Below, in pieces: positions 1-64,000 of a stretch of DNA of 64,000 nt. Position 1 is the stretch's first letter. Each line of letters starts with the position of its first letter. Source of the DNA: a virus; the IMG/VR virus record IMGVR_UViG_3300021976_000010, positions 1-64,000 of that record, one strand, 5' to 3'. The translations under genes were made by a program, and so were the position numbers. The notes below the pieces were generated by a model. It had not been told where the DNA came from, searched no databases, and saw only the letters and a list, made by a program, of their open reading frames with translations.

Positions 1-38
1 ATCTTCTCCCAGATGGCCCGGGCCATCTGGGAGAAGAT
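1..38. repeat. Perfect 38-bp palindrome at the window edge
   Basis: Bases 1-38 equal their own reverse complement, with the axis in a CCCGGG at 17-22. The palindrome lies inside an open frame. A perfect palindrome starting exactly at base 1 may be a fold-back assembly or amplification artefact at a contig end; otherwise it is half of a larger hairpin or a real dyad. Sequence upstream of base 1 is not available to decide. Confidence 0.9.
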
Positions 39-93
39 GAACATCGTGGTCGCAAACGGCACGGTCATGCCGCGAATCAGCGAAGACTTCTGA
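1..93 (+). CDS. C-terminal end of a truncated unknown protein
   Basis: An open frame enters at base 1 and stops at TGA 91-93, giving a 30-residue C-terminus that ends in RISEDF. No family can be assigned from so short a piece. The first 12 residues lie in the 38-bp palindrome, so if that is a fold-back artefact, about the first six residues are not genuine. It is followed after 32 bases by the next gene on the same strand. Confidence 0.55.
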   Translation: MFSQMARAIWEKMNIVVANGTVMPRISEDF

Positions 94-125
94 CCATCAT
101 CAACCTCAAAACTGTGGAGACTACC

Positions 126-731
126 ATGAAGAGCTTTCTACTGCACGAAGACGACGGTGAGCCGGCGGCATGCGTCAAGACCGACGAGCTGCACGCCTTT
201 CTGCATCCGATCTGCGATCAGGGCACGCCTCACGATTTCGATGGCGGCAATCACGGGCTGACCGTCTCGTTCGTCGTTCATGTCGGCGACACCATGATAA
301 TGCGTGACGACAACAGCTTCCGGGTGCTGCCCAAGGACAAGCCGGTCGCCATCACTCGCCACGCGTTCCCGATGACACACATGGCCATGCTCGTGGTCGA
401 GCATGACAACGGCGCGCATCACGTGAACCGCATCGCGGCCGCTGTCGGAGACGAGCAGGCCAAGATCAACCTCGAGCAGTTCGACATGCCATACGCATAC
501 GGTGTGGACAAGCTGGTCACCTGCGAGAACGCGCTCTACGCACTCATGCGAATGGGCATGCTGCACGCCTTCGAGGAGTTTGTGACCGGCGAGCAGAGCG
601 ACCAAGACGCACTGATCGAATCACTGTCGTCCGAGATCCCCGACCTGTCCATTGCGCACAAGCTGTTGAACGACTGGTTCAACGGATGGGAGGACGTTGA
701 GTTGCCGAAGGCTGGGAGGATGGAGCCGTGA
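126..731 (+). CDS. Hypothetical protein, 201 aa
   Basis: This is a soluble-looking acidic protein of 201 residues that I do not recognise. I chose ATG 126 over the in-frame GTG 114 because GGAG at 115-118 gives a normal seven-base spacing to ATG 126. There is no signal peptide or membrane segment, and histidine and methionine are common in the first two thirds. Its stop overlaps the GTG start of the glycosylase-like gene (GTGA), so the two are probably translationally coupled early genes. Confidence 0.85.
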   Translation: MKSFLLHEDDGEPAACVKTDELHAFLHPICDQGTPHDFDGGNHGLTVSFVVHVGDTMIMRDDNSFRVLPKDKPVAITRHAFPMTHMAMLVVEHDNGAHHVNRIAAAVGDEQAKINLEQFDMPYAYGVDKLVTCENALYALMRMGMLHAFEEFVTGEQSDQDALIESLSSEIPDLSIAHKLLNDWFNGWEDVELPKAGRMEP

Positions 732-1108
732 CGATCTACCTACCCTATCCAGACTTTCGCCGCTCGGCCAAGTGCCTCACCGACGAGCACCTCAGGTTAC
801 AGCGCAATTGGATACGCAGCGCCATTCACGCGCTGACGGTGCCCGGGCGGCTGTCGCTGCGTGTGTACGATATCGACATCGGCGCGTGGGACGGGCACAT
901 GCGCTCGCTCCTGTTCCTCTGCGAGGCCACGCTCGACGAGCGAAAGCGACGCGGGATCGACGAGCGCGGCGTTACACCGTGGATGCTCGACCATGGTGAG
1001 GAGCCGCCCGCGTGGCTCGGCGATCCCGCGTTTCACGACGAGCAGAAGCGCAAACTTCTTCACCTTGCACCTTCGCACTACGGCAAGATGGGATGGAGAC
1101 TGTCGTGA
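728..1108 (+). CDS. Pyrimidine-dimer DNA glycosylase-like protein (Pyr_excise family)
   Basis: The 126-residue protein opens with a LPYPDFRRSAKCL-type motif and ends with PPAWLGDPAFH followed by a K-rich LL..P.HYGK stretch. This pattern fits the Pyr_excise family, related to T4 endonuclease V (DenV) and mycobacterial relatives, which excise UV-induced pyrimidine dimers. The length matches single-domain members. The start is GTG in a GTGA overlap with the previous stop. A likely role is repair of phage DNA, or nicking of DNA carrying damaged bases. The family call rests on motif memory; catalytic residues were not aligned. Confidence 0.65.
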   Translation: MTIYLPYPDFRRSAKCLTDEHLRLQRNWIRSAIHALTVPGRLSLRVYDIDIGAWDGHMRSLLFLCEATLDERKRRGIDERGVTPWMLDHGEEPPAWLGDPAFHDEQKRKLLHLAPSHYGKMGWRLS

Positions 1109-1308
1109 GATACATGCTGATGAAGACCACGCGCGATGGTCAGTGGTTCTACAAGAACGGCGAGGGGCGCGGTTGGAAGACCTCTCGCCGCGAGGGCACC
1201 ACGTACAGCGGCGAGGACTTTGCGCTGCGCGACCGTGCCAATGCGTTCACGCGCGAGGAGCGCGTGCTCATCACTGTCATCACGATAAAGCCCTACGAGA
1301 AGAGGTAA
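1105..1308 (+). CDS. Hypothetical protein, 67 aa
   Basis: A small basic protein begins at GTG 1105, overlapping the previous stop by GTGA; ATG 1114 is an alternative start. It contains a K(T/N)..GQWFYKNGEGRGW-like aromatic stretch and many charged residues, with no membrane segment. The longer open frame reaching back to 1012 is rejected because it would sit deep inside the upstream gene. I do not recognise the family. Confidence 0.7.
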   Translation: MRYMLMKTTRDGQWFYKNGEGRGWKTSRREGTTYSGEDFALRDRANAFTREERVLITVITIKPYEKR

Positions 1309-1310
1309 CA

Positions 1311-1502
1311 ATGACGAATCGCTTCCAGAAGCATGTCATCTGCGCCCTGATATGGTTGCTGACACTATGGTTCATGGCGTGGCTCGTCGCCCTGCCTATC
1401 GACTGGCGCATCGGTCTCACATGCTGGGTTGGCATGGTCGTTGACGACGTGGCCAAGTCCGTGGCCGGTCTCGACAAGAGGGAGTCAGACGGTGCCCATT
1501 GA
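1311..1502 (+). CDS. Small membrane protein, 63 aa
   Basis: ATG 1311 follows AGAGG at 1301-1305. Residues about 10-28 form a strongly hydrophobic tryptophan- and leucine-rich helix and a second weaker hydrophobic patch covers about 33-45, so one or two membrane passes are expected. The C-terminus is charged. It lies two bases after the preceding stop within a run of early genes. Small inner-membrane proteins are common among phage early genes, but no specific role is visible. Confidence 0.7.
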   Translation: MTNRFQKHVICALIWLLTLWFMAWLVALPIDWRIGLTCWVGMVVDDVAKSVAGLDKRESDGAH

Positions 1503-1944
1503 CATGACGAAGCTGGTCAGGATCATGCGCATGACCGAGAGCAGCTCCGACGGCGAGGCGCTCAACGCGTTGCGCCTAGCCAATCGCATGCTGAAGGCCG
1601 AGGGCAAGACATGGGAGGATATCATCGGCGCACGCGTAGGCGCGGCCAATCCGCTATCCCCCGACTATCGCCAGCCTCCGAGCCAGCGACGAACGGGGGA
1701 TACCAGTCGATGGGGCAAGCCCCAGTCACAGGAGCGTCCCACCGAGAACAAGGCCAAGGTGTACGACGAGAACATAGCTTCGATGCTCAATGCTCTCAGT
1801 GAGCGCAGGCACGATGTCAGCACTCTCATGTTCCTTGCCAGCATACGGGAGTTCTATGAGAAGAACGACTTTCTCACGCAGGCTCAGTACGACGCAATCA
1901 AGCGCATGCACGCGCGCGGACCAACGGGAGGGTTCAGGTGGTGA
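1492..1944 (+). CDS. Hypothetical protein with DUF2786-like N-terminus, 150 aa
   Basis: I place the start at GTG 1492, seven to eight bases after GAGGGAG at 1478-1484; ATG 1504 is possible. The N-terminal 45 residues (DGEALNALRLANRMLKAEG) resemble the helical repeat in DUF2786-type phage proteins, which often begin with a leucine-rich (S/N)xxxGEAxxAxRxAxxxL pattern. A polar, proline/glutamine-rich linker and a helical C-terminus follow. It overlaps the previous gene by 11 bases and couples to the next by GTGA. Function is unknown. Confidence 0.75.
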   Translation: MPIDMTKLVRIMRMTESSSDGEALNALRLANRMLKAEGKTWEDIIGARVGAANPLSPDYRQPPSQRRTGDTSRWGKPQSQERPTENKAKVYDENIASMLNALSERRHDVSTLMFLASIREFYEKNDFLTQAQYDAIKRMHARGPTGGFRW

Positions 1945-2078
1945 ACATTGAATCGAGAGAGGATGCGCTGGTAGCACAGGAGCGCGAGTCACGGAACATG
2001 GTGCTGCTCGCGGTGCTGATTGCGACAGTGTCAACAGCCGTGGCCGTCATCATCTTCATATTCGAGGGGGCACCATGA
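1941..2078 (+). CDS. Single-pass membrane protein, 45 aa
   Basis: GTG 1941 overlaps the upstream stop (GTGA), and the stop overlaps the next ATG. The first 18 residues are charged and soluble. Residues about 20-41 form one hydrophobic helix rich in valine and isoleucine, and the protein then ends, so it looks like an N-in, C-out tail-anchored peptide. Coupling on both sides and the clear helix argue that it is real despite its size. No known family is recognised. Confidence 0.6.
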   Translation: MNIESREDALVAQERESRNMVLLAVLIATVSTAVAVIIFIFEGAP

Positions 2079-2251
2079 ACAAGCAGATGCTCGAGCTGCT
2101 CGCCGAGGAGATCAGCCTCATGCGACAGCTCATCAGGGTGAAACAGCGGCTGCTCACCGTAGGAAAGAGGAGGCTCTATGCCAAGCCGAAGCGAAGACGA
2201 CTTCAAGCGCCTGTATCAGCAGGAGTGGCCGCCCGCCACGATGAGCGCTGA
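2075..2251 (+). CDS. Small basic hypothetical protein, 58 aa
   Basis: ATG 2075 overlaps the preceding stop (ATGA). The first 28 residues form a leucine-rich amphipathic helix (LELLAEEISLMRQLIRVKQRLL). The remainder is very arginine- and lysine-rich and overlaps the next gene by 74 bases in another frame. The long overlap makes the C-terminal half less certain; only the helical N-terminal part has clear coding character. Confidence 0.45.
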   Translation: MNKQMLELLAEEISLMRQLIRVKQRLLTVGKRRLYAKPKRRRLQAPVSAGVAARHDER

Positions 2252-2396
2252 ACAGTGCTACGCCAATCGACGCTGCCCCTACGGCGGCGGTCGTCACGAC
2301 TGCACGTGCAATGGCGAGTGCCCTTGGCGCATCAACAGGGAACGCGAGCTGGCCGCACGCCAGCGCAAGGTGAGGAGAGACGGACGATGGCTCTAA
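2178..2396 (+). CDS. Cysteine-rich small protein, 72 aa
   Basis: A strong Shine-Dalgarno (AGAGGAGG, 2166-2173) precedes ATG 2178. Between residues about 27 and 49 there are five cysteines and a histidine in a CYANRRCPYGGGRHDCTCNG-like arrangement, suggesting a small zinc-binding knuckle. The tail is arginine-rich. A DNA- or RNA-binding adaptor role would fit, but the pattern matches no family I can name. Confidence 0.7.
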   Translation: MPSRSEDDFKRLYQQEWPPATMSAEQCYANRRCPYGGGRHDCTCNGECPWRINRERELAARQRKVRRDGRWL

Positions 2397-2578
2397 CAAT
2401 CGAGAACATGCCGCGCGTCGAGGCGGTTGCTCACACGCTGGCCGAGCAGGCCATGACGAAGGGCAAGGCGTTCGCCGACAAGACGTTCGACAAGTGCAGC
2501 GCCGACACGCGCGCTCGCATGGCCGCGGAGTACATGCGTTTCGTGTGTGCGGTCATGGTGGACGCGAACAGCCGATGA
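2387..2578 (+). CDS. Hypothetical helical protein, 63 aa
   Basis: ATG 2387 follows GAGGAGAG at 2372-2379 and overlaps the end of the previous gene by ten bases. The product is alanine-rich and predicted to be almost all helix (VAHTLAEQAMTKGKAFADK, then ARMAAEYMRFVCAVM). It has no motif I recognise. The longer open frame from 2255 is rejected because it lacks a ribosome binding site and overlaps the cysteine-rich gene. Confidence 0.65.
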   Translation: MALTIENMPRVEAVAHTLAEQAMTKGKAFADKTFDKCSADTRARMAAEYMRFVCAVMVDANSR

Positions 2579-2772
2579 TAACCTGCGACGATATCGAGGG
2601 CCGATGCTGCTCTAGCTGTCACGAGGATGCCCAAGAGGGCTTCGACGGCGGCGAGATGTCGATGATATATGAGAGCGACGCGATGAACGCGCCGTGCTTC
2701 GCTCACGTGTGCTGCGCCAAGGTGGACGATGCGAGACGCATGCTGGCGTCGTACCTCAGAATGAAGAACTAG
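2575..2772 (+). CDS. Cysteine-rich small protein, 65 aa
   Basis: ATG 2575 is coupled to the preceding stop (ATGA). The protein has a CDDIEGRCCSSCHED cluster near the N-terminus and a second CFAHVCCAK cluster around residues 41-49, so it probably binds zinc with two pairs of cysteines. It is the last gene of the left rightward cluster and is followed by a long noncoding GC-rich stretch. Function is unknown. Confidence 0.7.
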   Translation: MITCDDIEGRCCSSCHEDAQEGFDGGEMSMIYESDAMNAPCFAHVCCAKVDDARRMLASYLRMKN

Positions 2773-2846
2773 AGACCCTCTGGAGTTGGTGTCGGGGGAC
2801 AGCTGGCTCCAGTGGTACGCGTGGCGACCATGCATCGTCAGCGCGG

Positions 2847-2886
2847 GGCCTGTCCCGGGTGACTAACCTCCTGCCCGGGGCAGGCC
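2847..2886 (+). terminator. Large GC-rich hairpin after the left gene cluster
   Basis: GGCCTGTCCCGGG (2847-2859) pairs with CCCGGGGCAGGCC (2874-2886) over 13 base pairs with one G-T wobble and a 14-base loop. It lies 75 bases past the last gene stop. There is no U-run, so termination would depend on a factor or on RNA structure alone. Confidence 0.4.
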
Positions 2887-3089
2887 GATGAACAAGAGAC
2901 CCTCTGGATGCGCACGTGGCCGCGCGGCGCGTGGTGTCCAGAGCTACGCGCGGGCGGTACAGGCCAGCGCCTCACCGATGAGTGGGGCCTCCTGCGCACC
3001 AAGGCCGCCAGCGCGGGCAGGCGTTGCCCCGGGTGCCTTGCCAGCCCCGCACCCGGGGCCGCCTGTACGGGCCGCGCTGGCCCATGGCA

Positions 3090-3134
3090 GGGCAGGGCAG
3101 GGGCGGGCAGGGCAGGGGCGGGCAGGGCAGGCGC
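3090..3134 (+). repeat. Tandem 15-bp G-rich repeat with G-quadruplex potential
   Basis: The unit GGGCAGGGCAGGGGC occurs at 3090-3104 and 3105-3119, with a third, imperfect copy at 3120-3134. The plus strand carries at least eight runs of three or more G separated by one or two bases, which satisfies the usual quadruplex pattern twice over. It sits inside the noncoding island between convergent operons. Confidence 0.85.
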
Positions 3135-3259
3135 TGGCGGGTATTGGGGGCTACCCTAGTAGCCCGGGCGGGCAAAAGCCGCTGTACGGGGCGGGCTGGG
3201 CCGCCGTAGGGGTGCCTGTAAACGGTGCCCGGGCCGCCCGGGGCCGCCATTGGCGCATC

Positions 3260-3535
3260 TTAGGTTGTGCGGTGCAGCCCGCGCACCCGGACCGCCTCAG
3301 CGGCGTTTGTACCATTGAGTACGATGCGCACGTTGCCCGCCGCATATGCGCCGCTGTCATTGTGTCGCGCCATGCACCATTGACCCTTGCGTGGTCCTCG
3401 GTCATGCAGATGACCGCTTTCCTGCCATATCTGCAGCCATTCCCAAAATTCAAGTTCAAATGCAACACCACGCGCCTTCGCATGTTGTCTGTGTTTCTTA
3501 TACGCTTCGCGGTGATTGCTGTCTCGCTTATCCAC
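3260..3535 (-). CDS. Homing-endonuclease-like DNA-binding protein, 91 aa
   Basis: The start is GTG 3535, preceded by GGAAGGA in the leftward direction. The protein reads W/H..HRQHAKARGVAFELEFWEWLQIW, then RGPRKGQWCMARHNDSGAY.AGNVRI, then NGTNAAEA. This order (fold-in motif, glycine-rich turn, GNVRI, NxxEA) is what I recall from short phage proteins related to HNH or AP2-type homing endonucleases. A metal-binding HNH triad is not obvious. It is the last gene of the leftward operon and overlaps the nuclease gene by eight bases. Confidence 0.6.
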   Translation of the reverse strand: MDKRDSNHREAYKKHRQHAKARGVAFELEFWEWLQIWQESGHLHDRGPRKGQWCMARHNDSGAYAAGNVRIVLNGTNAAEAVRVRGLHRTT

Positions 3536-3995
3536 GGCGAACGATCCTTCCCAATAGCAACCGCTGCACCTCGCTCCAGTCCCAACCGCCCGGGCCGCCA
3601 GCGCCCATGCAGCGCGCGTGACCACACTCCAGCCCGTCGTCGCGAAGCTCAACGACGAAACAACCGGGCACCATGTAGAGCTCATCGACCGAAGGGCCGC
3701 TTCGAGGGCCGCCCTTCGTCTGTCGTCGCACGGCGATCCACGTTCTACCGCCCATTCGGTAGCGTCGCTGATGCCAGCCGACCTGCATCGGCTTGAAGAC
3801 CACCGCGTATCCGCTCGTGGCCTTGCACTCCACCCATCCCTCGTTTCCCCCATCGTGAAGATAGTTGAAGTCCGGAACACCCTGCGTGACCAGACCAGTC
3901 TCAACCGTTGTGATCCAGAACCCTCGCGGCTTGAGGTGATTGCGCATCTCGGGGCGCAGGCCGTTGTCTGCCTTCTGCCGTGTCTTGCGCCTCAT
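3528..3995 (-). CDS. PD-(D/E)XK (VRR-NUC-like) nuclease, 155 aa
   Basis: Starting at ATG 3995, the protein has E32, then GVPDF (D42) and EGWVECK (E56, K58). This E - (G)xPD - ExK order is the metal-binding core of PD-(D/E)XK nucleases of the VRR-NUC or Holliday-resolvase-like type. A basic N-terminus (MRRKTRQK) could contact DNA. The C-terminal third carries a CxxxxC-type pair. The start overlaps the next upstream gene by ATGA. Possible roles are junction resolution, recombination or degradation of host DNA; the sequence does not decide between them. Confidence 0.7.
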   Translation of the reverse strand: MRRKTRQKADNGLRPEMRNHLKPRGFWITTVETGLVTQGVPDFNYLHDGGNEGWVECKATSGYAVVFKPMQVGWHQRRYRMGGRTWIAVRRQTKGGPRSGPSVDELYMVPGCFVVELRDDGLECGHARCMGAGGPGGWDWSEVQRLLLGRIVRRG

Positions 3996-4138
3996 GTCTC
4001 GTCCTCGTCTACTATGCGGATCGTGACCGCGTGCAGCTTGGTGATGCGAAGCAGCGCCTCGCGGTGCTCCTCGAACGTCGCGCGTGGTATGTAGAACTCG
4101 CCGTGATAGAGCACCTCTACGATTTCGTCGTCTTTCAT
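3992..4138 (-). CDS. Hypothetical acidic protein, 48 aa
   Basis: This small frame starts at ATG 4138 and stops at TGA 3992-3994, with four-base ATGA overlaps on both sides, filling exactly the space between two genes. It begins MKDDEIVEVLYHGEFYIP and is predicted mostly strand then helix. The coupled position is the main support; the family is unknown. Confidence 0.65.
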   Translation of the reverse strand: MKDDEIVEVLYHGEFYIPRATFEEHREALLRITKLHAVTIRIVDEDET

Positions 4139-4461
4139 CGGAAGAACTTTCGTCCGAGCGCGGTGATGCTGTCATTCGCATCAATGAGGCCCCTGTCACG
4201 CAGACGCTTCAGCACCGGCCACGGCACCGTTCGGGGTTTCTTGTTGAGGCAACGCAGCATTGCCTCTCGCTCGTCGCTGCTCAGCTTCTCGTCCGTTGGC
4301 GTGTGCCGGTACTCGGATGGATCGAGCGTGACAACCTTTCCCCACTGCTCAGGCTTCATCATGTGACTCTCATCGATATAGACAGATGTGAAGTTCGTCT
4401 TGCTTCGCAGTATCTCCATGATCTTCTCGTCGATGTTCATGATATGCACAAATGGACTCAT
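4135..4461 (-). CDS. Hypothetical protein with winged-helix-like C-terminus, 108 aa
   Basis: I start at ATG 4461, which is coupled to the stop of the next upstream gene. The C-terminal 40 residues (AMLRCLNKKPRTVPWPVLK, then RLRDRGLIDANDSITALG) have the helix-turn-helix then LxDRGLI...TxxG wing pattern of small winged-helix domains. The N-terminal half carries an acidic YIDESHMM segment. A DNA-binding regulator is plausible but unproven. The ORF extends further upstream, but that part overlaps the neighbour and is arginine-rich. Confidence 0.65.
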   Translation of the reverse strand: MSPFVHIMNIDEKIMEILRSKTNFTSVYIDESHMMKPEQWGKVVTLDPSEYRHTPTDEKLSSDEREAMLRCLNKKPRTVPWPVLKRLRDRGLIDANDSITALGRKFFR

Positions 4462-4685
4462 GATAGCGCACTCCACACCGCGTACAGGAAGAACATGAGG
4501 CCGAACACCACGAAGCCGAGCGCGGCGTTGTTGCGCCGCTTCTCGCGCCTGCGCCATCTAGTGTCGACGGCCCTGCGCAGGGTGCCCGCCTGCTCGCAGT
4601 ACGGGAAGAGACAGTTGTTCAGACTGCGCGTGCCGATGATGCAGTCTTTGCTGATTGCGTCGCGATATGCGTGTGGGTCTGTCAT
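4458..4685 (-). CDS. Tail-anchored small membrane protein, 75 aa
   Basis: ATG 4685 opens a 75-residue protein with a soluble N-terminus containing three cysteines (CIIG, CLFPYC). A basic RWRRREKRR segment follows, then one hydrophobic helix (ALGFVVFGLMFFLYAVW) at the very end. The positive charges before the helix predict a cytoplasmic N-terminus. It overlaps the next gene by ATGA. No known family. Confidence 0.6.
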   Translation of the reverse strand: MTDPHAYRDAISKDCIIGTRSLNNCLFPYCEQAGTLRRAVDTRWRRREKRRNNAALGFVVFGLMFFLYAVWSALS

Positions 4686-4695
4686 GCGGTTTCTC

Positions 4696-5079
4696 CTATC
4701 GCAGGTCGATGGAGGGGATGATGGTGGATGGCTTGAACGTGATGCGATAGAAGTACGTGCCCACCTTGGCCGGCTCCATCTGCTCCGAGAAGTACGTGAC
4801 GTTGTCGCTGAGCCCGAGAAAATGTTTCTTGTACTGTCCTTCACCTGTCTTGCAAGTGACGGCGAGTTTCTTGTCTGAATGTTCCTGCGAGCACAGGCCC
4901 TCGATCGTGAGCATGTAGTCGTTGGTGATGCCGTTGTAGAATACGATGCGCCGGTTGATGCCGAAGTTGTCTGCGGCCTGCGAGAGATTGTACGAGGCGA
5001 CCTGCGCATCGTTGGAGCAGGCACCAATTGAGAAGCCGACAGTGGCGAGTGCGAAGGCGGTGAGTGCAAATGTCTTCAT
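4696..5079 (-). CDS. Predicted secreted lipoprotein, 127 aa
   Basis: The N-terminus is a signal peptide (K2, then a hydrophobic stretch to residue 19) ending in IGAC, so lipidation at C21 is likely. The mature part is beta-rich: it contains the sequence SQAADNFGINRRIVFYNG followed by a TIEGLCS segment. That strongly recalls a lipoprotein annotated in actinobacteriophages as a beta-sandwich lipoprotein. Two more cysteines in the mature part could form a disulfide. It would sit in the host envelope; superinfection exclusion is a reasonable guess, not shown. Confidence 0.65.
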   Translation of the reverse strand: MKTFALTAFALATVGFSIGACSNDAQVASYNLSQAADNFGINRRIVFYNGITNDYMLTIEGLCSQEHSDKKLAVTCKTGEGQYKKHFLGLSDNVTYFSEQMEPAKVGTYFYRITFKPSTIIPSIDLR

Positions 5080-5291
5080 GCTGTTGTCCTCGGTTTGATA
5101 AACTCTTGTATGTGGGGCTTGGTCTTACGGTACTCACAGTTGAACACGAGCTGTTCGATGTCTTGTCGTCCGATGGCCTGCATCGTCATGCGAGCCGCCG
5201 CCTCCTGACACTGGTCGTACGTCTGGTCAACGGGGCCGAACACGTGAACGATAGAGCCGGCCATGTTGTAGATGATGAGAAATACTTTCAT
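5076..5291 (-). CDS. Hypothetical protein, 71 aa
   Basis: ATG 5291 begins a short protein (MKVFLIIYNMAGSIVHVFGP) with a hydrophobic but beta-like N-terminus and a helical, glutamine-rich centre with two cysteines. It couples by ATGA to the lipoprotein gene, so the two may be made together. I do not recognise the family; a small periplasmic partner of the lipoprotein is possible, though the N-terminus is a poor signal peptide. Confidence 0.65.
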   Translation of the reverse strand: MKVFLIIYNMAGSIVHVFGPVDQTYDQCQEAAARMTMQAIGRQDIEQLVFNCEYRKTKPHIQEFIKPRTTA

Positions 5292-5659
5292 TCAGTGTCC
5301 ACCTTCTTGCCGTCTACGAACGTGAAGTTGCTGGTGATGTTCACCCAGCTACGGATGCGCTTGATCTCGACGCGCAGAATGCCGCCCGCGTCGCTCAGCT
5401 CCCGCGCATGATCGTACAGGTTACCGAACTTGTCGTGAATGAGCTTGACACGAGCGTGCGCCACGGCGTCGAGAAACTTCTGCCGATTGGCGGGACCGGC
5501 GAATCGCGGCTCGGGAAAGGGAATCAGCAGCCACTTGTCTATGGCCTGCGGTGGATCGGCGAGCAGTGCCTCCAGCGTGACGAGAGGATGCAGAACGCGG
5601 TCGTGCGGGTGCACCGTCGCCGGTGCCTTGGCCTTGGCCTTCTTGACTGCCTTCTTCAT
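5288..5659 (-). CDS. Hypothetical protein, 123 aa
   Basis: ATG 5659 was chosen because it overlaps the stop of the upstream gene. The first 12 residues are lysine- and alanine-rich (MKKAVKKAKAKAPA), a common phage N-terminal tail that may bind nucleic acid. A compact domain with PHDRVLHPL, LIPFPEPRFAG and an IRSWVNITS stretch follows. No cysteines and no membrane segment are present. No family is recognised. Confidence 0.7.
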   Translation of the reverse strand: MKKAVKKAKAKAPATVHPHDRVLHPLVTLEALLADPPQAIDKWLLIPFPEPRFAGPANRQKFLDAVAHARVKLIHDKFGNLYDHARELSDAGGILRVEIKRIRSWVNITSNFTFVDGKKVDTE

Positions 5660-6117
5660 GCCCGTGCTCCTGTCATCTTGACCCAGCCGCGTTTCATCAC
5701 TCGGCGTATGTCCCCGTTGGACACGCCGCGCATTTTCAGCTGCTCGAGGGTACGACCGCACTTGAACTCCGGGAACGTGAGTGCAAGGCGGGTGCCCCTG
5801 CGCAGCAAGACTTCGTCGCTGACCCACGTGACCACGGGCTGCGTCCCGATGGAAGGGGTCTGCTTGTTATACGACCACGTGAGGCGACACGCTGGTAGTA
5901 TCGTGATAGGCTTGCCGATGAGGCTCTCGGCGATTGCTCGCGATCGTGGAGTGCCTATGCGCACCAGACAGAGGACCAAGTCCGCCTGCGACAGGCCAGC
6001 GCGTGGACATTCTGTGATGAGAAGTGTGCTGCCAAGCGCGAAGTATCTTCGCACTCGGTAGTCAAGCGCGGGTGTTCGTGAGATGGCGGCAATCGCAGGC
6101 AGGTGACTACGGAGCAT
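5656..6117 (-). CDS. Hypothetical protein, first gene of the leftward operon, 153 aa
   Basis: ATG 6117 has GAAGG about eight bases upstream. The longer frame to 6297 crosses a DnaA-box-like site and is rejected. The C-terminal 45 residues (FKCGRTLEQLKMRGVSNGD, then IRRVMKRGW) look like a small helix-turn-helix, while the middle contains IGTPRSRAIAESLIGK. As the promoter-proximal gene it could be a regulator of its own operon. That is inference from position and the basic C-terminus only. Confidence 0.65.
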   Translation of the reverse strand: MLRSHLPAIAAISRTPALDYRVRRYFALGSTLLITECPRAGLSQADLVLCLVRIGTPRSRAIAESLIGKPITILPACRLTWSYNKQTPSIGTQPVVTWVSDEVLLRRGTRLALTFPEFKCGRTLEQLKMRGVSNGDIRRVMKRGWVKMTGARA

Positions 6118-6221
6118 GGTTGTGGCCTTCGGTGTTGAGCAGCGTGGAAGTTGTGGCAGCGCGGGGCAGGTTAGCGCCCGGGGCGTCCGCGGGGCCAGCC
6201 CAAAAGCGGTTATTAACAGCC

Positions 6222-6230
6222 TGTGCATAA
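6222..6230 (-). promoter_or_regulatory. DnaA-box-like site
   Basis: The minus strand reads TTATGCACA, matching the relaxed DnaA box TTWTNCACA, next to an AT-rich TTATTAACAG. Similar sites occur at 40678-40686 and 55349-55357, all in intergenic DNA. A single nonamer could also occur by chance. Confidence 0.4.
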
Positions 6231-6367
6231 CTATTTTTGGGGCTCGGTGCAGCGTCCCATGAAGGTGCTCGTTGCGAATTGGATTGGAAGGTTGCAATGA
6301 GGCGGGGGAACAGCCGCTAAAAGTGAAAGCGACCTACAGTACCAAGAACAACGGCACTGCAACACAG

Positions 6368-6447
6368 GTTGTAAAAACGCCCCCATAGCGCGCGCGGCGG
6401 CGCGTGGCGCGTGTGCAACGTACACGAGCACACACCGACGAGCGGGC
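6368..6447. repeat. Divergent-junction element, copy 1
   Basis: The segment runs from GGTTGTAAAAAC through a GCGCGC tract to GCGCGTGTGCAACGTACACG (6408-6427) and CACCGACGAGCG. It aligns with 40423-40497, where the 20-mer is identical. Inside it, CGTGT and ACACG form an inverted repeat around GCAACGT. The position between divergent operons suggests an operator or activator site shared by both middle and late promoters. Confidence 0.75.
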
Positions 6448-6576
6448 GATATTGCGCGAGCGGTATCTATATTCCTGCGATTGCGGCCTGGACGGCTGGC
6501 GTGGCACAAGCTTCAGCCATGGCCCCGGGCCGGTTGTGTTGGCAGGGCCTCGGGGTTCTCACTCAACCGGTTCCAC

Positions 6577-7101
6577 ATGGCACGCAAGCGCAAATCAAGC
6601 ACAAGCATCGCAGTCAAAGGTTGGCACGTCGTCGTGACGGGCGAGCAATGCGAGTTCGAGGCCAAGCGCGAGCTGTCCAAGGCCGGGTTCGAAGTGGAAA
6701 TGCCGATGATAAGGGCCGCGCACTTCAACTATCGTGGTGTTCGGAAGGTGACGCCTCTGTTCGAGGGCTACGTATTCGTTCGCGAGAGCAGCGAGTACTG
6801 GCGCATCAGGGGCACCCGTGGTGTCAGTCACGTCTTGGTGATCTGCGAGAGACCTGCCGTTCTGGCGGATGATGAGCTCCAGTTCTTCTTGACCGTGTCT
6901 GTCGATGACTGCGGTTACTACGTTGACCCCGTCCAGAAGCTGTTCGCGCGTGGGGACATTGCAGTCCCCCGCTCTGGCCGTTTCGCCGGCTTGACCGGCA
7001 AGCTGGAGCGCTTGAACAAGGACGGGAGAACGAAGATGCTCTTTAACATGCTCGGTCGTACGGTGAGCACTGAAGAGTATCGGGTGACTGAGCTGGCCTA
7101 G
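6577..7101 (+). CDS. NusG/RfaH-family transcription elongation factor
   Basis: The 174-residue protein has the NusG N-terminal pattern: GWHVVVTGEQCEFEAKREL at 15-33, RGVRKVTPLFEGYVFVR at 53-69 and a TRGVSHVL segment at 80-87. A KOW-type beta domain follows at about 123-170 (RGDIAVPRSGRFAGLTGKL). NusG proteins bind the beta-prime clamp of RNA polymerase and promote antitermination and processivity. It is the first gene of the 32-kb structural operon, so it probably helps polymerase read through that operon, in the manner of RfaH. ATG 6577 follows a long leader. Confidence 0.85.
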   Translation: MARKRKSSTSIAVKGWHVVVTGEQCEFEAKRELSKAGFEVEMPMIRAAHFNYRGVRKVTPLFEGYVFVRESSEYWRIRGTRGVSHVLVICERPAVLADDELQFFLTVSVDDCGYYVDPVQKLFARGDIAVPRSGRFAGLTGKLERLNKDGRTKMLFNMLGRTVSTEEYRVTELA

Positions 7102-7202
7102 CGTCACGGCTCTAGTACATGCGGCCTGCCTCCCACCGCCCCGTCGGTGGTGCGCAGCGCGTGCCGATTTCCGTTTCCGTGAAAACAACATGAGGGGTTC
7201 AA

Positions 7203-7796
7203 GTGGCGAAACGAGCTGCGAAGGTGACTGTCAAGAAGGGACGTGGAGGGCAGAACAAGAAGCCCCTCAAGGCTCCAGCTGATAGACGCCCGCAGAAGGG
7301 ACGCAACACCACGGGTCTCGTCCCTTTCGCCAAGGGGAACAGCGGACGCAAGAAGGGCATCCCAAACAAGTTCACGCTGAAGCTCAAGGACGCTATCATG
7401 CAGGCCGCCGAGATGAGCGGGCGCAACGGCAAGGGCAAGGACGGCGCAGTTGGCTATCTGGTGTGGCTGTCGCGTGCTGAGCCCGCCGTCTTCGGTCGCA
7501 TGCTCGAGAAGGTCATGCCGCTCCAGATCGACGTCAAGGACAAGACGGATCACCGCATGAATGCGCAGGAGGCAGTCGAGCGGCTCAAGGAACGCGGGCT
7601 TCCTATTCCCCCGGCCTTGCTCTCGCTCGCAGAGGCTGTCGGCAGGGCCGTTGTCCATGCGCAGGAACGCGACGACGATGAGGCCCTCGACGCAGAGGGT
7701 ATCGACGTGGATAGCATCGACGACGATGCTGACGAAGAGACCGAGGACGAGGAGTCCGCGCGAGACGACAACGAGAAGGGAAGCGGTGATGCATAG
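7203..7796 (+). CDS. Putative terminase small subunit, 197 aa
   Basis: GTG 7203 follows TGAGGGG. A very basic N-terminus leads into FAKGNSGRKKGIPNKFTLK, the glycine/arginine motif of DUF5681-like proteins, which often sit as the small subunit before large terminases. A helical domain with GYLVWLSRAEPAVFGRML follows. The last 45 residues are extremely acidic (EALDAEGIDVD, DDDADEETEDEE). Small terminases recognise the packaging start and stimulate the large subunit. The large subunit gene lies 1.1 kb downstream behind five small genes, so the assignment is likely but not certain. Confidence 0.6.
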   Translation: MAKRAAKVTVKKGRGGQNKKPLKAPADRRPQKGRNTTGLVPFAKGNSGRKKGIPNKFTLKLKDAIMQAAEMSGRNGKGKDGAVGYLVWLSRAEPAVFGRMLEKVMPLQIDVKDKTDHRMNAQEAVERLKERGLPIPPALLSLAEAVGRAVVHAQERDDDEALDAEGIDVDSIDDDADEETEDEESARDDNEKGSGDA

Positions 7797-8046
7797 CATT
7801 GACAGTGAGACCGAGAAGCTGATTCAACAGCGCGTTCGTCTGATGCTCGAGCCGATCGCTCGGTCGGCGGCGCAGGGCGAGGGCACGTTTGACCCCGGTG
7901 TGGGGCGCGAGTCGCAGGCCGCCGCGCTCGACGTCGCCGTGGTGCTGATATCCAACATCATCATGGCGACAGACGCACTGCGCACCATTGCTCGCGTTCT
8001 CGAGGCCGAGCACGAGCGCGACAATGTCGACGGGGCGCGCGGGTAG
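7789..8046 (+). CDS. Hypothetical helical protein, 85 aa
   Basis: ATG 7789 overlaps the terminase small-subunit gene by eight bases. The product is nearly all helix: a charged TEKLIQQRVRLMLEPIARSA start, a glycine-containing turn and an alanine/isoleucine-rich second helix. It may be a small oligomeric packaging accessory, but nothing identifies it. Confidence 0.65.
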   Translation: MHSIDSETEKLIQQRVRLMLEPIARSAAQGEGTFDPGVGRESQAAALDVAVVLISNIIMATDALRTIARVLEAEHERDNVDGARG

Positions 8047-8335
8047 CGTGCTCGACTATGTTCGCGAGAACTTTCCGCGTCTGTACTGGTACTTCCACGG
8101 TCCAGTCGGCAATCCGCAACCCAGAGCCAAGGGATATATCGACATGAGTGCAGGTGCTGTCGTACAGTTTCTGATCATCGAGGGTGTTCTGTTCTGCGTG
8201 CTGATGCTGGCATTGTGGGGCGTGCGCAAGCTCATCACAGACGCTGAGCTGGCCAAGTGGGTGAGCATCATCCTGATTCTCATCATCGGCGGTGCGATGC
8301 TGCTGAAGCTGCTCGGGTTCGCGGGCATCCTGTGA
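8024..8335 (+). CDS. Two-pass membrane protein, 103 aa
   Basis: Two strong hydrophobic helices lie at about residues 44-66 (VVQFLIIEGVLFCVLMLAL) and 78-102 (IILILIIGGAMLLKLLGF), joined by a short charged loop. The start is ATG 8024, or GTG 8048 just after the upstream stop; GTG 8048 avoids the 23-base overlap and shortens the protein by eight residues. Size and topology would suit a holin, yet its place near the terminase genes rather than the lysis genes argues against a firm call. Confidence 0.6.
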   Translation: MSTGRAGSVLDYVRENFPRLYWYFHGPVGNPQPRAKGYIDMSAGAVVQFLIIEGVLFCVLMLALWGVRKLITDAELAKWVSIILILIIGGAMLLKLLGFAGIL

Positions 8336-8532
8336 CCACGCGACCGAGCTCACGTATCACGGTGTGCGGGCGCGTGCACCTTGGTCCCATCTGCGTGAAC
8401 GGGGCAGGCCCTCGACGCCCGACCTGCATGGCCTGCGGTGACGAGGTGAGTCAGGTGCAGCGCGACACGGTGCAGTCCATGTGGAACGTGGTGCGCGAGC
8501 TGCTCGCGCCGTATCGGAGGCCACTCGCATGA
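8332..8532 (+). CDS. Hypothetical protein with four cysteines, 66 aa
   Basis: GTG 8332 overlaps the preceding stop (GTGA). The sequence contains CGRVHLGPICVNG and CMACGDEV, giving two well-spaced cysteine pairs that could hold one zinc ion as a small ribbon. The C-terminal half is a helix. It is coupled to the next gene through ATGA. Function unknown. Confidence 0.6.
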   Translation: MTTRPSSRITVCGRVHLGPICVNGAGPRRPTCMACGDEVSQVQRDTVQSMWNVVRELLAPYRRPLA

Positions 8533-8714
8533 ACACTGACGCTATCTTCAAGCTGGTTCACGCGACCATCATCACGCTGGGATACGGTGCTATCCTGATC
8601 GTGTACATGATATGGGGACCGACCGAGGCCAATAGAGCGCTCGACGCGTTGCTGGGCGGCCTGAGCTCGGGATACCTCATCGTGCTGAACTCGCTGTATG
8701 GGAGCAAGTCATGA
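8529..8714 (+). CDS. Two-helix membrane protein, 61 aa
   Basis: ATG 8529 overlaps the previous stop. Hydrophobic helices cover about residues 6-29 (FKLVHATIITLGYGAILIVYM) and 39-57 (ALLGGLSSGYLIVLNSLYG). The compact two-helix shape with short charged ends resembles small phage holin-like proteins. No charge or motif makes that definite. Confidence 0.6.
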   Translation: MNTDAIFKLVHATIITLGYGAILIVYMIWGPTEANRALDALLGGLSSGYLIVLNSLYGSKS

Positions 8715-8908
8715 CGTCAGCAACGTGGACCAACGCCAGCGCCGAGCACATCATGGCAGACCTCACGACCATTGCGAGGGCTCTGTGGGAGCAGCACATC
8801 GACGAGAGTCGCAGAGTACGCCTGCTCATGATGAGCACGTCACCGCTCGCGTTGTGGCAGGTGTATCGCGCACCTCGCACGGGCAAGTCTAGGATCGTCG
8901 TCACGTGA
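8711..8908 (+). CDS. Hypothetical protein, 65 aa
   Basis: ATG 8711 overlaps the preceding stop and its own stop overlaps the terminase start (GTGA), so translation is coupled to the large subunit. The protein is helical, with a basic C-terminus (YRAPRTGKSRIVV). It may be a packaging accessory by position only. Confidence 0.6.
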   Translation: MTSATWTNASAEHIMADLTTIARALWEQHIDESRRVRLLMMSTSPLALWQVYRAPRTGKSRIVVT

Positions 8909-10440
8909 ACTTCCATCGCATGCCCGATGACTTCGGTGATCACGGCAAGCCCGGGCACAACTCGCAATACTACACGGAAGAGGATATCGACCTCATCGGG
9001 CAGAGCGCGGCCATCGAGGCTCGCTCGTCGCTGTGGGCATATCGACGGTTCATGGACCCCGAGCTGGTCATCGGCTGGTTCCCGCGCGCTATCAGCCTCG
9101 CTCTGCAAGAGTTCTATGACGACCTCGTCGCGGGCAAGCGGCCGAAGCTGATTCTCGAGGCACCACCTCAGCACGGCAAGACGCGCAACATACAGGACTT
9201 CCTTGCATGGGCAGCGGGGCAGAACCCTGACTTCAAGATGATATACGCCTCCTTCTCGTCCGATCTCGGTGTCGACGCGAACACCGCGATGCAGCGTCAG
9301 ATGGGAAGCGAGAAGTATGGGATGGTGTTCCCGGACACCATGATCGGTGCGCAGAACGTTGTCACGATCGCGAACCGCACCAAGCGTAATTCGAAGCTCA
9401 TCGAGTTCGACGGGCGCAAGGGCTACTTCCGCAACACCACGGTCAACGGGCAGATCACGGGTAAGACGCTGGACCTAGGCGTCATCGATGACCCTATCAA
9501 GGGCAGGGCCGAGGCCAGCTCGAAGCTCGTGCGCGACAAGGCATGGGCATGGCTCATGGACGACTTCTTCACGCGATTCACCGATCGCGCGGGAATGATA
9601 CTCATGGCTACTCGGTGGCACGTCGACGATCCCACGGGCAGGTTCATCAAGAAGTTTCCCGACGCCAAGGTGCTCAAGTTTCCGGCGCTGTCCACTCGCC
9701 TGAATCCCGAGCTCCCCCGCCCATACGACCTTCGACGGAAGCGGGGCGTGCCGCTGTTCCCGCAGTTCAAGTCCAAGACGTTCCTCATGGAGCGCAAGAA
9801 CGCGAGCACCATTGCTTCATGGGAGTCGCTCTACCAGCAATCGCCGATCATAGTCGGGGGAGGCATGTTCCCCCTCGACCGTATCAAGCTCACGAAGGTG
9901 ATGCCTGAGGACAAGCGTATCTTGAAGACGGTGCGATACTGGGACAAGGCGGGCACGCAAGACGGTGGAGCGTACACGGCTGGCATTCGCATGCACGTTA
10001 TCAAGGACGGTGGATGGCTCATCAGTGACGTCGTTCGCGATCAGTGGGGCGCGCTCGAGCGCGAGAATGTCATCAAGAACACTGCCGAGCAAGACGCGGC
10101 ACTGTTCGGCAAGATGAACGTTGAGATCTACACCGAGCAGGAGCCGGGTTCGGGCGGCAAGGAGAGCGCCGAGCGCACGATAGCGATGCTCGCGGGCTAT
10201 CTGGCGTATGCGAAGCGCGTGACTGGTTCAAAGGAGCTTCGTGCTGATCCGTATGCTGCGCAGTGGCAGGGCGGGAACATCAGCATGCTGGTGAGGCCGT
10301 GGAACGATGCTTTCCTCGACGAGCACGAGGCGTTTCCGAACTCGAAGTACAAAGATCAGGTTGACGGTGCGGCAGGTGCGTTCATGGAGTGCACCGGCAA
10401 TCAATACGCGTACGATACATCAATGGCATGGGCGGAGTAG
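8905..10440 (+). CDS. terL: Terminase large subunit
   Basis: This 511-residue DNA-packaging motor has a Walker A motif APPQHGKT at 86-93, Walker B LDLGVIDDP at 189-197 and a coupling motif MILMATRWH at 231-239. The RNase-H-fold nuclease follows, with RYWDKAGTQDGG (D347), an acidic YTEQEPGSGGK segment (E411, E413) and KYKDQVDGAAGAF (D484, D487). It cuts concatemers and pumps DNA into the prohead through the portal encoded next. The length is typical. GTG 8905 is the coupled start. Confidence 0.95.
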   Translation: MNFHRMPDDFGDHGKPGHNSQYYTEEDIDLIGQSAAIEARSSLWAYRRFMDPELVIGWFPRAISLALQEFYDDLVAGKRPKLILEAPPQHGKTRNIQDFLAWAAGQNPDFKMIYASFSSDLGVDANTAMQRQMGSEKYGMVFPDTMIGAQNVVTIANRTKRNSKLIEFDGRKGYFRNTTVNGQITGKTLDLGVIDDPIKGRAEASSKLVRDKAWAWLMDDFFTRFTDRAGMILMATRWHVDDPTGRFIKKFPDAKVLKFPALSTRLNPELPRPYDLRRKRGVPLFPQFKSKTFLMERKNASTIASWESLYQQSPIIVGGGMFPLDRIKLTKVMPEDKRILKTVRYWDKAGTQDGGAYTAGIRMHVIKDGGWLISDVVRDQWGALERENVIKNTAEQDAALFGKMNVEIYTEQEPGSGGKESAERTIAMLAGYLAYAKRVTGSKELRADPYAAQWQGGNISMLVRPWNDAFLDEHEAFPNSKYKDQVDGAAGAFMECTGNQYAYDTSMAWAE

Positions 10441-10442
10441 AG

Positions 10443-12680
10443 ATGGCGAAGAAATCAGGAGTTTCGCGCGTGGCCGCTGCGTCTACTCGCAGTGCCACAC
10501 GTGCAGCGGCCAAGACACTAGGCAACAGTCGCCCGCACAGCGCGACGAAGGACATGACCGACGGTCTGCAGAACCTCGTCACTGGCATGGGCACCGAGAA
10601 GGACAAGGCGTTCAGCACCACCTTCGCGTTCTCGCAGATGAACCGCGTCGAGCTCGACGCAGCGTATCGCTCCGACTGGATTGCGCGCAAGGCCGTTGAT
10701 ATCCCTGTCGACGACGCGACGCGTGAGTGGCGCGAGTGGCAGGCAGACCCCGACGAGGTCGAGGCGATCGAGACCATTGAGAAGGACCTCGCCATCCAGA
10801 TGAAGGTGCGAACGGCGATGCAGCGCGGCCGACTGTACGGGGGCGGCGGTCTCGTGCTCGGCATCAACGACGGGAAGCAGCCTGAAGAGGAGGTCGTGCT
10901 CGACGATCTCGATGAGGGCTGTCTCGAGTTCGTGCATGCGGTGTCGCGCTATGAGCTTCAGGCTGGCGAGATGGAGTGGGACGTACTCTCGCCCTACTAT
11001 GGTGAGCCGAAATACTACACGCAGAGCGGCAACGCGTCAGCGTCGCTGCGTCTGCACCCGTCGCGCGTGGTCCGCTTCATCGGAAACGAGATTCCTGATC
11101 CCGCGCTGGCGCAGGGCTGGGGCGACAGCATCATCCAGTCTGTGTACGACGCCATCATCGGGGCCGGCTCGGTTAACGCATCGCTCGTGCAGCTGATCGC
11201 CGAGGCCAAGCTCGACGTCATCAAGATACCGGGCCTGTCGCAGAACATCATGAACCCAGACTACGAGGCGAGGCTCAAGAAGCGTTTCAGCTTTGCCAAC
11301 GTATCGAAGTCCATCTTCGGTATTCTGCTGCTCGACAAGGAAGAAGAGTGGGAGCGCATCAAGGCCGAGTTCGCAGGCATGCCGGACGTGCAGAAGGTGT
11401 TCCTGCTCGTGGCGTGCGGTGCCGTCGACATACCTGCGACACGCTTCCTCGGTCAGTCGCCGGCAGGGCTGTCGTCTACCGGTGAAGGCGACCTTCGTAA
11501 CTACTACGACGGCGTCGGCTCCAAGCAGAAGAACGAGGTGCAGCCGACGCTCGTGCGGCTCGACGAGGTCCTCATTCGCAGTGCACTCGGCGCGATGCCG
11601 TCGTCTGGTGAGGGCGATCACGGTGACATCCACTACAATTGGCGGCCCCTGTGGCAGATGACGCCGGCAGAAAAGGCCACGGTTGCCAAGACCAAGGCAG
11701 AAACGTTCAAGGTTGATGTCGACGCGGGACTTATCAACGAGGTCGTGCTCAAGAAGGCTCGCGAGGCACAGCTCATCGAAGACGGCACCTATCCCGGGCT
11801 CCAAGCCATCATCGAAGACTTCGACGACGATCCCGATCTGGAGCAGGCCGCTATCGACGAGGAAGAGGCCGCCCGTCAGGCCGCCGAGATGCTGGCTCAA
11901 GGCGGCGCCCCCGCTTCAACCAACCCGGATGCATCAAATGCACAGAAGCAGATTGCAGGACCGCAGCCCAAGCTCCTCGCTTCGCCGACGAAGAAACCGC
12001 CGTCGAAGGGTGCGAAGAAGAGAGCGCCGAATGCCGCTGTTGACGCAATGGTGCGTCGCATGCAGGACGCGGTCACACCTCGCACGCTCTATGTTCGTCG
12101 CGACCTGATCAACCAGAAGGCGGTGAAGGCATGGGCCAAGAAGGCGGGCTTCAAGACGAGCCTCACTGACATGCACGTGACCATCGCGTACAGCAAGGAG
12201 CCGGTCGACTGGATTGCCATGGGCAACGACGGGTGGAGCGGCAACGAGAAGGGCACGCTCACGGTGAAAGCCGGGGGACCTCGCGTTCTCGAGAAGTTCG
12301 GCAGCGCAATTGTGCTGGCGTTCGCGAGCTCCGACTTGAGCTGGCGCTGGCGCGACATGAAGGACCGGGGTGCGTCGTGGTCATACGATGACTACACGCC
12401 ACACGTCACGATCACCTACGACGGTGGTGACATTGACTTCATGAGCCTCAAGGCGTACGACGGCGAGTTGGTGTTCGGCCCCGAGATCTTCGAGGAGATC
12501 AAGACCGGCTTCAACAACGAGGTTGACACCGTCGAGGACGGTCTGCACCACTCGCCTCGCGGGCAGTTCAGTGGCCGCTCGACCAGTGAGTTCGCACCAG
12601 ACGAGCATGATCAGGACGAGATGCATCGTCAGGCCAGCGGGCGCGCACGGCGTCCGCGCAAACCAGAGACGGAGGAATAG
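10443..12680 (+). CDS. Portal protein with C-terminal Acb1-like anti-CBASS phosphoesterase domain
   Basis: ATG 10443 follows GGAG by five bases. Residues about 60-470 form a DUF1073-type portal: RSDWIARKAVDIPVDDATREW, GRLYGGGGLVLG and TRFLGQSPAGLSSTGEGD are characteristic. An acidic, proline/lysine-rich linker leads to a domain at about 545-700 with two HxT motifs, MHVTIAYS (H578, T580) and PHVTITYD (H654, T656), the signature of 2H phosphoesterases. Acb1, first described in phage T4, has this fold and cleaves the cyclic nucleotides that activate CBASS defence; its database family includes portal-linked forms. Both catalytic motifs are intact. Whether the domain acts in the virion, in the cell after release, or is structural is unknown. 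Confidence 0.85.
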   Translation: MAKKSGVSRVAAASTRSATRAAAKTLGNSRPHSATKDMTDGLQNLVTGMGTEKDKAFSTTFAFSQMNRVELDAAYRSDWIARKAVDIPVDDATREWREWQADPDEVEAIETIEKDLAIQMKVRTAMQRGRLYGGGGLVLGINDGKQPEEEVVLDDLDEGCLEFVHAVSRYELQAGEMEWDVLSPYYGEPKYYTQSGNASASLRLHPSRVVRFIGNEIPDPALAQGWGDSIIQSVYDAIIGAGSVNASLVQLIAEAKLDVIKIPGLSQNIMNPDYEARLKKRFSFANVSKSIFGILLLDKEEEWERIKAEFAGMPDVQKVFLLVACGAVDIPATRFLGQSPAGLSSTGEGDLRNYYDGVGSKQKNEVQPTLVRLDEVLIRSALGAMPSSGEGDHGDIHYNWRPLWQMTPAEKATVAKTKAETFKVDVDAGLINEVVLKKAREAQLIEDGTYPGLQAIIEDFDDDPDLEQAAIDEEEAARQAAEMLAQGGAPASTNPDASNAQKQIAGPQPKLLASPTKKPPSKGAKKRAPNAAVDAMVRRMQDAVTPRTLYVRRDLINQKAVKAWAKKAGFKTSLTDMHVTIAYSKEPVDWIAMGNDGWSGNEKGTLTVKAGGPRVLEKFGSAIVLAFASSDLSWRWRDMKDRGASWSYDDYTPHVTITYDGGDIDFMSLKAYDGELVFGPEIFEEIKTGFNNEVDTVEDGLHHSPRGQFSGRSTSEFAPDEHDQDEMHRQASGRARRPRKPETEE

Positions 12681-12684
12681 CAAC

Positions 12685-12810
12685 ATGTGGACGCTCGCAA
12701 TGATCGCGCTGGGCATTGTCATTGGATGGCAGATACCGCAGCCCGAATGGACCAAGCGGACCTTCGCGTCCATCTGGGCGTGGACTCGTGACAAGTTCGG
12801 CATGAACTAG
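12685..12810 (+). CDS. Small single-pass membrane protein, 41 aa
   Basis: GGAGG at 12671-12675 precedes ATG 12685. Residues about 3-16 are hydrophobic (LAMIALGIVIGW) and the remainder is aromatic and basic (TKRTFASIWAWTRDKFG). It resembles a short membrane peptide with an amphipathic tail. The strong ribosome binding site is the main support. Confidence 0.55.
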   Translation: MWTLAMIALGIVIGWQIPQPEWTKRTFASIWAWTRDKFGMN

Positions 12811-12820
12811 GGAGAATGAA

Positions 12821-13243
12821 ATGGCTTCGCTGATCTATAACAACGCACTCTGGAACCAAGTCAAGGGCGCTATCGACTTCGACACCGACTCGTTTAAGTG
12901 CATGCTGCTCACCAACGCATACACCGCGAACAAGGACACTGACAACTTCCTCAACGACGTCGAGACCCATCAGGTCACTGGCACGGGCTACACGGCAGGA
13001 GGCGCGGCCGCGACCGTGACAGTCGCTGCGATCGACGCGACGAATGACCGAATCGAGGTCACGCTTGGTGGCGTGTCGTGGGTCACGTCGACGATCACCG
13101 CACGATACGGTGTCTACTACAAGTCGCGAGGTGGTCTGTCGTCGGCTGACGAACTCATCGCGCTGGTAGACTTCGGCTCCGACATTGCATCCGCGGGCGG
13201 CACCTTCTCGCTGTCGGCGTCGATCATCAGGTATCAAAACTGA
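12821..13243 (+). CDS. Virion structural protein, 140 aa
   Basis: GGAG at 12810-12813 leads ATG 12821. The sequence is beta-rich with a typical phage structural layout: IDFDTDSFKCMLLTNAY near the start, VTGTGYTAGGAAATVTV, VSWVTSTITARYGVYYK and ending ALVDFGSD. I recall this family as a common hypothetical structural protein near head or tail genes. It shares its general build with the protein at 38111-38521. A head-surface or tail role cannot be distinguished. Confidence 0.7.
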   Translation: MASLIYNNALWNQVKGAIDFDTDSFKCMLLTNAYTANKDTDNFLNDVETHQVTGTGYTAGGAAATVTVAAIDATNDRIEVTLGGVSWVTSTITARYGVYYKSRGGLSSADELIALVDFGSDIASAGGTFSLSASIIRYQN

Positions 13244-13244
13244 G

Positions 13245-13391
13245 ATGAACACCTTCTACGTCATCACAGGTCTGGCCGTTGTGTCGGGTGCAGCGTGGTT
13301 CCACGATGCCTTCTCAGGTACTGTCGTGACGATGGTCTGCTTCGTCATCGGGACCGCGTGGATTATGTGTGGGGAGAAGAGCAAGTGCTGA
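13245..13391 (+). CDS. Small membrane protein, 48 aa
   Basis: The ATG lies just past the preceding stop (TGAGATG). Two hydrophobic stretches cover about residues 4-18 and 25-42 (VVTMVCFVIGTAWIM), and the tail is basic (GEKSKC). It overlaps the next gene by seven bases. No family is recognised. Confidence 0.55.
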   Translation: MNTFYVITGLAVVSGAAWFHDAFSGTVVTMVCFVIGTAWIMCGEKSKC

Positions 13392-14377
13392 AATTTCACG
13401 GTCACCAGTTCGCGGCCGACAGCATCTGTTCGTGTTGCACCGGCGATGCGCGCGTGGTGTCGATCGATCCCACGGGCACGCGCCCGTTGCGCACCACGTT
13501 CAACTCGACGCTGGCAATCAAGTGGCGCGGACTACGGGTGCTCACGCGCACCATGATAGTGGATCAGGATATCCTGTCGATGGGGAGCAAGGGCTTGATG
13601 GCCATTGCCAATCCCTCGATACAGGGCGGGTCGACGAAGATACAGATGTTCCAGCGGTGGTTCGACCACATCGCGCAGGCACAGGTGCTCGCGGGCGACG
13701 GTTCGTGGATGCGCACCTTCATCGAGAGGGGATACAATGCGGGGCAGTCATTCGCGCAGGCGCAAGTCGGCGCAGCACATGTCTCCAGATATGCGGGTGA
13801 CAGGCAAGAAGCCCTATTCCAGCTTGCCGTGGTGGAACTCCAAGGGATCATCGAGGCAGTCAGTCAGCAGGCCGTTCGAGCCGTGGCGGCTGGGATACTC
13901 AATGGGCAGCGACCCTCCGCTATCGTTCGGTCAGTGTACCGCGTTATTGATCGTACTGGCGTCAGTCGCTCTGCTGCGTTGGTTGAGCTGATCGTCGTCA
14001 AGGCATTCAGCGAGGCGACACTCGACGTGTACGAGGCGGCGGGTGTGCGCAAGGTTGGTCTGCTGCCAGAACGCTTGCGTGCCCCCGCGCGCGTGGGAGA
14101 CGCGAAGCGCAAGAAGAAACTGGACCCGAGCGGCCCGGGCACGTCGCGCAGGTCGCGCAACAATCCCGAGGGGCCGAGTGGTCGCACGGTGCAGCGCATT
14201 CGGCGGTTCGAGCGCAATCTTGAGCGCAATCCGCTTGTCGCAGTGCAGACGGCGGGCGACGACGATGTCTGCAAGGTGTGCAACGGCATATCTGAGGACG
14301 GTCCGTACAAGATCAACACGGCACGAGCACTCATACCCGCGCATCCGCGCTGTCGGTGTGTCTTCGTTCCAGAGTAA
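13385..14377 (+). CDS. MuF-type head morphogenesis (minor head) protein
   Basis: GTG 13385 follows GGGGAGAAGAG. The 330-residue protein ends with CKVCNGISEDGPYKI...ALIPAHPRCRCVFVPE, the CxxC ... HPxCRC signature of the SPP1 gp7/Mu F minor head proteins that bind the portal and the capsid interior. A second CSCC cluster near the N-terminus (residues about 14-17) is less usual. The helical middle (ELIVVKAFSEATLDVYEAAG) also fits the family. Its place directly after the portal gene is typical. Some copies are injected with the DNA. Confidence 0.85.
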   Translation: MLKFHGHQFAADSICSCCTGDARVVSIDPTGTRPLRTTFNSTLAIKWRGLRVLTRTMIVDQDILSMGSKGLMAIANPSIQGGSTKIQMFQRWFDHIAQAQVLAGDGSWMRTFIERGYNAGQSFAQAQVGAAHVSRYAGDRQEALFQLAVVELQGIIEAVSQQAVRAVAAGILNGQRPSAIVRSVYRVIDRTGVSRSAALVELIVVKAFSEATLDVYEAAGVRKVGLLPERLRAPARVGDAKRKKKLDPSGPGTSRRSRNNPEGPSGRTVQRIRRFERNLERNPLVAVQTAGDDDVCKVCNGISEDGPYKINTARALIPAHPRCRCVFVPE

Positions 14378-14441
14378 CGCGACGGCAGGCCCCGCACCGT
14401 CCAGCATCACGCGAGGGGAACAGACACTGGAGAAGATGACG

Positions 14442-14945
14442 ATGTCCAAGACACCACATCCAACAGCTCATCCGGCACCTCACGGTGAATCGGATGCCGC
14501 CAACCTTGCCCGCACTGGCCACGCGTCAGGCGGGTATGTCGGCAGCGGAAAGCCTGAAGGCGAGACCGTCTCCGATCTCGGCAGGTCGCACGGTGAGAAC
14601 GAGGACGACCGTTCGCGCTATGCGCACGACGGCGATCGCCGCCCTCGCAGCGAAGGCCAGCGCGATCTGGGACTCAACGCACCGGAGGCTCGCGTCGAGG
14701 AAGCCCGTGACGCGGTGAAGCAGCGACAGGACAAGCTGTCTGCACAGAACGAGGAAGGCCACGCGCGCAACATGGCGCGCGAGGAAGAGCGACTCAAGGA
14801 TCGCAAGACCGTTGACGCTGAAGACGGCGAGATCGGCGCACCTGATCCGAAGCTGGGTCGCGAAGACAACGGCAACACTCCGCGTATCGCGGCCGACGGA
14901 ACCAAGTCCTGGCATCCCCCGGGCGTCGCCGGCGCAATTCGCTAA
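14442..14945 (+). CDS. Polar, intrinsically disordered protein, 167 aa
   Basis: ATG 14442 is preferred over ATG 14436 because GGAG at 14429-14432 then has a nine-base spacing. The protein is rich in Asp, Glu, Arg, Gly, His and Asn with almost no hydrophobic core, and has a coiled-coil-like stretch at about 87-125 (EEARDAVKQRQDKLSAQNEE). The lack of a core and its position between MuF and the tailoring cassette suggest a head-internal or scaffolding-type protein. That is inference. Confidence 0.65.
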   Translation: MSKTPHPTAHPAPHGESDAANLARTGHASGGYVGSGKPEGETVSDLGRSHGENEDDRSRYAHDGDRRPRSEGQRDLGLNAPEARVEEARDAVKQRQDKLSAQNEEGHARNMAREEERLKDRKTVDAEDGEIGAPDPKLGREDNGNTPRIAADGTKSWHPPGVAGAIR

Positions 14946-14961
14946 CTGAAGAAAGCGCGTC

Positions 14962-15843
14962 ATGAAACTCTGGGCCTTCAACGACTCTCACGACTGGGGA
15001 ACCCAACTCGCGAGAGCTGCGCAGGCCCGGGGCCATGACGCGCACCTCTTCGAGAACCCGCGCGAACCAGACACTGGCAACGTGTTCATGCACATGCACC
15101 ATCAACCGCAGGTGCGTCTGCTTCACAAGCGGTGCATGGCCATCATGGCGATGCGCCCCGAGCTGAACCTGATACCGTCGTACCGTGCGTCGTGTCTGTT
15201 TGACGACAAGCTGGAACAGGCAAGGCAGCTCGCTCGATGGATGCCACGTACTCACGTGTTCTATTCACCGGGCGCGGCCAAGCGGTGGCTCGACCGTGGA
15301 ATGACGATACCGTTCGTGTCCAAGAGCTCAGAGGGAGAGAACTCGCACAATGTCCGGATCATCGCCAACCTCGAAGACGCGTACAAGGAAGTCCGATACG
15401 CCTTCAGCGACATCGGCATCAAGTGCCGTCACCAGCAAACGCAGCGCGGTTATCTGCTCTGGCAATCACACGTTGACAGCGAAGCTGAATACCGCGTTAT
15501 CGCTGTTGGACGTCAGCGTCTTATCCTCAGGCGAGAAGGTGGCGACGATCGGTCTGTGGCACAAGGTCAAGGGCAGCTTAGACCTGTCCTGAGGCTCGAC
15601 GTCGACGATCACACCGTCGAGCTGTACGCTCTCGCGAACCGCTTCTTCACCGAGGAGGGCATCAAGTGGGGTGCCGTCGACATGGTGCGCGGACCAGACG
15701 GCGGTTGGTTCGTGACCGGCTTCACGGTGCGATGGACGATGCACCACTACTACGAGTGTCCGTTTCTGTTCGACGAGCAGAAGCGGTGCGGCAACGATAT
15801 CTGGAATGTCCTACTGGACGAAATCGAAGCAGGAGCTATCTGA
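14962..15843 (+). CDS. ATP-grasp-like ligase, 293 aa
   Basis: The layout suggests an ATP-grasp enzyme of the RimK/glutathione-synthetase type. An N-terminal lobe (MKLWAFNDSHDWGTQLA) is followed by a lysine-containing strand IPFVSKSSEGENSHNVRII at about 116-134, which fits the ATP-holding loop. The acidic strand WGAVDMVRGPDGGWFVTGFT at about 236-255 fits the Mg-binding region, though the usual E.N pair appears as GFT.R here. Such enzymes join a carboxylate to an amine or thiol. Its stop overlaps the methyltransferase start. The unusual metal site lowers certainty. Confidence 0.55.
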   Translation: MKLWAFNDSHDWGTQLARAAQARGHDAHLFENPREPDTGNVFMHMHHQPQVRLLHKRCMAIMAMRPELNLIPSYRASCLFDDKLEQARQLARWMPRTHVFYSPGAAKRWLDRGMTIPFVSKSSEGENSHNVRIIANLEDAYKEVRYAFSDIGIKCRHQQTQRGYLLWQSHVDSEAEYRVIAVGRQRLILRREGGDDRSVAQGQGQLRPVLRLDVDDHTVELYALANRFFTEEGIKWGAVDMVRGPDGGWFVTGFTVRWTMHHYYECPFLFDEQKRCGNDIWNVLLDEIEAGAI

Positions 15844-16433
15844 TGGACCACTTCTACACGACGATACCGGGCTGGGCGGCGTTCAAGCAGACGTATATCG
15901 ACGTCGTGCGTGCGGCCCGGGGCGGCGAGCACTTCGTCGAGATCGGATCGTGGGCGGGCCGCAGTGCTGCGCTGATGGGCGTGGAAATCCACAATAGCGG
16001 CAAGCACATCACGTTCGACTGCATCGATCCATGGCTTGACGGCGGTGTGGACCTGCGCGACACTCAGCATCAAAAGCTGCTCAACACCGAGCAGGTGCCG
16101 CTGTTCGAGCAGTTCAAGCGCAACGTCGCGCCTGTGCTGCATCTGATCAATCCGATCCAGATGATGTCGCTGAACGCGGTCCAACTTTACTCCCCCGCTT
16201 CAATCGACTTCATCATGATCGACGGTGACCACACCTACGAAGCCGTGCGCGATGACATCGCGGCCTTCCTGCCAAAGATGAAGAAGGGCGGCATCATGGC
16301 AGGCGACGACTATGGATGGCCGGGGGTGCAGCGGGCCGTTCACGAGGTATTCGGCCCGCGCGTGCAGGTATTCGGTAAGGGTCATCCGAAGAACTACCGT
16401 CTGGGATCGCAGCATTGGCTGGTGAAGTTATGA
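15843..16433 (+). CDS. Class I SAM-dependent methyltransferase (Methyltransf_24-like), 196 aa
   Basis: ATG 15843 overlaps the ATP-grasp stop. FVEIGSWAGRSAALMGVEI (about 30-48) is the SAM-binding GxGxxG-like motif I, and ITFDCIDPWLDGG follows as motif II. SIDFIMIDGDHTYEAVRDD, then FLPKMKKGGIMAGDDY (about 120-160) is the acidic loop and strand typical of Methyltransf_24 and related sugar or antibiotic O-methyltransferases. In this cassette a sugar or an attached group is the likely target rather than a DNA base, since no DNA-recognition domain is present. Confidence 0.8.
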   Translation: MDHFYTTIPGWAAFKQTYIDVVRAARGGEHFVEIGSWAGRSAALMGVEIHNSGKHITFDCIDPWLDGGVDLRDTQHQKLLNTEQVPLFEQFKRNVAPVLHLINPIQMMSLNAVQLYSPASIDFIMIDGDHTYEAVRDDIAAFLPKMKKGGIMAGDDYGWPGVQRAVHEVFGPRVQVFGKGHPKNYRLGSQHWLVKL

Positions 16434-17128
16434 TCGCGACAGCTATCATCACGGCACCGCGCCCGCGCAATACGCTGTACGAGTCCATTCAGTCGTGGCG
16501 TCACGACGGCGGCTTCACGGGACCGTTGCTCGTGTGCTCAGACGCGATGCCCGGTATTCGCGGCACGCTGCTGAGCGTGCACGAGAACGTTCCGGCGCTC
16601 GGCAACATGCGAAACTGGAAACTCGCTCTCAGTATGTTGGTCTCGCAGGGAGACGACGAGTGGCTGATGGTGTGCGAAGATGACATAGTCTGGGCCAAGG
16701 GCGCACGTGATGCTCTCGATCGGGAGTTGCCCGCACTCAAGGAGAGCGTGACATTCTCGAGGGCAGGCGGCCTGTCGTTGTATCTGCCTCGTCGCCACAC
16801 GAAGAAGATGATGAGACTGCGCCCGGGCTGGCATGGCAGCGGGCTTCAGCAGGCTCACAAGACATGGGGCGCGCAGTGCATGGTGTTCTCGCGCGGGCAG
16901 GCGCTGGAGTTGCTCGGTGACCTGAAGTTCGGAGAGCTCACGAGCGATCTCACTCGCGACAAGAACATCGACGCGGTGTTCGGGCGCTGTATCAACGCGC
17001 GCGGCAAGGAAATCCTGTATCGGGTCCCCTGCCTCGTGAACCACACGCTGGGCGACGGCAACTCGTCGCTGGGCTACAGTGCGGACAGGCCGGACCTGCG
17101 CACTGACTACTGGACGGGGCGCGCATGA
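16430..17128 (+). CDS. GT-A-type glycosyltransferase, 232 aa
   Basis: ATG 16430 overlaps the preceding stop. The N-terminus IATAIITAPRPRNTLYESIQ is a nucleotide-sugar-binding strand-helix, and LMVCEDDIVW at about 83-92 supplies an acidic EDD metal-binding motif in place of DxD. HGSGLQQAHKTWGAQCMVFS forms the acceptor-side loop. The pattern fits phage GT2/GT25-like transferases. It lies second among the sugar genes in a tightly overlapping cassette. The donor and acceptor cannot be read from sequence. Confidence 0.7.
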   Translation: MIATAIITAPRPRNTLYESIQSWRHDGGFTGPLLVCSDAMPGIRGTLLSVHENVPALGNMRNWKLALSMLVSQGDDEWLMVCEDDIVWAKGARDALDRELPALKESVTFSRAGGLSLYLPRRHTKKMMRLRPGWHGSGLQQAHKTWGAQCMVFSRGQALELLGDLKFGELTSDLTRDKNIDAVFGRCINARGKEILYRVPCLVNHTLGDGNSSLGYSADRPDLRTDYWTGRA

Positions 17129-17853
17129 AACAGGTAACGCTGGTCTACGCCTTCTACGACAATGAAGAGATGCTTCTCCGTCATCTGGCGGAGTGGCATG
17201 AGTATTCATCGTTTGTGAAGACGCTCATCAAGATCATCATCGTGGATGACGCCAGTCCCAACGTGGTCGCGTCGGAGGTGGTCAACTTCTTTGGCTACAC
17301 GGGCGTCGATATTGCGGTGTATCGCGTGCAGAAGGACATCCCGTGGAATCAGGACGGGGCGCGCAATCTGGCGATGCAGGAGGCGCAGACTGAGTGGGTA
17401 TACATGACCGACATGGACCATCTTGTTCCAAGTGATCAGGTTGGTCGCATGCTGGGCTTCGTCGAGTACTGTGCGGTGACTGGTCACTACTACATGCCGG
17501 ATCAGCGCCTGACCAGCGGCGAGAGTGTGCACAGGCCACACCCGAATTCGTTCTTGATGCGAGTCGATGATTTCTGGGCGATGGGTGGGTATGACGAAGA
17601 CTTCGCAGGCTGGTACGGCTCAGACGGTAACTTCCGCAAGTGTGCGCGTGGCGCTGGCCTTGTCGAGCTGCCCATCGACGCATTCTACACCACGGTCTTC
17701 CGTTCGGAGGACATATTCGACGCGAACACCAAGCTCTCTCGCAAGGAGGGCTCGTTCTACGCGCCGCTGAACCAGAAGCTGAACGCCAAGCGCAAGGGGC
17801 CGCCGTACAAGGCGGTCAATCCTGTTCGCTTCGAATGGAAGAGGGAGCTATGA
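17125..17853 (+). CDS. GT2-family glycosyltransferase, 242 aa
   Basis: Starting in an ATGA overlap, the protein has IIIVDDASP at about 38-46, NQDGARNLAMQEA at 74-86 and TDMDH at 95-99 (the DxD metal site). GGYDEDFAGWYGSDGNF follows around 152-168, the GGxDE.F..W...D pattern of GT2 and GalNAc-transferase-like enzymes. It would transfer a sugar from an activated nucleotide donor. A C-terminal basic tail completes it. No membrane anchor is present, so it acts in the cytoplasm. Confidence 0.8.
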   Translation: MKQVTLVYAFYDNEEMLLRHLAEWHEYSSFVKTLIKIIIVDDASPNVVASEVVNFFGYTGVDIAVYRVQKDIPWNQDGARNLAMQEAQTEWVYMTDMDHLVPSDQVGRMLGFVEYCAVTGHYYMPDQRLTSGESVHRPHPNSFLMRVDDFWAMGGYDEDFAGWYGSDGNFRKCARGAGLVELPIDAFYTTVFRSEDIFDANTKLSRKEGSFYAPLNQKLNAKRKGPPYKAVNPVRFEWKREL

Positions 17854-18593
17854 GAACGCACATCGTCCTGTGGAAGTGGGGACAGGACAATATGATCGGT
17901 GACAGGCGCTACACGTACGAGCACGTCAACGTCATGAACGCCATGCTCCTTCGCAACACCGCGACGATGCAGCGCTCCCCCGTTCGTGTGGTCTGCGTGA
18001 CCGATGAACCGGGCGGTATCGACTGTGATACCTTCAGACTTTGGAGGGACGGCGATAATCTGGTGAACGCGACGAAGCCGACACTACCCTCGTGCTATCG
18101 CCGGCTGAAGCTCTACGACAGGGCCACTCAGCGGGACATGGGCATTGAAGCGGGGGACCGTGTCGTCAGTCTGGACCTCGACACTATCGTGTGCGGGGAC
18201 ATGCGCAGGATACTCGAGACGCAGGGCAGGTTCGTCGGGTGGAAGCTCGCAGGCACCTACCATCCCGAGGTTTACAACGGTTCGTTCCAGATGTTTACCG
18301 CTGGTGACCTCCAGCACATCTGGTCGAGCTTCGATCCGCAGACGTCGCCGCTCGCGGCGAAGCAGGATGGATGGCTGGGTTCTGATCAGGCGTGGCTCTC
18401 CATGAATCTGGTGGGCAAGGAGGGGAGCGTCGACGTGCCCTTTCCCGAGTTCGCGTCATACCCGCTGCATCTACGGATCAGCAGGGCTTTCACCGGCAAG
18501 CATCGGCTTGTCTTCTTTCACGGCCGCGTCAAGCCGTGGTCCACGCAGGCACAGGCTGACTCATCGTGGGTTCAGCGATATTGGAGACAGTGA
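17850..18593 (+). CDS. GT8-like glycosyltransferase, 247 aa
   Basis: ATG 17850 follows GAGGGAG. RVVCVTDEPGGID near residue 46 and the central VVSLDLDTIVCGD at about 104-116 carry the DxD of GT8-type glycosyltransferases. KLAGTYHPEVYNGSFQMFT is the conserved substrate loop and FFHGRVKPW near the end is the matching C-terminal H..G..KPW motif. It is the last gene of the ATP-grasp/methyltransferase/glycosyltransferase cassette and its stop abuts the protease start. Confidence 0.8.
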   Translation: MRTHIVLWKWGQDNMIGDRRYTYEHVNVMNAMLLRNTATMQRSPVRVVCVTDEPGGIDCDTFRLWRDGDNLVNATKPTLPSCYRRLKLYDRATQRDMGIEAGDRVVSLDLDTIVCGDMRRILETQGRFVGWKLAGTYHPEVYNGSFQMFTAGDLQHIWSSFDPQTSPLAAKQDGWLGSDQAWLSMNLVGKEGSVDVPFPEFASYPLHLRISRAFTGKHRLVFFHGRVKPWSTQAQADSSWVQRYWRQ

Positions 18594-20008
18594 TGTTCCA
18601 CTTTACAGACATGGTCATGGAGCTCGACGACGGGGCCAAGGTGCGCAAGACACAGGACGGGTATCTCGCGGCAATGCCGCGCGTTGCCCGCACCGGCATC
18701 CAGCTCTATCGCGGCTCCGAGCTCGGCATCAAGGACAAGGACATTGTCCGTATCTACCGCGCCCCGGAGGAGGTGTTCAAGGCTGATGCGATGAAGTCGT
18801 TCGCGGGCAAGCCTTTCACCGACGACCATCCGAAGAAGCCCGTGGACTCGAAGAGCTGGAAGGATGTCAGTCGCGGCATTGCTGGCGAAGACGTGCTTCG
18901 AGATGGTGAGTACGTGCGAGTTCCCATGGTTCTCATGGACGCTGGCATGGTGCGCAAGGTCGAGGGCGGCAAGATCCAGCTCTCGGCGGGCTACACTTGC
19001 GACATCGCGTGGGGCGAGGGCACCACGCCGACGGGCGAGACCTATGACGGCCGTCAGATCGACATTCGCGTGAATCACATCGCGGTCGTGGATCAGGCGC
19101 GCGGGGGCAGGGTACTGTCCATCGGTGACGCAGCAAAAGTTTCCAACGCCATCATGCTTGGCGTGAAAGCAATTCGGGCGGGAGAGGTCAACGACCTTGA
19201 CCCTCTCGACGGAGGGGCGGGCGCGGTGTGCCTGCTCGACACGGACTACCCGTTCTTGAAGGATGGGAAAGTGCATACTCGCGCTCTGCGGGATGCGAGG
19301 ACGGCAGCACTAGCAGCGGATGACACGAGCGGCCTGCTCGCCATCGACATGCTGTTGGAGTTGATTTCTGACAATGGCAACCAACGGAGAAAACCTGCCA
19401 TGAAGACGATGATTGTTGACGGTATCACCTGCGAAATGTCCGACACCGCCGTCGAGGTGGTGACCCGGGCACTCGCCAAGGCCGCCGACGCCTTCAACTT
19501 CGAAAAGAAGAAGGGCGAGGAGGAGGAAGAGAAAAAGAAGAAGGTCGAAAAGGACAGCGGCGAGGCGATCGCCAAGCTGACCACCGAGAATGCGACCAAG
19601 GATGCGGAGATCGCAACCCTGAAGTCGCAGCTCAAGGATTCGGCCCTCACGCCGGACAAGCTGGACGCGATGGTCAAGGATCGTCAGATCGTGGCCGACA
19701 AGGCGAAGGCCCTGCTTTCGACCGTTGTGGTCGATGGCAAGACCGTCGACGAGGTGATGCGTCAGGTGGTCGACGCCAAGCTCGGCGCCGTTGCCAAGGA
19801 CTGGAAGCCGGAGCAGGTGAAGGTGTCGTTCGACACCCTGACCGCTGGCGTGCAGGCCAAGGACAGCTCGGGCTTTGACGCTACCGCCCGCGCGTTCTCC
19901 ACGCCGCCGATCGGTGATGCGGCTGCGCAGTCCGAAAAGCGGTACGACAGCTATGACGCCAAGATCTCCAACGCTTGGAAGACCCCCGAGCCGGCGACTC
20001 GTCAGTAA
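18593..20008 (+). CDS. DUF2213-type prohead protease with scaffold-like C-terminus
   Basis: The 471-residue protein begins with a DUF2213 domain: QLYRGSELGIKDKDIVRIYR, SFAGKPFTDDHP at about 69-80 and LSAGYTCDIAWGEGTTPTG, ending in IRVNHIAVVDQARGG. This family is thought to be a capsid maturation protease. After about residue 270, a lysine/glutamate-rich coiled coil (KKKGEEEEEKKKKVEK) and helical repeats look like a scaffold region, so one protein may supply both roles. ATG 18593 follows GGAG. The position just before the capsid genes agrees. Confidence 0.8.
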   Translation: MFHFTDMVMELDDGAKVRKTQDGYLAAMPRVARTGIQLYRGSELGIKDKDIVRIYRAPEEVFKADAMKSFAGKPFTDDHPKKPVDSKSWKDVSRGIAGEDVLRDGEYVRVPMVLMDAGMVRKVEGGKIQLSAGYTCDIAWGEGTTPTGETYDGRQIDIRVNHIAVVDQARGGRVLSIGDAAKVSNAIMLGVKAIRAGEVNDLDPLDGGAGAVCLLDTDYPFLKDGKVHTRALRDARTAALAADDTSGLLAIDMLLELISDNGNQRRKPAMKTMIVDGITCEMSDTAVEVVTRALAKAADAFNFEKKKGEEEEEKKKKVEKDSGEAIAKLTTENATKDAEIATLKSQLKDSALTPDKLDAMVKDRQIVADKAKALLSTVVVDGKTVDEVMRQVVDAKLGAVAKDWKPEQVKVSFDTLTAGVQAKDSSGFDATARAFSTPPIGDAAAQSEKRYDSYDAKISNAWKTPEPATRQ

Positions 20009-20016
20009 CACCCGGG

Positions 20017-20037
20017 CGCGCGGGCAGGCCCCGCGCG
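20017..20037 (+). terminator. GC hairpin after the protease gene
   Basis: CGCGCGGG (20017-20024) pairs with CCCGCGCG (20030-20037) across a five-base loop. It has no U-tract and may attenuate transcription or shield the upstream mRNA end rather than terminate. Confidence 0.35.
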
Positions 20038-20102
20038 TTCGACCATCGTTTGCCTAACGGCACAGACTATCATCTTCAACATAGCCACAAGGGAAAACTT
20101 CA

Positions 20103-20561
20103 ATGGCTGTTCAGACTTCCTACTCCGAGCGCATGTCGCCTCCCGGTCCGGGCACGATCAGCGGCTCGGATTTCGACACTGTCACCGGTCTCTGCGAAAC
20201 CGCTTCCCCGGGCATTCCGTTCGGTCGCGCTGTCTCGCAGGGCACGCTGTCCGACAAGGGCGTCGTGCTCGGTGGCACCGCAGCCGCGTTCCGTGGCGTC
20301 TCCGTGCGTGACATCACGCTCGGTGCCGAACAGGACGCGTATCTGCCGCCGAACAACGTCGGCATTCTGAAGAAGGGTGAAGTTTGGCTGGAGCCGTCTG
20401 TCGCGGTTGCCGCCAACGACATCGTTCACTTTGACACTGCGACCGGTATCTTCAAGATCTCGGGCGGCATTCTTGTCAAGGGCGCGCGGTGGGTCACCTC
20501 GTGCGGCGTCGGCGGGCGCGCAATCGCCTACTTCGCCGGCTACGACCGCAACGCTACCTAA
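20103..20561 (+). CDS. Putative head decoration protein, 152 aa
   Basis: AGGGAAAAC precedes ATG 20103. The small beta-rich protein (GLCETASPGIPFGRAVSQG, GVSVRDITLGAEQD, VGILKKGEVWLEPS, VAANDIVHFDTATG) resembles capsid cement/decoration proteins that lie between protease and major capsid genes and bind the shell surface. High glycine and valine content and lack of charge clusters agree. The call is by pattern and position. Confidence 0.65.
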   Translation: MAVQTSYSERMSPPGPGTISGSDFDTVTGLCETASPGIPFGRAVSQGTLSDKGVVLGGTAAAFRGVSVRDITLGAEQDAYLPPNNVGILKKGEVWLEPSVAVAANDIVHFDTATGIFKISGGILVKGARWVTSCGVGGRAIAYFAGYDRNAT

Positions 20562-20569
20562 CACCTGAC

Positions 20570-20587
20570 GCGGTCCCACGGGGCCGC
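20570..20587 (+). terminator. Short hairpin between decoration and capsid genes
   Basis: GCGGTCC (20570-20576) and GGGCCGC (20581-20587) pair with one wobble and a four-base loop. There is no U-run. It may tune relative expression of the two head proteins by protecting mRNA ends. Confidence 0.3.
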
Positions 20588-20641
20588 GCCAGTCTACCGC
20601 GTTTCCCCTTCAACTCCAACCTCACATGAGGAAGACAAACT

Positions 20642-21601
20642 ATGCGACGTCATATGGTCACTGACCAGCAGGCCATGGGATTTCTCGTTTCCCAGACTGC
20701 TCACATCGAGAGTCAGGTCGTCGAGATCCAGTATCCCGACATCCAGTACCCTGCTCTCATCCCGGTGGATACCTCCGCCAACGAGTGGGCCAAGTCCGTC
20801 TCTTACTACTCGCTGGACAAGGTCGGCAAGGCGAACTGGTTCCACCACACCGCCAAGGACATCCACATCGCCGACGTCGAGCGTGCACAGCACGAAGTCG
20901 GCGTCGAGATGGCCGACATCGGCTATCGCTGGACGCTCGAAGAGCTGGGTCAGGCGATGATGATCCCGGGTATGAACCTGTCCGCCGATCGGGCAGGTGC
21001 GGCCCGCCGTGCCTACGAAGAGTTCGTCGATGACGTGGCTCTTCGCGGCAAGGCGGAGAAGTCGATCTACGGGATCATGAACTATCCCGGGATCACCGCT
21101 GTCCTTGCGTCCAACGTCGGTGGCAACACCACGTGGGATGCCAAGACCGCGGACGAGATCCTCAAGGATGTCAACGATGCACTGACTGGCATGTACGTCA
21201 GCTCGCTCACGGTCGAGATCGCGGATACGATCTTGCTGCCCGTCGGCGCAATGACCATCATCGCCACGAAGCGCATTCCCGACACCACGATGACCGTTCT
21301 CCAGTTCTTGCTGGCGAACAACGTCTACTCGCACCAGACCGGTCGTCCGCTCACCATCCGCACTCTTCGCGGCTTGGAGACGGCAGGCCAGAACGGTTCG
21401 GGCCGCATGATCGCGTATCGTCGGGACCCGCAGGTCCTGAAGATGCACATCCCGATGACTCACAGGTTCCTGCCCGTCTGGCAGACCGGCCCGTTGGTCT
21501 TCGACGTTCCCGGCATCTTCCGTCTCGCTGGACTGGAAGTTCGGCGCCCGGGTGCGGTACGCTACGTCGACGGCATCCTCACTTCGGATGAGCTGTCGTA
21601 A
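20642..21601 (+). CDS. Major capsid protein (DUF2184-like), 319 aa
   Basis: TGAGGAAG precedes ATG 20642. The sequence VDTSANEWAKSVSYYSLDK, MADIGYRWTLEELGQAMMIPG, ARRAYEEFVDDVALRGKAEK and YGIMNYPGITAV matches what I recall of DUF2184 major capsid proteins with the HK97-like fold; the G..K..GI.NYPG segment is typical. It contains three or four long beta segments with a spine helix. It lies after the protease and decoration genes and is followed by the strongest intrinsic terminator in the operon, as expected for the most abundant product. Confidence 0.88.
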   Translation: MRRHMVTDQQAMGFLVSQTAHIESQVVEIQYPDIQYPALIPVDTSANEWAKSVSYYSLDKVGKANWFHHTAKDIHIADVERAQHEVGVEMADIGYRWTLEELGQAMMIPGMNLSADRAGAARRAYEEFVDDVALRGKAEKSIYGIMNYPGITAVLASNVGGNTTWDAKTADEILKDVNDALTGMYVSSLTVEIADTILLPVGAMTIIATKRIPDTTMTVLQFLLANNVYSHQTGRPLTIRTLRGLETAGQNGSGRMIAYRRDPQVLKMHIPMTHRFLPVWQTGPLVFDVPGIFRLAGLEVRRPGAVRYVDGILTSDELS

Positions 21602-21626
21602 AGCGTCCCTCGTAGCGTAACGCGGG

Positions 21627-21666
21627 CAGGCCGCTGGAGTGACACCCTCCGGCGGCCTGTTTCTTC
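21627..21666 (+). terminator. Intrinsic terminator after the major capsid gene
   Basis: CAGGCCGCTGGAG (21627-21639) pairs with CTCCGGCGGCCTG (21647-21659) over 13 base pairs with one wobble and a seven-base loop, followed at once by TTTCTTC. It probably makes an abundant capsid transcript end here while part of the polymerase, perhaps helped by the phage NusG-like factor, reads on. Confidence 0.75.
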
Positions 21667-21687
21667 AATGGTGTCTGGGATAGGACA

Positions 21688-22296
21688 ATGGAAACCATGC
21701 GAGTAGACCTTATCAATCTCGGCAACGGCCCGCGCGTATTCTATGATCGCAGGAACCTGCCCGTGCTTGTCGGCATTGGCAAGATCGTGGCGGCAGACAT
21801 GGGCGACGAGGTACTCAAGTCACTTCGTGCACCCGGCGAGACTGTCATGGTCGCGGGAGCCGGCGAAGGCAAGATTCCGCAGCCCGTTCAGGAGGTCGTC
21901 AATCTCTTGGCAGTGCTGGCCTTCGAAGAGTACGACACGCTCCTGCGCAGGTTCCTCGCCATCGTGCCGACAAACGATAGCACAAAGATACGGCCCCATC
22001 GTCAGCAGATGCGCGTCGCTCTCACCAATTATGTTGAAGACTTCGTGCGACACGCCGCGCGCAAGGAAGTCCGCGACGACGTCGATCCGGCTCAGCTCGA
22101 GCGAGAGCAGGCTGAAGAAAAGGCGCGTCAGACTCCTCCTCCGCCCGTGCACGAGCCGGCTCCCCCGCCTCCTCCTCAGCACGCGCTGAAGGTGGCGCAG
22201 GCGGCACGCCAGCCCGTGGCCGCGCCCGCGACCGCGCCTGTGCCTGCACGCGCGCCCGCGCGCACGAAGACCGCCCGCAACAAGTCCCGCCGATAA
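21688..22296 (+). CDS. Hypothetical head-region protein with Pro/Ala-rich tail, 202 aa
   Basis: ATG 21688 (or 21697) starts a protein with a beta-rich, proline-poor N-terminal half (VFYDRRNLPVLVGIGK, then helical LAVLAFEEYDTLLRRFL). It ends in a long low-complexity tail of proline, alanine and basic residues from about 145. The tail resembles disordered linkers on capsid-vertex or neck proteins. It is the first gene after the capsid terminator. Function is unknown; a head-completion role is inferred from order. Confidence 0.65.
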   Translation: METMRVDLINLGNGPRVFYDRRNLPVLVGIGKIVAADMGDEVLKSLRAPGETVMVAGAGEGKIPQPVQEVVNLLAVLAFEEYDTLLRRFLAIVPTNDSTKIRPHRQQMRVALTNYVEDFVRHAARKEVRDDVDPAQLEREQAEEKARQTPPPPVHEPAPPPPPQHALKVAQAARQPVAAPATAPVPARAPARTKTARNKSRR

Positions 22297-22307
22297 GGAC
22301 TCGATCC

Positions 22308-22694
22308 ATGGCATATGTCGTTCCAACGCTCGAGATATTCCGGGCGAGATTCCCCATCTTCGCCGACAAGGAAGACGCGGTGATCCAGATGATCATCGCT
22401 GAAGCCGCGAGCCGGATCGGTGAGACATGGATCGAGGCCGACTATCAGCCGGCGATTCTGTACCTGTCTGCACACATGCTGGCCACGGACAACAGTGGGG
22501 CGGGGGAGGCGGTGAACGTCGGTGACGGTGCCAACGGTGTCACGGCTGAGTCATTTGGTGGTATGTCCATCACGTATGGCAAGGCGTCATCTTCATCGTC
22601 GAGCGAGCTGGAAGCCGAGTACGGGCGAACCAGCTATGGTCGGCGGTTTCTCGGTCTACTCCGGGCCAACTTCCCCGCAATCGTGAGCATCTAG
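22308..22694 (+). CDS. Head-tail connector (DUF4054-like), 128 aa
   Basis: ATG 22308 begins a helical protein: LEIFRARFPIFADKEDAV, then AEAASRIGETW, YLSAHMLATDNS, a glycine-rich turn and YGRTSYGRRFLGLLRANFPA. This FP.F.D....I......W....A..YLAAH.LA...YG..F..L pattern fits the DUF4054/connector adaptors that dock on the portal. The length is typical for adaptor proteins. Confidence 0.75.
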   Translation: MAYVVPTLEIFRARFPIFADKEDAVIQMIIAEAASRIGETWIEADYQPAILYLSAHMLATDNSGAGEAVNVGDGANGVTAESFGGMSITYGKASSSSSSELEAEYGRTSYGRRFLGLLRANFPAIVSI

Positions 22695-22696
22695 CC

Positions 22697-23041
22697 ATGG
22701 ACTACAATCGATCGCGGCAGGTGTGGCACGGTCACATCGCCAAGTGGGGCAGGGGCGTCAACAACGGACTCCTCGTTCGCAACGGAACTCCGCGCCCCGC
22801 GACGATGGCGATGCTGGAGTACACGCCGAAAGAGCGCGGCCTGTTCGCAGACGGTGCCGTTCGCTTCTGGGTATCCGCACTGCACATCTACAATGTCGAG
22901 GCCAATTGGCCGGACAACGAGCTCGACGTTGTTGAATTCAGGCAGCGTCGATATCGCATTCTGCGCCCGCCGTCGGGACAGCAGCCAGACGGCTCGTGGA
23001 TCGCGTTCGATCTGTCCTGTATGTTCTACGAGAGGGTGTGA
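22697..23041 (+). CDS. Putative head-completion (stopper-like) protein, 114 aa
   Basis: ATG 22697 lies two bases after the connector stop. The protein is beta-rich: LLVRNGTPRPATMAMLEYTPKER, RFWVSALHIYN, then ELDVVEFRQRRYRILRPPSG and a terminal FDLSCMFYERV. The RYRI..P......G..IA....C..YERV ending resembles head-tail joining proteins that follow connectors. The assignment is mainly positional. Confidence 0.6.
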   Translation: MDYNRSRQVWHGHIAKWGRGVNNGLLVRNGTPRPATMAMLEYTPKERGLFADGAVRFWVSALHIYNVEANWPDNELDVVEFRQRRYRILRPPSGQQPDGSWIAFDLSCMFYERV

Positions 23042-23766
23042 TGGCCTTCGCACCGAATATGGACATGCGGGTTACGGGTGTGAAGTGGACAAAGAACAAA
23101 GACATTCTGTTTCTTCGCGCCACGTGGGATATCAGTTCTAGGGATCCGCTTGCGCCCAAAGGCATCGCCAAGATTGCGGGCCTGCCATCCGTGTTCATGT
23201 CTGGTCTCGGCCCCCCAAATGCCACTCGTGGCAACATGTTTCTGGGGCCGTATCAAAAGGGCGACCCAGATAGTTCCACCATCGTGGCGAATACCACCGA
23301 ACCGATCAGCGACAAAGCCATGCAGAAGTTTCTGTACTGGACGAAGGCCCCTCCGTTCTTTTCCCGGGCTTACTCCACTGTCAATCACCACTCGGTGTTG
23401 ACAATCAACATAGGGAAGCTGAGGAAGTACGTGGTGAAGGAGGCACTGGACGCTAATCCAAATGCCACACCTCCGACGAGCGCCACGTTCGTGGTCACCG
23501 GCCTCGCGTATTTCAACATCGAGCCGTTCTCGGTCTCGGGATGGGAGCTTGCGGCTTGGGTCACTGGACGCAGGACGTTCCCGATCAATGAGTACACGCT
23601 CTATCCTAAGTGGGACTGGGTAGAGCCGCCCCCGGGGCCGCAGCAGTCTCCGGGCACGACACCTGATGCCGTCCAGTTCTTCTTTAATCCGACGTCGATC
23701 GTTCCGAAGGTTCAGGTCAAGTTGGTATTTGACCCCGTCAAGGTCACTATCACCAAAATCGGTTAG
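23041..23766 (+). CDS. Hypothetical neck/tail protein, 241 aa
   Basis: ATG 23041 directly follows the previous stop base. It is a beta-rich protein with many prolines and aromatics and no membrane segment (SRDPLAPKGIAKIAGLPSVF, EPISDKAMQKFLYWTKAPPFF, EYTLYPKWDWVEPPPGPQQ). Such proteins between head-completion and tail-terminator genes are usually virion neck parts, but I recognise no domain. Confidence 0.6.
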   Translation: MAFAPNMDMRVTGVKWTKNKDILFLRATWDISSRDPLAPKGIAKIAGLPSVFMSGLGPPNATRGNMFLGPYQKGDPDSSTIVANTTEPISDKAMQKFLYWTKAPPFFSRAYSTVNHHSVLTINIGKLRKYVVKEALDANPNATPPTSATFVVTGLAYFNIEPFSVSGWELAAWVTGRRTFPINEYTLYPKWDWVEPPPGPQQSPGTTPDAVQFFFNPTSIVPKVQVKLVFDPVKVTITKIG

Positions 23767-23776
23767 GAAACGCAAC

Positions 23777-24181
23777 GTGCCCAAGTTCGTGTGGATTCTG
23801 GTGGCGCTGGCAATGACGATGGTTATCGCAGCGTCTGCCGTTCTCATCTGGCGTCACACTGTTGAAGTGGTCCCGCACGCAGCGCCCGCGCCAAAGCCGG
23901 AGCCGATGTCATCTCCAGTTCCAAAGGGTCCGGTGATATCGTACGTCCCGATCGGTTCACCGGCCCAACTGGTTCCCCCGCCTGTCCCCTCACCGGTCAC
24001 GGCGGCTCCCGAGCCTGTACCAGCGCACGCGCCCGCGAAGAAGCGGGCAAAGCCGAAGCCGAAGCCGAAGTCTACCGCCCGTGCAGTACTCCAAAAACAA
24101 TGGGGAGCTAAGCCGGGGGTCGCACCCGCACCTAGTCCGGGATTCTTGGAGGGAATAAGATGGCCGACACTAGGGAACTGA
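23777..24181 (+). CDS. Membrane-anchored proline-rich protein, 134 aa
   Basis: GTG 23777 follows AGGAAA. Residues about 4-25 form a hydrophobic helix with one lysine before it (FVWILVALAMTMVIAASAVLI). The rest is rich in proline, alanine, valine and lysine (APAPKPEPMSSPVPKGPV), so it extends like a rod. The topology suggests an inner-membrane anchor with a periplasm-spanning arm, rather like TonB or a spanin. It overlaps the tail-terminator gene by 22 bases. Function unknown. Confidence 0.6.
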   Translation: MPKFVWILVALAMTMVIAASAVLIWRHTVEVVPHAAPAPKPEPMSSPVPKGPVISYVPIGSPAQLVPPPVPSPVTAAPEPVPAHAPAKKRAKPKPKPKSTARAVLQKQWGAKPGVAPAPSPGFLEGIRWPTLGN

Positions 24182-24630
24182 TTCTGGTTCGCATCGCCGC
24201 TATCTGCGTGGCAGAGAAGACGAACGCGGGTATTGTGACAGCCGTGCGCAATCGGGGGCTGCTCAAGACGGAGGCCCGTCCCGCTTGTGTGTTGCTGGAT
24301 GGTGACGAGACGCCGAAGCTCGTGCACAACAATCGACGGCAGGGCCGCGCCATGCTTATGACTCCTCAGGTCATGATCATGCGACCCGAGTTGTACATCC
24401 TACTCGAAGAGAAGTCGCCCCTGCCCGATGATGTGGGGCCGCAGCTCAATGCGAAACGAATTGCCTTGGTCGCGGCTATCGCCGGGGACATGGCTCTGGC
24501 GACCCTGCTCGGGTCGAACGGCGGAATGGTCTACAACGGATGCGTGACCGACTTGAAGTCCGGGTCTTCGCTCACCGGCCAAATGCGATTGGACTTCGCA
24601 TACACCTACACGTTCTTCCCAACTGAATAG
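24160..24630 (+). CDS. Putative tail terminator protein, 156 aa
   Basis: GGAGGGAATAAG precedes ATG 24160. The mixed alpha/beta protein begins with a leucine/isoleucine helix (RELILVRIAAICVAE) and ends with TGQMRLDFAYTYTFFP, a LxFxYTY strand typical of tail-terminator or head-tail joining proteins directly before the tail tube gene. It would cap the tail tube once the tape-measure length is reached. The call is based on order and the C-terminal strand. Confidence 0.6.
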   Translation: MADTRELILVRIAAICVAEKTNAGIVTAVRNRGLLKTEARPACVLLDGDETPKLVHNNRRQGRAMLMTPQVMIMRPELYILLEEKSPLPDDVGPQLNAKRIALVAAIAGDMALATLLGSNGGMVYNGCVTDLKSGSSLTGQMRLDFAYTYTFFPTE

Positions 24631-24642
24631 GAGCTATTCCTA

Positions 24643-25191
24643 ATGCCCACTCCCACAATGGAATCCCCGAACGTCGGCAACCTTCAGGTCGGCAAGGGGA
24701 TTGTCACGTTTCACAAGACCGGCGACGCAGGCTTTCGCGACCTCGGCAACGTCACATCGCTTGTCGTCACGCCCGCGATTGAGACCCTTGAGCACTTCAG
24801 CTCGCGCGAGGGTGTTCGCAAGAAGGACCTTGTCATCACTCTCGAGCAGGGCGGCACAGTGACGATGGTGATGGAGGAATTCACCGCGTACAATCTCTCT
24901 ATCATGACGCTTGGTTCGATGGATGAGGCGGCTGTCGGTGGCCCGGAGGTAGAGATCTTTGCTGCCACGGCAATCACCGGCCACCTGCGTTTCGTCGGCA
25001 CCAATGACGTTGGTCCGAAGATCACGCTCGATCTTTGGAACGTGTCGTTTACTCCGACCGGCGATCTCCAGATGATCTCCGATGAGTGGAACAACATGGA
25101 AGTCGAGGGCGAGGTGCTCGTCGCTGCCGATGGTGCCAATGTTGGCAAGTTCGGCCTCGCCAAGTTTACGAACGTCACCGACGTCTCCTAA
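24643..25191 (+). CDS. Major tail tube protein, 182 aa
   Basis: AGGAGC precedes ATG 24643. The beta-rich protein has VGNLQVGKGIVTFHKTGDAG, DLGNVTSLVVTPAIETLEHF, SSREGVRKKDLVI and then TVTMVMEEFTAYNLS. This V..G.G...F.......F..LGN......T....L.H.SSR.G pattern is characteristic of siphovirus tail-tube proteins. The C-terminal WNNMEVEGEVLVAADGANVGKF strand pair completes the fold. Hexameric rings of it form the tail tube. Confidence 0.85.
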   Translation: MPTPTMESPNVGNLQVGKGIVTFHKTGDAGFRDLGNVTSLVVTPAIETLEHFSSREGVRKKDLVITLEQGGTVTMVMEEFTAYNLSIMTLGSMDEAAVGGPEVEIFAATAITGHLRFVGTNDVGPKITLDLWNVSFTPTGDLQMISDEWNNMEVEGEVLVAADGANVGKFGLAKFTNVTDVS

Positions 25192-25251
25192 GACGCCGGC
25201 TCACCCAACTCATGCGGCTCAGCCCGCCAAGGTAACAGGAACACCATTCCA

Positions 25252-25734
25252 ATGGTCAGTCTAGTCGATATTGCAAACGTCAAGCTTCCCACGGTGCCCG
25301 TTCGCGGGCAAGACGTGGACGTCAATGGTCTCACCGCAGACCATATCGCGGCCATCATGTTCGAAATGCCGGAGATCCGCAAGATCATGTCCATGAAAGT
25401 GGCTGATCATGAGATTGTGGTCGCTCTCGTGGCTCGATTGCCCGAGGCCGTCGCCTTGATCATTGCGGCGGGCACTGGTCACGCTGGTGAAAAGCCGCAC
25501 ATCGACGCCGCAAGAGGCCTCGGGATCGGCGAGCAGTACTCGCTGCTCGAGGGCATTCTCAGTGCGACATTCCCCCAAGGTGTAAAGTCTTTCATGGACG
25601 GGGTCGCCGCGCTCGTCAACCAGTCCGGCGCGCGTGGATGGGTTCCGGGTATGAAATCGCCCGAGCCATCCAGCGGTGCGTCGCCGCAGGCCGCTCAGAG
25701 CGAGACTGTTGGAACAGTACACCCCGACAGCTGA
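25252..25734 (+). CDS. Tail assembly chaperone (gpG-like), 160 aa
   Basis: This helical acidic protein (VDVNGLTADHIAAIMFEMPE, IRKIMSMKVADHEIVVALVAR, LPEAVALIIAAGTG) lies between tail tube and tape measure, where the chaperone that wraps the tape measure is normally encoded. Its end overlaps a second frame by about 97 bases, and the two together have the gpG/gpGT arrangement. ATG 25252 lacks a strong Shine-Dalgarno; an AACAGGAAC stretch lies upstream. Confidence 0.75.
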   Translation: MVSLVDIANVKLPTVPVRGQDVDVNGLTADHIAAIMFEMPEIRKIMSMKVADHEIVVALVARLPEAVALIIAAGTGHAGEKPHIDAARGLGIGEQYSLLEGILSATFPQGVKSFMDGVAALVNQSGARGWVPGMKSPEPSSGASPQAAQSETVGTVHPDS

Positions 25735-25871
25735 GTGCGTGGATGGAGCTCATCGCGCGTGAAGAATCCCGTCGAAACGCTGTGATGCTCGATCTCATGC
25801 GAGCGGCAGAGCATGGCAGTTCCCGGGGCTTCAAGGAGTTTAGCAAGAAACTCACGGAGATGGGCGCGTGA
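25638..25871 (+). CDS. Second frame of the tail assembly chaperone (gpT-like extension)
   Basis: The frame is -1 relative to the upstream gene and reads GSGYEIARAIQRCVAAGRSE...TPRQLSAWMELIAREESRRN, typical of the C-terminal part made by ribosomal frameshifting in tail chaperone genes. It is open across the overlap from about 25638. No ideal X-XXY-YYZ heptamer is visible; candidates are the C-run at 25572-25576 and the CCG-GGT-ATG around 25648-25653, the latter giving a better protein junction. The extension would bind the tape measure encoded next. Confidence 0.65.
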   Translation: MGSGYEIARAIQRCVAAGRSERDCWNSTPRQLSAWMELIAREESRRNAVMLDLMRAAEHGSSRGFKEFSKKLTEMGA

Positions 25872-26413
25872 CAATCACTCTGAAGTACACAGACGGCAAG
25901 CAAATCGGACGCCGGTTCAAGACGAAAGTCAAGGTGTTCGACGAGTCGCGTATTCTGGCGGTGCAGGCCGCCGCGAAGCGTGCGTCTGAAGAAATGGTTG
26001 ACGAGGGGCGGGCGGATATCAGGGCCGGAGGAAACTTCGGCTCTGCCCGCTGGCAAGACGGTCTCGAGGCCCGGGTATCTTACGAGAGCCGGCAGGACAT
26101 CAACATCCGCATTACTCACGCGGTGTTTTATTGGCGTGTCTTCGAGGAGGGGGCTGTCATACACGGCAAGCCCCTCCTCTGGATTCCACTGTCGTTTGGA
26201 GATTCCGACGGTGTTCGCGCACGCGACTACCCGGGGCAATTGTTCCGCGTCGATCGCGCGGGCAAGGCTCCACTCTTGATGAGCGACAGCGGCCCGCAGT
26301 ATTTCGGCAAGGAGTCGGTCACGATTCCGAAGAAGTGGCACTTGCGTGATGTCGTAGCGAAGGTTAGCCGCAGACTCGGCAGATACTACAGAGAGGCGTT
26401 TCGAAATGGCTGA
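25868..26413 (+). CDS. Minor tail-region protein (DUF6441-like), 181 aa
   Basis: GTG 25868 overlaps the chaperone extension stop (GTGA). The protein contains RIGRRFKTKVKVF, SARWQDGLEARVSY, then RITHAVFYWRVFEEGAVI, HGKPLLWIPL and TIPKKWHLRDVV. The H..FYW..FEEG..I.G.PLLW.P segment recalls the DUF6441 family found beside tape-measure genes. It may help join the tail tube to the tip. It overlaps the tape measure by eight bases. Confidence 0.6.
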   Translation: MTITLKYTDGKQIGRRFKTKVKVFDESRILAVQAAAKRASEEMVDEGRADIRAGGNFGSARWQDGLEARVSYESRQDINIRITHAVFYWRVFEEGAVIHGKPLLWIPLSFGDSDGVRARDYPGQLFRVDRAGKAPLLMSDSGPQYFGKESVTIPKKWHLRDVVAKVSRRLGRYYREAFRNG

Positions 26414-28430
26414 CGAAGACAAAGACCTTGTATCAGAAGTCAAGATCGAGGGCATCGAGGTCACTACTGACCAGCTCAAGAAGATGGGCGACGATGGTGC
26501 GGACGCTTTCGAGAAGATTGGTGATGCGGCTGATAATGCTGGCAAGAAGATCGCACCGGCCGCGAAGGAAGTTGACAAGTTCACCGACTCATCCGAGAAG
26601 GCGGGCAGGGCTGCCAAGGACATGTCGAAGGATATCAGCGCGGGGCTGACGAACTTCGACCTCCTGAAGATTGCCGCGACTGCCACGGGCAGCGCGCTCG
26701 CCACGTTCGCAACTCGCTCAGCCGCTCTGGGTGCGGCCTTGGCTGCGAGCGTCGTTGGTATTGCCAAGTTTGCCAGTTCCACGACTCACGCGTACCGTGA
26801 ACTCTTCGAGCAACAGAACCGCAACGTTCAGCAGGTCGCGGCACAGGGCAAGGCTCAGGTAAAGGCTGTCGGCGAGACCAATCAGTACAACGACGCTCTT
26901 GATGACCTGACGAAGCAGCTCGCGCAGGGCAAGATTGGATACGCCGAGTACGGTCACGCGCTCACCGCGCTGAATGAGGACTTCAAGCGTCAAGAGGCCA
27001 ACATCAGGCGTGTCCAGCAGGCACAGGAAGAAGCCGCGAAGAAGAATGAGCTAGCTCAAAGGGCCGAGCAACAGCGCGTCGCGCTGAAGGCGCTGACCGA
27101 CATGTACGGCGTCGAACTGACGGGCAGCCTCATCAAGCTGGGGGGAGCTTACAAAGACGTAGCCGACGAAGCGAAAGAGGCATTCGGCCCGGGCCTCTCT
27201 AAGCTCGTCGACCTGATCAGTGGGGCTATCGACAAAAACAGCGAGGCCATCTCCTCGTTTCTTGACGACGCAGGTGAGGCACTGACAAAGTTCGTCGAGC
27301 AGAACGGCCCGAGCATTGAGAAGTTCTTCACAAAGATGATCGAGGTGGTGCGCGGTCTCGGTATCGTGATCACGCAGTACATTCTTCCGAAGCTCGAGCT
27401 GATAGTCGACATTGCGGACCAAATCGCGATCGAGATCAACAAGGCGTTCGGCACTGAACTGACAGGCGGTATTCTGCTGGCCTATGTGGCAATCACAAAG
27501 CTGACCGGTGGACTAAACCTGTTCATGACGATCGGGCGCGTGCTCGTATTGTTGGTCGGCTCGCTCATCACTACGTTCGGCATTCTTCCGGTGCTGATCG
27601 GTGCCGTTGCGATAGCTCTCGCGGCGTGGCTCTATACCGTAGACTGGGCCAAGCTGGGAGCGGACATCTCGGCCGCGTTCGCCGCGTTCATCAAGTTCTT
27701 CACTGACATGCCAGCCAAGATCGGAGCGGGATTCACCAAGCTCTGGGAGAACATCCAGGCTGGCGTGGATGTGGCCACGACTTGGGTCACCGAGAAGTGG
27801 ACCGCTGTCGTCGAGTTCTTCTCTACCATTGTCGGGCAAATCGGGCAGTTCTTCATCGACCTGTGGGAGGGAGTCAAGCAGAAGGCGCAGGACGCGTTCG
27901 ACTATGTCGCTGGCATTGTGCAGGGCTGGGTGAACAAGGTGCTGGGATGGCTCAAGCCTATTCTTGATCTTATCGACAAGATCAAGAAGGGAATGGCCGA
28001 TGTTCCGGCTGGTGGAGGCGGCGGCGACACGGTGACGGCAGCGGGCGGCGGTCACATACGCGGGGCAGGCACCTCAACGTCGGACTCGATTCTGGCGCGG
28101 CTGTCCAACAACGAGTACGTCATTCGCGCGCGTGCGGTGGCAAAGTATGGTGTCGGCTTCATGAACGCGGTCAACAGTGGTCGGTTCAAGATGCCTCAGT
28201 TCGCCATGGGTGGTTTGAACATGATCGCACCATCGCCGTCTGCTAGGTTCAGTGGTGAAGAGCGACCAAGCGCGAGCAACATGCGTCCGCTGGATCTGAC
28301 TCTGTTCGGCGAGACGTTCGAGGGGCTGATGATGCCCGACGATGTCGCCGGGCGCATGACCAAGTTTGCTATCTCTAGACAGACACGCTCGGCGGGCCGC
28401 AAGCCCTCTTGGGTCGGAGGAACACGCTAA
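26406..28430 (+). CDS. Tape measure protein, 674 aa
   Basis: The long helical protein has an acidic, alanine-rich N-terminal coiled coil (DQLKKMGDDGADAFEKIGDA). Hydrophobic segments follow at about 85-120 and 355-410 (GILPVLIGAVAIALAAWL), with repeated W-rich helices (WEGVKQKAQDAFDYVAG) between. A glycine-rich stretch precedes a conserved C-terminal LARLSNNEYVIRARAVAKYG domain, common in tape measures. At about 0.15 nm per residue it predicts a tail near 100 nm. No lytic transglycosylase or peptidase domain is visible. Confidence 0.9.
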   Translation: MADEDKDLVSEVKIEGIEVTTDQLKKMGDDGADAFEKIGDAADNAGKKIAPAAKEVDKFTDSSEKAGRAAKDMSKDISAGLTNFDLLKIAATATGSALATFATRSAALGAALAASVVGIAKFASSTTHAYRELFEQQNRNVQQVAAQGKAQVKAVGETNQYNDALDDLTKQLAQGKIGYAEYGHALTALNEDFKRQEANIRRVQQAQEEAAKKNELAQRAEQQRVALKALTDMYGVELTGSLIKLGGAYKDVADEAKEAFGPGLSKLVDLISGAIDKNSEAISSFLDDAGEALTKFVEQNGPSIEKFFTKMIEVVRGLGIVITQYILPKLELIVDIADQIAIEINKAFGTELTGGILLAYVAITKLTGGLNLFMTIGRVLVLLVGSLITTFGILPVLIGAVAIALAAWLYTVDWAKLGADISAAFAAFIKFFTDMPAKIGAGFTKLWENIQAGVDVATTWVTEKWTAVVEFFSTIVGQIGQFFIDLWEGVKQKAQDAFDYVAGIVQGWVNKVLGWLKPILDLIDKIKKGMADVPAGGGGGDTVTAAGGGHIRGAGTSTSDSILARLSNNEYVIRARAVAKYGVGFMNAVNSGRFKMPQFAMGGLNMIAPSPSARFSGEERPSASNMRPLDLTLFGETFEGLMMPDDVAGRMTKFAISRQTRSAGRKPSWVGGTR

Positions 28431-28891
28431 TGGATCCGAGCTATGACGACATTGACCAGCCGAACTCGCACACGCTGCTTCGCCTGTCCGGGTTCGGCGT
28501 TCCACCATACTCGGCGCGCGGGTTATCACAGTCCTATGCGCCGATAGCACAGGCCGCGCAGAACAAGCGAACGGTGAACGGCGCACTCAAGGACATCTCG
28601 TTTCCGGGCTTTCGCAAGTACGCGTCCAGCATCTCGGGGTCCGACCAACTTCCCCCGGCTGTTGATGGTGTCTGGCCGGGGCTCGAGGTCACCGTTCACT
28701 GCCTGTTCGAGCTGCAATACCTGACAGTCGGGGGATCACCCGCGCGCCCGGTGGTGCCCGGTAGCTCGCGTGTCGAGGGCAGCTTCACGCTGTACCGCCC
28801 CATCCTCGTTTGTCGTATCAACAACTTCAGTGTGAATACTGACGAGTACGGCGCTCGGATCAGCTGGTCCATGGAACTGGAAGAAATCTGA
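28430..28891 (+). CDS. Distal tail/baseplate protein, 153 aa
   Basis: GGAGG at 28416-28420 precedes ATG 28430. The protein is beta-rich (TLLRLSGFGVPPYSARGLSQ; AAQNKRTVNGALKDIS; VEGSFTLYRPILVCRI) and ends with RISWSMELEEI. The RT.NG.L.D.S...F.KY pattern is common in proteins directly after tape measures. A baseplate ring is inferred from order; the catalogue family is not identified. Confidence 0.7.
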   Translation: MDPSYDDIDQPNSHTLLRLSGFGVPPYSARGLSQSYAPIAQAAQNKRTVNGALKDISFPGFRKYASSISGSDQLPPAVDGVWPGLEVTVHCLFELQYLTVGGSPARPVVPGSSRVEGSFTLYRPILVCRINNFSVNTDEYGARISWSMELEEI

Positions 28892-30759
28892 TGGCAAAGA
28901 ATTTCTACTTCGCATGGGTGGACCCGGGCACGGCGTTCAATCCAGCGGTGCACAATGTCGAGGATGAGGACGTGTTCTCGCACGAGTTCTCTCATGAGGA
29001 GGGCAGCATTGCCGGGCTGAACCTTGTCATCAGGAATCCGCGCATCGGCCTGTTGAACCCGGGCCGCAAGCTCTGGTGTTACTACTCGTTCAATCGTGCG
29101 GGCGGTGGTGAGCCAGATGATATCGTGCCGCTGTTCTACGGTCGGCTCATGGGCGTACCGCAGAACGTGTTCAGCACGCTTGTCACGCTGACGTTCACCG
29201 CGCGTCCGACTGACTTCGTAGCGCAGAAGATCGCGCTGGCGAACACGCTCAAGGTTCTTCCGTACTGGGACCCCATCTTCGTCAGTCCCGACGCGTGGGA
29301 AGATCCCGATACGGTTCTGGAGTCGAGGTCGGCACTGTGGCACATTGATCCGGTGACACACGTCGTCACGTTGTCCGACATTCTCACGGCGGAGGATGGC
29401 GTCGTTGACCTGCCCGCCGCAGATATGGACTATGATTCATTGGAGTTGACGCTCGAGACCGTGCCTCTGCGCTCGATCACAATGCAGGTCACGATCCCGT
29501 GGACGCAGAGTGCGCAGGGTTCGATAGATCTTTCTTATCGCATTCTCAACGCCTTCGGTGGAGGATATGGAAAACAGCTAGTCACATCGTTCACTATGTC
29601 TGGATTGGTGTCGTCGTGGCCGAAGGACGGCGCAAACATCGGCAATGGCTGGCAGGTTGTAACCGGCAGTCTGGTCGATGTGTCGTTTCTATCTGTCAAG
29701 CATCTGACCATTCATCCGATCTTCAATCAGGGCTCGATTCCCGTGCTCGCAGAAGGGTCCATCCTTTTCCCGGTCAAGACGACAGGAAAAATATGGGGTG
29801 GCATTGATGGTGCGGGCTACGATCTTCAGTACGAAATCGTGGGCGTGGCGCTGGGCTACGCGGTGCCCACGCTGACCGTGACCTACACAGCGGGCCGCGA
29901 GTTTGCACAGATCGTGAACTTCACGCTCTATACGGATCAACAGCCAATTGCCACGGACGCCGGTGAAGATGAGACCATGGTGGTCGCGATGACAGCGAAC
30001 ATGGTGTCAGATCAAACGTTTGGTGGTTCTGTCCCAATTGTTGATGTTCGGCGCCGCTCGTACCTACACACACCGCGCGGAATGCAGAGCATCGAGCACC
30101 TGATACTCATCGCACGCGCGCACCTAGTCGGGCGCTCGCGCGCGGTGCGCATAACATTCCAGACTGACTTCGAGACGGCGCTTCAGTATTCGCTGCGCAA
30201 GGCGGGCACCGTGCACGACGAACGTCTACCGGGCGGCGAGGCGACAGGCAAGGTGGTGGTCATCACGCACTCACTCGACGGTAGCGCAGGCGACCCGACG
30301 TCATCCATCACCATTGCCTGTGCCATTGGATACGGCGGCGCTTACGAGCCAGAGTCCGGTGTTCCCATGTACGTCGACGAGGGATACGTCGATCGAGAGT
30401 ATCAAGAGTATTCAGGCGACAAGGCAGTGCTGGAGACCAATGATGTCCAGTGGTTCATGCCGCCGTTTGCTGCGTTCGACGACAACCTCGACTTCATCAA
30501 GGGGTTGACACCGATCAATGCAATCACGTATCTCTCTGTCACCAACAAAGAGGCTGACCAGCGCGTGGCCATCATGGCCGCGAGTGCGGGCGAACTCACG
30601 GATCAAGCCGCCATTTCTTCGGTTCTGCAGGCAATACCTACTCAGGTGACGTTGCAGCTCGTACCAATGGACGGCGGCCCATTCACTCAGGTGGTCAACA
30701 TCGCGGTGTCTGACCTCGTCATTCCACAGCAGATAGACTTGGAGGCTCCCAGTGTCTAA
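28891..30759 (+). CDS. Baseplate hub / tail tip protein, 622 aa
   Basis: This is a large beta-rich protein coupled to the previous gene by sharing one base. The N-terminus (FYFAWVDPGTAFNPAVHNVE, FSHEFSHEEGSIAGLNLVI) and the PLFYGRLMGVPQNVFSTLVT stretch resemble the hub proteins that follow distal tail proteins. The central part is strand-rich with few cysteines. It would close the tube and carry the fibres. No peptidase motif was seen, so this is called structural only. Confidence 0.75.
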   Translation: MAKNFYFAWVDPGTAFNPAVHNVEDEDVFSHEFSHEEGSIAGLNLVIRNPRIGLLNPGRKLWCYYSFNRAGGGEPDDIVPLFYGRLMGVPQNVFSTLVTLTFTARPTDFVAQKIALANTLKVLPYWDPIFVSPDAWEDPDTVLESRSALWHIDPVTHVVTLSDILTAEDGVVDLPAADMDYDSLELTLETVPLRSITMQVTIPWTQSAQGSIDLSYRILNAFGGGYGKQLVTSFTMSGLVSSWPKDGANIGNGWQVVTGSLVDVSFLSVKHLTIHPIFNQGSIPVLAEGSILFPVKTTGKIWGGIDGAGYDLQYEIVGVALGYAVPTLTVTYTAGREFAQIVNFTLYTDQQPIATDAGEDETMVVAMTANMVSDQTFGGSVPIVDVRRRSYLHTPRGMQSIEHLILIARAHLVGRSRAVRITFQTDFETALQYSLRKAGTVHDERLPGGEATGKVVVITHSLDGSAGDPTSSITIACAIGYGGAYEPESGVPMYVDEGYVDREYQEYSGDKAVLETNDVQWFMPPFAAFDDNLDFIKGLTPINAITYLSVTNKEADQRVAIMAASAGELTDQAAISSVLQAIPTQVTLQLVPMDGGPFTQVVNIAVSDLVIPQQIDLEAPSV

Positions 30760-31138
30760 CCATCTCGAGCAAATCGTTCGTCCGTCGCAGGCTCCAACCA
30801 TTCGGCCGGGGCCTGCGGTCCAGATCTACGCCACACCAAAGATTGTCGAGAATGAGCCTATCACGTGGGGCAGTGCTGGCAACTCTGTCTTCCAGCTCAG
30901 TGCATCTGCCAGCGGTGAGGCACCTGAGGCCACGTGGCCGGAGTCCGATCGCACCTACGACGTCGTCAAGGTCTACAATAAGGACGACCGTGAACAGTTC
31001 ATCGAGACCGAGGTGATGACCGAGTATCAGGGTCGAAACAAGATCTCGCAGGACCGAATCACTATCAGGTTCGCGGCGACCAAGGATTCTCCGAACGTCG
31101 AGGTCGTCTCGCGTGGTAACAAGCGCACGAACAAATAG
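30752..31138 (+). CDS. Small tail/baseplate protein, 128 aa
   Basis: GTG 30752 overlaps the hub gene by eight bases. The protein is polar and strand-rich (AVQIYATPKIVENEPITWGS, DVVKVYNKDDREQFIETEVM) with a basic end (RGNKRTNK). It lies between hub and fibre genes, so a connector is likely. No family recognised. Confidence 0.6.
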   Translation: MSNHLEQIVRPSQAPTIRPGPAVQIYATPKIVENEPITWGSAGNSVFQLSASASGEAPEATWPESDRTYDVVKVYNKDDREQFIETEVMTEYQGRNKISQDRITIRFAATKDSPNVEVVSRGNKRTNK

Positions 31139-31150
31139 GGATAACGGACC

Positions 31151-31945
31151 ATGGACGGCATTGACTACAAAACAACGGACGTCACCAAGTGGGGCGCGGG
31201 CTCGGGCGCGGGCACCGCTGGCAATCTCTCGCCACTTCAGCTCGACCTCAACTTCTGGGAGCTCTACTCTCGCCTGAAGAATCTCGAGGACAATCCGCCG
31301 ACCGCCATCAACATAACCGGAATGACGGTTGTCGGGTCGCAGTGGGAAGTGAATATGTCAGACGGCTCCAGCTTCGGGCCGTTCACGCTGCCCATTGCCA
31401 CGTTCGAGCTCAAGGGCGACTGGGTCAACGACATGACCTACTACGAACTGGACATGGTGTCGGCTCCAGGCTTCGGCCTGTACCTCGTTCGCATCCAGCA
31501 CGTTACTCCCCCGGCTCCTGCGACGTTCGATCCGGCGGCGACCGATGACGACGATAACCCGCTGTACCTCTTGCTGTACGGTGAGAATACCTATATCTAC
31601 GATCTAGGATTCTTCTTTCCGGGCAGGCCGGGTATCGGCATCGAGGACGGGGCCGCTATCGCAGGCCACGTGCTAGTTCATCCAGTGACAGCACTCACTG
31701 GTCTACCGGGTTCGATTGCGAAGCTCAAGGTTGCACCCGCGTCCGATCTGTCATTTTCGATTGAACACGACGACGTTGAAATCGGGTCTGTAGACTTTGA
31801 AGCGGGGGATGCGGATGGCACCTTCACGTTCCTCGCTGACATCGATCTGCCGGTCGATGCCGTGTTGACTCTCATGAAACCGGCGGCAGTCGACGTTGAT
31901 GCTCGCGAGCTCAAGGTTACATTCAAGATGACAAGGGTCATATAA
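31151..31945 (+). CDS. Tail fibre/appendage protein, 264 aa
   Basis: GGGATAACGG precedes ATG 31151. The N-terminus (DLNFWELYSRLKNLEDNP) is a short helix followed by beta-structure resembling fibre modules (TGMTVVGSQWEVNMSDGSSF then FELKGDWVNDMTYYELDMV). The latter VKGdW.....Y...D.V recalls carbohydrate-binding 5/12-like repeats that precede fibre collagen or glycine-rich tips. It probably attaches the receptor-binding proteins encoded next. Confidence 0.65.
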   Translation: MDGIDYKTTDVTKWGAGSGAGTAGNLSPLQLDLNFWELYSRLKNLEDNPPTAINITGMTVVGSQWEVNMSDGSSFGPFTLPIATFELKGDWVNDMTYYELDMVSAPGFGLYLVRIQHVTPPAPATFDPAATDDDDNPLYLLLYGENTYIYDLGFFFPGRPGIGIEDGAAIAGHVLVHPVTALTGLPGSIAKLKVAPASDLSFSIEHDDVEIGSVDFEAGDADGTFTFLADIDLPVDAVLTLMKPAAVDVDARELKVTFKMTRVI

Positions 31946-33093
31946 TGCCGACTGTCAAGCAATTCGGCTTCGCACCGGGAGCCGGCGCACTGGCCAATCT
32001 TGTCGATGGAAACGACGCGACGTCGTGGACTCCTCTCGCCACGAACTTCAGCGCCTACCCAGCGCAGTTCATGACTCCAGACGGCGCGTCGCTGAACTAT
32101 GGGTCGTCGTTCCCGGCGATTGAATGGGACTTTGGCGAGCCGACACGAGCGGTTTCGCTTAACATCCTTGTCGAATCACCACTGACATTGGGGCCTGCGG
32201 TCTTGATCGGTTCGGACAATCCCGCAACGTCTACTGCGAACACGTTGCAGTCAGGTGACGTACTCCTCGCAACGTACAATGCGCAAGAGATTGTCAGTAA
32301 CAATGTGTTGACCATCGCGTTGACGACCAACTCAGATGTGAGGTTTCGCTACTATCGGTTGCTACAGCGATCGGCGCTGCCCTCGGTGGCTGTACCCGCC
32401 CCAACGAACTCGAAGCCTTATGAGTCAGGGGCTGGCAGTCATGAGGTCGGTCCATATACCGACAAGTTCATCATTGAGTTGTGGGGCGCAGGAGCATCGG
32501 GTGGTGTATCGGACAATGCGCAGGATGGCGGGAATTCAACGTGCTCGACATACTCGCTAACGGCCGAGGGTGGTAACAAGGCGACAGCGACGGTTCCGAA
32601 CGCGGGCACGGGCGCGGGCACAGGTGGCGCAGCATCTGGTGGGAATACTGCCAACATACCGGGCGGTGATGGATCACCTCCGTCTCCTGTGAGTCCTTTG
32701 CCGGGGTTCTCTGGTAAGGGAGGTGACTGCCCGAACGGGAGTCCCGGCGGGGCGGGGGTCGGCAACAACGGTCACCTGAAATACGGCGACAGCCCGTGGG
32801 GCTCGAAGGCCAGTAGCGTGGTTATCGGAGGGAGTGATCTGCCCGGCGGCACTGTGACGGGCGCACCGGGCGGCGGTGGTTCAGGAATGAACCTTTTCAG
32901 CGACACCGTACTGCCATCTTGGTACAAGTACCCGGGCGGTGGCGCGGGCGGCTATGTCAAGCATGTCTTGACGAAAGGCATCGACGGTCCCGACGAAGGC
33001 GACTTGATCGCGTTCACGGTCGGAGTTGGTGGTGTCTCTACACAACCTGACGGCGGTGGCGCGAATGGTCGCGCCCGTTTTAGCTGGACATAA
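31945..33093 (+). CDS. Glycine-rich adhesin-like tail protein, 382 aa
   Basis: ATG 31945 is one base after the previous stop region. Residues 1-150 form a beta-sandwich that looks like a discoidin-type module (LVDGNDATSWTPLA). From about 170 the sequence becomes glycine-rich, with many GGG, GAG and PGG turns (GTGAGTGGAASGGNTANIPG, GGGGSGMNLFS), and ends ARFSWT. Such stretches resemble polyglycine-helix sandwiches and the glycine-rich tips of phage adhesins. Receptor contact is likely. Confidence 0.7.
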   Translation: MPTVKQFGFAPGAGALANLVDGNDATSWTPLATNFSAYPAQFMTPDGASLNYGSSFPAIEWDFGEPTRAVSLNILVESPLTLGPAVLIGSDNPATSTANTLQSGDVLLATYNAQEIVSNNVLTIALTTNSDVRFRYYRLLQRSALPSVAVPAPTNSKPYESGAGSHEVGPYTDKFIIELWGAGASGGVSDNAQDGGNSTCSTYSLTAEGGNKATATVPNAGTGAGTGGAASGGNTANIPGGDGSPPSPVSPLPGFSGKGGDCPNGSPGGAGVGNNGHLKYGDSPWGSKASSVVIGGSDLPGGTVTGAPGGGGSGMNLFSDTVLPSWYKYPGGGAGGYVKHVLTKGIDGPDEGDLIAFTVGVGGVSTQPDGGGANGRARFSWT

Positions 33094-33096
33094 AGC

Positions 33097-35277
33097 ATGG
33101 CGACGGTCTGGACTACGATTAGCGGCGGGCTCACGCTATCCGACTCTGATCACATAGCAACATCCACGTCGGGCATTCAAGGGGCGATCGCAGGACCCGT
33201 CAAGTTAGTCGCGGGTGGCGGCAAGTGGTACTTGGAGTTCCAGGTTGAGTTCGCCACTGACACCTGCGTTCTCGCCATTGCTGACGCGCGATACACGACG
33301 GCGGCCGTTGGGCCGCCCGTCGCCGAGACCTATCTGTTCGTGAACAACGGCTTCACCGCGTGCTTTGGTACAACTGCTACGAACGGAGCGGTGACAACGG
33401 CTCAAGTCGATTTCGCGGTTGATCTTTCTGTGACTCCCAACAGATTTTATCACCGCATCAACAATGGAGCTTGGCAGTTCGCCGGTAATCCCGCCGCTGG
33501 CACTGGAGGCATGACACCGGGCGGCGGCGGTCCGCCGCAGACGCATCTAAAGCCTGTCGTCTATCTGGGCGCGACGGGGCGTGACTGCACGATCAATTGC
33601 GGTGATCGTCCTTTCGTCAACACGCCACCAGTCGGCTTTTCTGCATGGGACTCGGTGTCACCCGATGGAAACGCGGTAGGCACCACTCAGACCGTGACGG
33701 CCTCGCTGATCGCGGGAAGCGCATCGATCGACGGCGTGATCCCCGGAGCGGTGTTGACTGTGACCGTCAGCTTCGTGGACGGCGGCACGGGTGCAAGCAT
33801 TCTAGGCGCGACGCTGACAACGACGGTCTCCCTCATTGCGGGCGAGACCAAAACGCAAGCGATCGACGGCACTCCAATCTACGAGACTACTTTTGGTGTT
33901 GCTGTTATCAACCGATACCAAGAAGCAGACTACGATTCGATGTTCTCGAAGGGTCGTCGTCTGCAAAGCGGTCTCATCACGGCTGGAGATTACGGTTGGA
34001 CCCTTGGGTCTGGTTCAGGTGTATCTGCGTTCGACAATAATCTGGGCGCAGCCGCAGGCAACGGTCCGGCATGGGGAGGTCCATACGGCGGTACACTTTG
34101 GTTCCACGCGATCGTGCCTCTTGACATTCAAGGGTTCAGGCTCATTGGTACAGAAGATATCGCCGCCGAGTCGACGGGCATATGGGAGTTCAAGGGTGCG
34201 TTTGGTGTAGGCAATGCCGCCCCGGAGTCATTCGCTGAAGAGTTTGACGCCTTTGTCGCGCAACAGGGGCCGGACGTAACGTCATCAGGAATGTCTTTCA
34301 CTGAATTCTTGATGACCCCACGATCGCCGGTCCTGTACGAATACTGGGAGATGACCTATGTTGCGGGCACGCGAAGCGGTGCACGCTTCTGCAATGAAAT
34401 CGAACTCAAGATCAGCCACTCGAACCTTGATGGTGGCGACCGGCGGTCAACGAACGGCAGACCAGAGAAGCGTTGCGTCTTCACGATGTCGACGGATTGG
34501 GCGTACTCTACTGCCTCTCTCATCATCAATCCACAAGATGCGCTGTTCGATGGACGGCACTTCTACGATAACGCAGGCGACTCATCGAAGGTTGGTCACC
34601 AAGCTGCGATTGGTAGAGCGGTCGGTGTGCCAATCGGTAATCCCTTGTCAGTCGTCGGTGCGTGGCTCCAGTTCGTGTTCCCACGGCCCGTGATCATGCA
34701 GCGACTCATGTTCGTGACGTTCAACACGGATGGTGAAGTCTATGACTCCGGAGACGAGCCGACAATGTTCGGCAGATGGCATTGGGAGATCTCGAAGAAC
34801 GAGGGTACGACATGGGCACAGGTCGGCTCGTCGTGGTCGTTTTGCGAGGGTGCCGACATGGTGGCCCCGCGCGATCTGTCGCCGTTCGATATCGACCGGT
34901 CAGACGCGGGCACAGGAGCGGACGGTGTGTCGCACTGGCGCATGGTCCTCGAGGAGGGGCCAGCGTTCGGGTTCAGCGAGATACTGGATCAAATCGTGTT
35001 CGATCTGTACGACGCCACGGGGCTCGCACCTCTCTACACTGTCGACTTCACGGATGACGTTGATGGGGAGCCAGTCGTATTTATCCCGGGTGCCGCCGGC
35101 TCAGAATATGAAGTCGCATTCTCCGATGGGTCCGATGACAAGTTGACGTTCGTGTTTGAGAACACACCTAATCCCGTGTTGACCGTTCACTTTGACGACG
35201 GAGCAACATTCGACACGTGGTCTGACCTGTATCCATCGGTGGTGGTGCAGACAATCTTGGTAACGACAGGAAGATGA
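33097..35277 (+). CDS. Large tail fibre with SPRY-like N-terminal domain, 726 aa
   Basis: Residues about 8-190 contain GGGKWYLEFQVEFATDTCVL and then INCGDRPFVNTPPVGFSAW, the KWY.E.......G and FNFG..PF....P.G....W bookends of SPRY-like phage fibre domains. A strand-rich Thr/Ala/Gly region and two discoidin-like blocks with WHWEISKNEGTTWAQV near 555-575 follow. It is the longest tail-appendage gene and, with the adjacent adhesin, probably determines host range. Confidence 0.7.
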   Translation: MATVWTTISGGLTLSDSDHIATSTSGIQGAIAGPVKLVAGGGKWYLEFQVEFATDTCVLAIADARYTTAAVGPPVAETYLFVNNGFTACFGTTATNGAVTTAQVDFAVDLSVTPNRFYHRINNGAWQFAGNPAAGTGGMTPGGGGPPQTHLKPVVYLGATGRDCTINCGDRPFVNTPPVGFSAWDSVSPDGNAVGTTQTVTASLIAGSASIDGVIPGAVLTVTVSFVDGGTGASILGATLTTTVSLIAGETKTQAIDGTPIYETTFGVAVINRYQEADYDSMFSKGRRLQSGLITAGDYGWTLGSGSGVSAFDNNLGAAAGNGPAWGGPYGGTLWFHAIVPLDIQGFRLIGTEDIAAESTGIWEFKGAFGVGNAAPESFAEEFDAFVAQQGPDVTSSGMSFTEFLMTPRSPVLYEYWEMTYVAGTRSGARFCNEIELKISHSNLDGGDRRSTNGRPEKRCVFTMSTDWAYSTASLIINPQDALFDGRHFYDNAGDSSKVGHQAAIGRAVGVPIGNPLSVVGAWLQFVFPRPVIMQRLMFVTFNTDGEVYDSGDEPTMFGRWHWEISKNEGTTWAQVGSSWSFCEGADMVAPRDLSPFDIDRSDAGTGADGVSHWRMVLEEGPAFGFSEILDQIVFDLYDATGLAPLYTVDFTDDVDGEPVVFIPGAAGSEYEVAFSDGSDDKLTFVFENTPNPVLTVHFDDGATFDTWSDLYPSVVVQTILVTTGR

Positions 35278-35278
35278 G

Positions 35279-36298
35279 ATGAAAGAGAACCGACACAAGG
35301 CACTGGCCATCGAACTGAAGTTCGAGGGCGGCAAGGATGACGATCCGATCGATCCCGGTGGACGCACCAATCAGGGCGTTATCCAGCGAGTCTATGCGGC
35401 GTGGCGCAGGAAGAAGGGTCTGCCAGCGCGCGACGTGTTCTTGATGGAGAACGCCGAGCGTGACGAGATCTACTTCGACAACTACTTCGCCAAGGTCCGG
35501 TTCGACGAGCTACCGCCCGGTGTTGACGTAGTCGTCGTCGACGGTGCGATCAACAGCGGACCGGCTCAGTCGATCAAGTGGGTTCAGCGCGCGCTGGGCA
35601 TTCAGGCAGACGGTGTTCTCGGTGATGTCACCATGGAGCGCATTCTGTCGCACGAGAACCACGACGCGCTCATCGCTGGTATTCTCGAGCGGCGCATGGC
35701 GTTTCTCCGCGCACTCAAGACGTTCTATCACTTCGGCAAGGGCTGGACATCGCGTGTCAACCAGCTCAGGCAGGTTGGTCAGTCTTGGGCCATGGGCAAC
35801 GTCGGGCCTCCGGTCGTGTTCGTCGCGAACGGTAACAAGAAGGCGACCATCGTGGACGCCAAGAAGATCCCGTCCACGGCACCGGCCGATGCGACGGCAG
35901 CGGGCGGCACCGTCTCGACGGGCCTGTCCACTGCGCAGTCCGTGTTCGAGCCGCTGTCTGGCCGGTCCGACACTATCGACACCATTCTCATGGTGCTGAT
36001 CGTAGTGGGTATCGCACTGACCGCGTTCGGTCTCGCGTATGGATATTGGGTCCGCAGCAAGCGCAGCGAGCTCAACGACGTTCTCGATCTGCAGCCCATG
36101 AACCCGGGCGTGGCAGACAACGACAACCTGCCCGCGGAAGTTCTCCGCGAGTACAAGGACCCATACGCGCGGGGCAGCGAGACCGGCAACATGGCACCGG
36201 GCACTGTCACCGCGTCTGGTCGCACTGAAGGCGACACGGAAGTTCGTGTCAACGCTCCACAGCCTGTTCCCGAGATCAAGCAGGACAAGGCCGCGTAA
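35279..36298 (+). CDS. Muramidase (GH108-type endolysin) with C-terminal membrane anchor
   Basis: Residues 1-175 match GH108: LAIELKFEGGKDDDPIDPGG with catalytic E16, then TNQGVIQRVY, and a C-terminal part with DVVVVDGAINSGPAQSIKWV and QADGVLGDVT typical of the associated peptidoglycan-binding region. A low-complexity linker leads to one transmembrane helix at about 234-258 (TILMVLIVVGIALTAFGLAYG). A polar tail of 80 residues follows. Most GH108 endolysins end at residue 180, so the anchor is unusual. It would cleave the glycan backbone, from virion or membrane. Confidence 0.8.
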   Translation: MKENRHKALAIELKFEGGKDDDPIDPGGRTNQGVIQRVYAAWRRKKGLPARDVFLMENAERDEIYFDNYFAKVRFDELPPGVDVVVVDGAINSGPAQSIKWVQRALGIQADGVLGDVTMERILSHENHDALIAGILERRMAFLRALKTFYHFGKGWTSRVNQLRQVGQSWAMGNVGPPVVFVANGNKKATIVDAKKIPSTAPADATAAGGTVSTGLSTAQSVFEPLSGRSDTIDTILMVLIVVGIALTAFGLAYGYWVRSKRSELNDVLDLQPMNPGVADNDNLPAEVLREYKDPYARGSETGNMAPGTVTASGRTEGDTEVRVNAPQPVPEIKQDKAA

Positions 36299-36315
36299 CG
36301 CAGTCGCAATCGCGA

Positions 36316-36342
36316 GGGGCTCGGCTTCAACTCCGAGTCCCC
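36316..36342 (+). terminator. Hairpin between muramidase and spanin genes
   Basis: GGGG-CTCGG (36316-36324) pairs with CCGAG-t-CCCC (36333-36342) around an eight-base loop with one bulged base. There is no U-run; partial termination or mRNA processing is possible. Confidence 0.35.
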
Positions 36343-36364
36343 CGCTTCACCGGAGGATATCACG

Positions 36365-36706
36365 ATGGACTGGTTCGGCCTGTTTCTGGGATGGGTGCCG
36401 TTATGGGTGTGGATCACGCTCACTGTTCTAGCTGCTATCCCCACTCTATATTTCTTTGGACCGATTCTTCTACCGATATGGCGCATGCTGCCGACGTGGC
36501 TTCAGGCGTTGCTACTTGGCATTGGAGCCGCGCTGCTCGCATGGGCCGGGGGACGCTACACGGGCGCGAAGACTGAGCGAGACGAGCAGAAGCGGCGCGA
36601 CGCCAACGCGCTGCGCAACAGAGCAGAGGTGGATCGAGATGTCGGGAACTTATCGAACAAGGATCTTCGCGATCGGCTTAATCGTTGGAATCGCCCTGAT
36701 GACTAG
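36365..36706 (+). CDS. Putative i-spanin (Rz-like) membrane protein, 113 aa
   Basis: CGGAGGATATCACG gives a strong ribosome site before ATG 36365. Two hydrophobic helices (WVPLWVWITLTVLAAIPTLYF at about 10-30 and LQALLLGIGAALLAWAGG at about 46-63) precede a charged helix with TERDEQKRRDANALRNRAEV and a final LRDRLNRWNRPDD. The DxLxxxL..W.R.D end is common to Rz-like inner-membrane spanins. It contains the start of a lipoprotein gene in another frame, the classical Rz/Rz1 pattern, although two helices instead of one is unusual. Confidence 0.65.
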   Translation: MDWFGLFLGWVPLWVWITLTVLAAIPTLYFFGPILLPIWRMLPTWLQALLLGIGAALLAWAGGRYTGAKTERDEQKRRDANALRNRAEVDRDVGNLSNKDLRDRLNRWNRPDD

Positions 36707-36845
36707 CGGGTGCGGTCACTTCTCGTGCGCGGGTTTCCATGAATTTCGTCCGTCACCAAAAGACGTACTCACCGACGGCACAGCACAGCAGATGCTTGCT
36801 CACAATGAGTACGGTGCAAAGCAGGGATGCTGGAAGGCTAGATAG
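36639..36845 (+). CDS. Putative o-spanin (Rz1-like) lipoprotein, 68 aa
   Basis: This gene starts inside the i-spanin gene in a different frame (ATG 36639; GGATCGAG upstream) and ends 139 bases past it. The signal peptide is FAIGLIVGIALMTSGC with a lipobox-like TSGC, so C25 would be lipidated. The mature part has RPSPKDVLTDGTAQQMLAHN and ends YGAKQGCW, the ILaHNE..G...C.W ending I recall in Rz1-type proteins. It would link the outer membrane to the i-spanin at lysis. Confidence 0.75.
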   Translation: MSGTYRTRIFAIGLIVGIALMTSGCGHFSCAGFHEFRPSPKDVLTDGTAQQMLAHNEYGAKQGCWKAR

Positions 36846-36847
36846 AA

Positions 36848-37417
36848 ATGCCAGAGTGGATCACTCACCTCCTGAAAGAGATGGGAGTGCCCGGTGGAAT
36901 CATATTCGTACTGATGAGCGTCGTGGGCATAGAGTCGGAGATCATTCGTCGACTCATTGCGCACGCGAGCAAGGTGTACGGCTATCGACTGACTGAGCGC
37001 GATACGCTGAACAAGGCCCTGACCGACACCGCTAAGGTGCTGGCTGACATGCTGGAGGCGACGAAGGATCGCAACGACCTGACCGAAGATCAGGCCGAGC
37101 TCATCGCGAAGCAGAGCGCGGCGTTTGAATTATTGAAAGTTACGATTCTCGCTCAGTATGAGAACATCAAGGATAATAACCACGTGGTCGCGCAGTCTGT
37201 TTCTGCAATGGCCGAAGCGATTCGGTCACTCAGCGCCATGGTGGTGGACAACCGAAACACGACAGCTCACCAAGTCACAGAGCTGAAGGCGGCGGTTGCT
37301 AATGCCACGGCTGAGATTCGCGAGGCTGTCCGCGTGGCCAATCAGGCACAGATCGTCGAGATACGCACTATTCTCGGGGCTGAAATAACAGTAGTCAGGA
37401 GAGTGCCTCGCAAATGA
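36848..37417 (+). CDS. Membrane protein with coiled coil, 189 aa
   Basis: ATG 36848 has no strong Shine-Dalgarno but follows the lipoprotein stop by two bases. One hydrophobic stretch (VPGGIIFVLMSVVGIESEI) near residues 14-32 precedes a long helical region rich in Ala, Glu and Gln (KALTDTAKVLADMLEATKDR; TAHQVTELKAAVANATAEI). It could be a lysis-region accessory or membrane-bound regulator. Holin identity is not supported by the single weak helix. Confidence 0.6.
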   Translation: MPEWITHLLKEMGVPGGIIFVLMSVVGIESEIIRRLIAHASKVYGYRLTERDTLNKALTDTAKVLADMLEATKDRNDLTEDQAELIAKQSAAFELLKVTILAQYENIKDNNHVVAQSVSAMAEAIRSLSAMVVDNRNTTAHQVTELKAAVANATAEIREAVRVANQAQIVEIRTILGAEITVVRRVPRK

Positions 37418-37683
37418 TATGGATGGACAAGATCCTCAAGAAACTCGGCTTCATGCCCAAGTTCACCGAGGATGACATAATCAACGCGTCGACAGAGGAC
37501 GCGGCCCGTGTGCACGAGACGGCGGTGAGCCGGCTGCACGAGGCAACGCAGCGACGGATGAAGGGCAATGATGCCCTCCGTCAATCTTTGATAATCGCGA
37601 AGATTCGGACAAATTCGTTCGAAGACTTTGAGCGGCAGGTGCAGCAGAGGGAACCAAAACGAAATGTACGACGCAGTGACTAA
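37414..37683 (+). CDS. Basic hypothetical protein, 89 aa
   Basis: ATG 37414 is coupled by ATGA to the preceding gene. The protein is helical and charged (ILKKLGFMPKFTEDDIINAS; HETAVSRLHEATQRRMKG) with a basic end. Its position within the lysis region is the only clue to function. Confidence 0.6.
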   Translation: MIWMDKILKKLGFMPKFTEDDIINASTEDAARVHETAVSRLHEATQRRMKGNDALRQSLIIAKIRTNSFEDFERQVQQREPKRNVRRSD

Positions 37684-38107
37684 CAATCTACTCATACGAG
37701 AATGGTTGAATGGTTCGCTGTTTCCGTTGTGTGGAAATCTGGCATTCATCATTCTTGTGTTTTTGGTGCACAGTTTCCGCTATCGAGATCAGAGATCGTG
37801 GTGGAAAATGCCGGGTGTTCCGACGGGGTGTGCTCTGTTCTGGGTCTTCGCAATGGAGACAGTCCGGGCGGGCTGGATCTGGTGGATACTCCGCGAGACC
37901 AATGACGGCAATCAGGTCGCACAGTGGGTTCGCGAGTTCTCCAACTATTCATTCGTCGCTGCGGCGACGGTGCTGGCCGCGACGATCTTGCGGTGCACCT
38001 ATCTCTGGTCGCCGCCCAAGTGGCAGCGCGGTTTCTGGATCTACTCTGCCGCGTCTACGATCATCTTTCTTTTCATCTCGCACTACTCACCTCAGACAGG
38101 AAACTAA
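37664..38107 (+). CDS. Multi-pass membrane protein, holin candidate, 147 aa
   Basis: ATG 37664 overlaps the preceding gene by 20 bases, with GCAGAGGGAACC upstream. Hydrophobic segments lie at about 20-36 (NLAFIILVFLVHSF), 51-72 (GCALFWVFAMETVRAGWIWWI), 93-108 (FVAAATVLAATILR) and 121-138 (FWIYSAASTIIFLFI), giving four predicted helices. The lysis-gene neighbourhood makes a holin or holin-like role reasonable. The number of helices is high for a classical holin. Confidence 0.6.
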   Translation: MYDAVTNNLLIREWLNGSLFPLCGNLAFIILVFLVHSFRYRDQRSWWKMPGVPTGCALFWVFAMETVRAGWIWWILRETNDGNQVAQWVREFSNYSFVAAATVLAATILRCTYLWSPPKWQRGFWIYSAASTIIFLFISHYSPQTGN

Positions 38108-38110
38108 AAG

Positions 38111-38521
38111 ATGGCTTCTGATCTCTCTGCCTACTTCGGCAACAAAATCACACGGTGGTTGAACGGCAATGCCATGCCGACCGCCCCGACAAACCTCTAC
38201 ATCGCGTTGTTCAACGGCAACCCAAAGACGTCTGGGGTAGAAGTTGGAGGCACGGTCAATTCTGGTTCGCCACGTATCGAGGTCACGTTTGCTGACGTGG
38301 CCTTGGGTGCCGCGCATCTGCTGACGTCGGACATTGCTGTCGACTTCGGCAACGCCGAGGCAGCTGCGACGTTCTCCCACATCGCGCTGATGGACGATGA
38401 TACGGCGGGGAATCTACTGGCCTCGAAGCCGACGTCGGGCGGCCCCGTCAGCGTGCTCATCAACTCGCTCGTGAAGTTTCAGGCGGGCGGTATCACGTTC
38501 AACGTGGGCTCCGACGCCTAG
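38111..38521 (+). CDS. Virion structural protein, 136 aa
   Basis: ATG 38111 follows AGGAAACTAAAAG. The sequence (ITRWLNGNAMPTAPTNLYIA, LFNGNPKTSGVEVGGTVNSG and FADVALGAAHLLTSDIAVDFG) has the short beta-structural build of phage tail or head-surface proteins annotated near the end of structural operons. It resembles in type, though not in length of match, the product of 12821-13243. It ends the late operon. Confidence 0.65.
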   Translation: MASDLSAYFGNKITRWLNGNAMPTAPTNLYIALFNGNPKTSGVEVGGTVNSGSPRIEVTFADVALGAAHLLTSDIAVDFGNAEAAATFSHIALMDDDTAGNLLASKPTSGGPVSVLINSLVKFQAGGITFNVGSDA

Positions 38522-38828
38522 CGCGCTCACCGGCGCGCGGCGGGCAGGCGCGCACCCGCACGCGTAGCGCCCGCGCGTGCGCGAGGGCTGGGGGCGGCCT
38601 GCCAGCCCGGGGCACCTTGCCCCGGGGCCGCCCGGGCGGGCTAGGGGCGGGGCTGGCAGGGCCGCCAGAGCCCGTTTCCGGGGCGCGTGGTGCGCGCAAT
38701 TGGCCCGGGGGCTGGCCTAGTACCGGGCATTCCCAGCACTGAATCCCTTGCCAGCCTAATGTGATCCTAGAAGGGTGCGGCAAACCGCCACACTTGGCCG
38801 CCCGGGGCCGCCCGGGCGCAACCTAACG
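38522..38828. other. Noncoding GC-rich island between convergent operons
   Basis: 307 bases with no credible ORF separate the end of the late operon from the end of the leftward helicase gene. It includes a perfect GC hairpin, CCTAGTA at 38716-38722 and a GGCCGCCCGGGGCCGCCCGGG copy at 38796-38816, all found in the other operon-end islands. The AT-richer tract CTTGCCAGCCTAATGTGATC near 38750 lies next to the helicase end. A two-way terminator is expected. Confidence 0.7.
38606..38626. terminator. Perfect GC hairpin at convergent operon ends
   Basis: CCCGGGGCA (38606-38614) pairs perfectly with TGCCCCGGG (38618-38626) over a three-base loop. It lacks a U-tract on either strand, but its position between two gene ends supports a termination or mRNA-end role. 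Confidence 0.45.
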
Positions 38829-40349
38829 TTATATCCAAGCCCGCATACGCTCACCCGTTACCTGCGTCGCCAAGTCATACTTATTGCGCAGGGCCGTCAC
38901 GAAACGATAGTCGATAGTTCCCTCTGTCATCAGGTCCATGTACGTGACTCGATGAAGCTGCCCCTTGCGATGAGTGCGGTCCTCAGATTGTTGCCGCTGC
39001 TCCAAGTCGTAAGTGTTTGAGTCGTAGATGTTGAGGTTCGCGTTGACCCAAGTGTTGCCACGCATGCCCGCACCCTGCGACGCTATCATTATCACGCACT
39101 CGGGATCACCGAGGAACCGCGCCTCTTCCAGATGGCGCGTCGACCGATTCTGGCCGTAGAATTTTGCTACCGCCTTCGGTCCATACTCCTTCTTCAACTT
39201 CTTTTCCAGCATCTCTATCCGGTGAATGAACGGGCTCCAGATAATCACCTTGCCCGTGTGCTCGTCGATGATATTGATGATCTCCTGCGTGCGGTTCTCC
39301 GGCAGGTCACGTATGACGCCCTCGTCGTCCATGACGTAGCCCAGATTGATCTGATGCAGTCGTATCATCATCTGGAGCATCATGTCAACGGAGACGTAGT
39401 GACCGCGCGCAATCTCTGTCGTCGCATTCTCCTTCAGCTCCTTGTACGCCCGAGCCTGCTCCTTGGTGTGCTGCACGTCGCGCGTCATGAACATCTTCGG
39501 CTCGAGGTCGAGGCACTCCTCCTTGAGCACGCGATAACTGTACGGCGCGATGCGCTCGTGTATCTCCTCGATGTTCTTGTAGCCGACGATCACCTCGATC
39601 TTGCGCCCGGTGCCCTCGACCTGCTCGCCGCCGTCGTCATAGTCCGCATCGACGATCATCTTCTTCGTGATGGCGTATTTCTTCTTGAAGCCGAAGAACG
39701 AGGGGCTACCTAAAATTTTCCAATCCAAAAAGTTGAATTGACCCCACGCGTCGAGTGGTGATCGAGGGGTGAGCAGCCCGGTGAGAATTCGTCGGCACGC
39801 CGCGCGCTTCCCAACGTTGGTGATGTAGCGCCCGCGCAGACTGTCGCCGTTCTTGATCGTGGTGCTCTCGTCGACAGCCATGTAGACGTCGCCGCTCTCG
39901 AGATACGCCTCCACTAGGTCCTGCGCCTTCTCGACGGTGGACAGTGCCTCGACATTGACGAACAGCGCCCGGGGCCTGTCGCGTACGCGCAGGAACTCCG
40001 AGAGGCTGTCGCGGTGCGCAACACCCGCACCGCTTCGCCAGTGATTGACGAGCATGCGCTCGCGCAGCTCGTCGGGCAGGTGCACGTCCAGCTCCGAGTT
40101 TGCCAGTCCATTCTTGCCCGCGAACCAGTTACGATACGAGCCGGCAGGCGCTATCACCAGCAGATTTGGCAGCTCGGCATTCACAGCCCCCGCTCCCCAC
40201 TCATCCAGAACGACCTTCGACTTGCCGGTGCCCATGTCCATGAGATACGCGAAGTTGTCGTCTCGTGACGGCTTCGATGGTGCGTTGTACGCCGCGAGTC
40301 GAGCCTTCACCTGATGTGCCATCGGCACGGTCTTGGGAACGTAGAGCAT
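38829..40349 (-). CDS. SNF2-family helicase/translocase, 506 aa
   Basis: The protein has motif I MDMGTGKS at about 37-44 and the motif II DEST in VYMAVDESTTIKN. RRILTGLLTPRSPLDAWGQ is motif III-like, and IMIASQGAGMRGNTW and QSEDRTHRKGQ are motifs V and VI. This set fits SNF2/DEAD-like superfamily 2 translocases found in phage replication modules. DEST in place of DEAH is common in this group. ATG 40349 is not followed by another leftward gene, so it forms a one-gene unit between two regulatory regions. A role in replication or recombination is likely; the exact substrate is unknown. Confidence 0.88.
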   Translation of the reverse strand: MLYVPKTVPMAHQVKARLAAYNAPSKPSRDDNFAYLMDMGTGKSKVVLDEWGAGAVNAELPNLLVIAPAGSYRNWFAGKNGLANSELDVHLPDELRERMLVNHWRSGAGVAHRDSLSEFLRVRDRPRALFVNVEALSTVEKAQDLVEAYLESGDVYMAVDESTTIKNGDSLRGRYITNVGKRAACRRILTGLLTPRSPLDAWGQFNFLDWKILGSPSFFGFKKKYAITKKMIVDADYDDGGEQVEGTGRKIEVIVGYKNIEEIHERIAPYSYRVLKEECLDLEPKMFMTRDVQHTKEQARAYKELKENATTEIARGHYVSVDMMLQMMIRLHQINLGYVMDDEGVIRDLPENRTQEIINIIDEHTGKVIIWSPFIHRIEMLEKKLKKEYGPKAVAKFYGQNRSTRHLEEARFLGDPECVIMIASQGAGMRGNTWVNANLNIYDSNTYDLEQRQQSEDRTHRKGQLHRVTYMDLMTEGTIDYRFVTALRNKYDLATQVTGERMRAWI

Positions 40350-40422
40350 TTGAAACTCGCAGTGAGCGGGGGGACTGGCTGCACAGCATGCCAGCCTTCC
40401 GGGGCCAGAACAAGGGTAGCGG

Positions 40423-40497
40423 TTTGAAAACCCCTAACGCGGGCGCGCGCCCTCTATGCGCGTGTGCAACGTACACGGATACGCACCGACGAGCGCG
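40423..40497. repeat. Divergent-junction element, copy 2
   Basis: The segment starts with GGTTTGAAAACCCC, passes through GCGGGCGCGCG, and carries the same 20-mer GCGCGTGTGCAACGTACACG (40458-40477) and then CACCGACGAGCG as 6408-6446. GGTTTGAAAACC has its own dyad. Conservation across separate intergenic regions suggests a regulatory function. Confidence 0.75.
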
Positions 40498-40677
40498 CGT
40501 ATAGGCCCCCGTTGTTCTGTTTTGCTGGGGGCTTGTTCTGGCGCGCGGTGCGTGGCACATTGGTTTCGCGGCATTGGGTTGAGCGCCAATGTGGTAGCGA
40601 GCAGGGGTCGCACGGCATGTTTCCACAGGTGCCGCTGCGGCCCCTGTTTTATTGGGCCGCCCGCACCGCTGCGTCTG

Positions 40678-40686
40678 TTATGCACA
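40678..40686 (+). promoter_or_regulatory. DnaA-box-like site
   Basis: TTATGCACA on the plus strand matches TTWTNCACA and is identical to the site at 6222-6230 read on the other strand; the shared stretch is GTTATGCACAGG. It lies about 90 bases before the first replication gene. Confidence 0.45.
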
Positions 40687-40777
40687 GGGCAAACACTCCA
40701 GGTTTTTCTGGTGCGTGTCTTGTGGCATACTATGCGCCCGGTTTGCATTGGCACCCGGCGCTCACTGTGGAGATCAA

Positions 40778-41434
40778 ATGGCAAAGGCAGGCGAAGACGT
40801 ACTCGCGTTGATGCGCGCGAGCGCTACGAAACCGGCATCAGCTGACAAACTCGACAAGCTCCGTATCAAGATAGCCGAGCTGCGCGAAATTGAGGTGGAG
40901 CGCGTGTCGCTCGCCGAGCGGAGTGCGGAGTTAGGCAAGCGTGTCTTCGAGATTCAGACCAAGGAGCTGGTCGATCTGTTCGACGCGGCGAAGGTCGATA
41001 ACGTCGGCATCCCAGAGGAGGGCAACCTGCCCGCCTACAACATGGAGGTCGGCTGGAACTACAAGGCGAACATCGGCACGCCAGCCGATCCAAAGGTGGA
41101 TGACTTCAACAAGGCCATCGCCTACATAAAGAAACACGAACCGGACATGGTGAAGACCACGTATGTCATCGAGTTCGGTCTTGGTGAGGAGGACAAGCGC
41201 AAGAAGTTTGAAGACCTGCTCAAGAAGCAGAAATACGAGTACTCGTCAAGTTTCGGCGTGCCGTGGAACACCCTCACGGCATGGGTGAGAGAGCAGATTG
41301 AGGTTCACAAGAAATCACCGCCCCTCAAGCTGCTCGGTGCGACGGTCGAGCGTACAGCGCGACTGATCAAGCCAAAGGCCACTAGGGCCAAGAAGGCGGT
41401 TTCAGACGCAAGATCAACCCCGAAGAAAGGCTAG
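40778..41434 (+). CDS. Replication-region protein, 218 aa
   Basis: GGAG at 40769-40772 precedes ATG 40778. The N-terminus AGEDVLALMR is shared with the next gene. A helical, charged middle (LRIKIAELREIEVERVSLAE) and a C-terminal lysine-rich tail (IKPKATRAKKAVSDARS) enclose a domain with TTYVIEFGLGEEDKRKKFED. It opens the replication operon and is probably an abundant DNA- or replisome-binding protein. I cannot assign a family. Confidence 0.7.
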   Translation: MAKAGEDVLALMRASATKPASADKLDKLRIKIAELREIEVERVSLAERSAELGKRVFEIQTKELVDLFDAAKVDNVGIPEEGNLPAYNMEVGWNYKANIGTPADPKVDDFNKAIAYIKKHEPDMVKTTYVIEFGLGEEDKRKKFEDLLKKQKYEYSSSFGVPWNTLTAWVREQIEVHKKSPPLKLLGATVERTARLIKPKATRAKKAVSDARSTPKKG

Positions 41435-41438
41435 TAAG

Positions 41439-42332
41439 ATGGCGAAGGCAAGTGTGCAGACAGGCAAGAAGACCGCAGCTCCACCGCCGAAAGGCAAGGC
41501 GGTAGCCGTGGCGGACAAGAAGAAAGCGGGCGCTGTCACCGAGGCCGCCAGCGACGACGTTCTTGCTCTTATGCGGAAGAACGCTGGCAAGGGTGTTTCG
41601 ACGGCGATGGAAGACAACGTCGTACCGCTCGTATACATCTTGCAGGCTCTGTCGCCGCAGGTGCAGCGGAAAAAGGAGGAGTACATCGACGGCGCCGAAG
41701 CGGGCATGATCTGGTTCCGCGGCACCAAAGACGTGGTCGCCGGCGAGGAAGGCATTCCGGTGGTCCTGTGCCACTGGAACAAGTGCTGGATCGAGTGGCT
41801 CCCTGATCGCGGTGGTTATGTTGGCCGTCATGCCGAGCGTCCCGAGGCCGCAACGCTGGTCACTGACGCGCAGAACCCGAAGAAAAAGTTCTGGCGCATG
41901 CCCAACGGCAACACCGTCGTCGAGACACGCGAGCACGTTGTTCTCGTTCTCGATGTCTTCGATCGACCAACTCCGTTCGTCATCCCGATGAGCGGCAGCA
42001 ACCATCAGTCGTCCAAGGAGTGGATGACTGCGGCCAATCGCAAGATCATCCCGGGCACGGACCTCAAGGCACCGCTGTACGGCTACATCTACCGCATGAA
42101 GCTGAAGTTCCGCACCAATGATCAAGGTGACTGGTTCATGTGGGACATCCAGGACGAGAACGGTGAACCCACTATCCTCACCGATTTCGCCACCATGCAG
42201 CTCGCCAATCAGATGTCGGATGACTTCGAGAAGGGCGCGTTGCGGGCGGACAACATGACGAGCGATCAGGTTGACGACACCGCGAACGCTGGCGGTGGAA
42301 AGGGCGGCGCGAAGGCGAAAGAGCACATCTAG
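41439..42332 (+). CDS. Replication-region protein, 297 aa
   Basis: Preceded by GAAAGG and starting at ATG 41439, this protein has a lysine/alanine/proline-rich N-terminal arm and SDDVLALMR, close to the motif of the previous gene. A globular domain follows (VVPLVYILQALSPQVQRKKE; GMIWFRGTKDVVAGEEGIPV). Its acidic, glycine-rich end (SDQVDDTANAGGGKGGAKAK) looks like the flexible tail of a DNA-binding protein. Similar sequences occur in other phages beside replication genes. An ssDNA-binding or recombination role is possible but not shown. Confidence 0.7.
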   Translation: MAKASVQTGKKTAAPPPKGKAVAVADKKKAGAVTEAASDDVLALMRKNAGKGVSTAMEDNVVPLVYILQALSPQVQRKKEEYIDGAEAGMIWFRGTKDVVAGEEGIPVVLCHWNKCWIEWLPDRGGYVGRHAERPEAATLVTDAQNPKKKFWRMPNGNTVVETREHVVLVLDVFDRPTPFVIPMSGSNHQSSKEWMTAANRKIIPGTDLKAPLYGYIYRMKLKFRTNDQGDWFMWDIQDENGEPTILTDFATMQLANQMSDDFEKGALRADNMTSDQVDDTANAGGGKGGAKAKEHI

Positions 42333-42351
42333 GCACTTTCGCTCGCTCCAC

Positions 42352-42386
42352 GGGGCCGCTGTAACAGGCGGCCCCTCCTCTTTCTC
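42352..42386 (+). terminator. Intrinsic-type terminator in the replication operon
   Basis: GGGGCCGC (42352-42359) pairs with GCGGCCCC (42368-42375) around TGTAACAG, followed by TCCTCTTTCTC. The pyrimidine-rich tail is moderately U-rich, so partial termination is likely. It separates the two abundant-looking proteins from the primase gene. Confidence 0.65.
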
Positions 42387-42400
42387 ACTGTGGAATGCCA

Positions 42401-44023
42401 ATGACACCGCTTAAACGACTAATGGCGCTGTTCGAGGGCAACGATACTCACTACGGGACGCATGGCCAGCCGAGTCGCGATCCGACAGGCGAGTCTCTCA
42501 AGTGGGTCATCAAGCCGACAGCCAAGACCCTCAAGGGGCCGACGACGGAGTCAATGTGGACGGCACATATCGAGGGAAAGAAACCGCTCGGCGTGGTGCC
42601 AATTCGCACTGACGACACCACCATATGGGGCAGCATTGACTACGACGTCTATGGGCAGGACCTCACCGATCTCATCAAGAAGGTGGAGGCCGCAAAGTTT
42701 CCGCTCGTGCCCGGGCGCTCGAAGTCCGGCGGCCTGCATCTGTTCTGCTTCACGACCGAGCCGGTGCCAGCCAAGCAGATGCAGGAGGTTCTTCGCGATC
42801 TGGCCGCCGCGCTGGGCATTGCGGGCAGCGAGATATTCCCGAAGCAGAGCACGCTGCTCACCGATCGAGGCGATCAGGGCTCGTGGATGATCATGCCGTA
42901 TTTCGGCGACACCTACGACGGCAAGCTGGAGCGACAGGTTGGTCTGCGCAAGAACGGCAGCGAGATCGGCCTTCCCGAGTTCGTGCGCATCGCGGAGAAA
43001 ATGCGCGTCTCGGCAGCTCAACTCGACGAGATCAAGATTCGCAACATCGCGGCTTCCCCCGGCTCCAAGCTCAACGGGAAGGCCAAGGGTGGCAAGAAGC
43101 GGGGGAGCGCTGATGATCCGAGCATACCGTTCGGCGACGGACCGCCGTGTCTCGTGCACCTAATCGCAGACGGCGGCATCAAGCAGGGCGGCCAGAACAA
43201 CACTCTCTTTCACATGGGCGTGTACTTCAAGAAGAAATTTCCCGAGGGATGGGAGGCTGAACTTGAGCGAGCGAACGTGCTGTACTGCAATCCTCCTCAT
43301 CCTGAGCAGGGCATGTCGTCCATCATCAAGAGCCTGCGCAAGAAGGACTACGAGTACAAGTGCAAGGACGAGCCGATGCGTTCGCACTGCGACAGCATAC
43401 TGTGTCGTCGCAAGAAGCACGGGGTTACGGGCGGCAGCGGCGCAATCATGCCGACGATAACGTCGATAAAGAAGATGAACTCTGATCCGCCGGTGTGGTT
43501 TCTGGACGTGGAGGGTGTCAAGATCGAGTGTTCGACGGATGACCTGCAAGACTGGCGTCGCTTTCAGAAGCTGCTCATCAACAACCTTCACAACCCGTTC
43601 GGAGTAATACCGCAAGCCGAGTGGCTGTTCACCATTCAGGAGGCCCTGTCGCGTATGACCGAGACGATCGAGGTCGGCGAGGACGCGGGTGCCAAGGGTG
43701 AGTTTCACGAGCTTCTCGAGACGTACCTCACCAACCGACAGCGCGGGCTCAAGGAGGAAGATCTCCTGTCTGGGCGGCCATGGGAGAATCCTGAGGACGG
43801 CAGGTATTATTTCTCGCTAGGCAGGTTGTCGCGCTTTCTCGAGCGAGAGGGGCTGAAGGGACTGAACAAGCCACAGATCGTGTCGCGTATTCACGATCTC
43901 GGCGGCAACCATGCAACGCGGGTGATAAAGAACAAGAAGCTAAATCTACACTGGATTCCGGCGAACGTGGTGCAGGCCACGCCGTCGGTTAGCACGCCGA
44001 CTCTCAATGAGCGGCCCATCTGA
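42401..44023 (+). CDS. Archaeo-eukaryotic-type (TOTE-like) primase, 540 aa
   Basis: ATG 42401 is preferred to ATG 42395 because TGTGGA then stands six bases upstream. The AEP core shows GSIDYDVYG (D80, D82), then SKSGGLHLFCF (H113) and EIFPKQSTLLTDRGDQGSWM, as in TOTE-type primase domains. A lysine-rich linker precedes a C-terminal region with several cysteines (CKDEPMRSHCDSILCRR) that may bind zinc, and a helical end. It would prime phage DNA synthesis; no DnaB-type helicase lies in this window. Confidence 0.75.
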   Translation: MTPLKRLMALFEGNDTHYGTHGQPSRDPTGESLKWVIKPTAKTLKGPTTESMWTAHIEGKKPLGVVPIRTDDTTIWGSIDYDVYGQDLTDLIKKVEAAKFPLVPGRSKSGGLHLFCFTTEPVPAKQMQEVLRDLAAALGIAGSEIFPKQSTLLTDRGDQGSWMIMPYFGDTYDGKLERQVGLRKNGSEIGLPEFVRIAEKMRVSAAQLDEIKIRNIAASPGSKLNGKAKGGKKRGSADDPSIPFGDGPPCLVHLIADGGIKQGGQNNTLFHMGVYFKKKFPEGWEAELERANVLYCNPPHPEQGMSSIIKSLRKKDYEYKCKDEPMRSHCDSILCRRKKHGVTGGSGAIMPTITSIKKMNSDPPVWFLDVEGVKIECSTDDLQDWRRFQKLLINNLHNPFGVIPQAEWLFTIQEALSRMTETIEVGEDAGAKGEFHELLETYLTNRQRGLKEEDLLSGRPWENPEDGRYYFSLGRLSRFLEREGLKGLNKPQIVSRIHDLGGNHATRVIKNKKLNLHWIPANVVQATPSVSTPTLNERPI

Positions 44024-44038
44024 GGAAAGGACTGTGGA

Positions 44039-44623
44039 ATGTCTAGAGAATATCTGGGTGACGAGGTGCACATGCTCACCTCGGACATCGCGATACTGCG
44101 CAACGAGAATGAGTTGCTCAAGATGGTCAGTGAGCGCAAAGCGGAGGAGAACCGCATTCTACGCGAAGAGCTCATGAGTCTTCGCGTCGCATATGAGGAG
44201 AGGGTCACCGAAGTCGCAGCGATCCGAACCTGCCTCGAGAGCGTCGGTCTCAATATCACGAGTACGCTCCAGCGGTACATGGAACGTCGCGCACTAAAGA
44301 AAGAGACCTTGGCCACAAACACAGAGCCACCACCCAAGGAGCGAGAGTTCAGGCACCACGCAGCGGTCACGTTCAAGGAACCAGAGCTCACCGCGCCACG
44401 CTCGCGACCGCTGGCGGACGAGGTCACGCGCACCTTACCGCCCGCCGCCCGCGTGCCCGTGGCGCGCACCGATGAACCGGTTCCGCCCGCGCCCGCATTC
44501 CTGCGCGCGGGCGGCATGCGCAACGACATTGTTGACAGTCGGCTGCCGAAAGCCGATATCGTCAGTGACGACGATGAGATGCGCAACATGCACGAGAGTC
44601 TTGATAGCAGGAGGAAGGCATGA
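44039..44623 (+). CDS. Coiled-coil protein, 194 aa
   Basis: ATG 44039 follows TGAGGAAAGG. Residues about 15-70 form a long coiled coil (LRNENELLKMVSERKAEENR). The rest is a disordered, proline- and arginine-rich region containing two REF/PARxP patches (PPPKEREFRHHAAV). It overlaps the Nudix gene by ATGA. It may be a scaffold for the replication proteins. No recognised family. Confidence 0.65.
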   Translation: MSREYLGDEVHMLTSDIAILRNENELLKMVSERKAEENRILREELMSLRVAYEERVTEVAAIRTCLESVGLNITSTLQRYMERRALKKETLATNTEPPPKEREFRHHAAVTFKEPELTAPRSRPLADEVTRTLPPAARVPVARTDEPVPPAPAFLRAGGMRNDIVDSRLPKADIVSDDDEMRNMHESLDSRRKA

Positions 44624-45069
44624 GCGAGGAGCACCGGAAGTATGTCGCCGGTTTCCTGTTTCTCAGGGGTCGGGTCTTGCTCGTGCGCAAGACTCACCCT
44701 AAGTGGCAGGCCGGTATGATGAACGCCGTCGGCGGTGAGATCGAGGGAATCGAAAGCCCACGCGACGCGATGGTGCGTGAGTTCAATGAGGAGGCGAGGC
44801 TGCTCACCACCGACTGGTTTCAGTTCGCGTCTGAACACGGCCCGGGCTACGAGGTGCACTTCTTCAGACACGCGCTTTCAAACGACTCGTCATACAGGCC
44901 GCCGAGAGAAAATGACAAGGGTGAGGAGCTAGAGTGGTGCGACCCGAACGGTGTCAAGTATCCCGTCATCGGCAATCTGCACTGGCTCCTTCCACTGGCA
45001 GAGGATCCGCGCCCGATCCACTGCATGGTTGAAACAACGGGCGACATAAGGAAACTGGTAACATGGTAA
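44620..45069 (+). CDS. Nudix hydrolase, 149 aa
   Basis: The Nudix box starts at G39: G39-x5-E45-x7-R53-E54-x2-E57-E58 (GGEIEGIESPRDAMVREFNEE). The expected glycine after EEA is replaced by arginine (R60), but all metal-binding acidic residues remain. Nudix enzymes cleave nucleoside diphosphates linked to another group. In this operon it could sanitise dNTPs or process the modified nucleotides made downstream. ATG 44620 is coupled to the previous gene. Confidence 0.85.
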   Translation: MSEEHRKYVAGFLFLRGRVLLVRKTHPKWQAGMMNAVGGEIEGIESPRDAMVREFNEEARLLTTDWFQFASEHGPGYEVHFFRHALSNDSSYRPPRENDKGEELEWCDPNGVKYPVIGNLHWLLPLAEDPRPIHCMVETTGDIRKLVTW

Positions 45070-45524
45070 AGACGCAGGGACCGCAGGGCTGGATCGCGGT
45101 CGATTGGGACGGGACGGTCGTGGAGTACCACGGCTGGACCAAGTGGAACGAGTTCGGTCCACCTATCATACCGATGGTGGACCGTATCAAGCAGTGGCTC
45201 GCCGAGGGCAAGGACGTGCGCATTTTCACGGCGCGCGTTGGCCTGCCTCACGAGGACACCAAGGAGGAGACGTGCTTCAAGACCGGCGAGAAATTCACGA
45301 GCGTCATGATGAAGCACGCCATCGCGTCGCACTGTGAGAAGATCATCGGTCAGCGCCTGCGGGTGCAGTGCTACAAGGACCTCCACACGATCGAGATATG
45401 GGATGATCGGGCGGTCGGCGTGGTCGCGAACACCGGGCGGACGCTGGTTGAGGCGGGTATCGCCGAAGCCGTTGCGCGACACGGCAAGACGTGGCTCGCA
45501 GATGAAACCGACGGGAGAGACTGA
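45063..45524 (+). CDS. HAD-superfamily phosphatase-like protein, 153 aa
   Basis: ATG 45063 overlaps the Nudix stop. Motif I WIAVDWDGTVV has both aspartates (D14, D16), followed by motif II RIFTARV and a C-terminal EIWDDRAVGVV segment with the DD acidic pair. This is a compact HAD fold without a large cap. Candidate substrates are nucleoside or sugar phosphates; given the glycosylation genes nearby, a sugar phosphatase is possible. Exact specificity cannot be read from sequence. Confidence 0.75.
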   Translation: MVKTQGPQGWIAVDWDGTVVEYHGWTKWNEFGPPIIPMVDRIKQWLAEGKDVRIFTARVGLPHEDTKEETCFKTGEKFTSVMMKHAIASHCEKIIGQRLRVQCYKDLHTIEIWDDRAVGVVANTGRTLVEAGIAEAVARHGKTWLADETDGRD

Positions 45525-45808
45525 TGGGCTGGAAATACATAATGATCCAGAGCAAGCACGGCGACGTGACGTACAACTGGCCAATCATCTTTCCGGACAA
45601 GATGATTCACAGCGAAGTGGCAGGTTGCGCGCGCATGATGGTGCCTGTCAAGGGTTCTGTCACGGGCATCGTGTCGGCTGGCAAGATCGAGCATCTCGAG
45701 GTCAACGGGCTGGGCGGCGACAGCGAGACACTCAGTCTTGACTCGCGGCCCGAGCAGGACAGTGCAATCATCGAGATGTACAGCTATCTGCATGGGATCG
45801 AAACATGA
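45524..45808 (+). CDS. Hypothetical protein, 94 aa
   Basis: ATG 45524 shares a base with the HAD stop. It is a compact alpha/beta protein (YIMIQSKHGDVTYNWPIIFP, IVSAGKIEHLEVNGLGG, LDSRPEQDSAIIEMYSYL). It is coupled to the helicase gene at its end (ATGA). Function unknown. Confidence 0.7.
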   Translation: MGWKYIMIQSKHGDVTYNWPIIFPDKMIHSEVAGCARMMVPVKGSVTGIVSAGKIEHLEVNGLGGDSETLSLDSRPEQDSAIIEMYSYLHGIET

Positions 45809-47367
45809 GCTTCTACCCAGACATCATGCTCGGTCCACCGGGCACCGGCAAGACGACCACGCTCCTCAATATCCTTGATGAGGAGCTGACGAAGGGGACG
45901 AAGCCGAATCGTATCGGCTACGTCTCGTTCACGCAGCGGGCCGCCGACGAGGCACGCACGCGCGCCATGAAACGGTTCAACCTCGAGAAGGACGACCTGC
46001 CGTACTTCCAGACCATCCACAGTCTGTGCTTTCGTCAGCTCGGCCTTCGCAGCGCCATGGTGCTCGCAGGCACCAAGCTGAACGAGTTTGCGGACTGGTG
46101 CGGCATACGCGTGACCGGGCGCGCGTGGTCGAGCGACGGGACCATGTCGCAGTTCGAGGCTGGTGACCGCATACTATTCATGGAGAACCTGTCTAGGGTG
46201 CGAGGTGTCGAACTACGAACGCTCTTTAATGAGGACGACGATGAACAGTCGTGGGAAGAAGTGGACCGCGTTGCCCGGGCGCTGGCCAAGTACAAAAAGG
46301 AGCATCACCTCGTAGACTACACCGACATGCTCTCGCAGTTCGTCAGGAGCGGCATCAAGCTCAACCTCGACGTACTGCTCGTCGACGAGGCGCAGGATCT
46401 CAGCTTTCTTCAGTGGCGCGTGGTGTTCCAGCTTGCCAATGACTGTCGCCGCGTTGTCGTAGCAGGTGACGACGATCAGGCCATCTACCGCTGGGCAGGG
46501 GCTGACGTCGAGCAGTTCATCAATCTCGAGGGCAATGTGTCGGTGCTCGGGCAGTCGTGGCGCTGCCCGCCGCAAATTCAGGACGTCAGCGCGGGCGTCA
46601 TAGGTGGCGTGGTGCACAGGCGTACGAAAAAGTGGGAGCCGCGCAAGGGCAAGGGCGTGGTGGACAGGGTCGTGGACTTCGATGAAGCTGACGTCAACGA
46701 CAAGTGGCGCGAAGATTCTGCCACGTCCCCCGTTCTCGTGCTCGCGAGGAACCAGTACATTCTTCAGGAGCACGTTGAACCGCTCCTGCGCGAGCGGGGG
46801 ATTGTGTATGAGATGAACGGCAGATCGTCGATCCCGATGAAGGCGCTACAGGCGGCAGAGGCGTGGGAGTTGCTGAAGAAGGGCAAGAAGGTGTCGCTCG
46901 GTGACTGCCGGCTCATGTACGATATGATGAATCCGAAGAACAACGCGGGGCAGGCCGCTGTCAAGCACGGGTTCAAGGGTCTGCGGGGCTTCGGCGAGGA
47001 TACCGAGTTGGCTCTCAGCATGCGCGACCTGATTCAGCACGGCGGGCTTCTCGTGAACACGAAGCTGTTATGGCACGAAGCACTCGATCGCATGCCAGCC
47101 GATGATCTATCCTACATGCTGGCGGCACGGCGCAGGGGCGAGAAGCTGCGCAGTGCTCCGCGCGTGCGACTGAGCACTATTCACAGCGCCAAGGGTGCAG
47201 AGGCGGACCACGTTGTTCTCATGACCGAGATGGCGTGGCGTACTGCACGCGAGGCTGAACAGAATCCGGATGATGAACGGCGTGTTTGGTACGTCGGCGT
47301 CACGAGGGCACGGCAGCGACTCACGATCGTGAGTTCGCAAACTCAAAACGAATGTCAATGGGTGTGA
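45805..47367 (+). CDS. UvrD/Rep-family superfamily 1 helicase, 520 aa
   Basis: Walker A LGPPGTGKTTT (about 9-19), the LLVDEAQDLS Walker B at about 192-201, GDDDQAIYRWAGAD (motif III), LSTIHSAKGAEADHVVL (motif V) and WYVGVTRARQRL (motif VI) make a complete UvrD-like helicase. It is shorter than E. coli UvrD (about 720 residues) and probably has reduced 1B/2B subdomains. It would unwind DNA for replication or recombination. ATG 45805 overlaps the preceding stop. Confidence 0.9.
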   Translation: MSFYPDIMLGPPGTGKTTTLLNILDEELTKGTKPNRIGYVSFTQRAADEARTRAMKRFNLEKDDLPYFQTIHSLCFRQLGLRSAMVLAGTKLNEFADWCGIRVTGRAWSSDGTMSQFEAGDRILFMENLSRVRGVELRTLFNEDDDEQSWEEVDRVARALAKYKKEHHLVDYTDMLSQFVRSGIKLNLDVLLVDEAQDLSFLQWRVVFQLANDCRRVVVAGDDDQAIYRWAGADVEQFINLEGNVSVLGQSWRCPPQIQDVSAGVIGGVVHRRTKKWEPRKGKGVVDRVVDFDEADVNDKWREDSATSPVLVLARNQYILQEHVEPLLRERGIVYEMNGRSSIPMKALQAAEAWELLKKGKKVSLGDCRLMYDMMNPKNNAGQAAVKHGFKGLRGFGEDTELALSMRDLIQHGGLLVNTKLLWHEALDRMPADDLSYMLAARRRGEKLRSAPRVRLSTIHSAKGAEADHVVLMTEMAWRTAREAEQNPDDERRVWYVGVTRARQRLTIVSSQTQNECQWV

Positions 47368-47368
47368 T

Positions 47369-47911
47369 ATGCAAGACGTGATGGTTGATATGGAAACATG
47401 GGGTAAGCGCCCGGGCTGCATGATGCGCAGTCTTGGCGCGGTGTTCTTCGATCCCGAGACCGGGGCACTCGGTGACGAGTTCTACTGCAACATCAGCGAC
47501 GCATCGTGCAAGAAGCTGAAGATGCACAAGGACCCGGACACCGTGGAGTGGTGGGGAAAACCAGACATGGCACTCGCAAACAAGCAACTCGCCGAGGGGC
47601 AGGAGCCTATCGACGAGGTCCTGAAGAAGTTCAACGCCTTCTGGCGTGCGGGCAAGGGCATTCACTTCTGGTCGCAGGGTCTGAACTTCGACGAGCCTCT
47701 GCTGAGCTGGGCATATCACGCGGCCGGATGGCAGGATAAACCCTGGAACTTCAGCAAGGCGCAGGACACGCGAACAGCGTACAGGTTGGCACAGTTCAAC
47801 CCGTACAATATCAAGCGCAACGGCACCTATCACAACGCGCTCGACGACGCCAAGCATCAGGTCGTATGTGTTTCGATGGCAGTGCGCAAGATTCGGGGCA
47901 AGCTGGTATGA
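47369..47911 (+). CDS. DnaQ-like 3'-5' exonuclease, 180 aa
   Basis: The DEDD exonuclease core shows VDMETWG (D7, E9), a central WSQGLNFDEPLLSWA (D in motif II) and YHNALDDAKHQ near the C-terminus (H and D of motif III). This resembles the Rv2179c/RNase T-like group. The polymerase downstream has its own exonuclease domain, so this may be a free proofreading or end-processing enzyme. ATG 47369 lies two bases past the helicase stop. Confidence 0.85.
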   Translation: MQDVMVDMETWGKRPGCMMRSLGAVFFDPETGALGDEFYCNISDASCKKLKMHKDPDTVEWWGKPDMALANKQLAEGQEPIDEVLKKFNAFWRAGKGIHFWSQGLNFDEPLLSWAYHAAGWQDKPWNFSKAQDTRTAYRLAQFNPYNIKRNGTYHNALDDAKHQVVCVSMAVRKIRGKLV

Positions 47912-48093
47912 GGCGCTCACCTGCAGAAGGTGGAATCATGAACGGCGGCCCATTGTCGGGCCGCCGTATGGCGTGGGGCGGGCCTGTCATGCCGATGCAC
48001 GATGATACGGGCCTTGTCATTGGTGCATACTTCTGGATCGAGGATCACTGGGAGTATGAAGCGGAGAGGAGAGGAAATGAACACCAAGAATGA
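47908..48093 (+). CDS. Hypothetical protein, 61 aa
   Basis: ATG 47908 is in an ATGA overlap with the exonuclease stop; ATG 47938 is an alternative with AGAAGG upstream. The first 30 residues are glycine/arginine-rich because the DNA forms a hairpin there, and the C-terminal part (IGAYFWIEDHWEYEAERRG) looks like normal protein. Moderately supported. Confidence 0.5.
   Translation: MRRSPAEGGIMNGGPLSGRRMAWGGPVMPMHDDTGLVIGAYFWIEDHWEYEAERRGNEHQE
47942..47967 (+). terminator. Strong hairpin after the exonuclease gene
   Basis: ACGGCGGCCC (47942-47951) pairs perfectly with GGGCCGCCGT (47958-47967) around ATTGTC. It is not followed by a U-run. It lies 31 bases past the exonuclease stop and inside a short ORF, so it may stabilise the upstream mRNA or attenuate transcription. 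Confidence 0.4.
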
Positions 48094-48520
48094 ACAGGAC
48101 GCCTTGCTCAGCCAGTGTCTGGTGGAATTGGGATTTCGGTTGTTCACCGTTCCATCAATGCTTTCTACGGACACGAACATGCAATACTATGTCGTCTATC
48201 CTGCTGTCGAATTTTATATGCACACGAACGGTGATGTATTCGTGTACGACCAGAGTAGACCATGGGATAGTCTAGCCGTGTCTTTCTGGCATAAGACAAC
48301 GACCCGGCATGTTCACAGCGCAGTGCGCACGTGTCGAATGAGCTATCTAGGCTATCTTGATAGAATGCGGCGACGTCGTGCATCTGGGAGCAGTCAGCGT
48401 CGAACGCAGGCGATAGCGTATTACAAGTTGGAACGTGAACTAAGAAGATTCACTGGAGAAAAGGCTATGACAACCGCAGAGCTGCGCAAGTTTGAAAGGG
48501 ATGCAGACGATGCCGCGTAA
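48077..48520 (+). CDS. Hypothetical protein, 147 aa
   Basis: GAGAGGAGAGGAA gives an excellent ribosome binding site before ATG 48077. The protein starts polar, then has an aromatic, beta-rich middle (MQYYVVYPAVEFYMHTNGDV) and a basic helical C-terminus (RMRRRRASGSSQRRTQAIAY). Its base composition is less GC-rich than its neighbours. A nucleic-acid-binding role is plausible from the basic end. Not recognised. Confidence 0.7.
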   Translation: MNTKNEQDALLSQCLVELGFRLFTVPSMLSTDTNMQYYVVYPAVEFYMHTNGDVFVYDQSRPWDSLAVSFWHKTTTRHVHSAVRTCRMSYLGYLDRMRRRRASGSSQRRTQAIAYYKLERELRRFTGEKAMTTAELRKFERDADDAA

Positions 48521-48671
48521 CTGCTCAAAGTGCGACGCTCTCATGGAGCAGCAAGAGGACGACCCATCAGTCGGTATCACTGGCTGCTGGACATGTACCA
48601 ACTGTGACCACGTCGAGCCTCTCGAGGACGACGATCACTATCTCGACGATTGCTCAAGGGAGGACAGGTGA
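48510..48671 (+). CDS. Small zinc-ribbon-like protein, 53 aa
   Basis: ATG 48510 overlaps the preceding gene by 11 bases, and its stop overlaps the hypermodification gene (TGATG). CSKCDALM (C5, C8) and CWTCTNCDHVE (C26, C29, C32) form a two-knuckle zinc ribbon, followed by an acidic tail. It is next to the base-modification genes, so it could be a partner or DNA-binding adaptor. Confidence 0.65.
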   Translation: MPRNCSKCDALMEQQEDDPSVGITGCWTCTNCDHVEPLEDDDHYLDDCSREDR

Positions 48672-49663
48672 TGTCTAGACGAGTTACCAAGGCACAGCAG
48701 AAGGGACTCGACGCGTTCTTCGAGTACGCGCGCAAGCGTCATCTGTGCTATATCATGAAGAACGCAGACCCAAGCTGGAAGATCGACGACGATATTCTCA
48801 GTCACTTCAGTTTCTGCAACGTGTTTCGCGAGCTCGACAAGACCACCATCTGGTTTGCCGAGAACGTGCGCAAGCCGCTCGACAAGGAGAAGCACCCGGG
48901 CCTGATACTGGCCACGGTGCTGTTTCGCATGTTCAACCGGATCGAGACCGGCGAGGCCATGTTCTGCGATGATAATCTGCTTGGCGACGCCAGCGCGTTT
49001 CACGAGTTCTACGCGACCGGCAAGACCGCACCGCTGCGCAGGGCCATCATCAACCGGCTCGGCAAGAAGGGACCATATGTCACGGGCTCGTACATCATCG
49101 CAGGCCCGGGCGGCATGTCGAAGCTCGACGGCATGCTAAAGGTGGTCAAGGACTTCCATGACTCGACGGCCGAGTTAGACCTTGTCCAGTCCGACTGGAC
49201 ACTCGCCAACGAACGTATGGAGCTACACAAGTTCTCACTCCAGCAGGCGCATTCGTGGCTTCGTCAGTTCAGCTTCATGGGCACGTTCCACGCATACGAG
49301 ATAGTCACCGATCTGCGGTGGACACACCTGCTTCGCCGCGCCCCCGATATCCATTCGTGGGCGAATCCAGGCCCGGGGTGCAGGCGGGGGTTGAACGTGC
49401 TCATGGGTCGTGATAAGGACGCGCGGGAGTGGACAAACAACGATGAGCTGCTCAACGAGATGAACATAATTCTTGAGGAGTCGACGACGAAACGGCAATG
49501 GCAGGCGTTCGCCGGGCAGATGAATGCCAAGTATCCAAAGCTGAGTACACCATTCTCATGGGAAATGCGTGACGTCGAGCACACGCTATGCGAATTCGAC
49601 AAGTACGAGCGAACGCGGCACGGTGAGGGCAGGCCGCGCGGACGTTATCGGGGACACGAGTAG
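48671..49663 (+). CDS. DNA base hypermodification protein (5-hmdU kinase helical / aGPT-Pplase-like)
   Basis: ATG 48671 lies in a TGATG overlap. The 330-residue protein shows FFEYARKRHLCYIMKNADPS at 16-35, HFSFCNVFRELDKTTIWFAE at 45-64, VTDLRWTHLLRRAPDIHSWA at 212-231 and NPGPGCRRGLNVL at 232-244. SWEMRDVEHTLCEFDKYER at 296-314 and a GEGRPRGRYRG tail follow. I recall this set from the alpha-glutamyl/putrescinyl-thymine pyrophosphorylase and hmdU-kinase-helical families, distant DNA-glycosylase relatives that alter thymine derivatives within phage DNA. It would act on DNA already containing 5-hydroxymethyl-dU. The exact clade is uncertain. Confidence 0.85.
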   Translation: MSRRVTKAQQKGLDAFFEYARKRHLCYIMKNADPSWKIDDDILSHFSFCNVFRELDKTTIWFAENVRKPLDKEKHPGLILATVLFRMFNRIETGEAMFCDDNLLGDASAFHEFYATGKTAPLRRAIINRLGKKGPYVTGSYIIAGPGGMSKLDGMLKVVKDFHDSTAELDLVQSDWTLANERMELHKFSLQQAHSWLRQFSFMGTFHAYEIVTDLRWTHLLRRAPDIHSWANPGPGCRRGLNVLMGRDKDAREWTNNDELLNEMNIILEESTTKRQWQAFAGQMNAKYPKLSTPFSWEMRDVEHTLCEFDKYERTRHGEGRPRGRYRGHE

Positions 49664-49679
49664 CACAGGGAGTAGCGTC

Positions 49680-49748
49680 ATGAGTTTCTATGGAGCACTG
49701 TTCATGGGTGTAGTCGTGATACACGTGGCCGCGAGGTACATCGCATGA
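49680..49748 (+). CDS. 22-aa hydrophobic peptide
   Basis: CAGGGAG ten bases before ATG 49680 and an ATGA overlap with the next gene support translation. The peptide MSFYGALFMGVVVIHVAARY is almost all hydrophobic and could be a mini membrane protein. It is too short to call firmly. Confidence 0.35.
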   Translation: MSFYGALFMGVVVIHVAARYIA

Positions 49749-50047
49749 ACGACACGCATGACCCGACGAACGCCACGTTCTACGCGTTCAAGGGCTATAG
49801 CCTCAGCCGCAAATACTACACGCTCGGTCGAGGTCACCTATCGAAGACGGTGTTCGATCCGCGCACGCCTGACAGGCTCGCACAGATACTTCTCGACAAT
49901 GACAATTGCTGGCCCGGTCTGTCTGGTCCGGGTGAGAGTTTCTTTCGCATCGTAATAGGTGACGAGTCTATCGACCATGGGTATCCACTCATGTTCGACC
50001 CTTCACACGGAATGGTGTTTAACACCGAGTCAACCAAGGAGAAGTGA
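49745..50047 (+). CDS. Hypothetical protein, 100 aa
   Basis: ATG 49745 is in an ATGA overlap. The protein is polar and mixed alpha/beta (YSLSRKYYTLGRGHLSKTVF; LAQILLDNDNCWPGLSGPGE). It lies between the hypermodification protein and the glycosyltransferases. It does not match a known family. The next start is three bases downstream. Confidence 0.7.
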   Translation: MNDTHDPTNATFYAFKGYSLSRKYYTLGRGHLSKTVFDPRTPDRLAQILLDNDNCWPGLSGPGESFFRIVIGDESIDHGYPLMFDPSHGMVFNTESTKEK

Positions 50048-50049
50048 CC

Positions 50050-50895
50050 ATGCTGCCCATTTTCATACCGAGCATGGACAGGGCGGGTGCCCTGTTCGGC
50101 AAGATTTCCACGCTCACGCAGATCAAGAAGGTGAAGAATGACGTTCACCTCGTCGTGCCACCGGATCAGGCCACGCGCTACCGCAACGCGCTGTTCAACG
50201 CGGGTCGCGAGGACGTCGTGGTTCTCGAGTGTCCCGAGAAGGGCATCGCCAAGACGCGGCACTGGATCGGCATGCTGTGCAAGAAAAAGAAGTGGGACAA
50301 GTTCGCGATGTTCGACGACGATCTCAACTTCGCGGTGCGCAAGGACACCACTGGCAACGGGCTGCGCATTCAGGAGAACAAGGACGTCGTCGAGATGCTG
50401 GCGTGGATCGACAAGGCGCTCGACAAGTATGCGCATGTCGGCATATCGCCGCGTGATGCGGCCAAGACCGAGAGTGTTCAGACCGGTGACAGGCCGCTCA
50501 TCCTGCTGAACAAGCGCACGCTGCGAACACTGTGCTACCGCACGGATGATTTCCTGTCGGTGAAGCACGGGCGCGTCGACGTCATGGAAGACTTCGACGT
50601 GAATCTGCAACTCATCGAGAAGGGACTGTGGAATGCTCAGACGTACTGGTGGACCAACGACCAGCGCCAGACGGGCAGCCCGGGCGGGTGTGCCAGCTAT
50701 CGCAGTCACGAGGTTCACGAGGCCAGCGCCCGCAAACTGGCCGAGCTGCACGCGCCATTCGTCACGTTGCGCGAGAAGGTCAACAAGGCTCAGGTCGTTA
50801 AGTCCGCAGAGGCATTTCAGAAGCGCACCGAGGTCACCATCTACTGGGAAAAGTGCGCGATGAATGCGGGCTGGAAGAAGGGAGCGGCGAAGTGA
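50050..50895 (+). CDS. TET-associated-type glycosyltransferase (TAGT-like), 281 aa
   Basis: GGAG at 50038-50041 favours ATG 50050 over GTG 50044. The GT-A fold starts MLPIFIPSMDRAG and has VHLVVPPDQATRYRNA at 32-47, KGIAKTRHWIGMLC at 64-77 and FAMFDDDLNFAVR at 85-97, with D89-D91 as the metal-binding acidic cluster. This order matches TET-associated glycosyltransferases, which attach sugars to hydroxymethylated bases in phage DNA. No TET oxygenase lies in the window; the hydroxymethyl group is more likely to come from the synthase homologue at 56183. Confidence 0.8.
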   Translation: MLPIFIPSMDRAGALFGKISTLTQIKKVKNDVHLVVPPDQATRYRNALFNAGREDVVVLECPEKGIAKTRHWIGMLCKKKKWDKFAMFDDDLNFAVRKDTTGNGLRIQENKDVVEMLAWIDKALDKYAHVGISPRDAAKTESVQTGDRPLILLNKRTLRTLCYRTDDFLSVKHGRVDVMEDFDVNLQLIEKGLWNAQTYWWTNDQRQTGSPGGCASYRSHEVHEASARKLAELHAPFVTLREKVNKAQVVKSAEAFQKRTEVTIYWEKCAMNAGWKKGAAK

Positions 50896-51911
50896 GCACC
50901 ATCGCACTGTTCTTCTTTCGACCGACGCTAGGCGGCGGCTCGACCACGTTCACGGCACACCTGTACGAAGCGTTGAAGGCGGTTGGCGAAGACCCCATCA
51001 TTCTGCGCGTCGGCAGGACGAGCAGCGGCAAGCGCAAGACGTTCGGCGAATATGCTGGCGTCGAGTACATGAAGGTGGACGTTGCCACGGCAAAGGAGTA
51101 TGTCAAGAGCATGCCCACGCTGATGACAGCGCCTATCGGGGCCAAGGACCTGCCCGAGCCGGATCTCATTCAGCAGCTCATCGCGTTGGGAATGCGGGTG
51201 GTCATCCACGACCCCAACGAGTTTGACATCTTCGACTATCTCGAGGGCGGCAAGTTCAAGTTCAAGAGGCCGCCGTTCTGCATACGACCGACGATGCACC
51301 GCTTCTACCCAGAGGCGGTGTTCATCCATCACCCGTACAAGCCGGTGACTGCTGACATGAGAATCCAGCGCTCGAAGCTGGCCTGCTCAACAGCCCGCAT
51401 CGCGTCGGTGAAGCGGTCGCGAATGCTGCTCGACGCGAACATGGAGGTGCCCAAGGTGCGTCGCATCGAGCTTCGCGGTGCGGAGTACAGGATGTACACC
51501 TACAATCTCATGAAGAAGTATCCACCGGAAATCTTCAAGCAGTCCGGCGGTGAGTTCCAGTTTCCAAAGTCATTCGAGGCACCTGTGCTCGTGGCCGCGG
51601 AATACGAACTCAACTTCGACATGACGCGCTTCCCTGACGACGGCGGCGGAACGCAGTACGCTCAGATGGAGGCGATGAACGCGGGCACCGTCAACGTCAT
51701 GCACGAAGATTGGTGGCGATTCGGCAAGGGCGAGATGGTCCCGGGCAAGCATGTCTTGACGGTCGATGGAATTTCTGCTATCATCGCTCTGCTGAAGAAC
51801 CCACCGTCCAACCATAGGCGCGACGAAATCAACGCCAACTGCGCCACGCTGCTCAAGCGACACGCGCCGAAGCTCATCGGCGGTGCATACCTACAGGAGT
51901 TGAAGCGATGA
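50892..51911 (+). CDS. GT-B glycosyltransferase, paralogue 1, 339 aa
   Basis: GTG 50892 overlaps the preceding stop (GTGA). The N-terminal lobe (IALFFFRPTLGGGSTTFTAH) has the glycine-rich GT-B donor loop, and VVIHDPNEFD marks a strand end. GGGTQYAQMEAMNAGTVNVM, then HEDWWRFGKGEMVPGKH near 255-300 is the GT4-like nucleotide-sugar site with its Glu in the QMEAMNAG helix. It is clearly paralogous to the next gene. It probably extends the sugar chain begun by the TAGT-like enzyme. Confidence 0.8.
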   Translation: MSTIALFFFRPTLGGGSTTFTAHLYEALKAVGEDPIILRVGRTSSGKRKTFGEYAGVEYMKVDVATAKEYVKSMPTLMTAPIGAKDLPEPDLIQQLIALGMRVVIHDPNEFDIFDYLEGGKFKFKRPPFCIRPTMHRFYPEAVFIHHPYKPVTADMRIQRSKLACSTARIASVKRSRMLLDANMEVPKVRRIELRGAEYRMYTYNLMKKYPPEIFKQSGGEFQFPKSFEAPVLVAAEYELNFDMTRFPDDGGGTQYAQMEAMNAGTVNVMHEDWWRFGKGEMVPGKHVLTVDGISAIIALLKNPPSNHRRDEINANCATLLKRHAPKLIGGAYLQELKR

Positions 51912-52882
51912 AAGAGGTCGCGCTGTTCTCGTGCAATTGGCCGGCTCAGTCAGGGCCTGCCACCTATACCGCCGAGCTGTATCGCGGGCTCAAGCTCGCT
52001 GGGTATACACCCGTCATCTATCGCGTGCGGGATCACGACGAGCAGAAGTTCCGCGCGTATGGTCACTATCGCGACGTCACGTACAAAATTGTGTCCCCCG
52101 CTTCTGCCTTCGGAATTATCAAGCGCATGCCATCGCTTCTCGTGTCGTCTTGCAATCCGAAGGACTTCAACAAGGAGGTTCTGCGCGAGATGCTCAAGCG
52201 GGGGATGCGCGTGGTGATACATGACCCACGCGAGGAGGAGAACTTTGCCTATGGGGTGCCCGAGCGGCCCATCATCATACGACCAGCGGTGAAGAAGCAC
52301 TTCAAGGACGCGGTGTTCATCCCGCACCCGTACACGCCGCGGAACGTGCAGAACGAGGGCAAGCATATCGCCACCTCCACTGCTCGCACCACGTTCATCA
52401 AGCGTACCACGATGATTCTCGAGGCTAATCGCGTTCTCAAGCGCGCGCGGCTTGGCACCGTACAGATCATGGGAGCCGAGAATCGCATGTACGTTCACCA
52501 CGTGCTGCGAGTCAAGTTTCCAGAGTACAAGTCGCCGCCGTTTCAGTGGTTCGACAAGGGAGCCGAGGTCGCCGCGCTAGGTCGCTTCAACGTCGACTTC
52601 ACGGGTGTGAAGGCGGACGGCGGTGGAACGCAGTACACAACGCTTGAGGCCTGGGATGCCGGCTCTATTCCCATCATCCATGAAGACTGGATGCGCTTCA
52701 AGGGCGAAATGGAGCCGGGCAAGAACTGCTATGCCGTGGACGGCGCGAAGGGCTTGGCGGAGTTGCTACAGCACGGCGAAAAGAAGTATAATGCAGCGAT
52801 GGTGAAGCGCGGGCGCGAGGGCCTCACCATTCACGACAGTCGCACCATAGCGCGTAGAACAATGAAAGAGGTCACACGATGA
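51908..52882 (+). CDS. GT-B glycosyltransferase, paralogue 2, 324 aa
   Basis: It begins MKEVALFSCNWPAQSGPATY and carries RVVIHDPREEENF and GGGTQYTTLEAWDAGSIPII, then HEDWMRFKGEMEPGKNCY, matching the same positions in paralogue 1. The shared GGGTQY...EA..AG......HEDW.RF pattern is not one I know from well-studied phages. The two may transfer different sugars or act as a pair. The start is in an ATGA overlap, as is the link to the radical SAM gene. Confidence 0.8.
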   Translation: MKEVALFSCNWPAQSGPATYTAELYRGLKLAGYTPVIYRVRDHDEQKFRAYGHYRDVTYKIVSPASAFGIIKRMPSLLVSSCNPKDFNKEVLREMLKRGMRVVIHDPREEENFAYGVPERPIIIRPAVKKHFKDAVFIPHPYTPRNVQNEGKHIATSTARTTFIKRTTMILEANRVLKRARLGTVQIMGAENRMYVHHVLRVKFPEYKSPPFQWFDKGAEVAALGRFNVDFTGVKADGGGTQYTTLEAWDAGSIPIIHEDWMRFKGEMEPGKNCYAVDGAKGLAELLQHGEKKYNAAMVKRGREGLTIHDSRTIARRTMKEVTR

Positions 52883-53916
52883 AGTATCCAAGGCAAGAGC
52901 CGCCGAACGCGGTGCAGATCGAGCTCGTCGAGGGCTGCAATCTGCGCTGCGCAGTGTGCGGGCTGAACGGCATTCGTGGCAAGGCCAACGACTACAAGGC
53001 CATGGAAACCGCCACGCTCAAGTCCGCTATCGAGCAGATGGTTGCGCTCGACTGGAATCCACGCATCGAGTTTGCCATGCACGGCGAGCCCTCGATGCAC
53101 CCGGATTTCAACGCGATGGTAAGAGTCGCGCGCGAGGTGGGTCCGCGCTTCCAGATCATGATGACATCGAACGGCGGCGGCTTCTTGAGTAAGCCCGGGC
53201 CGCTCGCAAAGGTGAGGGGCTTCTTCGAGGCCGGGGGCAACGTGCTTGCGTTCGACGACTATGAGAACGCCAATCTCGTACCAAAGATTCGCAAGGCACT
53301 GGAGCCCTACACGGAACAGGCGATAGACTCGGCCTGCGCCGCGATACTCTCGTTCAAGGGTGGTCCGGCTGTTGATGTCTACGAATATCCACAGATGAGG
53401 GAGGGTAATCCTCACACGCGCGGCCACGTGAGCGAGAGTAGGCTCGTGTTCATCCAAGACCTGATCACCGCCAGCAAGGGCACACATTCCCACGTGAACA
53501 ATCACGCGGGCGCGGGCGGGCCGCCGAACGAGAAGGGGCAGGGCAAGCGGTGTGCGAAACCGTTCCGAGAGCTGAGCATTCGCTGGGACGGCAACGTCGC
53601 GGTGTGCTGCAACGATTGGCGCGGCATCTACCAGTGCGGCAACGTAGTCAAGGACGGGCTCGACGCGGTGTGGAACGGCAGGGCCATGGGTGCAGCGCGC
53701 GTGAAACTGTATCACCGCGAACGCGACTTCGGCCCGTGCGAGGGCTGCGACGCGCTCAGCACGCGAGTTGGCCTGCTTCCCGACAAGCTGGGGAAAGAGG
53801 AAATGCCGAAGCCTGACGCTGGCGTCAAGCGCGATATCGCGGCGGCCTTGGCCAAGGGGCCGTTCACCAAACCCGTGCTCCGACCGTGGGAGGTGACCAG
53901 TGGTAAATCGAAGTGA
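52879..53916 (+). CDS. Radical SAM/SPASM enzyme, 345 aa
   Basis: The radical SAM cluster motif is C20-x3-C24-x2-C27 (EGCNLRCAVCG). GEPSMHP follows the second strand, as in typical radical SAM barrels. The C-terminal SPASM-like region has C225, C243/C244, C253, C287 and C290 (RCAKPFRELSIRWDGNVAVC, then GPCEGCD) to hold a second iron-sulfur cluster. It would perform radical chemistry on a sugar, nucleotide or attached side chain. Radical SAM isomerases occur in known thymidine hypermodification pathways. Confidence 0.9.
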   Translation: MKYPRQEPPNAVQIELVEGCNLRCAVCGLNGIRGKANDYKAMETATLKSAIEQMVALDWNPRIEFAMHGEPSMHPDFNAMVRVAREVGPRFQIMMTSNGGGFLSKPGPLAKVRGFFEAGGNVLAFDDYENANLVPKIRKALEPYTEQAIDSACAAILSFKGGPAVDVYEYPQMREGNPHTRGHVSESRLVFIQDLITASKGTHSHVNNHAGAGGPPNEKGQGKRCAKPFRELSIRWDGNVAVCCNDWRGIYQCGNVVKDGLDAVWNGRAMGAARVKLYHRERDFGPCEGCDALSTRVGLLPDKLGKEEMPKPDAGVKRDIAAALAKGPFTKPVLRPWEVTSGKSK

Positions 53917-54256
53917 GACCAGCGATACCCGAGTGGTCTACGGGTTCTTCTGCTCGTGGTGGGGCGGCATCGAGGAGATTGGCAGGCACCACACTGCCAA
54001 GGAGGGAGATCCACACCCGCTGCCCGGGTGTCCGCACTGTCGCAACGGATTGTTGCAAGTGGACAGCGCCGAGGTGTGGTGGACCGGCGTCGAGAAGGTG
54101 AACGCTAAAACACCGGGCTACAAGGACTTCATCTCGTGGCTCAAGGGCAAGTGCTACCGCGACGAGGGCGGCGTGTCTGGCTTCAGACGCGCGCTCGCCG
54201 CGTATAACGAGAATGAGGCCAATCGGCCCGGTCGCGTGAAGGTGGTGCTGCCATGA
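53900..54256 (+). CDS. Hypothetical protein, 118 aa
   Basis: GTG 53900 overlaps the radical SAM gene by 17 bases. The N-terminal half has aromatic and cysteine residues (VVYGFFCSWWGGIEEIGRHH; LPGCPHCRNGLLQVDSAEVW), including CPHC, so a zinc site is possible. The C-terminus is helical. It is coupled to the next gene. Unknown role in or next to the modification pathway. Confidence 0.7.
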   Translation: MVNRSETSDTRVVYGFFCSWWGGIEEIGRHHTAKEGDPHPLPGCPHCRNGLLQVDSAEVWWTGVEKVNAKTPGYKDFISWLKGKCYRDEGGVSGFRRALAAYNENEANRPGRVKVVLP

Positions 54257-54507
54257 GTATGAGCTTCTACGAGGGCAAGGTCGTCGAGTTCATGTACATC
54301 AACCATCGCGGCGTCGAGGAGATTCGTCGCGTGGTGCCGCGCTACATATTCCACGGGAACTCCAAGTGGCACCCGATGGAGCCGAAGCAGTGGTTTCTCG
54401 TGGCAACCTGCCTCGACCGGCAGGCTGACCGGCACTTCAAGTTCTCGGCCGACAACATGAAGGGCTGGGATATCAGCGAAGATCAGACCCTGCCGTGGAG
54501 GGCGTGA
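54253..54507 (+). CDS. Small WYL-like domain protein, 84 aa
   Basis: The start is in an ATGA overlap. The sequence VVEFMYINHRGVEEIRRVVP, then PKQWFLVATCLDRQADRHFK and FSADNMKGWDI follows the strand order of WYL domains (IxFxYxNxxGxxxxRxVxP...W.L.A...D....R.F.ldnI..w). WYL domains bind ligands or nucleic acids and often regulate defence systems; a stand-alone copy in a phage could sense a nucleotide ligand. Confidence 0.6.
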   Translation: MSMSFYEGKVVEFMYINHRGVEEIRRVVPRYIFHGNSKWHPMEPKQWFLVATCLDRQADRHFKFSADNMKGWDISEDQTLPWRA

Positions 54508-54770
54508 TGAATGGCAAAGAAGGTAGTCGCAAAGAAGAAATCCGCAGTGTCGGCAAAGAAGGCCGCCCCAAAGGCCGCCACATCACGCTCTGGGTCCTCG
54601 ACGACCCAGTCACGACCTACACCACGAGCAGCCGCGTCCTCGCCGGAAAAGATATCTACGAAGAGTTTATCCGCCGAAACAATGAGCACGTGGCACAAGA
54701 GCGTCGCGCGCGCAGCCGGGCAAATCTCCTTGACACTGTCTCGGCGGCGTCGCTCCGCAACATTCGTTGA
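54507..54770 (+). CDS. Overlapping-frame ORF A, 87 aa
   Basis: ATG 54507 overlaps the WYL-like stop, five bases after GGAGG. Its centre has mostly C or G at third codon positions and a normal protein look (GRHITLWVLDDPVTTYTTSS; AGKDIYEEFIRRNNEHVAQE). That is the better coding signature for the region 54580-54770. The other frame overlaps almost completely, so only one may be the main product, or both are made. Confidence 0.5.
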   Translation: MNGKEGSRKEEIRSVGKEGRPKGRHITLWVLDDPVTTYTTSSRVLAGKDIYEEFIRRNNEHVAQERRARSRANLLDTVSAASLRNIR

Positions 54771-54828
54771 TGATCTGCTGGAGCTGCTCGCTCCAGTAGT
54801 GGAAGAAATGCGCACGTATCAACAATAG
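54511..54828 (+). CDS. Overlapping-frame ORF B, lysine/alanine-rich, 105 aa
   Basis: ATG 54511 stands nine bases after GGAGG, a better spacing than ORF A. The N-terminus is MAKKVVAKKKSAVSAKKAAP, the kind of basic tail seen in phage histone-like proteins, and the last 20 residues (FVDDLLELLAPVVEEMRTYQ) form a helix. The serine/threonine-rich middle and weaker third-position GC argue that the middle is shaped by ORF A. Confidence 0.45.
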   Translation: MAKKVVAKKKSAVSAKKAAPKAATSRSGSSTTQSRPTPRAAASSPEKISTKSLSAETMSTWHKSVARAAGQISLTLSRRRRSATFVDDLLELLAPVVEEMRTYQQ

Positions 54829-54838
54829 GGAGGCCATC

Positions 54839-55072
54839 ATGGCTGGAAGCTACGGACATGTTACGAACGCTGACGGAACCTATCGCGGAGTTGCTCTGCT
54901 CGAGAACATGGGCGACATGCACGAGGCGGTCGAGGAGATGTGGTTCATGATCCATAACCTCGCTGGCGGCGATCAGACGAAGATCAAGGCAGCGAGCGAC
55001 GCATATTTCATGTGTCTGCGCGGGGAGACGCCTTGGCCGGTAGCCATGTTGGAGACGAAGAGCAATGAGTAA
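54839..55072 (+). CDS. Hypothetical protein, 77 aa
   Basis: AGGGAGG precedes ATG 54839. The sequence GSYGHVTNADGTYRGVALLE, then NMGDMHEAVEEMWFMIHNLA and GDQTKIKAASDAYFMCLRGE is a compact helical protein that I have seen as a conserved small phage hypothetical. Function unknown. It overlaps the next gene by eight bases. Confidence 0.7.
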   Translation: MAGSYGHVTNADGTYRGVALLENMGDMHEAVEEMWFMIHNLAGGDQTKIKAASDAYFMCLRGETPWPVAMLETKSNE

Positions 55073-55325
55073 CATCGGGCTCACCGAGTGGGAAGTCGAA
55101 GAGATACGCAGGGAGGCGGCGGCAAGCGAAATGAACATCATCACGATCTACCTCAAGGGAAACTACGCGCGGCTCGGGCCGCATAGTGGTGCAGACTGGG
55201 ACAGGGGCTATCTCGCCAACGAGACCAACGTCGCTGTCACAATAGCCGACAACGAGTACGGGCTCAATCAACGATGCTACATGCGCAACGACATCGCACG
55301 AATCGAGCACACCGGGCACTGGTGA
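55065..55325 (+). CDS. Hypothetical protein, 86 aa
   Basis: ATG 55065 overlaps the preceding gene. A helical start (LTEWEVEEIRREAAASEMNI) leads to a beta-rich part (IITIYLKGNYARLGPHSGAD) and ends IARIEHTGHW. It precedes a 105-base gap that holds a DnaA-box-like pair. No family. Confidence 0.65.
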   Translation: MSNIGLTEWEVEEIRREAAASEMNIITIYLKGNYARLGPHSGADWDRGYLANETNVAVTIADNEYGLNQRCYMRNDIARIEHTGHW

Positions 55326-55338
55326 CGCTCGCAGTCGG

Positions 55339-55357
55339 TTATACAAAGTTATACACA
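55339..55357 (+). promoter_or_regulatory. Tandem DnaA-box-like sites in a small intergenic gap
   Basis: TTATACAAA (55339-55347) and TTATACACA (55349-55357) lie in direct repeat with a one-base gap; the second matches TTWTNCACA exactly. They are followed by GGGGCTTGTTCTGG (55367-55380), also seen at 40528-40541. A promoter or replication element may start a sub-operon at the UDG-like gene. Confidence 0.45.
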
Positions 55358-55430
55358 GGCGCGCACCGGGGCTTGTTCTGGTGCGGCCTGTGCGGGAGAA
55401 TAGGGCTTCACAAGCGAACAGGGTATATCC

Positions 55431-55877
55431 ATGCGTCCAGTATTGATTGGGATGAACAATCCAGTGAGCAGCGAGCCGGAGCACGCGCTGTTCCCGTATC
55501 CAGAGGGCTGCACCGGGCACCGTCTTCTAGCGATGCTTCAATCGCGCGTTCCGAAGGCCACTCGTCGCGAGTATTGCGCGCGGTTCGACCGGCGCAACGT
55601 GGTCAGCGCCAAGGTGTTCGACAGCAAGATGGCGCAGAAAGGAGCGGCAGACCTGTTCAATGAGTTCTTCGGCTCTGGACGCACGGTCGTTCTGCTCGGG
55701 GCTGACACCGTGGCGGCATTCGGCATCCCCCGGCTGCTGATTCACCCGCAGATGATCGGGGGAGCCACGTATCGGCAGATACCACACCCGAGCGGGCGCA
55801 ATCTTTGGTACAACGTTGACGAGAACAAGGTGCTCGTCTCAATGCTCTTGGAGGATCTCTACAATGGCGCAGTCTGA
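55431..55877 (+). CDS. Uracil-DNA-glycosylase-superfamily-like protein, 148 aa
   Basis: The N-terminus VLIGMNNPVSSEPEHALFPY has the GxNNP loop of MUG/TDG-type glycosylases. FPYPEGCTGHRLLAML, TVVLLGADTVAAFGIP and the final IPHPSGRNLWYN (the HPSGxN motif) complete the UDG-like core in a short protein. A true uracil glycosylase would be dangerous for a phage using dU-derived bases, so a modified-base function is possible. The missing insert helices and small size lower certainty. Confidence 0.6.
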   Translation: MRPVLIGMNNPVSSEPEHALFPYPEGCTGHRLLAMLQSRVPKATRREYCARFDRRNVVSAKVFDSKMAQKGAADLFNEFFGSGRTVVLLGADTVAAFGIPRLLIHPQMIGGATYRQIPHPSGRNLWYNVDENKVLVSMLLEDLYNGAV

Positions 55878-56196
55878 TGATGAATGTTCGTGCATCGGTG
55901 AACTGGAACAGCTCCATCTTGCTGACCAGTACGCCGAGCAGGTTGCCTGCGAATTCGTAGAGACTTTTGGTGGAGTGTGCCCATCGATGCTGGACTACGT
56001 GACCGAGAGAATCATTGCTCGACTCGTGCACGTGGCCGTCATGAATCGCGACGAGAACCTGATCGTCAGCGAGCGCAAGACGCTCGATGCGACAGCCGAC
56101 TATATCTTCAGGCTCAGCAAGACTGCACCGGCTACCCTGAAGATTATCATGGACGATGCAGCACGAAAAGGAGAACCGGCGAATGCGAGTAATTGA
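55864..56196 (+). CDS. Hypothetical protein, 110 aa
   Basis: ATG 55864 overlaps the UDG-like gene by 14 bases. It is an acidic helical protein (IGELEQLHLADQYAEQVACE; VTERIIARLVHVAVMNRDEN) with two cysteines near the start. It overlaps the synthase gene by 14 bases. Unknown; by position it could be part of the nucleotide pathway. Confidence 0.65.
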   Translation: MAQSDDECSCIGELEQLHLADQYAEQVACEFVETFGGVCPSMLDYVTERIIARLVHVAVMNRDENLIVSERKTLDATADYIFRLSKTAPATLKIIMDDAARKGEPANASN

Positions 56197-57265
56197 AGTC
56201 GAAGACGTGAACGAGGCGTACTGGCGAGGTATGAACATACTGCGCACGGATGGTATCGACGAGGACAGCCGCAACGGGCCGGTTCGCGTTATGCCTGAGC
56301 CGGTGACCACGGTGTACCGCAAGCCGCGTCAGCGCGTGCTTTTCGACATGAAGCGTGCGGCCAATCCGTTCTTCCACCTGTTCGAGTCGCTGTGGATGCT
56401 GGCCGGTCGTGACGACGTGGGAGCGTTGAACCGCTACATCACCGACTTCGGCACGCGCTTCGCCGAGTCCGACGGCACTGTTCACGGCGCATACGGGCAC
56501 CGCTGGCGCAAGGCGTTCGGCTTCGACCAGCTCGACGCCATCGTCGCGCGGTTGCGCGCCAATCCGCGAGACCGGCAATGTGTTCTGCAGATGTGGGACG
56601 CGCGGATGGAGGACGGTTCTGACGCTGGGACTGACTACTTTGGTGAGAACGATCTGCTCGGCGTCTGGAAGGACAGGCCGTGCAATACGCAGGTCTACTT
56701 CCGCGTTCGCGAGAATGCACCGGAGGAGAAATGGGCGGCGGGCGGCGCAGTGCCAGAGCCAGTACTCGACATGATGGTCACGTGTCGCAGCAACGACATT
56801 GTCTACGGTGCATACGGCGCGAACGCGGTGCACTTCAGTATCCTTCAGGAGTACATGGCAGGTCGCATCGGCGTGCGCGTCGGGAACATGGAACAGGTCT
56901 CGTTCAACTACCATGCCTATCACGACGTTCTCGCGCGCGTGGGGTGCCCCGCGTATCTCGAGACCTACACCGGGCATAAGCTGAAGGCGCTCCCGATCGG
57001 GAACGCCTGGGAAGCGTGGGACGCTGATCTCATGTATTTCATGTCGTGGCACAAGACCATGACCGAGACCGGCGTCACCGAGGCTGGCACATATATCAAC
57101 AAGTGGTTCAAGTTCACAGCTGAGCCGCTGTTCATTGCTCACTACAAGTGGAAGAGCGCCATGCACAAGGAGGCGAAGACAATGGCGCAGCTCATCGAGT
57201 CCGAAGACTGGCGCTTCGCGGCGCTCATGTGGTTCGAGACTCGTACGAATGCGAGGAGCCGATGA
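56183..57265 (+). CDS. Thymidylate-synthase-homologous dUMP methylase/hydroxymethylase, 360 aa
   Basis: GGAG at 56170-56173 stands nine bases before ATG 56183. The TS fold shows the catalytic C167 in KDRPCNTQVYF, RDRQCVLQMWDARM before it, CRSNDIVYGAYGANAVHFSI and GNMEQVSFNYHAY. N214 in YGAN aligns with the asparagine that makes TS choose dUMP; dCMP hydroxymethylases have aspartate there. So the product is probably 5-hydroxymethyl-dUMP (or dTMP). The 25-residue longer N-terminus and the insert at 145-160 are typical of phage members. It would feed the hypermodification pathway. Confidence 0.85.
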   Translation: MRVIEVEDVNEAYWRGMNILRTDGIDEDSRNGPVRVMPEPVTTVYRKPRQRVLFDMKRAANPFFHLFESLWMLAGRDDVGALNRYITDFGTRFAESDGTVHGAYGHRWRKAFGFDQLDAIVARLRANPRDRQCVLQMWDARMEDGSDAGTDYFGENDLLGVWKDRPCNTQVYFRVRENAPEEKWAAGGAVPEPVLDMMVTCRSNDIVYGAYGANAVHFSILQEYMAGRIGVRVGNMEQVSFNYHAYHDVLARVGCPAYLETYTGHKLKALPIGNAWEAWDADLMYFMSWHKTMTETGVTEAGTYINKWFKFTAEPLFIAHYKWKSAMHKEAKTMAQLIESEDWRFAALMWFETRTNARSR

Positions 57266-57834
57266 ATCTCGCGGAAGACCCACGCGCGGCGGGCGAGATC
57301 CGTCGCTATCACACATGGGCCGTGCACTCCGACCAGACTGTCGGGCTGCACACGTGGCAGATACTGCGCATTCTGCTGACGGTGTGGCCGAACTGCCCTC
57401 GCAACGTGATAGTGTACGGCATCATTCACGACGCCGGTGAGATGAGTGGTGACATTCAGTATCCATTCAAGATCCTGTTTCCTGAACTGCGAGCCGGCGC
57501 CGACAAGGCCGAGAATCACGTCCGCGACATGCAGAGAAAGGGCATCGGCGCACCACCAGAACCACACCCGCTGTCAGTCTTCGAGAAAGCGGTGTTCAAG
57601 TGCTGTGATAACCTCGACATGTGGGAATATGGCCTGCGCGAAATGAACATGGGCAACCTGTACGCCGGTATCATCGTCGAGCGAATGGCGGCGGCGGTTG
57701 CCGAGAACGTGTCGTCGATCAGCGGCATGTTCAACTCTAACAATCGTCAGGCCCTCCAGAATCCTGACGTCAACGCGAACATCCACAAGTACATGCAAAC
57801 CCGTTTGAAAATGGAGACTATCGATGGCAAGTGA
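57262..57834 (+). CDS. HD-domain nucleotidase (YfbR/HDDC2-like), 190 aa
   Basis: The start is in an ATGA overlap. The HD motif is complete: RRYHTWAVHSDQTVGLHTW (H30) and IIHDAGEMSGDIQYPFK (H56, D57, E60, D64), with a late CDNLDMWEYGL aspartate. YfbR-like enzymes dephosphorylate deoxynucleoside monophosphates. Phages that replace thymine often destroy host dTMP this way, so the enzyme is likely to lower the dTMP or another dNMP pool while the synthase homologue next door makes the replacement. Confidence 0.8.
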   Translation: MNLAEDPRAAGEIRRYHTWAVHSDQTVGLHTWQILRILLTVWPNCPRNVIVYGIIHDAGEMSGDIQYPFKILFPELRAGADKAENHVRDMQRKGIGAPPEPHPLSVFEKAVFKCCDNLDMWEYGLREMNMGNLYAGIIVERMAAAVAENVSSISGMFNSNNRQALQNPDVNANIHKYMQTRLKMETIDGK

Positions 57835-59257
57835 CGACATGAACCACATGGAACATCTCGAGAGCGTGGCGCTCTCAGACTGTGCAGTGCTGCAATCGAA
57901 GGAGGCGACCTATCAAGGGTCGTGGAAGCGAGCGGGTGGCGTCAGCGCGTGGTTCATGGCACGGCGCAATCTCGATCGGTTGATAACGATGATGGCGCCG
58001 AAACAGTTTCCGGATCATATCACGACGCAGCAGAACGTCATGGATACGCTGAGTGCCGTGGACAACATCGTTCACTACGCTGGTAACGTGCGCGGCCTGC
58101 CCGGTAGCATCGAGGCCACGCGTCAGATCCTCGCGATGCTCGGTGATCGCTTCACTGCCAATGACATCTTCGCCAAGATCAGAGCGAACCCGGGCGGCGA
58201 AGATGGCACCGTGCTCGCCATTGTCCGAGACGCGCGGCGCTACTTCATGCTCGTCGAGGCTGAGATGATCGCCGAGGGCGTCGTAGAGCCCGAGTCCAAG
58301 ACGTACGAGCAAGAGGCCAATGTCTACGTCACACCGGAGACGGACATCTACCAACTCATCGCGGACGAGAAGAGCATACCGCGCGAGGAGGTCAAGCGAC
58401 TCATCCACGAGCTGTTCTACAATACACCGCCGGCTCCCCCGCCTCCTCTTACCACTCCAATCGACGTCACAATTTGCGTTGCGGTGGGTAATGACGGTGA
58501 GCCTGCTCACGAGTACGTGTTTCAGAAATGTACGAGTGTGAGTCTGGACAGTGAACCGGGCAAGCTTCGTGTCTCGATCACACCGCAGCGATCGTTAGGC
58601 GGGGGATACGCAGTGGAACAGGCCGCGCGTCACAAGGAGGGACCGCCGTGGCTCGATAAGATTGGCGGACGGCTACAAATTGGTGACTTGTGCACGTGGA
58701 TGCGGCCTGAGGATGGTGCCACGTTCGTCGTCGAGCTTCACGCTGTGGAAGGGGGCCTGCCCGTGGTGAAGGGTGAGCCAGCGGTGCCAGCAGAGGGGCG
58801 CAGGCTGTCGAGCTGGTCGCAGCTACGCTATGCGGTAGAGAACAAGCGTCGAAGGTTCTTCGCTGACGGTGGTAGTCAGCACTCGTCGATGATACCGTGG
58901 GAGATCCCGGGGTCTTATCACGAGACGATCAAGGCTCGCATCGGCGACGAGATCGATCTGTGGTGGAGGCAGATGACACCCGGCATGTGGCGTCTGTATC
59001 CAGTTGTTCTGACGCGAAGCATACCGCGGGAACTACGGGACATCTTCGAACTTGCGCCTGGAATCAGCAGCACTTGGGTTCTACGTCTCAGCCTTCTACC
59101 GCCCGGCTTGCGTGATGAGTTCCCACGCATACAGGTCGAGATGAATGACAAGGAGTATGATCTGTCGCCATCCGATTTCAAGTTCATGTATCGGCGCGTC
59201 GGTGACAAGTGGGTCGTACGCGACGAGTACCGCGAAGAATGGGGTGTCGAGGCGTGA
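57824..59257 (+). CDS. Two-part hypothetical protein, 477 aa
   Basis: ATG 57824 overlaps the HD gene by 11 bases. The N-terminal part has LQSKEATYQGSWKRAGGVSA, then WFMARRNLDRLITMM, similar to the SWk..GG..A...ar..DR pattern of nucleotide-modification-associated domain 1 (Nmad1). A helical repeat and a proline-rich linker (APPPPLTTP) lead to a beta-rich C-terminal part. It may be an accessory of the modification pathway. The Nmad-like resemblance is tentative. Confidence 0.55.
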   Translation: MASDDMNHMEHLESVALSDCAVLQSKEATYQGSWKRAGGVSAWFMARRNLDRLITMMAPKQFPDHITTQQNVMDTLSAVDNIVHYAGNVRGLPGSIEATRQILAMLGDRFTANDIFAKIRANPGGEDGTVLAIVRDARRYFMLVEAEMIAEGVVEPESKTYEQEANVYVTPETDIYQLIADEKSIPREEVKRLIHELFYNTPPAPPPPLTTPIDVTICVAVGNDGEPAHEYVFQKCTSVSLDSEPGKLRVSITPQRSLGGGYAVEQAARHKEGPPWLDKIGGRLQIGDLCTWMRPEDGATFVVELHAVEGGLPVVKGEPAVPAEGRRLSSWSQLRYAVENKRRRFFADGGSQHSSMIPWEIPGSYHETIKARIGDEIDLWWRQMTPGMWRLYPVVLTRSIPRELRDIFELAPGISSTWVLRLSLLPPGLRDEFPRIQVEMNDKEYDLSPSDFKFMYRRVGDKWVVRDEYREEWGVEA

Positions 59258-59439
59258 CACAGGTCATATTCGCATGGCTCTACTACGGCACGGCGGTCTT
59301 TTTCCTGCTCGTCGTGCCGTACTTCGTCTATGAAAAGAACGGGAGCCAGACAGCGGCCTTGCTCTCGTTCTTTGTTGTTCTTCTGATATCGCTGCAATAC
59401 TATCAAGCACTGAGAAAGTTGATATGGTCAAGTCTGTAA
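59254..59439 (+). CDS. Small two-helix membrane protein, 61 aa
   Basis: GTG 59254 overlaps the preceding stop (GTGA). Helices at about 3-24 (VIFAWLYYGTAVFFLLVVPY) and 34-52 (ALLSFFVVLLISLQYYQ) are linked by a short polar turn. The end overlaps the polymerase gene by 16 bases. Function unknown. Confidence 0.6.
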   Translation: MTQVIFAWLYYGTAVFFLLVVPYFVYEKNGSQTAALLSFFVVLLISLQYYQALRKLIWSSL

Positions 59440-61568
59440 AACCGCGGCGACAGGTGATGAACCCGGATCAGATACCACTCATCACACCAGACAGCGCGTG
59501 GACGGTGCCGACGGAGCTCCCGGATCTCAGTCGCATCGACGCCATCGCCATTGACACTGAGGACTACGATCAAGGGCTGCTCGATGGGCGCGGCCCGGGC
59601 TGGGCATTCAAGTCCAAGTCTTCCGGGGGCTACTTGGCAGGCGTGAGCGCGGCGTGGTGGCAGGATGGCGAGGTGCGCAGCATCTATGTTCCCATCAACC
59701 ACCCTGATACCAACTGCATCGATCTATCACGGGCGAAGAAGTGGGTCGCGCATCTACTGAACCGCAAGAAGGGACAGCGAGCTATCTTCTGCAATGCCGA
59801 CTTTGATCTTGGCTGGATCGAGAATTCAATCAGCGGCCTTGGCATCGCACTTCCCGACGGCGAATTCATCGACGATGTCGGTGCGCAGGCCATGCTCATC
59901 GACGAGAATCGCAGGGCCAAGAAGGGGCAGACATCGGCCTATTCCCTCGACGCGATCGCTGAATGGTGCGGCGTCGAGATGAAGGACGAAGTGGCGCTTC
60001 GCGAGGCCGCCGCCGCGTATGGATACAAGGGAAAGGATGTCAAGAGGTTCATCGCGAAGCTGCCCGCGCGCTACGTTGGTCCATACGCGGAACAGGACGC
60101 CCGCTCCACGCTGCTCGCGCACGAAGTAATGGTGCCAATCATCGATGAACAGGAACTCAACGACGCATACGACCTCGAGATGGGGCTCGTGCCAGTAGTA
60201 CACGCCATGCGGAAGCGTGGCATACGTGTCAACGAAGACCGGCTCTGGCAGCTTCACGATAACCTCATGGATCAGCACCAGAAAGCGTGCGACAAGATAT
60301 ACGACATCACGAAGATGCGTGTATCCATTGATGAAATCAGGCAGAAAGACTGGCTCATCAGGGTCTGTGATATGCACGGCATCACCGAGTATATCACTGG
60401 AGAAAACGCGCTCGGTGAGAACGAGACCGAGTTCACCAAGAACTGGATGCGCGCGTCGCAGCATCCGCTGCCCCGGGCAATCGCAGAGGCAAAGCAGTGT
60501 CACGAGGCCGCCACGAAGTTCGTGAAGACCTACCTCATCGACTCTATCGTGGACGGGCGCATCCACGCGAACATCAACCAGTTCAAGACGGAAGACGGCG
60601 GCACCAAGACGCACCGTTTCTCCTATTCCGATCCACCATTGCAGCAGATGCCGAGCCGGCCAGACCCTGTCGAGGGCTGGTTCATCACTGAATTCATCGC
60701 GGCGGCAATCCGCACCGCATTCGAGCCCGAGCCGGGGGAGCTATGGTTCGCCCCCGATTATTCGCAGCAGGAATACAGGCTCATCGTTCACTACGCATAT
60801 CTCATGGAATGTGCCAAGGCCGACGACGCCGTGCGAATGTATCTCGAGGACCCGAACACCGACTTCCACAATCTGGTGGTCGCTCTCACTGGCCTAACGC
60901 GGCGCAGGGCAAAGGACGTGAACTTCGCCAAGGCGTATGGAGCCGGCATTAAGAAGTTTGCGTTGATGACAGGAATGTCACTAGAAGAAGCCGAGAAGGT
61001 GATGGGGCAGTACGATAGGGAAATGCCGTTCGTCAAGGAGCTCAACGATATTTGCGATCGCAGCGCGGCCGAGCGTGGTTACATACGCATGATCGACAAG
61101 GCGCGTTCGCACTTCGACGAATGGGAGCCGCGTTGGTTGGACCGCTCCGAGCGTCAGCGTGGGTACGCCGAGTACTTCGCGATGAACCCGTGTCGCCACG
61201 AAGAAGCGCTCGAACGCTGCGAAACGAAGAATCACCCGTGGTTCAAGAAGGCACTGCGCCGCGCAGATACACGCAAGGCGATGAATCGTCTCATTCAGGG
61301 CAGTGCAGCGAGACAGACGAAGCGCGCGATGCTGTCGTGTTGGCGCGCGGGATATCTCGCGATGCTGCAAATGCACGATGAACTCGCATTCTCTCTGATG
61401 AAAGAGAAAGACGGAAAGATCATCGGTGAAATAATGCGCAACGCTATCAAGATCAGTGTGCCGATGCGCGTCGACGAAGAATATGGCGAGACTTGGGGAA
61501 CGGCAAAATACGCGTTCGCAGACGCGCGCAGGGCGGGCAAGGGTGCCGCGCCCGCGCTGGCGGCCTAG
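59424..61568 (+). CDS. Family A DNA polymerase with 3'-5' exonuclease domain, 714 aa
   Basis: The exonuclease domain has IAIDTEDYD (D44, E46), FCNADFDLGWI and EQDARSTLLA. The polymerase palm and fingers show motif A FAPDYSQQEYRLIVHY (D445), motif B RRRAKDVNFAKAYGAG and motif C LQMHDELAFS (D652). DYSQQEYR replaces the usual DYSQIELR, and phenylalanine is kept at the ddNTP-discriminating site. The length is typical of phage PolA. Modified-base phages often carry such enzymes. ATG 59424 is used; ATG 59457 is possible. Confidence 0.92.
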   Translation: MVKSVKPRRQVMNPDQIPLITPDSAWTVPTELPDLSRIDAIAIDTEDYDQGLLDGRGPGWAFKSKSSGGYLAGVSAAWWQDGEVRSIYVPINHPDTNCIDLSRAKKWVAHLLNRKKGQRAIFCNADFDLGWIENSISGLGIALPDGEFIDDVGAQAMLIDENRRAKKGQTSAYSLDAIAEWCGVEMKDEVALREAAAAYGYKGKDVKRFIAKLPARYVGPYAEQDARSTLLAHEVMVPIIDEQELNDAYDLEMGLVPVVHAMRKRGIRVNEDRLWQLHDNLMDQHQKACDKIYDITKMRVSIDEIRQKDWLIRVCDMHGITEYITGENALGENETEFTKNWMRASQHPLPRAIAEAKQCHEAATKFVKTYLIDSIVDGRIHANINQFKTEDGGTKTHRFSYSDPPLQQMPSRPDPVEGWFITEFIAAAIRTAFEPEPGELWFAPDYSQQEYRLIVHYAYLMECAKADDAVRMYLEDPNTDFHNLVVALTGLTRRRAKDVNFAKAYGAGIKKFALMTGMSLEEAEKVMGQYDREMPFVKELNDICDRSAAERGYIRMIDKARSHFDEWEPRWLDRSERQRGYAEYFAMNPCRHEEALERCETKNHPWFKKALRRADTRKAMNRLIQGSAARQTKRAMLSCWRAGYLAMLQMHDELAFSLMKEKDGKIIGEIMRNAIKISVPMRVDEEYGETWGTAKYAFADARRAGKGAAPALAA

Positions 61569-61570
61569 CA

Positions 61571-61620
61571 CCTGCCCGGGGCCGCCCGGGGCCGCCCGGG
61601 GCCGCCCGGGGCCGCCCGGG
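61571..61620. repeat. 10-bp GC tandem repeat
   Basis: GCCGCCCGGG occurs four times in perfect tandem at 61581-61620, preceded by the one-copy variant CCTGCCCGGG at 61571-61580. Each unit contains the CCCGGG palindrome. Related sequence lies at 3231-3248 and 38796-38816. Confidence 0.9.
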
Positions 61621-61774
61621 GGCCGCTCCCAGCTGCCCCGGCACCCCTTGATACCAGTGCGACGACCCTCCGGCGGCCCATATTTGGCCAGCCATGCGTC
61701 CAGCCTCCAGCCTAGTACCCTACAGCCTCCAGTCCACGGACCGGCCCTACGGCCCTCTGGAGGGCTCCATGGAC

Positions 61775-61804
61775 TGTTTACTATTTGTTAACCATATTTG
61801 GTTG
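61775..61804. promoter_or_regulatory. AT-rich patch with dyad
   Basis: TTTACTATTTGTTAACCATA and the following TTTGGTTG stand out in a very GC-rich region. AACCA-TATT-TGGTT is an inverted repeat with five-base arms. An origin-melting element or promoter is possible; neither is proven. Confidence 0.4.
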
Positions 61805-62190
61805 TAGGCTGCACAAGCGCGCGTGCGCGTATATAGTGTCCATAGGTTACTCCACCGGCCTTGGTTTGCAGCCCCCTAGTTTTGGGCATGGCCCTAACGG
61901 CAACGCCAGCCGCTAGCCTTGTGGCCCCTAGCGGGCTCCACTCAGACGCGGCTCCGCGCATGTGGCAAGGCAAAACGGTGGCGCGGCGGGTAGAACGGCT
62001 CCCCAACAGTTTATTGCGCAAGCATAACGTTGGCCCCTAGCAAGGGCCACGGCGCATGCAAGGGGCCGCGCTGGTTTCCCGGGTCGTTAGTAGCAAGCCG
62101 CATCCTGTAGGACAGTGGCTTGCCGAAGGCATCACAACATCAAGGCAGCGCCGTCATATACCGCGCTGGCATATTGCAAGTTCACCACGG

Positions 62191-62217
62191 AGCGGCCCGG
62201 TCATACACCGGGCCGCT
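62191..62217 (+). terminator. Perfect hairpin before the right-end gene cluster
   Basis: AGCGGCCCGG (62191-62200) pairs with CCGGGCCGCT (62208-62217) around TCATACA. It is followed by TGATGG rather than U-residues and stands 20 bases before the leader of the next gene. It may block read-through from the polymerase operon. Confidence 0.5.
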
Positions 62218-62236
62218 TGATGGTGCACTATCGCAC

Positions 62237-62259
62237 CGCGTCGAAGAGGAGTACACGCA
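62237..62259 (+). promoter_or_regulatory. Conserved leader and ribosome binding site, copy 1
   Basis: CGCGTCGAAGAGGAGTACAC plus GCA lies directly before ATG 62260. AGAGGAG is the Shine-Dalgarno, with an eight-base spacing to ATG. The same 23 bases precede the genes at 63021 and 63348, and a near copy precedes 63664. Confidence 0.8.
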
Positions 62260-62544
62260 ATGGCCAAGGCTAAACGCAAACGAAAAATGCTAATTCGAGA
62301 TGAACATCACCAATCTATGAAGAACACCGCAATGAGCTTCAAGCAAATCGACAAGCAAATCGCCGACCTCAGCAAGTCGGTGACGGTCATACGCCGCAAG
62401 CTTGACACGCTGTATCGACGCTATGACAACGATCTCGGCGATGTAGCGGTGCTTGAACACGAAATTTGGCTTTACGAACGCCGCGTTCACAAGATCGTCG
62501 ATCTCGGCATGCGGCTCGGCGACTACGGCAGCGACTTTTCGTAG
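62260..62544 (+). CDS. Basic helical protein, 94 aa
   Basis: The gene starts directly after the conserved leader. The N-terminus MAKAKRKRKM is very basic; the rest is helical and coiled-coil-like (AMSFKQIDKQIADLSKSVTV; HEIWLYERRVHKIVDLGMRL). A DNA-binding or structural accessory is possible. It is the first of five small genes with individual leaders and hairpins. Not recognised. Confidence 0.7.
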   Translation: MAKAKRKRKMLIRDEHHQSMKNTAMSFKQIDKQIADLSKSVTVIRRKLDTLYRRYDNDLGDVAVLEHEIWLYERRVHKIVDLGMRLGDYGSDFS

Positions 62545-62554
62545 TTCATCGACA

Positions 62555-62574
62555 CTGCGCAGTTCGCTGCGCAG
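62555..62574 (+). terminator. Hairpin with TTCG loop
   Basis: CTGCGCAG (62555-62562) pairs with its copy CTGCGCAG (62567-62574; the arm is self-complementary) across a TTCG tetraloop, an unusually stable RNA hairpin. It lies ten bases past the stop of the preceding gene without a U-run. Confidence 0.5.
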
Positions 62575-62634
62575 CACGATGCACTCACAGAGGCATCCGA
62601 CGGCAATCACGCCGTTCGTGTAATGGAGAGTACC

Positions 62635-62937
62635 ATGTCTGCTAAGAAAACCGTTGCCAAGTCCGCCGCCCGCACCTCGAAGAAGGTTGCGAAGGTTGCC
62701 AAGAAGGCCGCAGCGAAGAAGGCCGCCGCGACCAATGCTCGTCGCCTGATCACCGATGACTTCGCGATCAAGGTGCTCAGCAAGGTGAACCCCTTCACCG
62801 GCGAAGTGCAGAAGAAACATGCCGCCGCTGTGCTGGCGTCAAAGACGGTTGCCGAAGCCAAGAAGAAGGGTGCCGATTCGTGGACGGTTCGCGAGCTCGT
62901 CAACCGCAAGATCATCAGCGTGGCCAAGGCCGCCTGA
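62635..62937 (+). CDS. Histone-like lysine/alanine-rich protein, 100 aa
   Basis: ATG 62635 is preferred to ATG 62623 because GGAG at 62625-62628 then has a normal spacing. The first 40 residues (SAKKTVAKSAARTSKKVAKV, then AKKAAAKKAAATNARR) resemble the tail of histone H1-like proteins and should bind DNA. The rest (FTGEVQKKHAAAVLASKTVA) is a small helical domain. It could compact DNA or modulate host transcription. It does not carry the leader found at its neighbours. Confidence 0.7.
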   Translation: MSAKKTVAKSAARTSKKVAKVAKKAAAKKAAATNARRLITDDFAIKVLSKVNPFTGEVQKKHAAAVLASKTVAEAKKKGADSWTVRELVNRKIISVAKAA

Positions 62938-62960
62938 TCACCAAGCGTCTCTATCAACTT

Positions 62961-62984
62961 GGGCGGCCCGCGAATGGGCCGCCC
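62961..62984 (+). terminator. Hairpin terminator candidate
   Basis: GGGCGGCCC (62961-62969) pairs with GGGCCGCCC (62976-62984) over GCGAAT, followed by GCGATCTTTC. The moderate U-content makes termination possible. It precedes the next leader copy. Confidence 0.5.
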
Positions 62985-62997
62985 GCGATCTTTCAAC

Positions 62998-63020
62998 CGC
63001 GTCGAAGAGGAGTACACGCA
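62998..63020 (+). promoter_or_regulatory. Conserved leader and ribosome binding site, copy 2
   Basis: Identical to the copy at 62237-62259 and also preceded by AACC. It ends directly at ATG 63021. Confidence 0.8.
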
Positions 63021-63317
63021 ATGTCTACCAGCTATCCCACACTACAACGCGTTCTCGAGATGATGCTCAATGATCAGGGCATGGATACATCGTCTGTCAC
63101 ATTCGACAGTATCGATTGGACCGATGAGCGTGCACCTAGCAACGATTTCGTGCAGCTCGACCGTGTCGAGGCCGCGCTGGCCACGCTGTCGAACGAAGAA
63201 CTCGAGACCCTCGCCATCGGCGATCAAGAAGACTGGCCCGTCATCATGGTCAAGTTTCCCGATGAAGCTGAAATGGTGCACATCGCCCTCGAGTGCATGT
63301 TCGGGGCAACTGCCTAA
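63021..63317 (+). CDS. Acidic hypothetical protein, 98 aa
   Basis: This acidic, helical protein (VLEMMLNDQGMDTSSVTFDS; LSNEELETLAIGDQEDWPVI) starts right after the conserved leader. Its high negative charge (DNA-mimic-like) and early-type control region would suit an anti-defence protein, but no family is recognised and the charge alone is weak evidence. Confidence 0.7.
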   Translation: MSTSYPTLQRVLEMMLNDQGMDTSSVTFDSIDWTDERAPSNDFVQLDRVEAALATLSNEELETLAIGDQEDWPVIMVKFPDEAEMVHIALECMFGATA

Positions 63318-63324
63318 TATCAAC

Positions 63325-63347
63325 CGCGTCGAAGAGGAGTACACGCA
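63325..63347 (+). promoter_or_regulatory. Conserved leader and ribosome binding site, copy 3
   Basis: Identical to copies 1 and 2 and immediately upstream of ATG 63348. It starts only eight bases after the previous stop, so there is no room for a separate promoter and translation control is the likely function. Confidence 0.8.
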
Positions 63348-63578
63348 ATGTCTGCATCGCAACACGCCAAGTTCGAGAATGTCAAGGGTTACGCCACCTA
63401 CGAAAACGCAATGAAGCGCGGACAGGCTGTCGCCGACGCGCGCAAGGACATCAGCTATCGCTGGGTCGTCATCGCGCTGCCCAATGGTAGGTTCACACCA
63501 TGCGTCATCTGCAATAACAACGTGCCCGGCGGCCCGGGCAACTTCATCGGTGAAGTCAACGTCTGCATCATCAACTGA
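63348..63578 (+). CDS. Hypothetical protein, 76 aa
   Basis: A small mixed protein (YATYENAMKRGQAVADARKD; YRWVVIALPNGRFTPCVICN) with a CVICN pair. Its R.V.I.LPNGRF.P......N........NF.G pattern is unlike anything I can name. It follows leader copy 3 directly. Confidence 0.7.
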   Translation: MSASQHAKFENVKGYATYENAMKRGQAVADARKDISYRWVVIALPNGRFTPCVICNNNVPGGPGNFIGEVNVCIIN

Positions 63579-63601
63579 GGAGGTAGTTGAGTTTATCCAC
63601 G

Positions 63602-63621
63602 GTGCGGCCTGCGGGCCGCAC
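63602..63621 (+). terminator. Hairpin in the right-end cluster
   Basis: GTGCGGCC (63602-63609) pairs with GGCCGCAC (63614-63621) around TGCG. No U-run follows. TTATCCACG at 63593-63601 just before it is a near match to a DnaA box. Confidence 0.45.
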
Positions 63622-63642
63622 AAGGATGCACTCATGCATCAG

Positions 63643-63663
63643 CCTCGAAGAGGAGTACAGGCA
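63643..63663 (+). promoter_or_regulatory. Conserved leader and ribosome binding site, diverged copy 4
   Basis: CCTCGAAGAGGAGTACAGGC plus A stands directly before ATG 63664. It keeps TCGAAGAGGAGTACA but differs at the ends from the three identical copies. Confidence 0.75.
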
Positions 63664-63954
63664 ATGTCAAACCGTCAAGAGAATCCGCACCACAAGCAGA
63701 GCGACGGCGCAGGCTTCAACCGTCTACGCGCCGAACAAGAAAAGCGCGTCGAGTTCACGCGTCTGTGTCAGCAGTCGCACCCGTCGTGCGCCATTCACAT
63801 CGATCAGGTGCGTGAATACGCTGGCGTTCAGATCGCGTTCTACCGCGTTGTCAGCACCGGGCAGTTCAAGTTCGAGCATGCCCGTATCGCCGTGTTCAAG
63901 TTCGGCGGTAGCAAGTGGATCAAGGAAACCGATATCATCGCAGCACAAGCCTGA
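63664..63954 (+). CDS. Hypothetical protein, 96 aa
   Basis: Starting after leader copy 4, the protein has a polar basic N-terminus (HHKQSDGAGFNRLRAEQEKR), a C..S HPSCAIH pair, and a beta-rich C-terminal half (VQIAFYRVVSTGQFKFEHAR). A histidine/cysteine zinc site is possible. Unknown function. Confidence 0.7.
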   Translation: MSNRQENPHHKQSDGAGFNRLRAEQEKRVEFTRLCQQSHPSCAIHIDQVREYAGVQIAFYRVVSTGQFKFEHARIAVFKFGGSKWIKETDIIAAQA

Positions 63955-63964
63955 GGAGGGCACC

Positions 63965-64000
63965 ATGTCACGGAAAAATTCCACCCGCACCAATGCCGTC
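63965..64000 (+). CDS. N-terminal start of a truncated gene
   Basis: GAGGAGGGCACC precedes ATG 63965, a strong ribosome binding site. Twelve codons (MSRKNSTRTNAV) are visible before the window ends. The basic serine/threonine-rich start gives no family. Confidence 0.6.
   Translation, partial: MSRKNSTRTNAV

Follow-up and report, generated by a model that had tools for sequence, protein, structure and literature searches.

A phage operon predicted from its genes to make glycosylated 5-hydroxymethyl-dU, a new version of a known kind of hypermodified DNA

Base J of kinetoplastids is glycosylated 5-hydroxymethyl-dU (hmdU). In the M6/PaMx11 route, hmdU passes through a kinase and an amino-acid transferase and then through radical SAM/PLP or FAD enzymes. 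The DNA of M6 carries a 5hmdU-derived base (PMC6449724), and sugar-bearing thymine derivatives are found in SP-15 and YerA41 (PMC5977210, PMC9023294). A 2026 study counted 288 of 753 glycosyltransferase (GT)-bearing phage genomes with a TET-associated-type glycosyltransferase (TAGT) and neither an alpha-GT nor a beta-GT, and left the role of these solitary TAGTs open (PMC13216743).

The operon described here occupies positions 48671-57834 of the + strand in a window of 64,000 nucleotides, the whole stretch of DNA that was analysed. The window is positions 1 to 64,000 of IMG/VR record IMGVR_UViG_3300021976_000010, a record of 76,974 bases from an uncultivated phage, and it has no DNA-level match to any phage. 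As predicted from its genes, the enzyme combination is a new version of known hypermodified DNA.

Gene content of the operon

A first-pass annotation had read this operon as a pathway for a glycosylated, hypermodified thymine, and every major gene that it named was confirmed in its place, with one exception (Table 1). A possible Nmad-like protein is unsupported: an Nmad5-type profile built in this analysis matched nothing in the window, and the ORF at 53900 is without a Pfam match. The genes are tightly packed, and four-base overlaps, which mark translational coupling, join TAGT to GTB1 (GTGA at 50892), GTB1 to GTB2 (51908-51911), GTB2 to the radical SAM enzyme, rSAM (52879-52882), and also the small ORFs that begin at 53900 and 54253. 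The GTGA overlap makes 50892 a likelier start for GTB1 than the annotated 50853. A profile survey with the small ORF at 49745 returned only that ORF and no relatives. The family A DNA polymerase that follows the operon has a neighbourhood as in M6-type phages.

Table 1. Features of the operon and its flank, with the supporting matches
Feature	Positions	Strand	Evidence
hel (HMUDK_hel)	48671..49663	+	PF18723 E 6e-41
Small ORF	49745..50047	+	no Pfam/PHROG match
TAGT glycosyltransferase, GT-A type	50044..50895	+	PF20691 E 3e-18; PHROG 842 E 2e-35
GTB1, GT-B glycosyltransferase	50892..51911 (annotated start 50853)	+	AF2 fold match
GTB2, GTB1 paralogue	51908..52882	+	PF13524 E 0.024
rSAM, radical SAM/SPASM, BtrN-like	52879..53916	+	SPASM E 3e-11
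Coupled small ORF	53900..54256	+	relatives in L004; no Pfam match
Coupled small ORF, WYL-domain similarity	54253..54507	+	PF13280 E 1.4e-5
Putative UDG-superfamily protein	55431..55877	+	phrog_12275; motif GMNNP ... PHPSGxNxWYN
Predicted dUMP-type hydroxymethylase (thymidylate synthase family)	56156..57265	+	PF00303 E 3.5e-17
HD-domain nucleotidase-like protein	57148..57834	+	phrog_6047 E 1.6e-21; weak YfbR-like
Family A DNA polymerase	59424..61568	+	PF00476

The TET-associated type assigned to the first glycosyltransferase is confirmed by a PF20691 score of 66.9 bits, above the curated cut-off of 27.5, and by an invariant GT-A acidic motif (DDD, residues 91-93). For GTB1, whose AF2 model has a pLDDT of 87, the best five PDB matches in Foldseek are all T4 AGT (E 6e-10 to 2e-9, TM up to 0.67), with other GT-B enzymes (MshA, HepE) close behind in E-value; two SP-15 glycosyltransferases are among its BFVD matches. 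Profiles detected no sequence link between GTB1 and AGT (no Pfam match; hhalign insignificant). The H119-D120 motif of GTB1 is retained in GTB2, and the 38% identity of the two enzymes bears out the proposal of two GT-B paralogues; other members of the GTB2 family reach PF13524 at E 3e-7. A single-sequence search with GTB1 returned no relatives, which were found after switching to a two-sequence alignment. One family (GTc, cl4) was considered as a distant ADDT and dropped for its GT-B-like motifs, and no profile link was detected between GTc and the GTw family. Among the relatives, a GDP-mannose 4,6-dehydratase gene lies between two TAGT-like genes in L005, and a MobA-like nucleotidyltransferase gene adjoins the TAGTs in L020. 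As putative sugar-donor genes, these neighbours speak for DNA glycosylation.

The first gene, hel, scores 141 bits against PF18723 (cut-off 25) and is 34% identical to M6 gp55. Its AF2 model (pLDDT 92.9), computed from an input alignment without one sequence from a phage record, is mostly helical and has no P-loop; the fold bears a weak, non-significant resemblance to the PaMx11 glycinyltransferase gp46 and to HhH DNA glycosylases. Homology of hel to ADDT was also considered and set aside, with a weak profile comparison (probability 35%) and a merely suggestive fold search. Among relatives of the cassette hel is near-universal, and it is found with kinase cassettes as well as with those of TAGT and methyltransferase type, which argues for a shared factor. 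It is therefore probably a DNA/base-handling or targeting factor; the gene called a base hypermodification protein is present, but it is probably not the enzyme that carries out the hypermodification. On this view, "5-hmdU DNA kinase helical domain" would be too narrow a label.

The module in related phages and the radical SAM enzyme

Variant cassettes occur in about 100 related environmental phages, and with homologous cassettes in about 100 distinct loci chance grouping is not a concern. The first-pass annotation had singled out the gene combination as unfamiliar. The gene set is as described, but it is not the oddity of one phage: TAGT with hel and the hydroxymethylase, mostly without a kinase, is widespread in IMG/VR. 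Recruitment with TAGT as the only query gave 38 long-flank loci, of which 37 have hel and the hydroxymethylase, one has a kinase and none has ADDT; these and the other association counts come from contigs recruited by similarity and partly fragmentary. Brevibacterium phage LuckyBarnes, which is cultured, bears a related cassette with hel (gp38), TAGT (gp39/gp40) and the hydroxymethylase (gp41), and a search of 50,697 phage records for close isolate relatives of GTB1 or rSAM returned none, apart from two weak radical SAM matches.

A second context emerges from phages without hel, where the rSAM and GTw families adjoin TET (L059, L253 and others), in one case with a C5-methyltransferase as well. 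A prophage-like region of Actinomadura rayongensis DSM 102126 holds radical SAM, C5-methyltransferase, GTw and TET genes. TET is present in 9 of 15 hel-negative records and in 0 of 35 hel-positive ones. Trees of the radical SAM and GTw families each contain a single TET clade, so the module switched context rarely, a point against the pathway proposed below. Since the same families serve beside TET, the module most likely acts on a sugar and not on the pyrimidine; the substrate common to both contexts would most simply be a glycosylated hydroxymethyl group, rather than thymine or cytosine.

The rSAM gene itself scores 27.8 bits for Radical_SAM, just below the cut-off of 29.5, and its L253 relative lies above that cut-off; together with the SPASM match, a family profile match to BtrN (E 1.4e-21) affirms its proposed identity as a radical SAM/SPASM enzyme. 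BtrN, its closest solved relative, is an aminocyclitol (2-deoxy-scyllo-inosamine) dehydrogenase acting on a ring alcohol. The CX3CX2C motif of the radical SAM core is invariant, and the four auxiliary-cluster Cys residues align with those of BtrN, a likeness at low identity and with an additional conserved residue, Cys244, in rSAM. In 52 recruited loci rSAM occurs with a GT in 46 and with ADDT in none. Three radical SAM loci that have hel and the thymidylate synthase homologue lack any known GT, which counts against the proposed pathway. We consider the chances evenly balanced that rSAM acts on a sugar. Glycosylated thymine whose base or hydroxymethyl arm, rather than sugar, is altered by rSAM seems unlikely to us. 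This alternative has a precedent in M6-type pathways, in which a radical SAM enzyme reportedly works on an hmdU-derived arm (Lee et al. 2022) and in M6 the GlyT isomerase has an amino-acid arm as its target, yet the M6 radical SAM protein belongs to a different family with its own profile (MrSAM), ADDT is missing from the recruited loci, BtrN targets a ring alcohol and the module is found in the TET context too.

The hydroxymethyl base and a predicted pathway

The thymidylate synthase homologue, annotated as dUMP-type, is predicted to be a dUMP hydroxymethylase. It has the catalytic Cys146, Asn177 and a PCN motif and has lost Trp80, the pattern of SPO1 gp29, whereas ThyA has PCH and Trp80 and T4 gp42 is also unlike it; identity to M6 gp58 is 39%. 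Glycosylated hydroxymethylcytosine as in T-even phages, with the homologue serving as a dCMP hydroxymethylase, is improbable. T-even TAGT family members do work on glucosyl-hmC (PMC13216743) and the announcement of LuckyBarnes called its related enzyme a predicted dCMP-hydroxymethylase (PMC6588365), but the position that discriminates dUMP from dCMP is Asn in 182 of 182 hydroxymethylases examined, hel and an M6-like backbone are present, and hmdU phages are the nearest characterised relatives. Equally improbable is a non-DNA target (host surface glycan, virion protein or peptide) for GTs and an rSAM merely located in the replication region: GT-B and SPASM enzymes are frequent in surface-glycan and peptide pathways, and non-DNA GT-Bs also match the GTB1 fold, but the overlaps tie these genes to TAGT, and they recur near hel and the hydroxymethylase or, in phages without hel, beside TET and once a C5-methyltransferase.

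The HD protein, foreseen as a nucleotidase, is 28% identical to the M6 gp59 HD protein, and the UDG-like protein is putatively placed through its family, in which 10 of 21 members match PF03167 (best E 5e-5) and the window protein has no Pfam match of its own. Profiles also agree with the annotated lack of a TET oxygenase and an hmdU kinase: over the whole record of 76,974 bases, window and right end, which may be incomplete, there was no match to TET PF12851 (9 other records in the same search matched) or to the kinA, kinB and ADDT profiles, nor to PF18724 and PF18748, for neither of which a positive control matched. No C5-methyltransferase was found in the window.

Gene families, coupling, specificity residues, the fold match and association statistics make it likely that the phage DNA carries glycosylated hmdU; from them we infer the substrate, the number and identity of the sugars, the order of steps, the rSAM reaction and the part played by hel. 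The thymidylate synthase-family enzyme would convert dUMP to hmdUMP, and hmdU would enter DNA in place of some or all thymine, with the HD protein probably clearing competing thymidine nucleotides. Once hmdU is part of the DNA, its hydroxymethyl group would be glycosylated, the first sugar most likely by GTB1/GTB2 (AGT-like) and/or TAGT and a further sugar by TAGT, an order modelled on T6, where alpha-GT and then TAGT act on hmC. The BtrN-like rSAM may then alter a sugar, most likely by oxidation or epimerisation of a ring hydroxyl, and hel would probably present or select hmdU sites for whichever tailoring enzyme the phage has.

With somewhat less than even confidence, we extend this to a portable "DNA glycan" module, in which TAGT/AGT-like GTs and a BtrN-like rSAM would work on hmdU that a dUMP hydroxymethylase supplies, with hel also present, or on hydroxymethyl bases made by TET, so that a DNA base would end up with a sugar that is radical-oxidised or epimerised. 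To our knowledge, no sugar in DNA is known to be tailored by a radical SAM enzyme. For solitary phage TAGTs of a large environmental group, the predicted substrate would be hmdU. Glycosylated hmdU being base J chemistry, new DNA GTs and a possible sugar-editing radical enzyme could be useful as reagents, and such enzymes would be new players in restriction and counter-defence.

Comparison with known systems

Glycosylated hmdU is supported by population-level association, and "undescribed" fits the set of enzymes rather than the idea, because SP-15 and YerA41 already have sugar-bearing thymine. By fold, the GTs of SP-15 rank with the closest viral matches, and SP-15 differs in its dihydroxypentyl arm and phosphoglucuronate; in the literature covered on SP-15 and YerA41, no report of a TAGT/BtrN-like pairing was found. 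M6/PaMx11 has the dUMP hydroxymethylase, hel, HD protein and PolA in identical order, with family-level homology of hel and the hydroxymethylase, but the window is without the kinase, ADDT, PLP and FAD enzymes, GTs replace the amino-acid transferase, and its rSAM family is unrelated. The di-glucosylation of hmC in T6 resembles the window in pairing a GT-B enzyme with TAGT, the GTB1 fold being closest to T4 alpha-GT, and differs in that the window has a dUMP-type hydroxymethylase, a GTB1 without detectable sequence kinship to AGT and an added rSAM. TET-dependent hypermodification (C5-methyltransferase, TET, GT) has the rSAM and GTw families in common with the window, where the base would instead be made before replication by the hydroxymethylase. 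These data suggest that one tailoring module has been paired with two routes to a hydroxymethyl base.

Gene content and the predicted base

The phage record is 76,974 bases long (IMG/VR), with the window covering positions 1-64000, and its 44-62 kb stretch gave no DNA-level match to any phage among the 50,697 records searched. Because its hel gene matches those of M6/PAE1-type and PaMx11/Lucjan-type Pseudomonas phages, and its gene order of hel, thymidylate synthase (TS)-family hydroxymethylase, HD and PolA is the same in M6, the phage is related to Mesyanzhinovviridae-type phages. The first-pass annotation had placed a candidate pathway for glycosylated, hypermodified thymine here, and the cassette genes it listed are present (functional names are assigned by family), except that no Nmad-like protein was found. 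Four-base overlaps link the TAGT (a GT-A type glycosyltransferase), GTB1, GTB2 (its GT-B paralogue) and radical SAM genes, which therefore very probably form a single translational unit; the GTB1 start is probably better placed at 50892 than at its annotated position. The UDG-superfamily protein recurs in these cassettes, and a glycosylase-like protein is puzzling in a phage predicted to make hmdU.

Features of the cassette (window, + strand) and of the related loci discussed
Feature	Location	Assignment or content
hel	48671-49663	PF18723
TAGT	50044-50895	PF20691
GTB1 (annotated)	50853-51911	GT-B
GTB2	51908-52882	GT-B
Radical SAM enzyme	52879-53916	SPASM
Small WYL-domain-like protein	54253-54507	inside operon
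UDG-superfamily protein	55431-55877	identified via its relatives
Hydroxymethylase (TS)	56156-57265	PF00303
HD protein	57148-57834	
Brevibacterium phage LuckyBarnes (cultured), NC_047851	L248:9994-14009	hel gp38; TAGT gp39, gp40; hydroxymethylase gp41
Relative with sugar-donor gene	L005:12068-14726	two TAGT-like genes flanking GDP-mannose 4,6-dehydratase
Actinomadura rayongensis, prophage-like region	L253:7884-16551	BtrN-like radical SAM, C5-methyltransferase, GTw, TET and terminase genes

The window hydroxymethylase retains Cys146 and Asn177. Across its family, Asn177 and the PCN motif occur in 182/182 members of our set and Trp80 in 0/182, a pattern shared with SPO1 dUMP hydroxymethylase, whereas E. 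coli ThyA differs in the PCN/Trp80 pattern and T4 dCMP hydroxymethylase is without the Asn. From this pattern, and from 39% identity to gp58 of M6, whose DNA contains a 5hmdU-derived base (PMC6449724), we infer that this phage makes hmdU.

Tailoring genes across related loci

Profiles were built and run across about 240 loci, whose contigs may be incomplete. The constant core was hel plus hydroxymethylase, accompanied by variable tailoring sets: kinase (5-hmdU DNA kinase) plus amino-acid transferase (ADDT; the known route), TAGT alone, TAGT plus radical SAM, GTw (a further glycosyltransferase family) plus radical SAM, kinase plus GTc, or a class I methyltransferase-like gene, this last set in the marine loci. 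Since loci had been recruited by similarity, counts were made inside recruitment sets. Among 38 long-flank loci recruited by TAGT alone, 37 carried hel and hydroxymethylase, one a kinase and none ADDT; of 52 recruited by the radical SAM enzyme, 46 had a glycosyltransferase and none ADDT. Every core locus with GTw (10/10) also had the radical SAM enzyme.

The dehydratase between TAGT-like genes in L005 suggests a phage-made deoxysugar donor, and it and the MobA-like nucleotidyltransferase of another relative (L020) are possible sugar-donor genes. Six loci (L003, L006, L007, L009, L033, L188) pair the kinase with GTc, an unannotated GT-B-like family, and lack ADDT; by analogy with SP-15 phosphoglucuronate, a phosphate-linked sugar might be built on hmdU there. 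In marine hel loci (L205-L244), the methyltransferase-like gene (in about 26 loci) and another GT-B (in 8) accompany hel and hydroxymethylase, replacing kinase or TAGT.

Some records carry radical SAM, GTw or TAGT families without hel. TET/JBP was found in 9/15 hel-negative versus 0/35 hel-bearing records tested (Fisher p about 2e-6, the records being not fully independent), and in most of the TET-bearing hel-negative records TET directly adjoins GTw or radical SAM, genes that also co-occur in the Actinomadura region. TET-associated members form one clade in the radical SAM tree and one in the GTw tree, so the module's change of context is, on this branching, rare and old. Because the module accompanies two ways of producing a hydroxymethyl base, the simplest reading is that it acts on the glycosylated arm.

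Predicted folds and a proposed pathway

For the GTB1 model (pLDDT 87), the top five among 350,542 PDB chains are T4 alpha-glucosyltransferase (AGT), including complexes with HMU-containing DNA, with other GT-B enzymes close behind; the ten best in a viral structure library include two SP-15 glycosyltransferases. His119 is invariant and Asp120 nearly so in the GTB1 family, similar to AGT His114-Asp115, with which they line up in a low-confidence profile alignment. BtrN is the best solved relative of the radical SAM profile, with four auxiliary-cluster cysteines aligned. The hel model (pLDDT 92.9) gave no significant match in the fold search (best E 0.66); PaMx11 glycinyltransferase gp46 came first, and several next were HhH DNA glycosylases.

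In the pathway we propose, the hydroxymethylase would convert dUMP to hmdUMP, the HD protein, judging by its family, would clean the nucleotide pool, and hmdU would then be present in DNA. GTB1/GTB2 and/or TAGT would probably add the first sugar and TAGT a further one, an order modelled on T6. The radical SAM enzyme may oxidise or epimerise a sugar hydroxyl, and hel is probably the partner that presents the base.

Comparison with known systems

As far as could be checked, the combination of TAGT, GT-B and BtrN-like enzymes with an hmdU core has no earlier description. T6 has a TAGT together with an alpha-GT. Sugar-bearing thymine is found in SP-15 (PMC5977210) and YerA41 (PMC9023294), and solitary TAGTs of unknown role were recently reported (PMC13216743). 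The LuckyBarnes announcement described a predicted dCMP hydroxymethylase and two glycosyltransferases (PMC6588365); by its residues gp41 is dUMP-type, and gp38 is hel.
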